This document shows, piece by piece, positions 1 through 36,648 of a stretch of 36,648 nucleotides of DNA. The translations under genes were made by a program, and so were the position numbers. The stretch is from Acidimicrobiia bacterium (GTDB lineage Bacteria > Actinomycetota > Acidimicrobiia > Spongiisociales > JAHEDJ01), in the NCBI GenBank assembly GCA_029210695.1, contig JARGFH010000038.1, forward strand, positions 1-36,648, read 5' to 3'. The notes beneath the pieces were generated by a model. It saw only the letters and a list, made by a program, of their open reading frames with translations. It was not told where the DNA came from and did no database searches. Numbering within the stretch: position 1 is the stretch's first letter; each line of letters begins with the position of its first letter.

Positions 1-472
1 CTAGGTTCTGAGTTCTAGGTTTTACCGGCGCCTGGAGACAATCTCACATACACGGACCTCTGCCTACGGCGATGGGCCAATTGCCAATTGCCAGCCACCG
101 ATACTTCTCGTTCTCAGGGCACCGGGTTTCCTGAGTCGCTGGTCCCTTGTCGCGGGTCGCGGGTGGGCGGTTCCAGCTTTTGGGTTCTAGGTTCTACCGG
201 CGCTCCACGGATTCCTGCCAGCCCTACGGCGATGGGCCAATTGCCAATTGCCAATTGCCCTCGTTCTCAGGGCACCGGGTTTCCTGAGTCGCTGGTCCCT
301 TGTCGCGGGTCGCGGGTGGGCGGTTCCAGGTTTTGGGTTCTAGGTTCTACCGGCGCCTGGAGACGATCTCACATAACCCGGCCTCTGCCTACGGCGATGG
401 GCCAATTGCCAATTGCCAATTGCCCTCGTTCTCAGGGCACCGGACTCGCCCCATCGTTATGCTCCGACCACC
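1..472. repeat. Heptanucleotide repeat field, itself tandemly duplicated
   Basis: This gene-free stretch is made of short period-7 arrays. GTTCTAG/GTTTTGG-type units lie at 5-25, 177-197 and 330-350, and each array ends with a TAC-ending unit. CCAATTG units lie at 77-90 (two copies), 237-257 (three) and 402-422 (three). TCGCGGG units occur inside the segments around 150-165 and 303-318. The whole block is duplicated: a segment starting at 111 recurs at 264 (period 153) and its first 15 bases again at 429 (period 165). The first 93 bases of the two copies (111-203 and 264-356) differ at one base (177 versus 330). Reading frames through it only translate the repeats, so no gene is called. Period-7 repeats of this style are known as STRR elements in filamentous cyanobacteria; function here is unknown. 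Confidence 0.9.
458..463 (+). promoter_or_regulatory. Possible -10 box for the 473 gene
   Basis: A TATGCT hexamer fits the TANNNT pattern and would place transcription start near 470, giving only a ~3-nt leader before the ATG at 473. It lies directly at the end of the repeat field. No clear -35 was seen, so this is an inference. Confidence 0.35.
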
Positions 473-1162
473 ATGGAGGGTCTCATCGATACTGCTCGCC
501 AACTCGTCGCTCACAAGGACATGGCTGCCCTGGTCGAGTACCTGGCCGACGGAACCGACCCCGTCGAAGCACTCGATGTCTTTCGCTCGTTGGCGAATGA
601 GGCCTACTGGGAGCGCAAAGATCTGGACCAAGCAATGGCGATTGCTCGATCCGGGATCACTTTTGGCTTGGCGCGGTCGGCCGGCTCGGACCAGGCGTAC
701 GACCTCCGGAGCGCGGTCAAGGCAATAGCGTTCAACCTCGCCTCGTTTGCCTGGCCGGGTTGGAATGAAGATGGGATCGAGATCAACCGGCACCACCTCA
801 CCGCTGCGCTTGACTCCGCCCGAACCAACGTGCGGTTGGCCGTCGAGTTGGAGAAGGGGTCGGTTGCGATCGCGCGAGGCCACTGGATGGTGGGGGCGAC
901 GCTCCTGGCGCTCGAACGGTATCAAGAGTCGATAGCCGAGTTTCTGGCCGCTCGATTGTCGGCCGACGAAGGTCGATCTGAGGTGGAGTCTGCGATGGCC
1001 GAGGGATACGCAGCCCTGGTCCGGGTCATAGAGCGTCCAGGCGAGCAAGAGCTCGAGGATGAGCTTGGCGAGCTCCTGGAAAGGCTGCGCTCGACAGAGG
1101 ACGGCGACTCCTATGCCGGTCAGATCGAGACGGCCAAGCGCGTCTTCACGCCGAATAACTAG
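473..1162 (+). CDS. Hypothetical helical protein, TPR-like
   Basis: This 229-residue protein has no signal peptide or membrane segment. It is rich in Ala, Leu, Glu and Arg with amphipathic helices throughout, in a spacing that resembles tetratricopeptide repeats (for example the stretch with ALDVFRSLANEAYWERKDLD followed by AMAIARSG). No catalytic motif is visible. The ATG at 473 is preferred over the upstream in-frame start at 413, because the latter lies inside the CCAATTG repeat array and its first 20 residues would be repeat translation. A putative -10 box lies just upstream, so the mRNA may be nearly leaderless. The gene stands alone between repeat blocks; heptad repeats resume 14 bases after its stop. 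The TPR assignment is tentative and the function is unknown. Confidence 0.75.
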   Translation: MEGLIDTARQLVAHKDMAALVEYLADGTDPVEALDVFRSLANEAYWERKDLDQAMAIARSGITFGLARSAGSDQAYDLRSAVKAIAFNLASFAWPGWNEDGIEINRHHLTAALDSARTNVRLAVELEKGSVAIARGHWMVGATLLALERYQESIAEFLAARLSADEGRSEVESAMAEGYAALVRVIERPGEQELEDELGELLERLRSTEDGDSYAGQIETAKRVFTPNN

Positions 1163-1175
1163 CAAGCGGTGAGAA

Positions 1176-1204
1176 GTTCTAGGTTTTGGGTTCTGGGTTT
1201 CTAC
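1176..1204 (+). repeat. Heptad repeat array (GTTCTAG type)
   Basis: Four period-7 units, GTTCTAG, GTTTTGG, GTTCTGG and GTTTCTAC, follow the 473-1162 gene. They have the same orientation and TAC-ending last unit as the arrays in 1-472. A weaker period-7 CGATT pattern follows at about 1256-1278. Confidence 0.8.
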
Positions 1205-1340
1205 CGCGCCGGCAGTCACTCTTGAGGCTCATTGCTCACAGCTTCCTGCGAAGTGGCGATTACCGATTGCTCGATTCCTGCGTCTCGGTTTCTACCTTGT
1301 GACGATGGTCCCTAGTGTTCAGGTCGGGCAGCGGCGGACA

Positions 1341-1376
1341 CTTGTTCTGCCGGTTTGTCGGCTTTTTCGTAACAAG
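1341..1376 (+). promoter_or_regulatory. Structured leader hairpin before the BMP lipoprotein gene
   Basis: CTTGTT (1341-1346) can pair with AACAAG (1371-1376), and inside it GCCG (1349-1352) can pair with CGGC (1359-1362), which is followed by five Ts (1363-1367). The outer stem ends right at the Shine-Dalgarno region (1374-1387), so it could act as an attenuator or mask ribosome binding. The structure is visible; the regulatory role is inference. It does not match a known purine riboswitch core. Confidence 0.35.
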
Positions 1377-1388
1377 GAGAGGAAGGGA

Positions 1389-2594
1389 ATGTCCAGAACG
1401 AAGGTATCCCGCGTTCTCTTGGTGTTCGTCGCGTTCGCACTCGTCGCCGCAGCCTGCGGCGACGCTGAACCCGTTGATGCCGAGGGTTTCAAATTCGGAA
1501 TGATCCTGGTTGGACCACAGAACGACCACGGCTGGAGCCAGGCACACTTCGAGGCGGGTCAGTACGTCGCCGAACTCACCGGTGCCGAGATGATCGTGCA
1601 GGACAAAGTCAATCCGGCCGACCTGCCGGAGAAGACTGTTGATCAGGTGGCGGCCGACCTCATTGCCCTGGGTGCGCAGCTCGTCTTTGCCACGTCGGAC
1701 GATATGAAGGACGGTGTCCTTCTGGCTGCCGAGCAGAATCCCGATGTACCGATGATCTGGTCGTCCGGGGACAGCGCCTGGGAAGATGGCAAGGCGTTCG
1801 CCGGTCTCGACAACCTGGGCAATGTGATGGGCAAAATGGAGTTCGGCAAGATGATTGCCGGTTGCGCAGCCGGGTTGACTACTCAGACCGGGTCGATCGG
1901 CTACGTGGGTCCGCTCACCAACGACGAAACCCAACGGCTGGTCAACTCAGCGTATCTCGGAGCCAAGTACTGCTGGGAGAACTACCGCGGTGAGACGACC
2001 GCGCTGGACTTCGCAGTGACCTGGATCGGGTTCTGGTTCAATATTCCCGGGTTCACTCTGGATCCGACACAGGTCTCCAACGAGTTCCTCGACTCCGGTG
2101 CCGACGTGCTGATCTCAGGCATTGACACCACTGAAGCACTGGTGGAGGCAGGGAAACGGGCGAGCGAGGGCGAGGCCGTTTGGTCCGTTCCCTACGACTT
2201 CGAAGGTGCGTGCGCAGAGGCGCCGGAGATCTGCCTGGGCACCCCCTACTTCAACTGGGGACCGGCCTATCTAGAGATCGTCAATTCGGTCGTCAATGGT
2301 GACTTCAAAGCCGATTGGCAATGGAACGGACCGGACTGGGACAACCTCACCGACAACACCAAGACGGCCGTCGGGTGGGTGAGTGGCGACGGTCTCTCGG
2401 CCGACGCTTCTTCCGACCTCGATGACTTCATCGCCGGTCTGGGTTCGGGAGACATCAATCTCTTCACCGGGCCCCTCAACTACCAGGATGGAAGCGTCTA
2501 TCTCGCCGACGGCGAGGAAGCTACGGACTTCCAGATCTGGTACACGGAGCAGCTGCTCGAAGGCATCACGGGAGAAAGCGCCTCAGGCGAATAG
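1389..2594 (+). CDS. BMP/PnrA-family nucleoside-binding lipoprotein
   Basis: The 401-residue protein is the substrate-binding component of an ABC importer. The N-terminus has a basic start, a hydrophobic stretch and a lipobox ending in Cys23 (VAAAC), so it should be lipid-anchored on the outer face of the membrane. The mature part matches the BMP/Med (PnrA) fold: a first strand GFKFGMILVGPQNDHGWSQA and later DVLISGIDTT, typical of purine nucleoside binding proteins. The ATG at 1389 is chosen because a purine-rich Shine-Dalgarno (AAGGAGAGGAAGGG) precedes it and the signal peptide begins there; an in-frame start at 1299 would hide the signal. The partner ATPase and permeases follow at 2833-6322. 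Nucleoside specificity is inferred from the family; other small solutes are possible. Confidence 0.92.
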   Translation: MSRTKVSRVLLVFVAFALVAAACGDAEPVDAEGFKFGMILVGPQNDHGWSQAHFEAGQYVAELTGAEMIVQDKVNPADLPEKTVDQVAADLIALGAQLVFATSDDMKDGVLLAAEQNPDVPMIWSSGDSAWEDGKAFAGLDNLGNVMGKMEFGKMIAGCAAGLTTQTGSIGYVGPLTNDETQRLVNSAYLGAKYCWENYRGETTALDFAVTWIGFWFNIPGFTLDPTQVSNEFLDSGADVLISGIDTTEALVEAGKRASEGEAVWSVPYDFEGACAEAPEICLGTPYFNWGPAYLEIVNSVVNGDFKADWQWNGPDWDNLTDNTKTAVGWVSGDGLSADASSDLDDFIAGLGSGDINLFTGPLNYQDGSVYLADGEEATDFQIWYTEQLLEGITGESASGE

Positions 2595-2616
2595 AACAAA
2601 AGGCCCGATACGAAGA

Positions 2617-2644
2617 AGGGGGAGGGGAGCAATCCCCTCCCCCT
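2617..2644 (+). terminator. Strong GC hairpin with GCAA tetraloop after lipoprotein gene
   Basis: A perfect 12-bp stem (2617-2628 with 2633-2644) is closed by a GCAA loop, a GNRA tetraloop. There is no T-run after it. It may end part of the transcripts, or protect the 3' end of the binding-protein mRNA, so that the lipoprotein is made in excess over the membrane components, as is common in ABC importers. Confidence 0.7.
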
Positions 2645-2650
2645 CTCAAT

Positions 2651-2760
2651 GTTCTAGGTTCTAGGTTTTGGGTTCTACGTGGGCTACCGATAACTCAGAA
2701 CCTACAACTCAGAACCTCCGCAGGCTCTTGACCAATTGCCAATTGCCAATTGCCAATTGC
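2651..2760. repeat. Heptad repeats inside the importer operon, two orientations
   Basis: 2651-2678 holds GTTCTAG, GTTCTAG, GTTTTGG, GTTCTAC on the plus strand. 2690-2717 holds the same family on the minus strand (GTTCTGA, GTTGTAG, GTTCTGA). 2732-2759 holds four exact CCAATTG units. The block fills most of the gap between the lipoprotein and ATPase genes and belongs to the same repeat families as 1-472. Confidence 0.85.
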
Positions 2761-2820
2761 CTAGGGCCCATTGCCAATGGCTAATTCCCCGGGACCAGCC
2801 GCGCGACGGTGTCGCCGCGT

Positions 2821-2826
2821 TAGTCT
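2821..2826 (+). promoter_or_regulatory. Putative -10 box giving a leaderless ATPase mRNA
   Basis: TAGTCT fits TANNNT, and the expected start point seven bases further on is the A of the ATG at 2833. No Shine-Dalgarno precedes that ATG. This suggests the ATPase and permease genes have their own leaderless promoter after the repeat block. Inferred, not shown. Confidence 0.45.
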
Positions 2827-2832
2827 CCCCGC

Positions 2833-4299
2833 ATGGGCTTCGAGCTGCGTGAGATCCACAAGCACTTCGGACCGGTGCGCGCCAACGACGGAGTCAACCT
2901 CAGCGTCGCATCCGGGGAGCTCCACGGGCTGCTCGGCGAGAACGGGGCGGGCAAGTCCACCCTCATGAAGGTCCTGTCGGGCTTTCACCTGAAAACCTCC
3001 GGCGAGATCCTTGTTGATGGAGAACCGGTCGAACTGAGGACGCCGGCCGACGCAATGCTGCACGGCATCGGCATGCTGCATCAGGATCCACTCGTGTTCT
3101 TGCCGTTCACGGTGCTCGACAACTTCCTCATCGGCAGTCCCGGCCCAGAGCGGGTGAACCGGCGCGAAGCTGCCCGCGATTTGGCCGCGCTGGCCGAGCG
3201 CTTCGACTTCAGTTTCGATCCTGATACGCCGACCAGGAGGCTCACGGTTGGTGAGCGTCAACAGCTCGAGATCCTCCGGTTGCTGTGGCTGGGTGCCCGT
3301 GTGTTGATCCTCGATGAACCCACCACGGGCATCTCGGCACCGCAACGCCTCAAGCTGTTCGCAACGTTGCGTGAGCTCGCCGCAGATGGAATGAGCGTGG
3401 TCTTCGTTTCGCACAAGTTGGAAGAGGTTGAGGAACTGTGCGAGCGGGTCACGATCATACGGGCCGGTGCGGTCGTGGGAGAACGAGATCTCCCCTGTCC
3501 GGCTTCGGAATTGGTCGAGCTGATGTTCGGCGGCGAAGTGGAGGTGGGCGAGCGGCCCGTCGTCGGCCTGGGCCCACCCCGTCTGGTTGTATCCGGGCTC
3601 GGGGTGCATGACCGGATGGTCGGCGTTGAGGACTTCGACCTCGAGGTGACTGAAGGCGAGGTGATCGGGCTGGCCGGGCTGGAGGGCAGCGGCCAGCGGA
3701 TCGTGCTCGACGCTCTCTCCGGCCTGCGGCGGGCGCAAGCCGGGGCGATCAAGGTGGGGGGACGGGACCTCACGAGGACCGGATACCGCGGGTATCTCGC
3801 AGCCGGCGTGCAGTTCCTTCCGGCCGGCCGTCTCGAGGAGGGCCTCGTGGCCGGACTGACACTGACCGAGCACTTCGTTCTCGCCGGTCGTCGCGATGGT
3901 TTTCGTATCGACTGGGATGGTGCCAGAGAAGAAGCCGCCCGTGACATTGCTGAACACTTCATCAAGGGAACTCCCGAGTCCACCGCCGAGTCGCTCTCCG
4001 GTGGTAATCAACAGCGTCTTCTCCTCGCCATGCTGCAAGAGAACCTCTCGGTCCTGCTGATGGAACATCCGACGCGCGGCCTCGACATCGAATCAGCAGC
4101 CTGGGTCTGGGAACAGCTTCTGCTACGACGGGAAGACGGCACGGCGATCGTCTTTGCCTCAGCCGACCTCGATGAGCTGCTCGAATACAGCGACCGGATT
4201 CTCGTGTTCTTCAACGGATCTGTTCTTGCGGAAGTGAGCGCGCGCAAATCGAGTGTCGACGAACTTGGTCACCTCATCGGGGGGAAGGTGAGTCGATGA
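2833..4299 (+). CDS. Nucleoside-type ABC importer, double ATP-binding protein
   Basis: A 488-residue cytoplasmic ATPase with two fused nucleotide-binding domains, as in RbsA/YufO-type importers. The first domain has Walker A GENGAGKST (residues 35-43), a weak signature (LTVGERQQ) and Walker B LILDEPTTGIS. The second has a degenerate Walker A (LEGSGQR), a canonical signature LSGGNQQR and a Walker B variant (LLMEHPTRGLD). This one-good, one-degenerate pattern is normal for the family. The length is close to the usual ~500. The gene overlaps the next permease by four bases (ATGA), and with the two permeases and the upstream BMP lipoprotein forms a full importer. No Shine-Dalgarno is seen; the start may be leaderless. 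Confidence 0.93.
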   Translation: MGFELREIHKHFGPVRANDGVNLSVASGELHGLLGENGAGKSTLMKVLSGFHLKTSGEILVDGEPVELRTPADAMLHGIGMLHQDPLVFLPFTVLDNFLIGSPGPERVNRREAARDLAALAERFDFSFDPDTPTRRLTVGERQQLEILRLLWLGARVLILDEPTTGISAPQRLKLFATLRELAADGMSVVFVSHKLEEVEELCERVTIIRAGAVVGERDLPCPASELVELMFGGEVEVGERPVVGLGPPRLVVSGLGVHDRMVGVEDFDLEVTEGEVIGLAGLEGSGQRIVLDALSGLRRAQAGAIKVGGRDLTRTGYRGYLAAGVQFLPAGRLEEGLVAGLTLTEHFVLAGRRDGFRIDWDGAREEAARDIAEHFIKGTPESTAESLSGGNQQRLLLAMLQENLSVLLMEHPTRGLDIESAAWVWEQLLLRREDGTAIVFASADLDELLEYSDRILVFFNGSVLAEVSARKSSVDELGHLIGGKVSR

Positions 4300-5381
4300 A
4301 TCTCGCCGATCTCTGGAAACGCAGCCGGACGGGGGTCCTGGCAGTGGCGATGGCGCTGGTGGTAGGCATTCTGTTGCTCCTCGTCGCCGGCGCCAACCCG
4401 TTTGAGGCCCTTGGTGTGATCATCGACGGGTCGCTGGGTAGCACCGCCAGGTTCGGCGATACGCTGATGGTGTGGGCACCGCTGGTCCTGGCGGCCGCCG
4501 GCCTGCTCATCACGTTTGCTGCCGGGCTTTGGAACATCGGCGTCGAGGGTCAGATCGTCTTCGGTGCGATCGCCGCTTCGCTAGTTGCCCGAGAGGTTTC
4601 CGGTCCTACCTGGTTGATTGTGACGCTGGCTTTGCTGGCCGGATTCGTGGGCGGAGGGTTCTGGGCCTTCCTCGCCGGTCTGCTCAGGACGTATGGAAAG
4701 GTCAACGAGATCTTCGGGGGTCTCGGGTTGTTTTTCGTGGCTCAGGCGCTCGCCGTCTATCTCGTGCTTGGACCATGGAAGCGACCGGGCGTCGCCTCGA
4801 CCAGTGGAACCGAACCGTTCCCCCGAGAGTCGTGGCTCCCGACGCTGGGTTCGACCCGACTCTCCTGGGTCGCCGTTCTCGTGGCGGTGATCGCCGTGCT
4901 GGTGGTGTTCTACCTGCTGCGCGGCACGCGCTTCGGTCTGCGGCTGAAGGCCGTCGGCAAGAACATGCGTAGCGCCTTCCTTCTCGGAATTCCCACGGGC
5001 CGCTACATGCTGGCCGCCTTTGCCCTCGGTGGAGGACTGGCTGGCCTAGCCGGTGCCGTCCAGGCGACCGGGTTTCATCACAAGCTCGTGCCGTCCATCT
5101 CCGGTGGGTATGGATTTCTGGCGATCCTGGTGGCGATGTTGGCCGGTTATGCGGCACGCTGGATCGCACCGATCGCCTTCGTGTTTGCCATGCTGGCCGT
5201 GGGCAGCACGCTCCTTCCGTTGAAACTCGGGCTCGACTCCTCTGTCGGCGGTGTATTGCAGGGCGTGCTGGTGCTGTTCACGATCCTGGCGCAGGGCTGG
5301 CAGGCGCGTAGACAGGACCGATCGGACGGAATGGCGGTCGGGCCACCGGAGACACCGATCGTTCCCGGAGAGGTGGGCTGA
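4296..5381 (+). CDS. Nucleoside-type ABC importer permease 1
   Basis: The 361-residue integral membrane protein has about eight to ten hydrophobic segments and the family hallmark GLWNIGVEGQIVFGAIAAS near residue 80, typical of the larger permease of BMP-dependent (YufP/NupP-like) transporters. A later segment with FGLRLKAVGKNMRSAFLLGI is the cytoplasmic loop that contacts the ATPase. It overlaps the ATPase gene by four bases and the next permease by one base, so the three are translationally coupled. Together with permease 2 it should form the membrane channel. The family is clear; the exact substrate is inferred from the BMP lipoprotein. Confidence 0.93.
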   Translation: MNLADLWKRSRTGVLAVAMALVVGILLLLVAGANPFEALGVIIDGSLGSTARFGDTLMVWAPLVLAAAGLLITFAAGLWNIGVEGQIVFGAIAASLVAREVSGPTWLIVTLALLAGFVGGGFWAFLAGLLRTYGKVNEIFGGLGLFFVAQALAVYLVLGPWKRPGVASTSGTEPFPRESWLPTLGSTRLSWVAVLVAVIAVLVVFYLLRGTRFGLRLKAVGKNMRSAFLLGIPTGRYMLAAFALGGGLAGLAGAVQATGFHHKLVPSISGGYGFLAILVAMLAGYAARWIAPIAFVFAMLAVGSTLLPLKLGLDSSVGGVLQGVLVLFTILAQGWQARRQDRSDGMAVGPPETPIVPGEVG

Positions 5382-6322
5382 TGGAAGCGACACTCGCCTC
5401 GATTCTCGCTGCGTCGACACCCCTGATCTTCATCGTCATCGGAGAGACAATCACCGAGAAGGCAGGCGTCATCAACCTGTCTCTCGACGGAACCGTTCTG
5501 CTGTCGGCGATGGTCGGATTCGCCGGCGCCTACGAGAGTGGCTCGGTAATCGTCGGTTTCTCGGCGGCGGCGCTGGTGTCGGCGCTGGCTGCTCTCCTGG
5601 TCGCCTATTCGAGCATTGCGCTCCGTCTCAATCAGGTCGCCGTGGGGTTCGTGCTATTCCAGCTGACCGGCGAGCTGAGCGCATTCCTCGGGGATCCATA
5701 TGTCCGCGTTCCGGGCCCAACCGTCGCCTACCGTCCGATCCCGCTGCTGGAAGACATCCCATTTGTCGGGAAAGTCTTCTTTCAACACGACCTGATCGTC
5801 TACGGCAGCATCGTGTTGATCTTCGTTACCTACTGGTTCATGTTCCGCACCCGCCGGGGGTTGAAGCTACAGGCAGTCGGCGAACGGCCTGAAGCCGCCC
5901 ATTCGAGAGGAGTACCGGTCAATCGACTCCGCTACCTCTACGCGGCCGGTGGGGGCGCCCTGGTCGGCATGGGAGGGGCGGCATACTCACTCGGTGCCAA
6001 GATCGGATGGTCGGAAGGCCACACGACCGGCCTGGGGTGGATTGCGCTCGCCATCGTCATCTTCGGAGGCTGGCATCCGTACAGGGCGGCGTTCGGGGTG
6101 TACCTCTTCGGAGCGTTGCAGTTCTCTGCAATCAAGCTCCAGGATGTCTTCCCCGACCTGACCCAGGTCCTCGGCACGCTGCCCTTCCCGATCATGATCT
6201 TCACGCTCGTCCTGGTCTACAGCGACCGGGTACGCAGCCTCACCGACCGGTATCCGGCACTGCGCGGCATCCTTGGCAGCGATCCTCCGTCCGCCATCGG
6301 GACTCGTTTCGACGTCGACTGA
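5381..6322 (+). CDS. Nucleoside-type ABC importer permease 2
   Basis: This 313-residue membrane protein is the smaller permease (YufQ/NupQ-like) of the same importer. It has the hallmark ITEKAGVINLSLDGTVLLSA near residue 25 and the coupling loop RRGLKLQAVGERPEAAHSRG near residue 160, with about eight hydrophobic segments. Its ATG shares one base with the stop of permease 1 (TGATG), which implies coupled translation. It is the last gene of the importer operon; 45 bases separate it from the next gene, which has its own Shine-Dalgarno. Length is normal for the family. Confidence 0.93.
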   Translation: MEATLASILAASTPLIFIVIGETITEKAGVINLSLDGTVLLSAMVGFAGAYESGSVIVGFSAAALVSALAALLVAYSSIALRLNQVAVGFVLFQLTGELSAFLGDPYVRVPGPTVAYRPIPLLEDIPFVGKVFFQHDLIVYGSIVLIFVTYWFMFRTRRGLKLQAVGERPEAAHSRGVPVNRLRYLYAAGGGALVGMGGAAYSLGAKIGWSEGHTTGLGWIALAIVIFGGWHPYRAAFGVYLFGALQFSAIKLQDVFPDLTQVLGTLPFPIMIFTLVLVYSDRVRSLTDRYPALRGILGSDPPSAIGTRFDVD

Positions 6323-6367
6323 CGGAGCCCGTCGCAACCTGACAGAATATGTTGGAGAGGTGATCGT

Positions 6368-6835
6368 ATGAAACGTGCATGGATGAAGTTCATTAAGTGG
6401 GCCCTGCTATTCGATCTGGTGGCCCTCATCGCGGCCCAGGTTGCCAAGCAGTTGATCCCAGAAGTAGGCGATGAAGACAGCGACGTGTTCCAGACGGTGA
6501 CCATGACCGGAGGTCGGAACTGGGTCGGCAAGGCTGAGGCGTTGCGATCCGGGACGGTGATCACGGGGATGGGTGGCATGGAGATGGACCTCACTATGGT
6601 GACTCTCGACCCGGCGGGCGCCCACCTCAAGGTCATCACGATCATGGGAGGCGTCGAGATCCGCGTGCCGCGCGGATGGAACGTCGAGTTGAAGGGCTGG
6701 GCGTTCATGGGAGGTCATGCCAACAGCGCCAGGAAACAGGAGGTCCCCGACGACGCTCCGCATCTGATCATCGAGGCCTCGACGGTGATGGGCGGTGTGG
6801 CGGTGACTCCGGCGAAGGAAGTGACTCGCCTGTAG
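6368..6835 (+). CDS. LiaF-like (DUF2154/cell-wall-response) protein
   Basis: A 155-residue protein with one N-terminal hydrophobic segment (residues ~8-28) followed by a soluble β-rich domain. Four evenly spaced MGG turns (GMGGMEMD, IMGGVEIRVP, FMGGHANS, VMGGVAVTP) mark the LiaF C-terminal/DUF2154-type right-handed β-structure, in which short strands are joined by repeated G-G turns. Relatives sense or modulate cell-envelope stress in Firmicutes, but many actinobacterial members have no known role. It has a good Shine-Dalgarno (GGAGAGG) before the ATG. No LiaRS-type kinase is adjacent, although a histidine kinase lies 1.6 kb downstream. Membrane anchoring is predicted, the function inferred. 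Confidence 0.75.
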   Translation: MKRAWMKFIKWALLFDLVALIAAQVAKQLIPEVGDEDSDVFQTVTMTGGRNWVGKAEALRSGTVITGMGGMEMDLTMVTLDPAGAHLKVITIMGGVEIRVPRGWNVELKGWAFMGGHANSARKQEVPDDAPHLIIEASTVMGGVAVTPAKEVTRL

Positions 6836-6927
6836 TGCGTCCCTGATCCCGGGTTGGGGCCGGTTGCCCCCATTGAGTTCAAGCCGTGGATCTGCAACCC
6901 TGTGGGCGGCAGGAAGAAAGGAATCCC

Positions 6928-7497
6928 TTGGCGGCGGTTGACATACCGGGGTTCATCGCGGACTTGAAAGACCACGCGGTTGACCACCACTTCCATGTGC
7001 ACGACGAGCGGCACTTTGTGGAGACCTACTCGATGCGTCAGTCGTGGGAGGTGGTCCTGCACCCCGAGGAAGCGTGCGGCGGCCCTCTCGACTTGCACCT
7101 GGCTCTCGAGGTTGATCCGCGGGTCGTGATGGCATTCGAGGATCAACTCGAAGAACTCGGAGAAGAGTTCACAGAGCCCGAGGATCTGCATCATCTTCCG
7201 CTCTATTTCAACTGGGCGTTACCTCCTTTGCCGTACCCGCCGGATCTTCTCGTGCTGGCCACCGACCTGGCCGGGATCGGAGCAACAGATCTTCCGTTGG
7301 AGGTGTCGGCTATCGATTCGTTCGCGTCCGTGACGGATGCCGCCCAGAGGAGCTTGACGATCGTCGGTCGGGTCGAGGTCTCTCTCACTGAGGCGTTCAT
7401 GGGTCGAGAACAACTGTGCGATGCCCTTGATCGCGCCCACGAAATCAGTCTCTTCTTGCTGGAGGGTTCGTCAGACTGGCTAGCCGAATCGGTGTGA
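6928..7497 (+). CDS. Hypothetical acidic protein (TTG start)
   Basis: I do not recognise this 189-residue protein. It is soluble and acidic, rich in Asp, Glu, Leu and His, with an early His-rich patch (DHHFHVHDERHF) and a Pro-rich turn (ALPPLPYPPDLL) in the middle. There are no membrane segments and no obvious catalytic motif. The TTG at 6928 is preferred because AAAGGA sits six bases upstream; the in-frame GTG at 6886 has no ribosome site. The gene follows the LiaF-like gene by 92 bases in the same direction and faces the DUF2461 gene. Codon use looks like that of its neighbours, so it is probably a real resident gene. Confidence 0.7.
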   Translation: MAAVDIPGFIADLKDHAVDHHFHVHDERHFVETYSMRQSWEVVLHPEEACGGPLDLHLALEVDPRVVMAFEDQLEELGEEFTEPEDLHHLPLYFNWALPPLPYPPDLLVLATDLAGIGATDLPLEVSAIDSFASVTDAAQRSLTIVGRVEVSLTEAFMGREQLCDALDRAHEISLFLLEGSSDWLAESV

Positions 7498-7650
7498 TAG
7501 GTCGGAGCGCCGGACGTGTCCTTCGGCGGCAACCACACGGATGGTGACGGTATGCGGTCCGGTTTCCGAGTATCCCCGGCGCCTCATCTCCCTCAAGACG
7601 AGACCGGGCCTGCTCGGGAATGACCGGCAGCAGCCCGGCGCTCACCACCG

Positions 7651-8337
7651 CTAGAAGGGTACCCCGACCGCCTCGCAGAGGAACTTCATGAAGGGCGCCC
7701 CGCGCCTGCAGTAGTCGGTGACATCCTCCATGAGCTGATCCGACGTGAGCTGGCTTTGAGTCAGCCGCGTCGAGGCGATGAAATCCTTGCGTTTGAGGTC
7801 GTCGATCAGTGGATGATTCCCGTCGTAGCCTTTCGGAGGGCGAACCAGCGAATCGCCGGTCAGCGCAAACACATCGGTGAAGCGCGTGCCGCGCGTTGCC
7901 CTCTTCCAGTCGGCGGGGTGGTCGGCTATCTGCTGCCGAATCTGATAGGCAGCCTTGGTCTCCGGTCTCCACAGGCCGACCCCGAGGAAGCATTCGCCCG
8001 GTTGAAGATGCAGATAGAAGCCGGGGGCGTGGGCATCCTTGCCGGCAATGTGGCGGAACTGCATTCCCGTGTTCGGCTTGTAAGGCGTTTTGTCTTTGCT
8101 GAACCGCGTATCTCGCTGGATTCTGAAAAGCGAACCACCAACGGTCCTGGAGTCGGCTACGAAGTTATCTGAGATCTTTGCCAATGGGCCGGCGAAATCG
8201 GTTATGAAGTCGAGCGCCGGTTCACGCACATATTGCTCGTAGTCAGACTGATGGGCCTTGAACCAATCCCGGTCGTTGTTTTGAGCGAGGTCGCGGAGGA
8301 ATGCGAAGAGCTTGGGGGTGAAATATCTGCTACCCAT
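7651..8337 (-). CDS. DUF2461 / TIGR02453 family protein
   Basis: The 228-residue protein matches the DUF2461 (TIGR02453) family, whose members are 210-230 residues and of unknown biochemical function. Diagnostic stretches are FLRDLAQNNDRDWFKAHQSD near the N-terminus, FRIQRDTRFSKDKTPYKPN in the middle and GFYLHLQPGECFLGVGLW after it. The ATG at 8337 gives the usual family N-terminus (MGSRYFTPKLFAFL); a longer frame to 8448 would overlap the start of the divergent kinase gene. It is convergent with the 6928-7497 gene and divergent from the kinase with ~110 bases between. No partner gene hints at a role. Confidence 0.88.
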   Translation of the reverse strand: MGSRYFTPKLFAFLRDLAQNNDRDWFKAHQSDYEQYVREPALDFITDFAGPLAKISDNFVADSRTVGGSLFRIQRDTRFSKDKTPYKPNTGMQFRHIAGKDAHAPGFYLHLQPGECFLGVGLWRPETKAAYQIRQQIADHPADWKRATRGTRFTDVFALTGDSLVRPPKGYDGNHPLIDDLKRKDFIASTRLTQSQLTSDQLMEDVTDYCRRGAPFMKFLCEAVGVPF

Positions 8338-8447
8338 CCGGGAAACATACCCTTCAAGGAGCGCCTTTGTCTCTTCGATAAGTACTTGTATGTCGACGCA
8401 CCGGGCGGCAACGTCGACGGGTGCACAACTTGAACGGAGCCGGCGCA

Positions 8448-10235
8448 ATGGTGGCGATCTTCCGCAATTCTGCGGATGAACCTATGAGTCGCCGCCTGCG
8501 CTATGAGCAGGCCATTGCGGCGTGCGCCCATTCACTCCTGACCACCGATGAGTCATCCGCACTCGAGGTGGCGGCGCGGGCGTTGCTGTCTGCGACCGAA
8601 GCCCAGTATCTGTTCATCGATCGCAACGTAGAGGACGCTGAAATCGGTTTTGCCGCCGAGAACGTCATCACCGTCTCTGCCGATGGGCGCGATGGTGTCG
8701 GTCTGGACGGCTGGAAGATGGTCTCGTGGTCGACCATGCCGGCCGCCCGTGAGGCGTTGTCGGCGGGCGAACCGTTCATGTACAGGGTCGAAGCTCTCGC
8801 CGGGAGCGAGCGCGATCAACACTTCGACGGATTCACCGACGAAGTCCTGAAGATCCCGATTCTGATCGCCGGCGAGTGGGTAGGTCACATGGGGATCGCC
8901 GCCGCTCGCGGCCTGTCGTGGAGCGATGACGAAGTCGCCCTGCTCGGCGCGGCCACGCAGATGGTTGGTGCCTTCTGGGAGCGTCACACGACCAGATATC
9001 AGCTGGAAGCGGCTCTCGCTGCATCGGACCGTCAGCTCAGATATCAGCGTGCGCTCGCCATTTGTGCGCGAGAGTTGTTGCTCGGTCCGGATGAGTCGGC
9101 ACTCGAGCGGGCCGTTGAAGCGATGCGGGACGCTTCCGGTTCTTCGTTCGGGTTTGTTGATGTCGTCGAGAACGATCCGACAACCGGCCCGACCCTCGTC
9201 AAGTTGCTGACCTCTGTTGCGCCCGGGGTCGAAGTAACTGCGGACGATTATGAGTACTGGAAGCGAGTACCGCTTGCCCGGATCCCATCCGCCTGGGCTC
9301 GACTCCGGGACGGGTGCCCTTATAGCCATGGTCTGGGTTCGATCAACGAGGCGGATCGAGCCTGGTACGAGAATGCACCCACTCCTCGGATCTCGGATCT
9401 CAAGCTGCCGATCAGTGTCGACGGGGCTCTGGCCGGAGTCATCGGGTTCTCCCACGCGGCAAGCCACCAGGAGTGGGGCGAGGATGAATTGGAGCTTCTC
9501 CAGGCCGGTGCGCGGATGATCGCCGCTCACTGGGAACGTGAGGCCGCCCACGCTCGATTGACCGAGCTCGTGGCCTCCAAGGACGAGTTCGTGGCGGGCG
9601 TTAGTCACGAACTGAGGACGCCGTTGACTGCCGTCGTCGGTCTCGCGCAGGAGCTCAGGGACCACCTCACGTCATTCACGAACGACGAGATCGCCGAATT
9701 CGTTGCGCTCATTGCCCAGCAGGGAACCGATGTTGCGCACATCGTCGAGGACCTCCTGGTGGCCGCCCGCGCCGATATCGACGGAGTGACGGTGGTCCCG
9801 CAGCCGGTGCAACTGGTCGATGAGCTGGCCGCCATCCTGGTCGGCCTCTCCGAACTCAAGGCATCACGGGTGGGCGTCACCGGTAACACCGTGAAGGTGG
9901 ACGCCGACCCGGCCCGGTTCCGCCAGGTCGTTCGCAATCTGGTCACCAACGCGCTTCGGTACGGCGGGCCACACATCGAGGTCGTGCTCTCCAAATCTGA
10001 CGCGCATGGGATCCTCGAAGTTCGCGACGACGGTCCGGGCATTCCCGAGGAGCACCGGACGGCGGTCTTCGATGCCTATCACCGTGCGCACGATCCGAAA
10101 GGACAACCGGCTTCGGTTGGGCTAGGGCTCACGGTGAGCCGTCACCTCGCCCGTCTCATGGGTGGTGAGCTCGACTACCGCTTCGAAGACGGGTGGAGTG
10201 TCTTCTCGCTCAGGCTTCCGCGTTCTGTGGAGTGA
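8448..10235 (+). CDS. Tandem-GAF sensor histidine kinase, orphan
   Basis: A 595-residue soluble histidine kinase. Two GAF-like sensor domains (about residues 20-180 and 200-370) start with near-identical helices (YEQAIAACAHSLL and YQRALAICARELL), suggesting an internal duplication. Then come the HisKA domain with the phospho-acceptor in SHELRTPL (His387) and the HATPase domain with N-box RNLVTNALRYGG, G1 RDDGPGIPEEHR and G2 GLGLTVS. There are no membrane segments, so it should sense a cytoplasmic ligand or partner. No response regulator is in the window, so its target is unknown. The ATG at 8448 follows a GGAG; a GTG at 8421 and an ATG at 8484 are alternatives. Confidence 0.9.
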   Translation: MVAIFRNSADEPMSRRLRYEQAIAACAHSLLTTDESSALEVAARALLSATEAQYLFIDRNVEDAEIGFAAENVITVSADGRDGVGLDGWKMVSWSTMPAAREALSAGEPFMYRVEALAGSERDQHFDGFTDEVLKIPILIAGEWVGHMGIAAARGLSWSDDEVALLGAATQMVGAFWERHTTRYQLEAALAASDRQLRYQRALAICARELLLGPDESALERAVEAMRDASGSSFGFVDVVENDPTTGPTLVKLLTSVAPGVEVTADDYEYWKRVPLARIPSAWARLRDGCPYSHGLGSINEADRAWYENAPTPRISDLKLPISVDGALAGVIGFSHAASHQEWGEDELELLQAGARMIAAHWEREAAHARLTELVASKDEFVAGVSHELRTPLTAVVGLAQELRDHLTSFTNDEIAEFVALIAQQGTDVAHIVEDLLVAARADIDGVTVVPQPVQLVDELAAILVGLSELKASRVGVTGNTVKVDADPARFRQVVRNLVTNALRYGGPHIEVVLSKSDAHGILEVRDDGPGIPEEHRTAVFDAYHRAHDPKGQPASVGLGLTVSRHLARLMGGELDYRFEDGWSVFSLRLPRSVE

Positions 10236-10285
10236 TCCGTCGCGGTTTTGTGCCCGCCTCGCCGTGGAAGACCAGGAGGACTGGC

Positions 10286-10315
10286 GAGCCCCGGGTGCGA
10301 GAACACCCGGGGCTC
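10286..10315. terminator. Bidirectional hairpin terminator
   Basis: A perfect 12-bp GC-rich stem (10286-10297 with 10304-10315, loop CGAGAA) sits between two converging genes, the histidine kinase and the secreted protein. A further flanking match (ACCAGGAG/CTCCTGGT) can extend it. There is no clear T-run on either side, but position and symmetry fit a two-way terminator. Confidence 0.75.
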
Positions 10316-10335
10316 CTGGTTGGGTTGGGCAGCGC

Positions 10336-10938
10336 TCAGGCGCTTGTATCGGCAGCGTCATCGGGTTGTGGACCGAAGTGCCCGCCGCCCCTCGGGCCGA
10401 AGCCTCGGCGACCCTCGAAGCCGTCCGGCAGCTCACCGTTCACCATATCGGTGATGCGTTCGGTGATCTCCACGACTTTCTCGTCGGCTTCCTGCTGGGT
10501 GATCCGCTCGTCGGCGACGGCTTGATTCAGGCGGTCTGTAGCCTCTGCGACGAGGGCGTCGATCACGGCCCCGGTCTTCTCCGCACCGGCTAGGTCGGCG
10601 ATCGACTGCCCGTCACGAAGCGCTTCCGCCAGGTCTGCTACGTCGATCTCGAGGAGGCCGGCCACCGTCTCGAGATGTCCGCCGCCGCCACGGTGGTGGC
10701 CGAAGCGATTCAGCGGCCCGCGCTCCCGGATTCGATCAGCCACCACGTCGGCTTGTTCCTGGGTGATGACTCCTTCACCGACGAGTTCACCGAGCACATC
10801 TTCGAGCGTCCCGGCGGTTTCTTCGACGGCCTCGTCCTCCTGTGCCACAGCAGTGGTCGGAGCGAGTACGGCCGCGCCGGCTGATATGCCGATTGCGGCG
10901 ACTGCGCCTACCACCAGGGTTGCGAGAGTCTTTCGCAT
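10336..10938 (-). CDS. Secreted helical-repeat protein of unknown function
   Basis: The 200-residue protein begins with a clear signal peptide (MRKTLATLVVGAVAAIGISA, then a cleavage region near AVAQED), so it is exported. The mature part is helical and holds two similar elements, one around GEGVITQEQADVVADRI and one around ADERITQQEADEKVVEI. Between them is a His/Gly-rich linker (HHRGGGGH), and the C-terminus is Gly/Arg/Pro-rich with another His. The ATG at 10938 follows AAAGGAG at good spacing. The repeated helix pattern is often seen in small secreted actinobacterial proteins with no assigned role; the His/Gly linker could bind metal, but that is speculation. Confidence 0.85.
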   Translation of the reverse strand: MRKTLATLVVGAVAAIGISAGAAVLAPTTAVAQEDEAVEETAGTLEDVLGELVGEGVITQEQADVVADRIRERGPLNRFGHHRGGGGHLETVAGLLEIDVADLAEALRDGQSIADLAGAEKTGAVIDALVAEATDRLNQAVADERITQQEADEKVVEITERITDMVNGELPDGFEGRRGFGPRGGGHFGPQPDDAADTSA

Positions 10939-11029
10939 GTTGGGTCTCCTTTCAAGAGCCTCTACCGACATGATCGAAGGCACTCGTTAGGAAACGGTGA
11001 AGTGGACTGAAGAAGCACCTGAGAAAGAC

Positions 11030-11557
11030 TCAGCCGGAGTCAGGAGCCATGTTGCCGAGATCCCACTCGCCGTCTGTGAAGAGGCGGGGCGTCAACATCC
11101 AGGCGAGTTCCCCACGCCCTGGTTCGGCAAGTTCCCAGGATGGAAGGTCGATGGCGACGGCGGATCCGGTCGTGACCCTGACTCGACCACCACCGATCAG
11201 CACGCCCGCCGTGGTCGACCAGGTTGGTTCGTGTCCCACGAGCATGAGACGAGCAACATCGTCGGCCGTGTCGGTGACGATGCTCAAGACCGATCCGGCG
11301 GATGTCCCGTACAGCTCGTCGGTGATCCGGATTTCGCAGTTCCATCCACCCGTATCTGCCGCCAGGAAGGCGGTCGACTGGGCCCTGAGGGCAGATGACG
11401 AAACCACCAGATCCGGAGTCTGATCCGAACGAGCCAGTGCAACCCCGATTGCTCTGGCGGCAGCCATCCCGCGCTCGTTCAAGGGCCGCGAATGGTCGGA
11501 ACCGAACTCGGCATTCCAGTCGGATTTGGCGTGGCGGAGCAGAATCAGGCGCTTCAC
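11030..11557 (-). CDS. sixA: SixA-type histidine phosphatase
   Basis: A 175-residue protein of the histidine phosphatase (RHG) superfamily. The catalytic motif [11 protein letters not shown] is at the N-terminus (Arg8, His9), a second Arg is in SSALRAQST, and the distal catalytic His is in LVGHEPTW. Length and the RHAKS form fit SixA, which removes phosphate from phosphohistidine proteins such as HPt domains. The start is a GTG with a TAGCTT box eight bases upstream, so the message may be almost leaderless. It is divergent from msrA. Whether it acts on the nearby histidine kinase is unknown; other small phosphatases of this fold share the motif. Confidence 0.88.
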
Positions 11558-11564
11558 AGTCTCG

Positions 11565-11570
11565 AAGCTA
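11565..11570 (-). promoter_or_regulatory. Putative -10 box for sixA
   Basis: On the minus strand this reads TAGCTT (TANNNT). It would place the transcript start at 11558, one base before the GTG at 11557. No -35 match was found. Inference from spacing only. Confidence 0.35.
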
Positions 11571-11822
11571 GTTGTCGGTTGCGCGGGTCGGGGAGCAGAA
11601 GCCGGTTCCTATCGATCGCATCCAGTCTGGACGCCGGATTCGGCCGGTGAAGCGAGCGATGGCCTGCGCGCCGGGGCAGATCGCCCACCGAAGGCCGAGC
11701 CGGTAGCGATCGAGAGGCTGTGGCACGTCGCCCGTGGATTGCCGCCCCGTTGTTTTGACCACACCGCAACGATGAATAGCTCACCTGACGGGCTACCGTC
11801 GAACCGACGACGAGGAGATCCT

Positions 11823-12467
11823 ATGGCCTGGTACCGCCGCCCAGAGAAGGAAAGCACCGACAAACCCTTGCCGGGACGCGCCGAACCGATCCGCGTCCCC
11901 GCAACGCACTTCGTGAACGGCAATCGCATTGTTCCACCGTTTCCAGACGGCCTGGAGACGGCCGTGTTCGGGATGGGCTGTTTCTGGGGCGCCGAGCGCG
12001 TGTTCTGGCAGATGGAAGGGGTTTACTCGACCGCGGTCGGATATGCCGGTGGGTCCACGCCGAATCCGACCTACGAGGAAACGTGTACCGGACGGACCGG
12101 CCATACCGAGGTGGTTTTGGTGGTGTTTGATCCGGCCGTGGTCGGCTACGACCGGTTGCTCGGCGCTTTCTGGGAGGGCCACAATCCCACCCAGGGAATG
12201 AGGCAGGGCAACGACGTGGGTACGCAATATCGTTCGGCGATCTACGCCAGCACAGATCGACAGCTCGACGCCGCCGAGCGGTCGCGTGATCTCTTTCAGA
12301 CCGAACTGGCTTCACACGGCTACGGAGAGATCACCACGGAGATCGCTCCCGCCGGCGAGTTCTACTACGCGGAGGACTACCACCAGCAGTATCTGGGCAA
12401 GAACCCCAACGGGTATTGCGGCCTGGGCGGGACCGGAGTGTCCTGTCCGACCGGCTTGAGCGCCTAA
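11823..12467 (+). CDS. msrA: Peptide methionine sulfoxide reductase MsrA
   Basis: A 214-residue enzyme that reduces methionine-S-sulfoxide in proteins and free methionine. The catalytic motif GMGCFWGAE (Cys53) is intact, and the C-terminal [12 protein letters not shown] supplies two more cysteines that can act in thioredoxin-dependent recycling. The ATG at 11823 is chosen because GAGGAGATCCT lies directly upstream; a longer frame from 11526 crosses 265 bases with no gene-like signal. The gene is divergent from sixA, and its end faces the S41 protease across the 52-bp palindrome. No msrB is seen in the window. The call is firm. Confidence 0.97.
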
Positions 12468-12482
12468 CCCGACCTGTTCCTG

Positions 12483-12534
12483 TTTTCTGCGCAATGCAAT
12501 GGTGTGTTTTCCGTACGCAGCATTGCGGAGAAAA
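12483..12534. repeat. Dispersed 52-bp palindrome, copy 1
   Basis: The element starts with TTTTCTGCGCAATGC and ends with GCATTGCGGAGAAAA, an imperfect ~15-bp inverted repeat. The middle (TGTGT...ACGCA) can pair further. It lies between the converging stops of msrA (12467) and the S41 protease (12544). Two other copies occur in the window. Its ends are T-rich then A-rich, so neither strand has a T-run after the stem. Confidence 0.9.
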
Positions 12535-12543
12535 TGGTGGGGG

Positions 12544-13971
12544 TCAGCGCCCGAGGAGTTGCAGCGCCGCGTCGATCCACGGGTCGACTTCAGCGTCCGG
12601 GTCGATCTCGATGACGACGTCGGGCCGAACGCCGTCTCCCAGATCCACCCCGCCCGGCGTCAGCCATCGAGCGATGGTGAGCTTGATAGCGCCGCCATTG
12701 CCCAGATTGAATTGCTGCTGCACGGTGTTCTTCCCGAAGGTGACCTCACCGATGATCGTCGCCCGACCGGCTTCCTGTAGTGCGCCGGCTACGACCTCTG
12801 AAGCCGACGCGCTCGCCCGGTCGACCAGCACCATCAGCTTGACGTCATCGCTGGTGGCCAGGCCGCCGTTCTGAACCCGGTATTCGAGCGTGTCGTCCGG
12901 TGCCTCGGTTTTCACCACTAGACCATCATCCAGGAATTCACTTGCGATGTTGACCGCTGCGTCCAGGGATCCGCCCGGGTTGCTGCGCAGATCGAAGATG
13001 ATTTCGGTCACTCCACCGGAGAGCAACTCGTCCAGCGCTTCATGGATCGCCTCGTCCGCGTTGCTGGCGAAGCTGACGAGCCGGAGATACCCGACTCCCG
13101 ACTCGAGCACCTCGGACTCGACGTTGGGTACGGAGATCGCCGCCCTCGTCACCGTGAACTCGAGGAGTACCCCCTCGCGTTCGATGCCGAGCGTTACGTC
13201 CGTTCCCGAGGGGCCCCGCACGATGGCCACGATCTCGTCGAGAAGCTTGCCTTCGACGTCTTTCCCATCAACGGACACTACGTAGTCGCCGGCTTGAAGT
13301 CCGGCCGCTTCCGCCGGACTTCCCTCCAGTGGCTGAACGATGACCATGTGACACGTCTCCGAGAGCAGCGAACAGACGTCATCTTCCGGATCCGTCGGGT
13401 CTTCACCACGCACCAATGCACCGATGCCTTCGACGCTTCCGGAGGTGTCGATTCTGAAGTTCTCGAGCGCGGTGGGATCGAGGTAGACGCTGTAGGGGTC
13501 GTCGAGGCCGACATTGACCATGCCGGTCAGGGCAGCTTCGACTGCTTCTCCGAGGCTGGCGTCCTTCTCGTCGATGGCCGCCACGAGCGCATCGCAGAAC
13601 GATGAGAAGGCGTCGCTCGGCTCAGAACAGGTGACCTCATCGGGGGCGCCGCTCCCACGTTCGATCTCCCATGCGGTCAATCCCTCGAGGGCTCCTGCTG
13701 CCAGAGCGGCGTCGCCGATATCGTCAACGTAGTGGCCTCGAATCAGGCTGTAGGCGTCACAGAAGGACTCGAAGTCGGTGGTCGGGTCGTCGCAGTCGGT
13801 GACGAGCAGGGTCGTGCCCAGCGCGGAGGTGGACACAGTGTCGCCTGAGGTGGTGGTCGGCTGTTTGTTGGAGGTCGACGTGGATTGGTCTGGTGTTGTC
13901 GTGGAGTCGGCAGATGAGCAAGCCGCAACGACAACCAACATCGCAACTAGAAGAGAGGTTCGAGAACGCAT
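12544..13971 (-). CDS. S41 (CtpA/Prc-type) PDZ protease, lipoprotein
   Basis: A 475-residue serine protease of the C-terminal processing peptidase family. The N-terminus is a lipoprotein signal with the lipobox ending at Cys18 (VVVAAC), followed by a Ser/Thr-rich linker, so the enzyme is anchored outside the membrane. A PDZ domain lies near residues 180-270 (SPAEAAGLQAGDYVVSVDGK). The catalytic Ser389 is in DRASASASE and Lys414 in TFGKNTVQ, 25 residues apart as in Prc. Six further cysteines (60, 71, 115, 126, 200, 207) could form disulfides and are unusual. Relatives cleave C-termini of secreted or envelope proteins; the substrate here is unknown. Confidence 0.95.
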   Translation of the reverse strand: MRSRTSLLVAMLVVVAACSSADSTTTPDQSTSTSNKQPTTTSGDTVSTSALGTTLLVTDCDDPTTDFESFCDAYSLIRGHYVDDIGDAALAAGALEGLTAWEIERGSGAPDEVTCSEPSDAFSSFCDALVAAIDEKDASLGEAVEAALTGMVNVGLDDPYSVYLDPTALENFRIDTSGSVEGIGALVRGEDPTDPEDDVCSLLSETCHMVIVQPLEGSPAEAAGLQAGDYVVSVDGKDVEGKLLDEIVAIVRGPSGTDVTLGIEREGVLLEFTVTRAAISVPNVESEVLESGVGYLRLVSFASNADEAIHEALDELLSGGVTEIIFDLRSNPGGSLDAAVNIASEFLDDGLVVKTEAPDDTLEYRVQNGGLATSDDVKLMVLVDRASASASEVVAGALQEAGRATIIGEVTFGKNTVQQQFNLGNGGAIKLTIARWLTPGGVDLGDGVRPDVVIEIDPDAEVDPWIDAALQLLGR

Positions 13972-14086
13972 TGTCGCTATTCAACCCGACCGGGGTGACT
14001 ATGCGCCAAACGGGAGATGAAGATGGCGTGAGAATCCATGCGGAGCGTTCCTCTGCGCAGGGCCGCGGGTTGGTCGCCACCGAGGA

Positions 14087-14941
14087 TCAGGGCTGCCGTT
14101 GTGAGGCTCCGCGCCAACCCTCGGCGGCTTCGTCGACGACGGTGTCGAATCGAAGGCCCATGAGAATCACGCCGGCTGCTCCTGCATCACGCGCCCGGGC
14201 GGCAGTCGATGCGGCTGCATCCCATCCAAAGGCCCTCCGGTCCGCGTCCGGCCGCGCAGCAAGCTCCGCCTTGAGGCCATCTCCGGCCGGGACAGCTCCG
14301 ACGGCCTCCATGCGGTGGACCCAGTCGAGAGTGAATGGAGGGATCACCATAACGTAGACCGGTGGGTCGTCGTCGCGGATCTTCAACTTGTCGATCTGCC
14401 GCCCGGCGGTGGCCGGATCGAGCAGCGGGCCGGCCACGAAGAACTGCCCGCCTGCCTCGATCCGGCGGCGGAACTGCCACGCCTGGAAGCGGGTCGGCAT
14501 GCCGACCTCGAACTGCGGCGTCCGGTTCTGGAGATCGCGCAGGTGTTCGACGACCTCATAGTGATCGGCGTAGTGGTCGATCTGGGGGACCGTGTCGCCG
14601 ATGACTACCAGAAACGAATCCACTCCGTTGCCCAGCGCACCTCGCACCTCGCTCTCGATGGCGAGGATGTTGCGGTCCCGGGTGGAAACCACCACGGTGG
14701 GATGGACCGACGGCACGTCGTGGGTTATCCGGGCCGAGTATGCGTAGGGCGACACCCTGATCTTTCCAAACACGTTGTCTGTAACGAGCACGTGCGACCA
14801 CGCCCCCTCGAGAAGAAGGTGCGACATATCCGGGAGATCGGGAGGGTTGACCTCGACGATCTCGGTCCAGTCACGGTTTGCGCTGAGCATGCGGTCCTGC
14901 TGATCGACGGTCGTGAGACCGAACACTACGACGGCGGCCAT
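14087..14941 (-). CDS. Methylenetetrahydrofolate reductase-like TIM-barrel protein
   Basis: A 284-residue protein that resembles the methylenetetrahydrofolate reductase (MetF) barrel in order and spacing. There is a first-strand acidic residue in VEVNPPDLP, a HPTVVVSTRDRN strand, GNGVDSFLVVIGD (the conserved Gly-Asp of the flavin and folate site), AGGQFFVAGPLLDP and a final GAAGVILMGL. It is clearly more divergent than standard MetF. MetF makes the 5-methyl-tetrahydrofolate used by MetH, and metZ and metH lie next to it, which supports the assignment. Only 32 bases separate it from divergent metZ. The ATG at 14941 has no strong ribosome site; an internal ATG (Met18) is possible. Activity is inferred. 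Confidence 0.72.
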   Translation of the reverse strand: MAAVVVFGLTTVDQQDRMLSANRDWTEIVEVNPPDLPDMSHLLLEGAWSHVLVTDNVFGKIRVSPYAYSARITHDVPSVHPTVVVSTRDRNILAIESEVRGALGNGVDSFLVVIGDTVPQIDHYADHYEVVEHLRDLQNRTPQFEVGMPTRFQAWQFRRRIEAGGQFFVAGPLLDPATAGRQIDKLKIRDDDPPVYVMVIPPFTLDWVHRMEAVGAVPAGDGLKAELAARPDADRRAFGWDAAASTAARARDAGAAGVILMGLRFDTVVDEAAEGWRGASQRQP

Positions 14942-14973
14942 CCGGCGGCAATGTTCGAGTACGGTACTTCGTC

Positions 14974-16179
14974 ATGGATCGATGGCGACCGAGGACCAGC
15001 CAGGTGCGCGGAGGACACGAGCGCACTGCATTCGGCGAGACGGCCGAGGGCATTTTTATGACGTCCGGCTACGTGTACGAGACCGCTGAGGAAGCGGCAG
15101 CCGTTTTTCGCGGCGATGCCGACGGATACATCTATACCCGCTACGGCAACCCCACCGTCGCCATCTTTGAAGAACGTCTCCGACTCCTGGACGGGGCCGA
15201 AGCATGCAGGGCGACGGCGAGCGGGATGGCCGCCGTCTTTGCCGCCCTCGCTTGCGATCTCAACACAGGTGACCGCGTTGTGGCGTCCCGCGCTCTCTTC
15301 GGTTCCACCGTCGCAGTTCTCGGCCCGTTGCTCGGGCGGTGGGGTATCGATTCCGTTTTCATCGACGGCCGGGACCTCGACGCCTGGGACGAGGCACTGG
15401 CCGTGCCCCCCAAGGTGGTGTTCTTGGAGACGCCCTCCAATCCGATGCTCGAACTCGTGGATATCGCGGCGGTGGCAGAACGTTCCCATGCAGTCGGTGC
15501 CCGGGTAATCGTCGACAACGTGTTCGCGACTCCCGTTCTGCAACGCCCTATCGAATTGGGTGCGGATGTCGTCGTTTACTCGACAACGAAGCACCTCGAC
15601 GGTCAGGGTCGAACCCTGGGCGGGGCGGTTCTCGGCCCATCGGATTTCATCGACGGTCCGCTCAAGGAGTTCCAGCGCCACACCGGACCCTCGATGAGTC
15701 CGTTCAACGCCTGGGTCGTTGCCAAGAGCCTCGAGACGCTCGATCTGCGTGTCAGGGAGCAGTCGCGCAACGCGGAAACCCTGGCCGGGTACCTGAGCGA
15801 GATGCCGGGAGTCGCCCGGGTGCTCTATCCAACCGCCGACTCGCACCCTCAGGCCGAGCTGGCGAGCAGGCAAATGGAAGCGGGGGGATCCATGGTCTCC
15901 GTTGAGATTGCGGGTGGTCGGGAGGCGGCGTTCCAGTTCATGAACCGGCTCCATCTGTTCGATATCTCGAACAATCTGGGCGATGCCAAGAGCCTTGTGA
16001 CTCACCCGGCGACCACTACTCACTCGAAGCTCACACCTGAGCAGCGAACGGCGATGGGGATCACCGACTCCCTGGTCCGCCTGTCGGTGGGCCTCGAGGA
16101 TGTGCGCGATCTGCAAGACGATCTCGGTATGGCACTGACCGGCCAAATCGGTCACCCAAGTACCTCGCTCGGCGGGTAG
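14974..16179 (+). CDS. metZ: O-succinylhomoserine sulfhydrylase MetZ
   Basis: A 401-residue PLP enzyme of the Cys/Met metabolism family. The N-terminal QVRGGHERTAFGETAEGIF and SGYVYETAEEAAAVFRGDA are typical of MetZ, which makes homocysteine directly from O-succinylhomoserine (or a related ester) and sulfide. The PLP-binding lysine is Lys206 in YSTTKHLDGQGRTLGG, the MetZ form of the motif, and the tail NLGDAKSLVTHPATTTHSK is conserved. Length is normal. The product, homocysteine, is the substrate of MetH encoded 1.3 kb downstream on the other strand. The start has no Shine-Dalgarno; a TANNNT-like box (14960-14965) lies nine bases ahead, so a near-leaderless message is possible. Confidence 0.95.
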   Translation: MDRWRPRTSQVRGGHERTAFGETAEGIFMTSGYVYETAEEAAAVFRGDADGYIYTRYGNPTVAIFEERLRLLDGAEACRATASGMAAVFAALACDLNTGDRVVASRALFGSTVAVLGPLLGRWGIDSVFIDGRDLDAWDEALAVPPKVVFLETPSNPMLELVDIAAVAERSHAVGARVIVDNVFATPVLQRPIELGADVVVYSTTKHLDGQGRTLGGAVLGPSDFIDGPLKEFQRHTGPSMSPFNAWVVAKSLETLDLRVREQSRNAETLAGYLSEMPGVARVLYPTADSHPQAELASRQMEAGGSMVSVEIAGGREAAFQFMNRLHLFDISNNLGDAKSLVTHPATTTHSKLTPEQRTAMGITDSLVRLSVGLEDVRDLQDDLGMALTGQIGHPSTSLGG

Positions 16180-16296
16180 CCTGAAATCGAGGTGACGTTT
16201 TCTCACACACCTCTGTTGTCCGGCTCTCCGGGTTCCGCGTCTACGCACCAATCTGTGTTGCCCCGGCGCGCCCCCGGACCAACCCAAGGGAGGCTC

Positions 16297-17406
16297 ATGC
16301 ATCTCGATCGCCTCGCTCGTTTCGAGAGCGCCGACTATCCGGTGCTCTCCGTTTATGTGAATCGAGACGCCCTCAACCCGGCGGTGCGTCCCCGAATCGG
16401 CGACCTCTTGAAGCCGTTTCGCGAGTTCGGCGACCTCGACCACGATGCTCAGATGTCGCTGCGAGCCGATCTCGAGACGGTAATGAGTATGTGTGATCGG
16501 ATCGACGTCGACCGGGCACCGGCCACTGCCTTGTTCGCATGTCAGGGTGGCGGACTCCTCGAGTACCTCCCTCTTCCGGCCCCGGTGTGGGACGTTGCAA
16601 TGGTCTCGGATCGACCGTATCTGCGTCCGCTCAGGAGCGTCCGCGCGAGCGAGTTGGTGGCGGTGGCAGTGGTCGATCGCAAACATGCCCGGCTTTACAG
16701 CTGGGATGGCGCGGGAGTCCGACTCCTTGAGCTCGTGGAAGAGCTGGAGGAACACAAGGGCAATTTCGGCGGGTTCTCGGGATACGATGAGCGCCGGGCC
16801 AGGAGTCATGCTGAGACACTCGAACGCCGGCACTTCCGGCAGGTGGCCGACCGGCTCTTCGAACACCATCGGGCAACTCCGTTCGGCAAGGTCATAGTCG
16901 GTGGCCACGAGGAAACCATCACCAGGTTCGGATCATCCCTTCACCCGTACCTGCGCGATCGATTGATCGGCTCATTCGTCATCGATCCGCACACCATGAC
17001 GGATAGCGACGTCGCCAAGCGAGTTGATGGTTTGCTCGAGACGGCAGTGCGCGAGGAACAAGAAGAGCTGGCCACCAGGGTGGCCGAATCGGCCGAGGAG
17101 GGGGGCAGAGCTGCGCTTGGGCTCGCCAATGTGCTCGAGGCGGTGAACGCGGGCGCCGTCGACCATCTCGTCGTCGCCGGCCGCTTCACCAAAGACGGTG
17201 TGGTGTGCACTACTTGCGGAAGACTCGATCGCCTTGGAGAAGCGTGCGTCGGATGCGGTTTGCTCGTTTCGCCAACTGATGACGTGGTCGGTGCGGCCAT
17301 GGAGCAGGTGCTCCGGATGGGCGGTCGTGTTGATCAGATTACCGTTCCGAGCTTGCTCGATCAGCATGGAGTGGGAGCCCTCCTGCGGTTCGCAATACAC
17401 GGGTGA
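16297..17406 (+). CDS. Bacterial eRF1-like protein (baeRF / Vms1-like)
   Basis: The 369-residue protein resembles the bacterial archaeo-eukaryotic release factor-like families (baeRF; family-10 type seems closest). The N-terminal part has LSVYVNRD and a central strand VAVAVVDRKHARLYSW. A glycine-rich loop GNFGGFSGYDERRA (residues 155-168) precedes a long basic helix, in the place where eRF1 and Vms1 carry the GGQ or equivalent loop. A C-terminal eRF1-domain-3/L7Ae-like part holds a zinc-ribbon (Cys304, Cys307, Cys317, Cys320). Relatives are proposed or shown to act on peptidyl-tRNA in ribosome rescue. The ATG at 16297 follows AAGGGAGG. It is 117 bases after metZ in the same direction. Function here is inferred. 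Confidence 0.8.
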   Translation: MHLDRLARFESADYPVLSVYVNRDALNPAVRPRIGDLLKPFREFGDLDHDAQMSLRADLETVMSMCDRIDVDRAPATALFACQGGGLLEYLPLPAPVWDVAMVSDRPYLRPLRSVRASELVAVAVVDRKHARLYSWDGAGVRLLELVEELEEHKGNFGGFSGYDERRARSHAETLERRHFRQVADRLFEHHRATPFGKVIVGGHEETITRFGSSLHPYLRDRLIGSFVIDPHTMTDSDVAKRVDGLLETAVREEQEELATRVAESAEEGGRAALGLANVLEAVNAGAVDHLVVAGRFTKDGVVCTTCGRLDRLGEACVGCGLLVSPTDDVVGAAMEQVLRMGGRVDQITVPSLLDQHGVGALLRFAIHG

Positions 17407-17461
17407 GCGGCTCTGGCTTCCTACCCGGTGGCCCGACGGTCTAATCGGAGCAACGGAAAGG

Positions 17462-17477
17462 CGGGCGCCGACGCCCG
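17462..17477 (-). terminator. Short GC hairpin after metH
   Basis: On the minus strand a 6-bp CGGGCG/CGCCCG stem with a TCGG loop follows the metH stop by 12 bases and is followed by CCTTTCC. It is short but well placed, between the convergent baeRF and metH genes. Confidence 0.45.
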
Positions 17478-17489
17478 GCCGGGTTTGCC

Positions 17490-20400
17490 CTAGCGAGCGA
17501 TGAAGTACTTTGCCTGCGGGTGATGGCAGATGATGGCCGAGGTCGTCTGTTCGGGTTGGTATTGCCATCCGGTTTCTTCACCGACCGATACACCGATTCG
17601 GTCGGCGCCGAGGAGGTCGGCGACAGTCTCATTGTCCTCGAGTTCCGGACAGGCCGGATAGCCCCACGAGTAGCGACCGCCGCGATACTTCTGACGAAAC
17701 AGTCCGGCCAGTGACGGCCCGTCCTGGTCGGCGAAGCCCCATTCCGTGCGGATGCGGTGATGCCAGTATTCGGCTAGAGCTTCGGCCATTTCCACCGCCA
17801 GACCGTGCAGATAGAGGTAGTCCTCGTAGTGGTGGCCTGCGAACAGCTCGGCCGCCCGTTCCGACGCTTGCTCGCCGACTGTGACGATGTGAAAGGCGGC
17901 GTAGTCGGCTCCGGTACCGATCGGTCGATGGAAGTCGGCAATACACAAGAACGGACTGCTTGCCTGGCGTGGGAATGTGAACCTCTTGACCTCGCGACTT
18001 CGCTCTTCGTCGGACCACACGACCAGGTCGTTGCCGTCGGCATTGACCGGGAAGTAGCCGTAGACGACCTGCGGGACCAGCAATCCGTCGCGCTTCGCCC
18101 GATCGAACTGGTCGCGCAGCACCGGCCGGATCCGGTCCTTGAAATCGCCGTCCGGTTCTCCGGGTTCGGGGCGAAAGTGCCACTGATTGCGAAACAGCGC
18201 CGTCTCGTTGAGGTACGAAGCAACTTCGTCGAGGGGAATTCCTTTCACCACCCGGGAACCGGTGAAGGGCGGATCAAAAACGTGGTTGTCGCCGGCGACC
18301 TCGGGCGACCGGCTCGGGATCGCTGCTAGCGGTGCTTCCTTGGTCCGGCGCCGGGGCAACGGCCGGCCACCCGCTACGCGACCGAAGTCGGGGTCTGTCA
18401 GGTGGGTCTCGGCGGCGATGTCGTCCATCACTGCCAGCCCGGCGAAGGCGTCCTTCCCGTAGAACAGCGGACCCGGGTAGTGCTCACGCAGGTCACGTTC
18501 GACGTACGTCCGGGTCAGCGCGGCCCCGCCGAGAATGACGGGCAGGTGGGCCAACCCCCGGTCGGACAGTTCGATCAGGTTGTCACGCATGACCAGGGTG
18601 GACTTCACCAGCAGCCCGCTCATGCCGATGGCGTCTGCGTTCACCTCCAGCGCCTTCTCGATCATCTCGGTGATGCCGACCTTGATGCCGAGGTTGTGCA
18701 CCCGGTATCCGTTATTCGTGAGGATGATGTCGACGAGGTTCTTCCCGATATCGTGAACGTCACCCTTTACCGTCGCCAAAACGATCGACCCCCTGCCGGC
18801 ACCATCGGCCTTTTCCATGTGAGGTTCCAGATAGCCGACGGCTGCCTTCATCGTCTCTGCCGACTGGAGTACGAACGGCAACTGCATATCACCGGCGGCG
18901 AACAAGTCACCCACCCTTCTCATCCCCGCCAGGAGGATGTCGTTGATGATGGTGATGGCGGACCGACCGAGGAGGGCCTCTTTGAGGTCATTGGTGAGGC
19001 CATCGCGATCGCCCTCGACGATCCGGTGCTCGAGTCTCTGTTCAACCGACCTGCCGCCGCGATCCTCTCGTTCAACAGCCGTTGCCGTCGCGCCTGCGAA
19101 GAGTTCGAGGATTCGTTCGAGCGGGTCGTAGCCGTCGGATCGGCGGTCGTAGATGAGGTCGAGCGCCGCCTGCCGCTGGTCGTCCGGAATCCGGTGGAGG
19201 GGTATGACTCTGGCGGCGTGGAGGATGGCTCCGTCGAGACCCGCTTCGAGGGCTTCGTTGAGAAACACGGAGTTCAGTACATGCCGGGCCGCCGGCTTCA
19301 GCCCGAATGACACATTTGAGATACCGAGGCTGGTGAAGGTTCCGGGGAGTTCTTCTTTGATGCTCCGGATGGCATCGAGCGTGGCCATGGCATCCCGGCG
19401 CAGATCCTCGCCGCCGGTGGTCAGTGGAAACGTGAGCGGATCGAAGATGAGATCGCCGGGTTCGAGCCCGTGTCGTTCGATAGCCAGATCGTGGATGCGG
19501 TGAGCGATCCTCATCTTCCACTCCAGATCCCGGGCCTGTCCTTCCTCATCGATGAGGAGGCAAACCACCGCGGCGCCGTATTCGCGCGCCAGAGACATGA
19601 CCCGGTCGAATCGGGAACCAGGGCCGTCGCCGTCCTCCAGATTGGCGGAGTTGAGCACGGCCCGGCCACCGATCCATCGCAGGCCGGCCTCCATGACCTC
19701 CGGCTCGGTGGAATCCAGCACGAGCGGGACGCTGATCTGGGTCGAGAAACGGGAGGCCAGTTCGTCCATGTCGGCGACTCCATCCCGTGCGACGTAGTCG
19801 ACGCAGAGGTCTACGAGATGTGCACCCTCTTTGACCTGGTCCTTGCCGGTCTGGACGCAGCCGTCCCAGTCCTCTGCCAGGAGGGTCTCGCGGAATCGCT
19901 TGGACCCGTTGGCATTGGTCCGTTCGCCGATGATGAGAAACGATGTGTCCTGCCGGAAGGGCGTGAACGAGTAGGTCGAGGCGGCGCCGGGTTCATGGCG
20001 GGCCGTACGGGCGACCGGCTGCAGGTCGGCTACCGCGTCAACGACTGCCCGGAGATGCTCCGGAGTAGTGCCACAGCATCCACCGACGACGGACACTCCA
20101 AACTCGGAGACGAACCTCGTGTGATACTCGGCGAGTTCGGCGGGCGAGAGGTTGTAGCACATCTCTCCGTCCCGGACTTCAGGGAGGCCGGCGTTGGGGA
20201 TGACCGCAATCGGCATCCGCGCCCGCTCGGAGAGGTAGCGAATGTGCTCCGTCATTTCCGTAGGCCCGGTCGCGCAGTTGAGGCCGAAGACGTCGGGGCC
20301 CAGCGGGTCGATAGCTGCCAGGGCGGCCCCAATCTCGGTTCCGGGCAGCATGCGGCCGGTCGCCTCGATCGTGACCTGTGCCTGGATTGGAAGCTGAATC

Positions 20401-20945
20401 CCCGCGCTGTGCATCGCGAGGCGTACTCCGTTGATGGCTGCCTTCAGCCCGAGCAGGTCGAACTGAGTTTCGATGATGAAGAGGTCGGCCCCCCCTTCGA
20501 GCAAGCCGAGGGCTTGTTGTTCGTAGGCAGAGCGGAGATCGACGTAGCGGATCTGACCGAGGGTGGGGAACTTCGTGCCGGGGCCGATCGAGCCGGCAAC
20601 CCAGCGGCGCCGGTGCCGGGTCGAGAAGTCGTCGGCCACTTGCCTGGCCAGGCGGGCAGCTACGACGTTGATCTCATGGACGCGATCCTCGATGCCGTAT
20701 TCGGCCAACGGGACGGCAAAGGCGCCAAATGTGTTGGTCTCGATTACATCCACACCGACGTCGAGGTAGGAGGCGTGAATCTGTTGGACGAGATCGGGGC
20801 GAGTCAGGTTGAGGAGTTCGTTGCAGCCGTCGAGGTCGGGTCCACCGAAGTCGTCTTCAGTCAGCCCGGCCAGTTGGAGGGAGGTGCCCATCGCGCCGTC
20901 GTAGATGACGACTCTGGATCTCGTGGCTTCGACGTAGCTTCTCAC
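17490..20945 (-). CDS. metH: Cobalamin-dependent methionine synthase MetH
   Basis: A 1151-residue enzyme that moves a methyl group from 5-methyl-tetrahydrofolate to homocysteine through cobalamin. In order: homocysteine domain starting at VVIYDGAMGTS with zinc-ligand cysteines in GGCCGTTPEH (~286); pterin domain at GERTNANGSKRFRE (~337); cobalamin cap and B12 domain with the axial-ligand motif DVHDIGKN (~730); and the AdoMet activation domain with RYSWGYPACPE (~1091). All modules are complete. The GTG at 20945 is chosen because GGAGGCGAGGAAC precedes it and the S-box leader covers 20957-21080; starts further up (20996, 21065) would lie inside the riboswitch. The gene is likely controlled by SAM through that leader. 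Confidence 0.95.
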   Translation of the reverse strand: MRSYVEATRSRVVIYDGAMGTSLQLAGLTEDDFGGPDLDGCNELLNLTRPDLVQQIHASYLDVGVDVIETNTFGAFAVPLAEYGIEDRVHEINVVAARLARQVADDFSTRHRRRWVAGSIGPGTKFPTLGQIRYVDLRSAYEQQALGLLEGGADLFIIETQFDLLGLKAAINGVRLAMHSAGIQLPIQAQVTIEATGRMLPGTEIGAALAAIDPLGPDVFGLNCATGPTEMTEHIRYLSERARMPIAVIPNAGLPEVRDGEMCYNLSPAELAEYHTRFVSEFGVSVVGGCCGTTPEHLRAVVDAVADLQPVARTARHEPGAASTYSFTPFRQDTSFLIIGERTNANGSKRFRETLLAEDWDGCVQTGKDQVKEGAHLVDLCVDYVARDGVADMDELASRFSTQISVPLVLDSTEPEVMEAGLRWIGGRAVLNSANLEDGDGPGSRFDRVMSLAREYGAAVVCLLIDEEGQARDLEWKMRIAHRIHDLAIERHGLEPGDLIFDPLTFPLTTGGEDLRRDAMATLDAIRSIKEELPGTFTSLGISNVSFGLKPAARHVLNSVFLNEALEAGLDGAILHAARVIPLHRIPDDQRQAALDLIYDRRSDGYDPLERILELFAGATATAVEREDRGGRSVEQRLEHRIVEGDRDGLTNDLKEALLGRSAITIINDILLAGMRRVGDLFAAGDMQLPFVLQSAETMKAAVGYLEPHMEKADGAGRGSIVLATVKGDVHDIGKNLVDIILTNNGYRVHNLGIKVGITEMIEKALEVNADAIGMSGLLVKSTLVMRDNLIELSDRGLAHLPVILGGAALTRTYVERDLREHYPGPLFYGKDAFAGLAVMDDIAAETHLTDPDFGRVAGGRPLPRRRTKEAPLAAIPSRSPEVAGDNHVFDPPFTGSRVVKGIPLDEVASYLNETALFRNQWHFRPEPGEPDGDFKDRIRPVLRDQFDRAKRDGLLVPQVVYGYFPVNADGNDLVVWSDEERSREVKRFTFPRQASSPFLCIADFHRPIGTGADYAAFHIVTVGEQASERAAELFAGHHYEDYLYLHGLAVEMAEALAEYWHHRIRTEWGFADQDGPSLAGLFRQKYRGGRYSWGYPACPELEDNETVADLLGADRIGVSVGEETGWQYQPEQTTSAIICHHPQAKYFIAR

Positions 20946-20956
20946 GGCGTTCCTCG

Positions 20957-21080
20957 CCTCCGGTTGTTCCAACGAGGAGCGTCTCCGCAACCCCATCGTG
21001 CAGGCGTTGGCACCGTGTCCCCGTTGGGCCGGTTGCCGCGGTCTCACAGGGCCTGATCCCTCCACCGCTCTTGATGAGTT
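20957..21080 (-). promoter_or_regulatory. SAM-clan (S-box type) riboswitch of metH
   Basis: Read on the minus strand, the metH leader carries the S-box core: ATCAAGAGCGGTGGAGGGAT (from ~21075), then GGCCC, GCGGCAACC and GGTGCCAACGCC. Pairings seen are P1 CTCATC with GATGGG, P2 GCGGT with ACCGC, and P3 ACCG with CGGT. The P4 arm of SAM-I seems absent. The P3-loop CCAACG (21027-21022) can pair with CGTTGG (20974-20969) beyond P1, as in SAM-IV or SAM-I/IV forms. A downstream stem CTCC/GGAG includes the metH Shine-Dalgarno, suggesting translational shut-off when SAM is bound. Family match is strong; subclass and mechanism are inferred. Confidence 0.9.
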
Positions 21081-21086
21081 CGGTGA

Positions 21087-21092
21087 ATCCTA
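21087..21092 (-). promoter_or_regulatory. Putative -10 box of the metH leader
   Basis: On the minus strand TAGGAT fits TANNNT and predicts transcription start at about 21080, exactly where the 5' strand of riboswitch stem P1 begins. A -35 match is weak. The agreement with the RNA boundary supports it. Confidence 0.5.
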
Positions 21093-21235
21093 ACGCCATT
21101 CCGGCTCCACCCGTCCGTTGAGGTGGGCAGATCGAAGATACCCCGCCCCTCGGCGCCCTCTCCTTTTGTGATGCACCTTCAAAGCGATGGGTTGCGCCAC
21201 TACGCTGTTGCGGAAGATAGGCGGGGAGACTGGCG

Positions 21236-21475
21236 ATGGCGATCGAAACACACGATAAGAAGCGTCACGGTGAGGTCGATGAGAAGAGGTTTGGCCGTGC
21301 GATTGCCACGAGCATCGTGGTCGGAACACCCCTGTCGATCATCTTCATCGTGCTGTCCATGTGGATCTTCACGGATTCAGACCTGACGAGGGCGTTCTCC
21401 GTTGGAATCTGGCCGGGGATCCTGACCGGAGTGTTCGGCGGTGGATTCGTAGGCGTCATCATCGGTTCGGACTAA
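21236..21475 (+). CDS. Small two-helix membrane protein
   Basis: A 79-residue protein with a charged N-terminus (residues 1-20, rich in Lys, Glu, Asp) and two hydrophobic helices (about 22-46 and 52-76) joined by a short loop; the second is Gly-rich (GILTGVFGGGFVGVIIG). It should sit in the cytoplasmic membrane. GGGGAG lies eight bases before the ATG. It starts divergently from the metH leader and ends 10 bases before the methyltransferase gene, with which it may be cotranscribed. No family is recognised; function unknown. Confidence 0.75.
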   Translation: MAIETHDKKRHGEVDEKRFGRAIATSIVVGTPLSIIFIVLSMWIFTDSDLTRAFSVGIWPGILTGVFGGGFVGVIIGSD

Positions 21476-21485
21476 CACCCACCGT

Positions 21486-22100
21486 ATGGATGATGAGCGC
21501 GAGGTAGGTGTCGGACCGCATCCGCGGCCATGGCCCGATGATCCGCGACTCGATCCGGAGTTACTCGAGCACGGTGATCGCCGCAACGTCGTGGACGAGT
21601 ACCGCTACTGGCGCCATGAAGCCATCGTTGAGGATCTCGACGGTCGCCGGCATCCGTTTCATGTTGCGGTCGAGAACTGGGAGCACGATTTCAACATCGG
21701 ATCGGTGGTGCGAAACGCCAACGCATTCATGGCTTCCGCCGTGCACATCATCGGGAAGCGCAAGTGGAATCGGCGCGGTGCGATGGTCACCGATAGATAC
21801 CAACACATACTCCATCATCCGACGATCGAAGGTTTCGTAGCCTGGGCGGGTGAAGCCGGGCTGACGGTGGTCGGCATCGACAACTTGCCCGGTTCTGTGC
21901 CAATCGAAACGACTGAACTCCCGGCCGGGTGCGTTCTCCTCTTCGGCCAGGAGGGCCCTGGGTTGTCGGAGGGTGCCCGGTCTGCCGCCGCCATGGTTTG
22001 TTCGATCACTCAGTACGGCTCTACGAGGTCGATCAACGCCGGCGTCGCCTCGGGGATCGCCATGCACCACTGGATACTCCAGCACCGTTTCGGCCGCTAG
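21486..22100 (+). CDS. SpoU/TrmH-family RNA 2'-O-methyltransferase
   Basis: A 204-residue SPOUT methyltransferase that should put a methyl group on a ribose of tRNA or rRNA using SAM. Motif 1 is NIGSVVRNANAFMASAVHII (catalytic Arg), motif 2 is LLFGQEGPGLSE, and motif 3 is QYGSTRSINAGVASGIAMHH; the last two form the SAM-binding trefoil knot. An N-terminal extension of ~50 charged, Pro-rich residues precedes the fold. The exact target nucleotide cannot be told from sequence. It follows the small membrane protein by 10 bases and is followed by palindrome copy 2. No Shine-Dalgarno is seen. Confidence 0.92.
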   Translation: MDDEREVGVGPHPRPWPDDPRLDPELLEHGDRRNVVDEYRYWRHEAIVEDLDGRRHPFHVAVENWEHDFNIGSVVRNANAFMASAVHIIGKRKWNRRGAMVTDRYQHILHHPTIEGFVAWAGEAGLTVVGIDNLPGSVPIETTELPAGCVLLFGQEGPGLSEGARSAAAMVCSITQYGSTRSINAGVASGIAMHHWILQHRFGR

Positions 22101-22113
22101 AAACCCCATCCCA

Positions 22114-22165
22114 CTTTCTCCGCAATGCTGTGTACGAAAAACACACCATTGCATTGCGGAGAAAA
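22114..22165. repeat. Dispersed 52-bp palindrome, copy 2 (inverted orientation)
   Basis: Begins with TTTCTCCGCAATGC and ends with GCATTGCGGAGAAAA. Judged by its centre it is in the opposite orientation to copies 1 and 3. The inner part TGTGTACGAAAAACACACC can form an inner stem. It lies 14 bases after the methyltransferase stop and just before the MOSC promoter, so its right arm may overlap the -35 region of that gene. Confidence 0.9.
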
Positions 22166-22173
22166 TGGTGTTG

Positions 22174-22179
22174 TAGGGT
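22174..22179 (+). promoter_or_regulatory. Putative -10 box giving a leaderless MOSC mRNA
   Basis: TAGGGT fits TANNNT and puts the transcript start exactly on the A of the ATG at 22186. No Shine-Dalgarno is present. A -35 would fall within the palindrome just upstream. Confidence 0.45.
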
Positions 22180-22185
22180 TTTGGG

Positions 22186-22644
22186 ATGGCATCGGTGTAT
22201 CAGATCAACATCAGCGGCGGAGGGGTCCCCAAGCTGCCGATCGACGAGGTAGACGTCGACATCAACGGCATCATCGGTGACGACCAGGCGAGCAAAGAGC
22301 ACCACGGAGGACCCGACCGGGCACTGTGTATTTTCTCGCTCGAGGTGATCGAGGCACTGCAGGCCGAAGGTCATCCGATCGCGCCCGGCTCGACGGGTGA
22401 GAACGTGACGATCGCCGGCCTGGACTGGGATCGGGTGGGGCCGGACACCAGGCTACGGATCGGACAAACGGTCGCTCAGATCACCAGCTTCACGTCGCCG
22501 TGCTGGAAGATCGTCGGTTCGTTCTCAGACCGTGACTCTGCCCGGATTAGCCAGGCGGAGTACCCCGGTTGGAGCCGCGTCTACGCCAGGGTGATCATCA
22601 GCGGAGCCATCCGGACGGGTGACGACGTCGAAGTGATCGACTAG
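22186..22644 (+). CDS. MOSC-domain protein
   Basis: A 152-residue stand-alone MOSC (molybdenum cofactor sulfurase C-terminal) domain. Typical features are the N-terminal strand VYQINIS, GIIGDDQASKEHHGGPDRAL, GENVTIAGLDW and the conserved cysteine Cys106 in TSPCWKI. Stand-alone MOSC proteins of the YiiM type bind molybdenum cofactor and reduce N-hydroxylated compounds; many are uncharacterised. No molybdenum cofactor genes are in the window. The ATG appears leaderless. It converges on the aminotransferase gene with a 54-base gap. Confidence 0.92.
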   Translation: MASVYQINISGGGVPKLPIDEVDVDINGIIGDDQASKEHHGGPDRALCIFSLEVIEALQAEGHPIAPGSTGENVTIAGLDWDRVGPDTRLRIGQTVAQITSFTSPCWKIVGSFSDRDSARISQAEYPGWSRVYARVIISGAIRTGDDVEVID

Positions 22645-22698
22645 ATACCGCCTCCTACCCGCTCTCAAAGGCTCCTGTTCAAAGCGATTCGCAGACGC

Positions 22699-23868
22699 CT
22701 ATGGGCCGGCAGCTGAGCGGTTCCGAAGATTCGCCCACCCAACGAGCCGCTTTGCTGCTTCGGTGATATCGGCGGTCGATTCCGCATACGAGAAGCGGAT
22801 GAAACGGTGACCCTGGGTTGGGTCGAAGTCGATTCCCGAGGTCGCCGCCACGCCGATCTCGTCGAGCCACTGCGCGCTGAGCGCCTGGGAATCGTCGGTC
22901 AGATGTGAAACGTCTGCGTACACGTAGAAGGCGCCGTCCGCCGGGGCGATCCGATCTATCCCGGCTCCGGCCAGGCCGCCAATGAGGATCCGGCGGTTCT
23001 CCGCGTAGCGGGCGACGTTGGCGTCGAGTTCCTCGGAGCAGTCGAAGGCGGCGATGCCGGCGAGTTGCGAAAGCGTCGGCGGCGAGATGAAGAGGTTCTG
23101 CGCAAGTCGCTCAACCGGCCGGATCATCTCCTCGGGTAACACGAGCCAGCCCAGCCGCCAGCCCGTCATCGAAAAGTATTTCGAGAAGCTCTGGACGACC
23201 ACCGCGTGGTCGGCCACGGCGATGACGGTTGGAGCCGGCGTGTCGCCGTATGTGATGCCGTGGTAGATCTCGTCGGCGATCATGCGGATTTCGTGTGTCT
23301 CACAGAAACCGGCGAGATCGGTGAGCTCGACCCCGGTGAGGATCGTGCCGGTGGGGTTCGAAGGAGAGGCCGTCACCAGCCCGTCGAGTGGCAGCAGCGG
23401 TTCGAGCAAATCCGGCGTTGGATTGAACCTGGTGTCCGGCCCCACCGGAAGTTCGACGACTTCGATGCCGAGGGCGCGCAGGATGTTCCGGTAGGCCGAG
23501 TAGCCGGGCTCGGTCATGGCCACACGGTCGCCTTCGTCGAATGCGGCCAGAACTGCCAGTACGAATCCGCCCGATGCCCCGACGGTCACCGCGATCCGGT
23601 CTTCGGCCACGTCGACTCCGTATCGATCGAGGTAGTGCCGGGTGATCCGTGTCCGTAGCTCGGGGACGCCGTGGGCGTCCGTGTAGCCCAGTCGATGGGA
23701 ACGCAGGGCTGCCTCGGCCGCGGCCAGCACTCCGCGCGGTGCGGGCGTCGACGGCTGACCCACCTCGAGGTGCAGCACTTCGCCGCCGGCAGCTTCCCGG
23801 CGCGCCGCCGCCTTCATGACCTCCATGACGTAGAACGGAGCAATGTCGGATCGGCGGGAGATCTTCAT
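22699..23868 (-). CDS. Class I/II PLP-dependent aminotransferase
   Basis: A 389-residue fold-type I aminotransferase. Visible are the N-terminal HLEVGQPSTPAP, YTDAHGVPELR, the cofactor region TVGASGGF, the substrate-site SPSNPTGTI, IADEIYHGITYG and the PLP lysine Lys230 in SFSKYFSMTGWRLGW. It most resembles aspartate/aromatic-type transaminases, but the amino acid substrate cannot be read from sequence. The ATG at 23868 shares a base with the stop of the upstream PQ-loop transporter gene (TGATG), so the two are translationally coupled. A much longer frame to 24849 exists but only reads through the transporter gene out of frame. Confidence 0.93.
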   Translation of the reverse strand: MKISRRSDIAPFYVMEVMKAAARREAAGGEVLHLEVGQPSTPAPRGVLAAAEAALRSHRLGYTDAHGVPELRTRITRHYLDRYGVDVAEDRIAVTVGASGGFVLAVLAAFDEGDRVAMTEPGYSAYRNILRALGIEVVELPVGPDTRFNPTPDLLEPLLPLDGLVTASPSNPTGTILTGVELTDLAGFCETHEIRMIADEIYHGITYGDTPAPTVIAVADHAVVVQSFSKYFSMTGWRLGWLVLPEEMIRPVERLAQNLFISPPTLSQLAGIAAFDCSEELDANVARYAENRRILIGGLAGAGIDRIAPADGAFYVYADVSHLTDDSQALSAQWLDEIGVAATSGIDFDPTQGHRFIRFSYAESTADITEAAKRLVGWANLRNRSAAGP

Positions 23869-24485
23869 CAGGGCGAGCGTAGCGAGCGAGCGTGTGCGGG
23901 TTCCAGCCACCGGCGCCGGGTCATGTAATACCTGGCCACCATCAAGGAGGAAGCAGCGGAGGAGAGGATCCCGAACATAACGATGGCCCGGTCCGAATAA
24001 GCGGCGCCGTACACCAGCCAGAGGAGACCTTCCACGAGAGTGAGCTGCCACGTCCCTGGACTGATTCCTTTGGGCGCCCAGGTCCTGAAGGCCGTCCACA
24101 GAGAAGGCGTCGCCTGCACTCCGAAGGAGACACCGAGCAGAACGCCCAATCCGGCCCAGCCGCCGATCACGCCGACGAGCGTGAGGATCAGCGCCCAGGA
24201 GGACCCGAGCATGACTGCCCGGGCGATGGGTCGTCCCGTCCAGGCGATCAGGCCGATCGTGAGCGTGTAGAAGAGCACCATCGAGGTGGTGGACGGAAGT
24301 GCCAGCCAGAGGTCCTGCGAGTACAGATATGCCGTCCATGCGGCGTTCGATACCATCCCGAGGCTCGCCCATGTAGTTGAGACCCCGTCGGCATTGCGCG
24401 TATTCCACAGTTTCATCACCTGAGGGACCAGCGTGACGAAGGCCAGCAGCGTTGCGAGGACGGCGGCCGAGTCGGCGATGAGCAT
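23868..24485 (-). CDS. PQ-loop (SWEET/SemiSWEET-like) membrane transporter
   Basis: A 205-residue membrane protein with about six to seven hydrophobic helices and two PQ-loop-type repeats. The first is VPQVMKLWNTRNADGVSTTW (residues ~20-39), a classic MtN3/SemiSWEET signature; the second is weaker (FGVQATPSLWTAFRTWAPKG, then GTWQLTLVEGLLW). Most bacterial SemiSWEETs have one repeat and ~90 residues, so this double form is closer to eukaryotic SWEETs or amino-acid PQ-loop proteins. The tight coupling to an aminotransferase suggests an amino or keto acid rather than a sugar as substrate, but this is inference. Confidence 0.85.
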   Translation of the reverse strand: MLIADSAAVLATLLAFVTLVPQVMKLWNTRNADGVSTTWASLGMVSNAAWTAYLYSQDLWLALPSTTSMVLFYTLTIGLIAWTGRPIARAVMLGSSWALILTLVGVIGGWAGLGVLLGVSFGVQATPSLWTAFRTWAPKGISPGTWQLTLVEGLLWLVYGAAYSDRAIVMFGILSSAASSLMVARYYMTRRRWLEPAHARSLRSP

Positions 24486-24676
24486 CGGTGCAGTGTAGGG
24501 AGGGCCGGCGGGGCCGCTTCCATCGAAACGGTCTCCGGATCGAGGGTGGCCTAGATCGATCAGGCCTTTGGTGATCGTTTGGCCTCAACCCCGACACTAC
24601 CTGCGTGGGTCGACCAGGCCGGGTGACCGTCCGTTCCGTTTGGTGCGGGGAGGAACGACAAACCAGGAGGTGTTCT

Positions 24677-26011
24677 GTGAACCTAGCGAAGTCAAGCGAA
24701 GACCTCCATCGGCTTGTGGAGTCGGCGACCAGGTTCGGTATAGAAATGGACGAACAGGAGGCCCTGCGCTGGCTGATGGCGATGTCACTTGCCGAGGGTT
24801 CGACCGACATCGTCGTTGATGCCGGCTCGGGCGTGTTCGGGCATCGCATCTCTATGCTCGATTTCAGCCCGCATGATCTCGCCTACATCCGAACAGTGGA
24901 GACGATCGTCGAGATCCAGGACCGGGCCGGCGTAGAGACGGCCGTTGCGCTCTCCGGTTCCGCCGCCCAGTCGAAGATCCAGACGTTTCCCGGCGATTGT
25001 GACTTCTTTGAGCGGGTCAACATCCTGGCGGCCACCCGGCAGGAGGCCTGCGAGATCCTGGGGGACCTCGTGCTGCAGAAGGCGCTGTCGACCCTCGAAG
25101 GTGAGACTTATCGGCTCATAGAGGTCAAGTTCGGTGAGTATCCGGAGAGCCTTTGCCTGGGCGACCTGGAGCTTCCGGCGGGCTCGCTCATTTCCTGGGA
25201 TGTCGAAGCGCTTCGGGCCGGCGCCGTCTCGGCCTTCACTTCCGATGGCAGTCCGCGCGCCGTTACCTGGGCGGAGGCTGCCCGGCAACCGGGGTGGTGC
25301 AAGCTGGATTGGGTGGTAGCCGACCCGGTCAGAGGACACATCTCAAACGCCAGCAACATGCTCGATGCCACGTGGGAGTCACCGGACGGGGCGATCGTTC
25401 CGCTGGACGGCTACCTCGACCCCTACTTCCAGGAGGTCTACCTCGAGGCGGATTCGATACCGTTGTTCTCGAAGATCGTCAAGCAGGTCTCAACGGATGC
25501 GCTCGACACGTACGTGGGGGAGCTCGAAGCGCAAGTCCGCAAATACGTGGGCCACGAGCCGAAGAACTTTGGCAAAGCGGCCAAGCGGATGTACAACATC
25601 TTTCGACTGCAAGGGCGATATGAAGAGGCTTCGTTCCTCCGCGAGCTCTTCGACGAGCCTGCGACTGTCCTCTATCAGGTGTGGTCCCTACTCCGCAGTC
25701 TCGAGGAAGCCGCCGACCCCGGCTCTCCGATCGACCGCGATACGGTGCTGAGGCAGGCAGATGAGCTGATCCTCACCGTCGTCCGCACTCTCGAAGGCGA
25801 CGCGGAGGCTGCGATCGTCACCCACCTGTTACTCCTGCGCGACAGCATCAGCCGTGATAGAGACCTCGAAGGCAGGTCCGTCGCCGTCGCCTCGGCTCGG
25901 GAGGACCTCGTCCAACTCGTCAACGACTACTTCTACGATCGGATCACCGCAGTGCCGGCCCTGCGTGACTATGTGATGGACCTCGAATCGACCGTTCCGC
26001 CGGTCGGGTGA
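24677..26011 (+). CDS. Nucleotidyltransferase-fold protein of unknown role
   Basis: A 444-residue soluble protein. The middle shows a polymerase-β-type nucleotidyltransferase pattern: Gly-Ser in ALSGSAAQSKIQ (residues 94-95), then the acidic pair in FPGDCDFFERV (Asp107, Asp109), and a third acidic residue in CKLDWVVADP (Asp211). The C-terminal ~180 residues are helical (AAKRMYNIFRLQGRYEEASF) and could be a helical accessory or RNA-binding part. The GTG at 24677 is chosen since AGGAGG lies six bases ahead. The gene is divergent from the PQ-loop transporter and ends two bases from the AfsR-like gene, whose transcript it must oppose. I do not know a characterised relative. Confidence 0.75.
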   Translation: MNLAKSSEDLHRLVESATRFGIEMDEQEALRWLMAMSLAEGSTDIVVDAGSGVFGHRISMLDFSPHDLAYIRTVETIVEIQDRAGVETAVALSGSAAQSKIQTFPGDCDFFERVNILAATRQEACEILGDLVLQKALSTLEGETYRLIEVKFGEYPESLCLGDLELPAGSLISWDVEALRAGAVSAFTSDGSPRAVTWAEAARQPGWCKLDWVVADPVRGHISNASNMLDATWESPDGAIVPLDGYLDPYFQEVYLEADSIPLFSKIVKQVSTDALDTYVGELEAQVRKYVGHEPKNFGKAAKRMYNIFRLQGRYEEASFLRELFDEPATVLYQVWSLLRSLEEAADPGSPIDRDTVLRQADELILTVVRTLEGDAEAAIVTHLLLLRDSISRDRDLEGRSVAVASAREDLVQLVNDYFYDRITAVPALRDYVMDLESTVPPVG

Positions 26012-26013
26012 AT

Positions 26014-28977
26014 TCAGTTGTGAAGGACCTGAAGAGCCAGTTCGACCGTTTGGTCTCTGCTCAGCATGCGACCGCGGCTACGGAGAGCTTCAAACTGGGT
26101 GGTCCCGAGCTCGTCCTGGAGTGAGGCGACCACATTGTCGTGGCCGGCCCGGTTGGCGGCGGGTACTGGTGCCCGGGCCACATCCCGGATCGCTTCTTCG
26201 GCTCCGTAGAGCTTCGCCGCACTGCCTGCGTCCCCTCGCCGCGTGGCGAGTACGGCGGTTGTGAAGAGCACTCTCGCCACCCCTACCGGCGAGTCGAGGT
26301 CGACGAACGCCTCCAGGGACTCGATGAGGAGGAGAGCCGCCATGTCTTCCGACCCATGCGAGGCCTCGAGGTCGGCGGTGTACTGAGCGGCGTCGGCCAC
26401 GCCCAGTCGATTCCCGAGCTGCCGGTTGATCTCGAGAGACTGATGGTGGAGATCGAGCGCGGTGTCGGCCCGCCCCTCCAGTTCGTCCACGAATCCCAGG
26501 CGAAGAAGACAATGGGCCCGCTCACGATCATCGCCGATCTTCTCGAACCGGTCTCTGGCCGCCTCGAAGTGTTCTCGCGCTGTGGCGACTTCGCCGAGGT
26601 TCACGAGTGCGATGCCGAGATTGAGCTCCGCAGTTGCTACTCCCCGGACGTCTCCGAGTGCCTCGAACATCGTCGAGGACTCCTCATATCGCTGCCTGGC
26701 TGTTGCATAATCCCCGGACTGGAGTGCCAGCACGCCGATTCCGTTCAGAACGCGAGCCACCCTCCCGGTCTCGCCTGCTCCACGTTCGATTTCCAGGGCT
26801 CGCTCCATCGAGATACGGGCGGCGGTGTAGTCGTCCATCGAGTAGGCGAGGACTCCGAGGGTCCACTCCGCTTTGGCCACGAGGTCCTCGGGAAGGTCGC
26901 GGTATCGGTCGAGCAGGTCGAGGAGGCGTTTCCTGCCCTCGGGAGCGTATCCCCGATGCATCCAGAATGAGGTGAGGGCGTCGGCCAGTTCGATCGCGGC
27001 GACGGGATTATCGGCGGTGGCACGATCTAGGGCGGCCCGGAGGTTGTCGTGGTCCTGATCGAGCCTGGCGAACCAGACCGGTTCATCGGGTCCACCTACC
27101 GAAGCAGCTGCATTTCTAGCTCCGGCCAGGTAGTAGTCGAGGTGCCGGCCTGCACAGACGCCGGTCAAATCCGCTTCATCCAGTCGGGCGGCGGCGAACT
27201 CACGCAGCGTTTCGAGAGAGCGATATCGGGTCGGCCGGTCGGGGACGATCTCTGCTTGCAGCAGCGACTTCTCGACCAGGCCGCCGATGAGGTCGAGTGT
27301 TTCTGATGTTGTTTCCCCTACATGGTGGGCAGCCTCCAGGGTGAAGCCGCCCTTGAACACCGATAAGCGGTCGAACAGCTTGCGCTCATCGTCATTCAGG
27401 AGGTCGTAGCTCCAGCGGATCGTCTCGCGGAGGGCGACATGTCGGTGCGGCAGGCCCCTGTCTCCGCGGGTCAGGAGGGAGAGTCGTTCGTCCAGTCGTT
27501 CGGCGATCTCGGGAATACTCAGCACGTTCGCCCGAGCGGCTGCAAGCTCGATGGCGAGCGGTAGGCCGTCGAGCCTGCGGCAGATCTGTCCCGCGGCCGG
27601 CAGAGTCCCGGCATCCTCTTCCAGGTCCGGATTGCGGCGCCGGGCGCGATCGATGAACAGGATGACGGCATCGGCTTTGGCGATGCCGTCGGGTGGGTCG
27701 GCCGGATCGGGGAGCCGCATCGGTGGCACGGTCCAGGAGGTCTCGCCCTGCACATTGAGACGCTGGCGGCTGGTTGCCAGCACCGAGGTGCCCTCGGGGT
27801 CGGTCGGCAGCTTCGAGAGCAGGTGGACGGATCCGTCGATGACATGTTCGCAGTTGTCGAGGATCAGAAGCGTCCGTTTCGCCCACAGGAACTTCCGGAT
27901 GGCTTCGATGACGTCTTGGCCCGGTTCCGGTGCAACGCCGAGGGTTTCTGCGACTGTGTCGGTGATCTCGTCTCCGGGCGTGAGTGGAGCGAGGTCGACG
28001 AACCAGACGCCGTCTGGGTAATCGGAGAGGAGGGATCCGCCGATCTCCAAGGCGAGTCGGGTCTTGCCGCAGCCTCCCGGCCCGGTCAGCGTGACCAGGG
28101 GACGCTGTCGGGTGAGTGCAGTGATGCGTTCGAGTTCCTGGTGCCGCCCGATGAAGGCGGTCGCGGGCGGGTCGAGGTTGGTGGGAGTCTCGGCGGACGC
28201 AGTGGTGAGGGTCAACCTGGGGTCCTGAAGCAAGATACTCTCTTCCAGGTCCTGAAGGGGTGGGCCTGGCTCGATTCCGAGTTCTTCCCCGAGGACGTCT
28301 GCCGCGCGCTTGTATGTGCGGAGAGCATCTGCTTGACGTCCTTCCCGATAGAGCGCCAGCATCAACTGCTCCCAGTGCCGCTCACGCAGCGGGTGATACT
28401 TCACGAGCTTCTCGAGTTCGGCGATCAGCCCACCGTGCTTCCCGATGGCCAGATCGGCGTCGATCCGATCGCCTATTGCACCGGCGCGAAGTTCGTCCAA
28501 TCGGGTCGCCTCGATCTGGGCTCCGTCGAGATGGCGAACGTCTGCCAGAGCATCACCGCGCCAGAGCGCCAGTGCTTCCGTCAGGGTGACGGCGGCCGCG
28601 CCCGCAGAACCAGAAGCCATGGCGGCGCGCCCCCTGCGGACCAGGTCTTCGAAACGGCTGGCATCGATGCACGCCTCGTCGACCTCGAGTGAGTATCCAC
28701 CACTTGTCGTGACGATGACGGCGGGTGATCCACCGTTGTGCTGAGCCAGCAGTTTGCGCAACTTGGCGATATAGACCTGGAGAGCCGAGGTGGCAGTTGC
28801 CGGAGGTCGAGCATCCCAGAGTCGATCTATCAAACGATCGGTGGAAACGACCCGGTTCCGATGGAGCAACAGGAGGGTTAGGAGATCCCGTTGGCGCGTG
28901 CTTCCGGGCAGGATGCTGTGGCCCCCTGCCAGCAGGTCGACCGGCCCCAATAGCCGGAACTCCATGGCTTCTGCCAT
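26014..28977 (-). CDS. AfsR/SARP-type BTAD-NB-ARC-TPR regulator
   Basis: A 987-residue transcription factor. In order: OmpR-type winged helix (residues ~5-95), BTAD helical domain (~97-245, EELGIEPGPPLQDLEESIL), a STAND/NB-ARC ATPase with Walker A GPGGCGKT (299-306) and Walker B TLLILDNCEHV, then TPR repeats (~700-920, e.g. GDYATARQRYEESSTMFEAL). AfsR-like proteins activate secondary-metabolite or stress genes when ATP-bound and oligomerised. Two in-frame ATGs are at 28977 and 28965; the first follows AGAGGA and is used. A TACGAT box (minus strand, 29004-28999) gives a short leader. No biosynthetic cluster is adjacent, so the target is unknown. Confidence 0.95.
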   Translation of the reverse strand: MAEAMEFRLLGPVDLLAGGHSILPGSTRQRDLLTLLLLHRNRVVSTDRLIDRLWDARPPATATSALQVYIAKLRKLLAQHNGGSPAVIVTTSGGYSLEVDEACIDASRFEDLVRRGRAAMASGSAGAAAVTLTEALALWRGDALADVRHLDGAQIEATRLDELRAGAIGDRIDADLAIGKHGGLIAELEKLVKYHPLRERHWEQLMLALYREGRQADALRTYKRAADVLGEELGIEPGPPLQDLEESILLQDPRLTLTTASAETPTNLDPPATAFIGRHQELERITALTRQRPLVTLTGPGGCGKTRLALEIGGSLLSDYPDGVWFVDLAPLTPGDEITDTVAETLGVAPEPGQDVIEAIRKFLWAKRTLLILDNCEHVIDGSVHLLSKLPTDPEGTSVLATSRQRLNVQGETSWTVPPMRLPDPADPPDGIAKADAVILFIDRARRRNPDLEEDAGTLPAAGQICRRLDGLPLAIELAAARANVLSIPEIAERLDERLSLLTRGDRGLPHRHVALRETIRWSYDLLNDDERKLFDRLSVFKGGFTLEAAHHVGETTSETLDLIGGLVEKSLLQAEIVPDRPTRYRSLETLREFAAARLDEADLTGVCAGRHLDYYLAGARNAAASVGGPDEPVWFARLDQDHDNLRAALDRATADNPVAAIELADALTSFWMHRGYAPEGRKRLLDLLDRYRDLPEDLVAKAEWTLGVLAYSMDDYTAARISMERALEIERGAGETGRVARVLNGIGVLALQSGDYATARQRYEESSTMFEALGDVRGVATAELNLGIALVNLGEVATAREHFEAARDRFEKIGDDRERAHCLLRLGFVDELEGRADTALDLHHQSLEINRQLGNRLGVADAAQYTADLEASHGSEDMAALLLIESLEAFVDLDSPVGVARVLFTTAVLATRRGDAGSAAKLYGAEEAIRDVARAPVPAANRAGHDNVVASLQDELGTTQFEALRSRGRMLSRDQTVELALQVLHN

Positions 28978-29096
28978 CCCTGTCCTCTCCCTACGCAGAT
29001 CGTAGCTGTGGCGGATCGCTCACGCAGCGTGCAAATTCAGCTCTGTCTGCGGTGCCGGCGCGTGTGTCTCTCAGTGCGCCCGTGCACAACGGAAAC

Positions 29097-30107
29097 TCAC
29101 GACCCCGGGCTCACCGCTCGTTCCACCACGAACTCCGCGGACTTCGCCATCGCGCGCGCCGTTGCCGGGTGGCCCGGAATCAAAGCGGGCCAGACGTGGA
29201 ACATATCCGGTTCGAGAATCAGGTCGACGTCCGCGCCGTCCCGTTTGGCCGCCTCGGCCAGGTTGAGGGAGTCGTCGAGGATCATCTCCCTCCCCCCGGC
29301 GAAAATGAGCATCGGTGCAATCCCCGTGAAGTCCCCGTACCTCGGTGAGACATACGGGTTGCGCGGGTCGGCGGTACCGATGTACTCCAGGTTGGGACGG
29401 GCATCGCCAAGGGGAAGGTAGTCCGTTTGCCAGTTCCGCCGCAGGCTCTCGCTTTGGTGTTCGAGGTCGGTGTAGGGGGAGAAGAGGATGCTGCCGGCCG
29501 GAAGGGGATGGTGCTCATCCCTGAGACGGAGCAGGAGCGCGGTGGCCAGTCCACCGCCGGCGGAGTCTCCGGCCAGAATGATCTTCCCAGGTTCGATTCC
29601 CTCTTCTAGGAGCCCCAGGTAGGCGGACAGTGCATCGTCGACCGCCGCCGGAAACGGATGCGCAGGAGCAATCCGGTAGTCGGCGACGAATGAGCGGGTG
29701 TGGGTCTCCCAGGTCAACCGGGCAACGAAGCGCCGATGGGTGGCCGGGTTGCCTGAGAGGTACGCACCGCCGTGGAGGTAGAGGATGGTCGCCCGGTCAT
29801 CCAGGTGGCCGCCCCGTTCATGCCATTCCCCTCGTATGGATCCGACGGATCCCGGGCGCACCGCGACCAGGTCGCGCAGGCTCCGCGGTAGACGGGGATT
29901 GAAACTCGCCTCGAGTGCTCTCCGTTCGGCTCTGTCGCCGCCGACGGCGCTCGCCATGATGAAGGCGCGCAGGGCCACCACCGTCATCTCTACCGACCAT
30001 GACCAGGTCGGGACGACGGGGCCTCTGAAGATCCGGTGGAAGGTCCGGCCGACGACTGCAACGAGTACGGCCAGCGCCAGGCGAATAATGAGTCTGATTC
30101 TTCCCAT
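29097..30107 (-). CDS. HSL-family α/β-hydrolase (esterase)
   Basis: A 336-residue esterase/lipase of the hormone-sensitive-lipase family. It shows the oxyanion motif LYLHGGAYLSG (HGG at 112-114), the nucleophile elbow GDSAGG (Ser182), the acid Asp278 (GGREMILDDS) and His304 (DMFHVWP). An N-terminal hydrophobic helix (residues ~4-20) suggests it is membrane-attached. The ATG at 30107 is preferred over two upstream ATGs since GGTGGG precedes it and the helix begins there. It lies 119 bases upstream of the AfsR-like gene in the same direction and is divergent from the permease pair. The natural ester is unknown. Confidence 0.92.
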   Translation of the reverse strand: MGRIRLIIRLALAVLVAVVGRTFHRIFRGPVVPTWSWSVEMTVVALRAFIMASAVGGDRAERRALEASFNPRLPRSLRDLVAVRPGSVGSIRGEWHERGGHLDDRATILYLHGGAYLSGNPATHRRFVARLTWETHTRSFVADYRIAPAHPFPAAVDDALSAYLGLLEEGIEPGKIILAGDSAGGGLATALLLRLRDEHHPLPAGSILFSPYTDLEHQSESLRRNWQTDYLPLGDARPNLEYIGTADPRNPYVSPRYGDFTGIAPMLIFAGGREMILDDSLNLAEAAKRDGADVDLILEPDMFHVWPALIPGHPATARAMAKSAEFVVERAVSPGS

Positions 30108-30183
30108 CCCACCACGATACGCCGCTCGAATGACAGTGTTGGTTCCTGTGGCCATCCGTCGATTCAACGAACACCCGGGCCGC

Positions 30184-30189
30184 TAGCCT
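30184..30189 (+). promoter_or_regulatory. Putative -10 box for permease pair
   Basis: TAGCCT fits TANNNT and predicts a start near 30196, leaving ~3 nt before the ATG at 30199. No Shine-Dalgarno is visible before that ATG. Inferred. Confidence 0.35.
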
Positions 30190-30198
30190 CAACTGCTT

Positions 30199-31425
30199 AT
30201 GGGGCGCTTCCTGGTCAGGCGGATCATTTCCTCGGTCATCACCCTATTTCTGTTCGCCACCGTGGTCTTCTTCGTCGCCAAGGTCATGATGCCGGGCGAT
30301 TTCACGAACAACTTCATGCCGGGTCTCGGAGAAGGGAGAGCCGAGCTCCAGGCAGAGTTGGGTCTCGACCGGCCCCTTTTCGAGCAATGGTGGCGGTTCA
30401 TGGAGAGCTTCGTTCGGGGGCGCTTCGGGGAGACAACCGACGGACGTCCGATTCTCGACCTCATGACAACTCTGCTGCCGTGGAGCCTTCTGATCTTCAC
30501 GCTCTCGATCGGCCTGGCGTTCTTGACCGGCCACTGGCTCGGCAAGGTCGTCGGCTGGTCGAAGAGCCGTCGGCTGAAGGCCATCATCCGCCTGGGTGCA
30601 GTGACGACCCACACGCTCTTTCCCCCGTTCCTCACCTTCGTGCTGGCGGTCGCCTGGATCAACCTGGCCGGTCTGGCCGGTCGCAGCGCCATGATCAGCC
30701 TCGCCGACGTCGATCAGGGTGCGATCAGGGTCGGGAGATCTTTCATGATCCTGCCGACCACGGGTGACCCTCTGCTCTGGCAGATGTCCGCCGCCTTCGT
30801 CGTGACCGGGATCGTGGTTCTGAGTATGCAGAGGCCCTTCCTGCGATTGTTCCGGCGTCGCATTCCCGGGTGGGTTCTGTTCCTCCTGTGGGTTGGACTC
30901 AACCTGGCTTTCTGGCAGTACCTCGGCGAACGCGCCAAGGCTCTCGACGTTCTCTTTCTGCTTTCCCTCCCGTTGCTGGCAGTCGCCATACTGACGATCG
31001 GAGAGATCATCCTCGTGGTGGAAGCAGCCATGGACGGAGTGGCTCAGGAGGCCTATATACATACGGCGCGGGCCATCGGCATGCCGGAGAAGCAGGTACG
31101 CAACCGCCATGCGGCAAGAGTGGCGCTGCTACCCGCCCTCAGCCGTTTCGTCGTTTCGTTGCCGTTCGTACTGTCGGGCCTGGTCATCGTCGAGTATGCC
31201 TTCTCGGTACCCGCCCACTACGGAGCATCGATCAACTTCCCCGGGTTGAGCTCGGTGCTGTTCGCTTCGCTGCAGGCGAGGGACTACCCGCTAGTAGTAG
31301 GAGGCTTGCTATTCATCGGGTTGATCTCGGTGGGAGCCCGGATCGTGCTCGACGTGCTGCACGCCATGCTCGATCCTCGAACCCGCTACGGCCAGACCGA
31401 CCGGCCGACTGAGATGGCGATATGA
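30199..31425 (+). CDS. Opp/Dpp-type ABC permease, enlarged (DppB-like)
   Basis: A 408-residue inner-membrane permease. The N-terminus (MGRFLVRRIISSVITLFLFA) and GLDRPLFEQWWRFMESFVRG are typical DppB/OppB features. The EAA loop is present (EAAMDGVAQEAYIHTARAIG, then MPEKQVRNRHA), followed by the usual last helices. It is longer than the usual 310-340 residues: between the second or third helix and the EAA loop there are about 90 extra residues with additional hydrophobic segments (around residues 165-265). It overlaps the next permease by four bases (ATGA). No ATPase or substrate-binding protein is in the window, so they must be encoded elsewhere. Confidence 0.9.
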   Translation: MGRFLVRRIISSVITLFLFATVVFFVAKVMMPGDFTNNFMPGLGEGRAELQAELGLDRPLFEQWWRFMESFVRGRFGETTDGRPILDLMTTLLPWSLLIFTLSIGLAFLTGHWLGKVVGWSKSRRLKAIIRLGAVTTHTLFPPFLTFVLAVAWINLAGLAGRSAMISLADVDQGAIRVGRSFMILPTTGDPLLWQMSAAFVVTGIVVLSMQRPFLRLFRRRIPGWVLFLLWVGLNLAFWQYLGERAKALDVLFLLSLPLLAVAILTIGEIILVVEAAMDGVAQEAYIHTARAIGMPEKQVRNRHAARVALLPALSRFVVSLPFVLSGLVIVEYAFSVPAHYGASINFPGLSSVLFASLQARDYPLVVGGLLFIGLISVGARIVLDVLHAMLDPRTRYGQTDRPTEMAI

Positions 31426-32423
31426 AACGCCGGTCATGGTGGAGCATCGCATGGGTGCGGTTCCGGTCGAACAAGCTGGCAATGTTCGGCGTGTTCCTCA
31501 TCGGCATGTATGCGGCAGCTGCCTTCGTGCATCCGATCTTGATGGCAACGGTCTGGGATCGCGACACCTACCACCCGATCTACGGGCATGACGACGTCAT
31601 CGTCCAGAAGGAAGTCGTCCTGGTTGTGACCGACGATGACACACAAATTCAACTGATGCGGGCCCGGATGGTGAATCCGTTCGTTGAAGTCGGTGAATCA
31701 GTGTCCGAGGTCACCCTCCCCGAACCGTTCACGGTCGAGCATCCGCTCGGTGTGGACAATCTTGGACGGGACGTCTTGTCGATGGTGCTGGCGGCGAGCA
31801 CTCCGAGTTTTGTGGTCGGCCTTTCCGCGGCGATCACGACCGCGGTCGTCGGGCTGCTGGTGGCGACGACTGCTGCGTATTGGCGAGGGCCGACCGACAT
31901 GATCCTGACCGAGGTGTCCGACACCCTCCAACTGCTCCCGGCGCCCTTACTGATGGTTATTCTCGGTGCCGGGCCGTTTCGGGATTCGCTCGGTCCACTT
32001 GCCTTCGGGTTGATCTACGGTGTCGTCGCCGGGGCATCGGGTGCGGCCATCGTGCTGCGGAGCCAGGCCTTGAGCGTGTTGAGCAGACCATTCATCGACG
32101 CCACCCGTGTGGCGGGGGCGGGTGCCAAACAGATCATTCTGAGGCATCTGTTGCCGCATCTGGTGCCGGTGGCAGCCCTCTACATGTTGCTCGGCGCCAG
32201 CGGAGCAATCGTGGCGGATGGGTTCGTGTCGTTTCTCGGCTTCAGCAACACCCGGCTGAACTGGGGAACCATCATCTTCTTTGCCATGTCGCTCCCTCCG
32301 GCCAACCGGGCCGGGATTCCGTGGGAAGCGATCATCGCCGCTGCGGGTGCAATCAGCCTGTTTTCTGCGGCGTTCTACCTGGTTGGTTTGGGGTTCCGAG
32401 ACATCGCCCGGGCAACCGACTGA
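31422..32423 (+). CDS. Opp/Dpp-type ABC permease (DppC-like)
   Basis: A 333-residue permease, partner of the preceding gene. It has the N-terminal RFRSNKLAMFGVFLI helix, the DppC hallmark HPLGVDNLGRDVLSMVLA (near residue 108), a coupling loop (FIDATRVAGAGAKQIILRHL) and the end VADGFVSFLGFSNT. Between the first helix and the hallmark is an ~65-residue extracytoplasmic segment with many β-type residues and acidic runs (VTDDDTQIQL), somewhat long for the family. The ATG overlaps the upstream stop. A strong hairpin terminator follows at 32434. Peptide or related oligomer import is the family role; substrate unknown. Confidence 0.92.
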   Translation: MKRRSWWSIAWVRFRSNKLAMFGVFLIGMYAAAAFVHPILMATVWDRDTYHPIYGHDDVIVQKEVVLVVTDDDTQIQLMRARMVNPFVEVGESVSEVTLPEPFTVEHPLGVDNLGRDVLSMVLAASTPSFVVGLSAAITTAVVGLLVATTAAYWRGPTDMILTEVSDTLQLLPAPLLMVILGAGPFRDSLGPLAFGLIYGVVAGASGAAIVLRSQALSVLSRPFIDATRVAGAGAKQIILRHLLPHLVPVAALYMLLGASGAIVADGFVSFLGFSNTRLNWGTIIFFAMSLPPANRAGIPWEAIIAAAGAISLFSAAFYLVGLGFRDIARATD

Positions 32424-32433
32424 GGGCTAACGG

Positions 32434-32462
32434 AGTCGACCGGCGCAAAGCGCCGGTCGACT
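32434..32462. terminator. Strong hairpin terminator, two-way
   Basis: A 13-bp perfect stem (32434-32446 with 32450-32462, loop AAA) is followed by CTTGTAC on the plus strand. It lies between the converging DppC-like permease and RRM genes and probably ends both transcripts. Confidence 0.85.
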
Positions 32463-32489
32463 TCTTGTACTAGCTACTAGGTACGTCTT

Positions 32490-32774
32490 CTAGTAACGGT
32501 CGCCGCCGCCTCCACCGCCCGGGCGGCGCTCCTGGCGTGGGCGAGCCTCGTTGACGGTCAGACGGCGTCCGTCCATGTCGGATCCGTCGAGCTTCTCGAT
32601 CGCTTCGCGTCCTTCGTCATCGTTGGCCATCTCGATGAACCCGAACCCACGGGAGCGACCGGTGGCGCGGTCCATGATGACCTGGGAGGAGGTGACCTCA
32701 CCGAAGGGGGTGAACACGCTCTCGAGATCCGAAGACGTGAATGTATAGGGCAAGTTGCCTACATAGATGTTCAT
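32490..32774 (-). CDS. RRM RNA-binding protein, glycine-rich tail
   Basis: A 94-residue single RNA-recognition-motif protein. RNP2 is IYVGNL (residues 3-8) and RNP1 is SRGFGFIEM (~41-49), with the aromatic residues that stack on RNA. The short C-terminus is Arg- and Gly-rich (RPGGGGGGDRY). Such proteins are best known as cold-inducible Rbp proteins in cyanobacteria and occur in several other phyla. GAAGGA lies upstream, inside the end of the FKBP gene, and its ATG shares one base with that stop (TAATG), so the two are coupled. The RNA target is unknown. Confidence 0.95.
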   Translation of the reverse strand: MNIYVGNLPYTFTSSDLESVFTPFGEVTSSQVIMDRATGRSRGFGFIEMANDDEGREAIEKLDGSDMDGRRLTVNEARPRQERRPGGGGGGDRY

Positions 32775-33193
32775 TACCGATTTCCTTCTGAAACAACCGA
32801 CACGAGCTCGACCGTAAAGGTGAGCGCTTGACCGGCGAGCGGATGATTGGCATCGACCTGCACAGTCGCTTCCGATACGTTCAGCACGATTGCCGGCTGC
32901 CCGGTGGCTAGTTGCACCGAGTCGCCGACGGTGAGTCCGTCGGGAGCGTTTGCTGCTGGTACGTCGAACACGAGGTCGTCCCGCGTCTCGCCGTACGCAT
33001 CGCCCGGTTCGAGTCGGAATGTGGCGGACTCGTCAACGGAAAGGGGTTCCACGGCCCGTTCAAACCCGGGAATCACCTGGCCGGCACCCATCTCGAATTC
33101 GAGAGGATCGCCGTCGAGTGATGAATCGAACTCCGATCCATCGTCGAGCATTCCCGTGTAGTGAACCGTGACCCGGTCGCCGGAAGCCGGCAT
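32774..33193 (-). CDS. FKBP-type peptidyl-prolyl isomerase, SlyD-like
   Basis: A 139-residue FKBP-type prolyl isomerase. GDRVTVHYTGMLDDGSEFDS, then MGAGQVIPGFERA are FKBP active-site strands; the inserted flap (DAYGETRDDLVFDV...) and the distinctive NHPLAGQALTF place it with SlyD-like two-domain chaperones. There is no signal peptide, so it acts in the cytoplasm. It lacks the His-rich metal tail of E. coli SlyD. The ATG at 33193 follows AAAGGAG and is preferred to a longer frame from 33235. It is translated together with the RRM gene, suggesting joint use in stress or cold. Confidence 0.95.
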   Translation of the reverse strand: MPASGDRVTVHYTGMLDDGSEFDSSLDGDPLEFEMGAGQVIPGFERAVEPLSVDESATFRLEPGDAYGETRDDLVFDVPAANAPDGLTVGDSVQLATGQPAIVLNVSEATVQVDANHPLAGQALTFTVELVSVVSEGNR

Positions 33194-33394
33194 TCGGGTC
33201 TCCTTTCTCGCTTCTCGTCCCACACAGCACACCACCCGGCCAGGCCGGTCATGACATGCGGCACGGGTCTGGCTACAGGCCCCAAACCCGAACTCCTGGA
33301 ACGGAAAAGAGACGCTGCAGTCGCAGTTCGTGCAACTGCCGGAAAGGACTCTAGCGCGCGTATTTCTGGGGTCCAGGCAGAATTTGCTTCAGAG

Positions 33395-33446
33395 ATTTCT
33401 CCGCAATGCAATGGTGCGAATTCGATACACAGCATTGCCGAGAAAA
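33395..33446. repeat. Dispersed 52-bp palindrome, copy 3
   Basis: Starts ATTTCTCCGCAATGC and ends GCATTGCCGAGAAAA, in the same orientation as copy 1. The centre differs (CGAATTCG) but is again self-complementary. It ends two bases before the last base of the ABC exporter gene (33448, minus strand), so like the other copies it follows a stop codon directly. Confidence 0.88.
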
Positions 33447-33447
33447 C

Positions 33448-35208
33448 TCAGGGGGCCTCATCGGTGGCCGCCCAGAGGTCACGCATCAAGGACGACCGGT
33501 CCAGTAGTTCATCGAGTGTTCCGCGTTCCACGAGGCGACCGCCGTCCATCACCAGGATCTGATCGGCGCGTTGCAGTGCCACCCGACGGTGGGAGACGAC
33601 CAGGCAGGTCACATCCCGGCGTTCGAATAGGCGCGTCCACAGCTCGGCTTCGGTGTGAAGGTCCAGCGCCGACGAGAGATCGTCAAACACCAGCAACTCG
33701 GCCTCGGTGGCGAACATTCGCGCCGCCGCCGACCGCTGAAGTTGACCGCCCGACAATTTCACGCCCCGGGCGCCGACCATCGTGTCAAGGCCGTCCTCGA
33801 GGCGCTCGAGATCGGGATCCAGCACGGCCAGTGCCACCGCTTCCCGCAACCGCTCCCGGGTGACGCGTTGCCCGAGGGCAATGTTGTCGGCCAATGTGTC
33901 GGAAAACAACCGGGGCACCTGAGGCGTGTAGGCCGAGCGCGGCGGGGTCAAGAACGAGGCGGGATCCGTGATCTCGTGTCCATTCCAGGTGATAGAGCCC
34001 TCAAACGGGACCAGTCCGAGCAGCGCCCGCAACAGGGTCGTCTTGCCGGAGCCGATCTTGCCTGTAATCACGGTGAAGGTGCTGCGATCAAGTGTGAACG
34101 AGATGTCCGCGATTCCATCCTCGGAGTCCGGATACCGGAAGGTCAGATTGCTCACATCGAGATGCTGCAGGCGGTCGGCAGCCTCGAGACGAACCGGCGG
34201 CAGGGATGGGACATCGCCGGAGAGAGGAACGCGGGTCCTTTCCATCAGCGCTTCATCCGGCGCATCAACGGCGAGTCTCTTGACCCGTTCGAACGCAACT
34301 CCGGTTCTCCGGTACTGAGCAATGATGTCGCCCACGAATGCCGTGTAGCCCGTGAGTCGGGGCAGGTAGGTCAAGAACACGGCGAGGTCGCCGACTGTGA
34401 AGGTACCGTCCCGGATGGCCCCGGCGGCGACGATGAGGACGAGGGCGGTCCCGACAGTGGCCATGTTGGTATTGATGGAGCGCAGCAGTTCGGTGAGAAA
34501 GGTGTCCCGGAGGGCCGCGGCGCGGCGCGTCTGGTTGAGCTGCCGGAATTCACCGAGAAGAGCCTTCTCGGCGCGGGCGAGTTTCACCGCTTGCACTGCG
34601 CCGAACGTCTCGCCCACGAAGCCCGTCACGTTCTCAGTGGCGGTGCGCATCACCCGCCTCCGGTTGCGGATCTGAGGGCTCAGCGACTGCGTGAGCACCC
34701 CGGTGAGGAGGAGTGGGATGAGGATCAATCCGGTGAGCCCGGCGTCGATCCTGGCCATGACGAACACCGAGCCCAGGCCGAACGCGACCACCCCGCCGAG
34801 GTCGACCCAGTTCTCCACGTACTCCAGAAGGTCGTCGATGTCATCCCGAAACGTTGAGATCGCCTGGGAAGGGTCGACGGCTATCGTTCGCGAACCGGGG
34901 GCTTCCAGCAGCCAGCGAAGCAAGTTTCTTCGCAGCTGGAGGGCCTGATCGTTCCAGTAAGTGATCCAGGCCACATCCGCAAACCAGAGCACTCCGTTGC
35001 GTCCGATCGCAAGAGCAGCGAACACAATCACGGCGGTCCATGGACTCGCTCCGGCCGGACCTGTGCCGGCCAGCCGATCGAAGACCTGGCCGATCAACAA
35101 CCCGAAAACGATCGGGAGGGAGTGGACGATGGTCCACAACACTGCACTGAACGAGAAGAGCGCCGGCCGGTAGCGGATCATCTCCCAGGCGAGTCGGAGT
35201 GTGCTCAT
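33448..35208 (-). CDS. ABC exporter half-transporter, degenerate Walker B
   Basis: A 586-residue fused membrane-ATPase (six helices in residues ~15-310, then the ATPase). Walker A is GKIGSGKTT and the signature LSGGQLQR is canonical. But Walker B reads LLVFDDLSSALD, with Asp where the catalytic Glu normally stands. The H-loop His (VVSHRRV) is present. With the partner gene, which it overlaps by four bases, it should form a heterodimeric exporter of drugs, lipids or peptides. The Asp variant is typical of the degenerate site of such heterodimers. The substrate is unknown. Palindrome copy 3 follows its stop. Confidence 0.93.
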   Translation of the reverse strand: MSTLRLAWEMIRYRPALFSFSAVLWTIVHSLPIVFGLLIGQVFDRLAGTGPAGASPWTAVIVFAALAIGRNGVLWFADVAWITYWNDQALQLRRNLLRWLLEAPGSRTIAVDPSQAISTFRDDIDDLLEYVENWVDLGGVVAFGLGSVFVMARIDAGLTGLILIPLLLTGVLTQSLSPQIRNRRRVMRTATENVTGFVGETFGAVQAVKLARAEKALLGEFRQLNQTRRAAALRDTFLTELLRSINTNMATVGTALVLIVAAGAIRDGTFTVGDLAVFLTYLPRLTGYTAFVGDIIAQYRRTGVAFERVKRLAVDAPDEALMERTRVPLSGDVPSLPPVRLEAADRLQHLDVSNLTFRYPDSEDGIADISFTLDRSTFTVITGKIGSGKTTLLRALLGLVPFEGSITWNGHEITDPASFLTPPRSAYTPQVPRLFSDTLADNIALGQRVTRERLREAVALAVLDPDLERLEDGLDTMVGARGVKLSGGQLQRSAAARMFATEAELLVFDDLSSALDLHTEAELWTRLFERRDVTCLVVSHRRVALQRADQILVMDGGRLVERGTLDELLDRSSLMRDLWAATDEAP

Positions 35209-36648
35209 CTCGACCCCTTCGAGTGGGCATGTCTGCGCTCATCCGCACTACGGCCGAGCACGTCGCTCTGGTCCCCGGCTGTGAGCAAGCGTGAGTAGTA
35301 GCTAGAAGGATCGGCAGCCAGCACCTTCCGTGGGCCGAGCTCGGCGATCCGGCCGGCCTCGACGACCATGATCTCATCGGCCCGTTGCACGGTGTCCAGC
35401 CGGTGGGCGACGATTACGACGGTTCGGTCTCGAAACATCCGCTCGGTGGCGAGCGACAGCACCGACTCGGTGGCCGGATCGAGACGGGAGGATGGCTCGT
35501 CGAGGATGACCAGCCCCGGGTCCTGGAGAAACACCCTGGCGAAGGCGAGGAGTTGCGACTCTCCTGCCGAGAGTCCGGCGCCGGAGGCGCCCAGCAGTGT
35601 GTCGAGCCCGAGTGACCCGACCCATTCACCGAGTCCGGCGGCCTCGAGCGTTCCCAGGATGTCGGCGTCCGGCCGGGTGTGGTCGAAGAAGGTCAGGTTG
35701 TCGCGAACCGAAGCACGAAATAGCTGCACATCCTGCGTCACGACCCCCACCCGGGCTCGCAGCGACGTGGGCGCCACGGAGCGTATGTCGATCCCTCCGA
35801 TTGATACCGAACCCGCGGTCGGATCGTACAGACGAGAAATCAGTCGCGTAATAGTGGTCTTGCCGCCCCCGGTCCGGCCGAGGAGCCCGAGTACGCGTCC
35901 GGCTTCGAGTTCGAATGAGACCTCGTGCAACACCGACCGTTGGTCGTACGAGAAGGCGACATCATCAAAGGAGACCGAAAGCGGCCCTTCGGGCAGTTTG
36001 GTCGTCCCTGACTCGTCGATCCGGCTCGTCAAGCCGCGTAGTTCGTCGATTCGTATGATGCCGCCTGCCGCCTTCTGAAGTTCCTGAAACTCCTGTGCCA
36101 CTTGCTCGATTGGGGTTCTCACGAGTTGGGTGTACTGGACGATCAGGTAGGCGGTCCCGATGGTGATTTCCCCGCGCAGCACGAGCCACACTCCGACGGT
36201 GAGTGAAATAGCGTCTCCGGACCAGAAGGCGATGTTTGATGCCGTCCAGAAGATCGTCCGTTTCTTCCATGCCGCCGTCGTGCGAAAGAAGAAGTCACGC
36301 ATGACGCCGACGAATCGGAGCATGACGAACGGACCTGCCCCGTTGGCCCGGATGTCGTCGATTCCTGCCAGACGCTCCTCGATGAATCCGTACAACTGCG
36401 CTGAGGTTTCCCGCTCTTCCTCTGACGCTTTGACCGCCAACCGGCGCATCTTCAGGATCAACGTGAGGACGGCGGCGACGTATGCCGAGATGGCGAGTCC
36501 CATGCGCCAATCGGTGAACCATGACACCACCAGCACGCCGACCAGAAGGAGTCCACTGCCCAGCAGTCGCACTAAGCCTGGATCCACCGATTCGGTTGGC
36601 TGGTGGTGGTTTTGGGGGTTGAATCGGGGTCGGGTGGGCCGGATTGTG
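35205..36648 (-). CDS. ABC exporter half-transporter, 5' end outside window
   Basis: The second half of the exporter, with at least 480 codons in view and no stop to the window edge. The N-terminal ~100-120 residues (first two helices) are missing. Walker A is GRTGGGKTT and Walker B LVILDEPSSRLD has the normal Glu, but its signature is degenerate (LSAGESQ). Its H-loop is VAHRLD. Paired with the downstream subunit this gives one good site (this Walker A/B plus the partner LSGGQ) and one bad site. A GTG at 36587 exists but is inside the membrane domain, so it is not the true start. The codons before it (36588-36648) translate to an unusual Pro/Asn/His-rich string. Confidence 0.9.
   Translation of the reverse strand, partial: TIRPTRPRFNPQNHHQPTESVDPGLVRLLGSGLLLVGVLVVSWFTDWRMGLAISAYVAAVLTLILKMRRLAVKASEEERETSAQLYGFIEERLAGIDDIRANGAGPFVMLRFVGVMRDFFFRTTAAWKKRTIFWTASNIAFWSGDAISLTVGVWLVLRGEITIGTAYLIVQYTQLVRTPIEQVAQEFQELQKAAGGIIRIDELRGLTSRIDESGTTKLPEGPLSVSFDDVAFSYDQRSVLHEVSFELEAGRVLGLLGRTGGGKTTITRLISRLYDPTAGSVSIGGIDIRSVAPTSLRARVGVVTQDVQLFRASVRDNLTFFDHTRPDADILGTLEAAGLGEWVGSLGLDTLLGASGAGLSAGESQLLAFARVFLQDPGLVILDEPSSRLDPATESVLSLATERMFRDRTVVIVAHRLDTVQRADEIMVVEAGRIAELGPRKVLAADPSSYYSRLLTAGDQSDVLGRSADERRHAHSKGSR

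Follow-up and report, generated by a model that had tools for sequence, protein, structure and literature searches.

The analysed stretch of DNA (the window, 36,648 nucleotides) carries on its reverse strand the metH gene (17490-20945), which encodes a cobalamin-dependent methionine synthase (TIGR02082, 1262 bits against a cut-off of 1011) with the Pfam domains S-methyl_trans, Pterin_bind, B12-binding and Met_synt_B12. An O-succinylhomoserine sulfhydrylase gene lies nearby on the forward strand (14974-16179; TIGR01325, 548.6 bits); it has no SAM element of its own and is separated from metH by a gene of the baeRF family (16192-17406). The metH leader was compared across six sequences, namely the window, four other genomes of the same genus and one from another family (the five besides the window including G001, G002, G003, G004 and G047), a small set with five members from one genus and little covariation. 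Just upstream of the aptamer helix P1, TAGGAT (21087-21092, reverse strand) is a likely -10 promoter hexamer, with all five leaders of the genus carrying TAGGATT at this place; a sigma-70 consensus scan gave no match.

The metH start codon, GTG (20943-20945), is located five bases past GAGGA, and each of the six leaders has GTG, TTG or ATG at the corresponding position; the aligned MetH N-termini begin at these codons after AGGA. In five of the six leaders, the metH frame, read back from GTG 20945, runs into a stop codon within the aptamer or shortly past it. Longer starts within the riboswitch, such as GTG at 21065, were rejected because of in-frame stops in relatives. The start at GTG 20945, as fixed in the original prediction, is well supported by these sequence comparisons.

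The Rfam model for SAM-I (SAM, RF00162) matches the metH leader at 21080-20990 of the reverse strand with 71.5 bits (gathering cut-off 44.4, E 5e-15 over the window), and this is the sole above-cut-off Rfam match within the window. The core blocks of the SAM clan, which had been recognized in the original prediction, follow each other in order as ATCAAGAG (21075-21068), GGTGGAGGGA (21066-21057), GGCAACC (21037-21031) and GGTGCCAAC. All SAM-contacting bases listed in PMC6890682 (AUC, GA, CAAC, UGC and A) are found in the aptamer. The other two covariance models named in that prediction remained below their thresholds, with 33.5 bits for SAM-I/IV (RF01725, 21082-20950, cut-off 41.1) and 20.2 bits for SAM-IV (RF00634, cut-off 38).

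The architecture of the aptamer (20990-21080) agrees with the SAM-I assignment in all helices except P4. P1 is formed by CTCATC (21073-21078) and GATGGG (20992-20997) and is kept in all six leaders with one broken pair in G002. The 5′ side of P2 (GCGGTGGAGGGA, 21057-21068) contains the SAM-I kink-turn internal loop as aligned by the model, and P2a retains five of five pairs with the 3′ strand ACCGC (21038-21042) in five of the six leaders. The P2 loop provides CAGG (21052-21055) for the pseudoknot PK-1 with CCTG (21004-21001), which is complete (4/4) in all six leaders, and the P3 hairpin GGCAACC...GGTGCC (21009-21037) has all six P3a pairs in each of them. The SAM-I-like character of P2 claimed earlier is supported.

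The absence of P4, also proposed in the original prediction, was upheld, since the SAM model skips this region (18 model positions against one residue). Its place between P3 and P1 is taken by G64, the PK-1 strand CCTG, a two-base linker (CA) and C85 (20998-21005). SAM elements were also retrieved from the order and class of the window as the best-scoring matches listed rather than as a census; after manual correction of duplicates and of one misparsed row, about 127 of the 147 distinct parseable elements among them are P4-less. In 126 of these 127, CCTG is preceded by G and the P1 3′ strand by C, whereas the same positions in P4-bearing elements are mostly U and A (U64-A85). These base identities (SAM-I numbering) indicate that a pair is retained at 64/85 and that P4 is replaced by a mostly two-base linker. 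Within the window's order, the P4-less form with G64-C85 is the usual one, and P4-less SAM-I elements also occur in other lineages of Actinomycetota and in Streptosporangiales, Streptomyces and named Acidimicrobiia.

The missing helix, together with the weakening of some window helices by G-U pairs, could be taken as a sign that the leader is a decayed, non-functional relic of a SAM-I element. However, loss of P4 is the rule in the order, and the core, PK-1, P3a and the ligand-pocket bases are intact in the leaders of the genus, which makes decay extremely improbable. With its two-base linker in place of P4, the leader RNA is named a P4-less variant rather than a typical SAM-I. Its computed aptamer class makes it a P4-less subtype of the SAM-I riboswitch, which presumably binds SAM. 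A literature search whose coverage did not include the main SAM-clan papers found no description of P4-less SAM-I. It is conceivable, though less likely than not, that these RNAs make up a distinct and recurrently evolved SAM-clan subtype in which P4 has given way to a 64-85 pair (G-C or U-A) and a linker of two bases, and that this subtype is a structural intermediate between SAM-I and SAM-IV, which lacks P4. As a SAM-I aptamer can dispense with P4 across a whole bacterial order, the role of this helix and the origin of SAM-IV become testable on natural RNAs. A second SAM-I of the same genome (L001), which precedes a gene for O-acetylhomoserine sulfhydrylase, does contain P4 and offers a ready internal comparison with the metH leader.

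In the original prediction, the leader was regarded as a hybrid class combining the SAM-I-like P2 with a SAM-IV-like outer pseudoknot (PK-2) and a CTCC/GGAG stem masking the Shine-Dalgarno sequence. In favour of this, P4 is absent, as in SAM-IV (PMC6890682), SAM-I/IV gives its sub-threshold match over 21082-20950, and CGTTGG (20974-20969) in the window could form six perfect pairs with CCAACG of the P3 loop (21027-21022). However, the six pairs are complete in the window only, with five kept in G001, the nearest relative, and one or two in the other four leaders; in G001 the downstream strand is identical to that of the window and the P3 loop is changed (CCCATAGGGGG versus CCCAACGGGG). A six-base-pair run with the window P3 loop was also obtained in 10.8% of shuffles of the downstream sequence. 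Among 119 P4-less elements, no excess of loop-to-3′ complementarity was found (runs of at least six in 15 elements, 15.2 expected by permutation); the SAM-IV positive control itself reached only weak significance in this test (p 0.048), since permutation has little power when the letters of the pseudoknot are so strongly conserved. Of all P4-less elements, the metH leader L078 has the longest pairing between loop and 3′ strand, a run of ten bases (CGCTGGTGAG/CTCACCAGCG).

By definition, SAM-IV RNAs have PK-1, PK-2 and P5 and lack P4, whereas SAM-I/IV RNAs have neither the P2 internal loop nor PK-1 (PMC2864571, PMC6890682). Genuine SAM-IV RNAs of other Actinomycetota score 58-115 bits with the SAM-IV model, compared to 20.2 bits for the metH leader. 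The window RNA shares with SAM-IV the ligand core, the lack of P4 and a small hairpin 3′ of P1, but its P2 has the kink-turn of SAM-I, it has no conserved PK-2, and its small hairpin is the tip of an antisequestor (described below). With SAM-I/IV it has in common the ligand core and a weak match, but it possesses both the P2 internal loop and PK-1 and again no conserved PK-2. We reject PK-2 with high confidence, since it is unconserved, frequent by chance and accompanied by low scores of the SAM-IV and SAM-I/IV models, and the hybrid class is very unlikely. The downstream bases assigned to PK-2 belong to a conserved antisequestor/sequestor pair, illustrating that a pseudoknot seen in a single sequence, however tempting, can be a switching strand.

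Downstream of the aptamer, two mutually exclusive helices can be drawn. The antisequestor would form between GATGGGG (20997-20991), a segment that includes the P1 3′ strand, and CCTCGTT (20977-20971), enclosing the inner hairpin GCG-GAGA-CGC (20979-20988), which is indicated by the leader alignment and by folding. The sequestor would join TCCTCG (20978-20973) to CGAGGA (20956-20951), within which lies the Shine-Dalgarno GAGGA (20955-20951). The strand TCCTCGTT (20971-20978) is common to both helices, as antisequestor 3′ strand and anti-Shine-Dalgarno. Owing to these shared strands, P1 cannot coexist with the antisequestor, nor the antisequestor with the sequestor.

Both helices are conserved, with 91.7% (antisequestor) and 90.5% (sequestor) of the cells paired over the six leaders compared to 43-62% in controls with slid 3′ partners. 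Each of the six leaders retains most of the pairs; in G002 both helices are interrupted, and a double change from G-C to A-U in its sequestor also preserves the antisequestor pair. Apart from this one double change, the substitutions are mostly exchanges among G-U, A-U and G-C, and shuffling the columns of the 3′ letters yields scores as high as those observed. When the intervening sequence was dinucleotide-shuffled, two overlapping helices of this size appeared together in 0.7% of cases. In contrast, the CTCC/GGAG stem of the original prediction exists in the window but is complete (4/4) only there and in the nearest relative, with 3, 2, 1 and 0 of four pairs in the other leaders. The conserved Shine-Dalgarno is GAGGA and not the GGAG located farther upstream, and this stem was rejected as the mask because the more distant leaders no longer have it.

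Folding of the window leader with ViennaRNA gave the antisequestor in the free state and the sequestor when P1, P2a and P3a were enforced, with the predicted unpaired probability of the Shine-Dalgarno bases falling from 0.25-0.59 to 0.04-0.10. G001 and G047 showed a similar decrease upon aptamer enforcement. For G004 and G003, the predicted fold favours the sequestor whether or not P1 is formed; thermodynamics by itself thus shows no switching there, and co-transcriptional kinetics would have to matter.

With SAM bound, P1 (CTCATC/GATGGG) would be held, leaving the anti-Shine-Dalgarno TCCTCG free to pair with CGAGGA and hide GAGGA (OFF). At low SAM, the P1 3′ strand GATGGGG would instead pair with CCTCGTT, with GCG/CGC inside, and the resulting antisequestor hairpin would leave GAGGA accessible to the ribosome (ON). 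The anatomy expected of such an OFF switch, in which P1, the antisequestor and a Shine-Dalgarno-hiding hairpin compete, is present in the conserved helices and the predicted folds, which support the earlier proposal of ribosome-site masking. The conserved competing helices, the aptamer class and the missing P4 are established by computation, and metH translation is very probably shut off when SAM is plentiful, the direction and the translational level of the switch being read from this anatomy.

Transcription attenuation dominates among the riboswitches of Firmicutes (PMC2258182), and the SAM-I aptamer could likewise act through transcription termination or Rho. However, no intrinsic terminator was found in 20850-21300, and a competing helix covers the well-placed Shine-Dalgarno in all six leaders, so this mode of action appears quite unlikely. 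In all likelihood, the metH leader is a P4-less SAM-I riboswitch working as a translational OFF switch.

This mechanism is already known and the novelty of the window riboswitch is modest, the P4-less form being a variant. The window RNA shares with SAM-I (S-box) riboswitches the core, kink-turn P2, PK-1, P3, P1 and the SAM-pocket bases, as well as the position before a methionine-synthesis gene, and differs from them in the two-base linker closed by G64-C85 in place of P4. Its predicted sequestor/antisequestor OFF logic is known for riboswitches (PMC2258182). In Xanthomonas campestris, a SAM-I riboswitch controls a met operon mainly at translation through pairing of Shine-Dalgarno and anti-Shine-Dalgarno (PMC7270179). 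The same type of pairing is predicted in the window, but the expression platforms differ and the window has no evidence of tRNA sensing.

Other P4-less SAM-I elements have different 3′ regions. In the order but outside the window's genus (for example, L012, L048 and L111), P1 has a 5′ extension whose sequence covaries with that of a strand approximately 36-46 bases 3′ of P1, with the pairs ACGCGCTC/GAGCGCGT (31 elements), GAAACGCT/AGCGTTTC (7 elements), CTCGAAGCGCTC/GAGCGCTTCGAG (L048), TTCGGTC/GACCGAA, TGCGCTC/GAGCGCA and others. The mean complementary run of this extension in P4-less elements of the order was 6.47 compared to 5.73 (sd 0.09) after permutation, and the pairing represents an order-wide 3′ domain past the Rfam SAM match, which the window's genus lacks.

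Several of the P4-less SAM-I elements from the other lineages carry the Shine-Dalgarno directly within the P1 3′ strand. In L152, L153, L163, L182, L186, L192, L204 and L340, this strand runs into GATGAGGAG, GATGAGAAGGAG or GATGAGGAAGG, so that the Shine-Dalgarno abuts or forms part of P1; the gene that follows often has a GNAT acetyltransferase-like start, as judged by eye. Another set of P4-less, SAM-I-like elements (L333, L334, L336, L338, L339, L341 and L345) has CGCAACC for GGCAACC and GGTGCGA for GGTGCCA, two substitutions that compensate each other at the base of P3, and most of them have CCCGGACGGATGAG at the P1 3′ strand.
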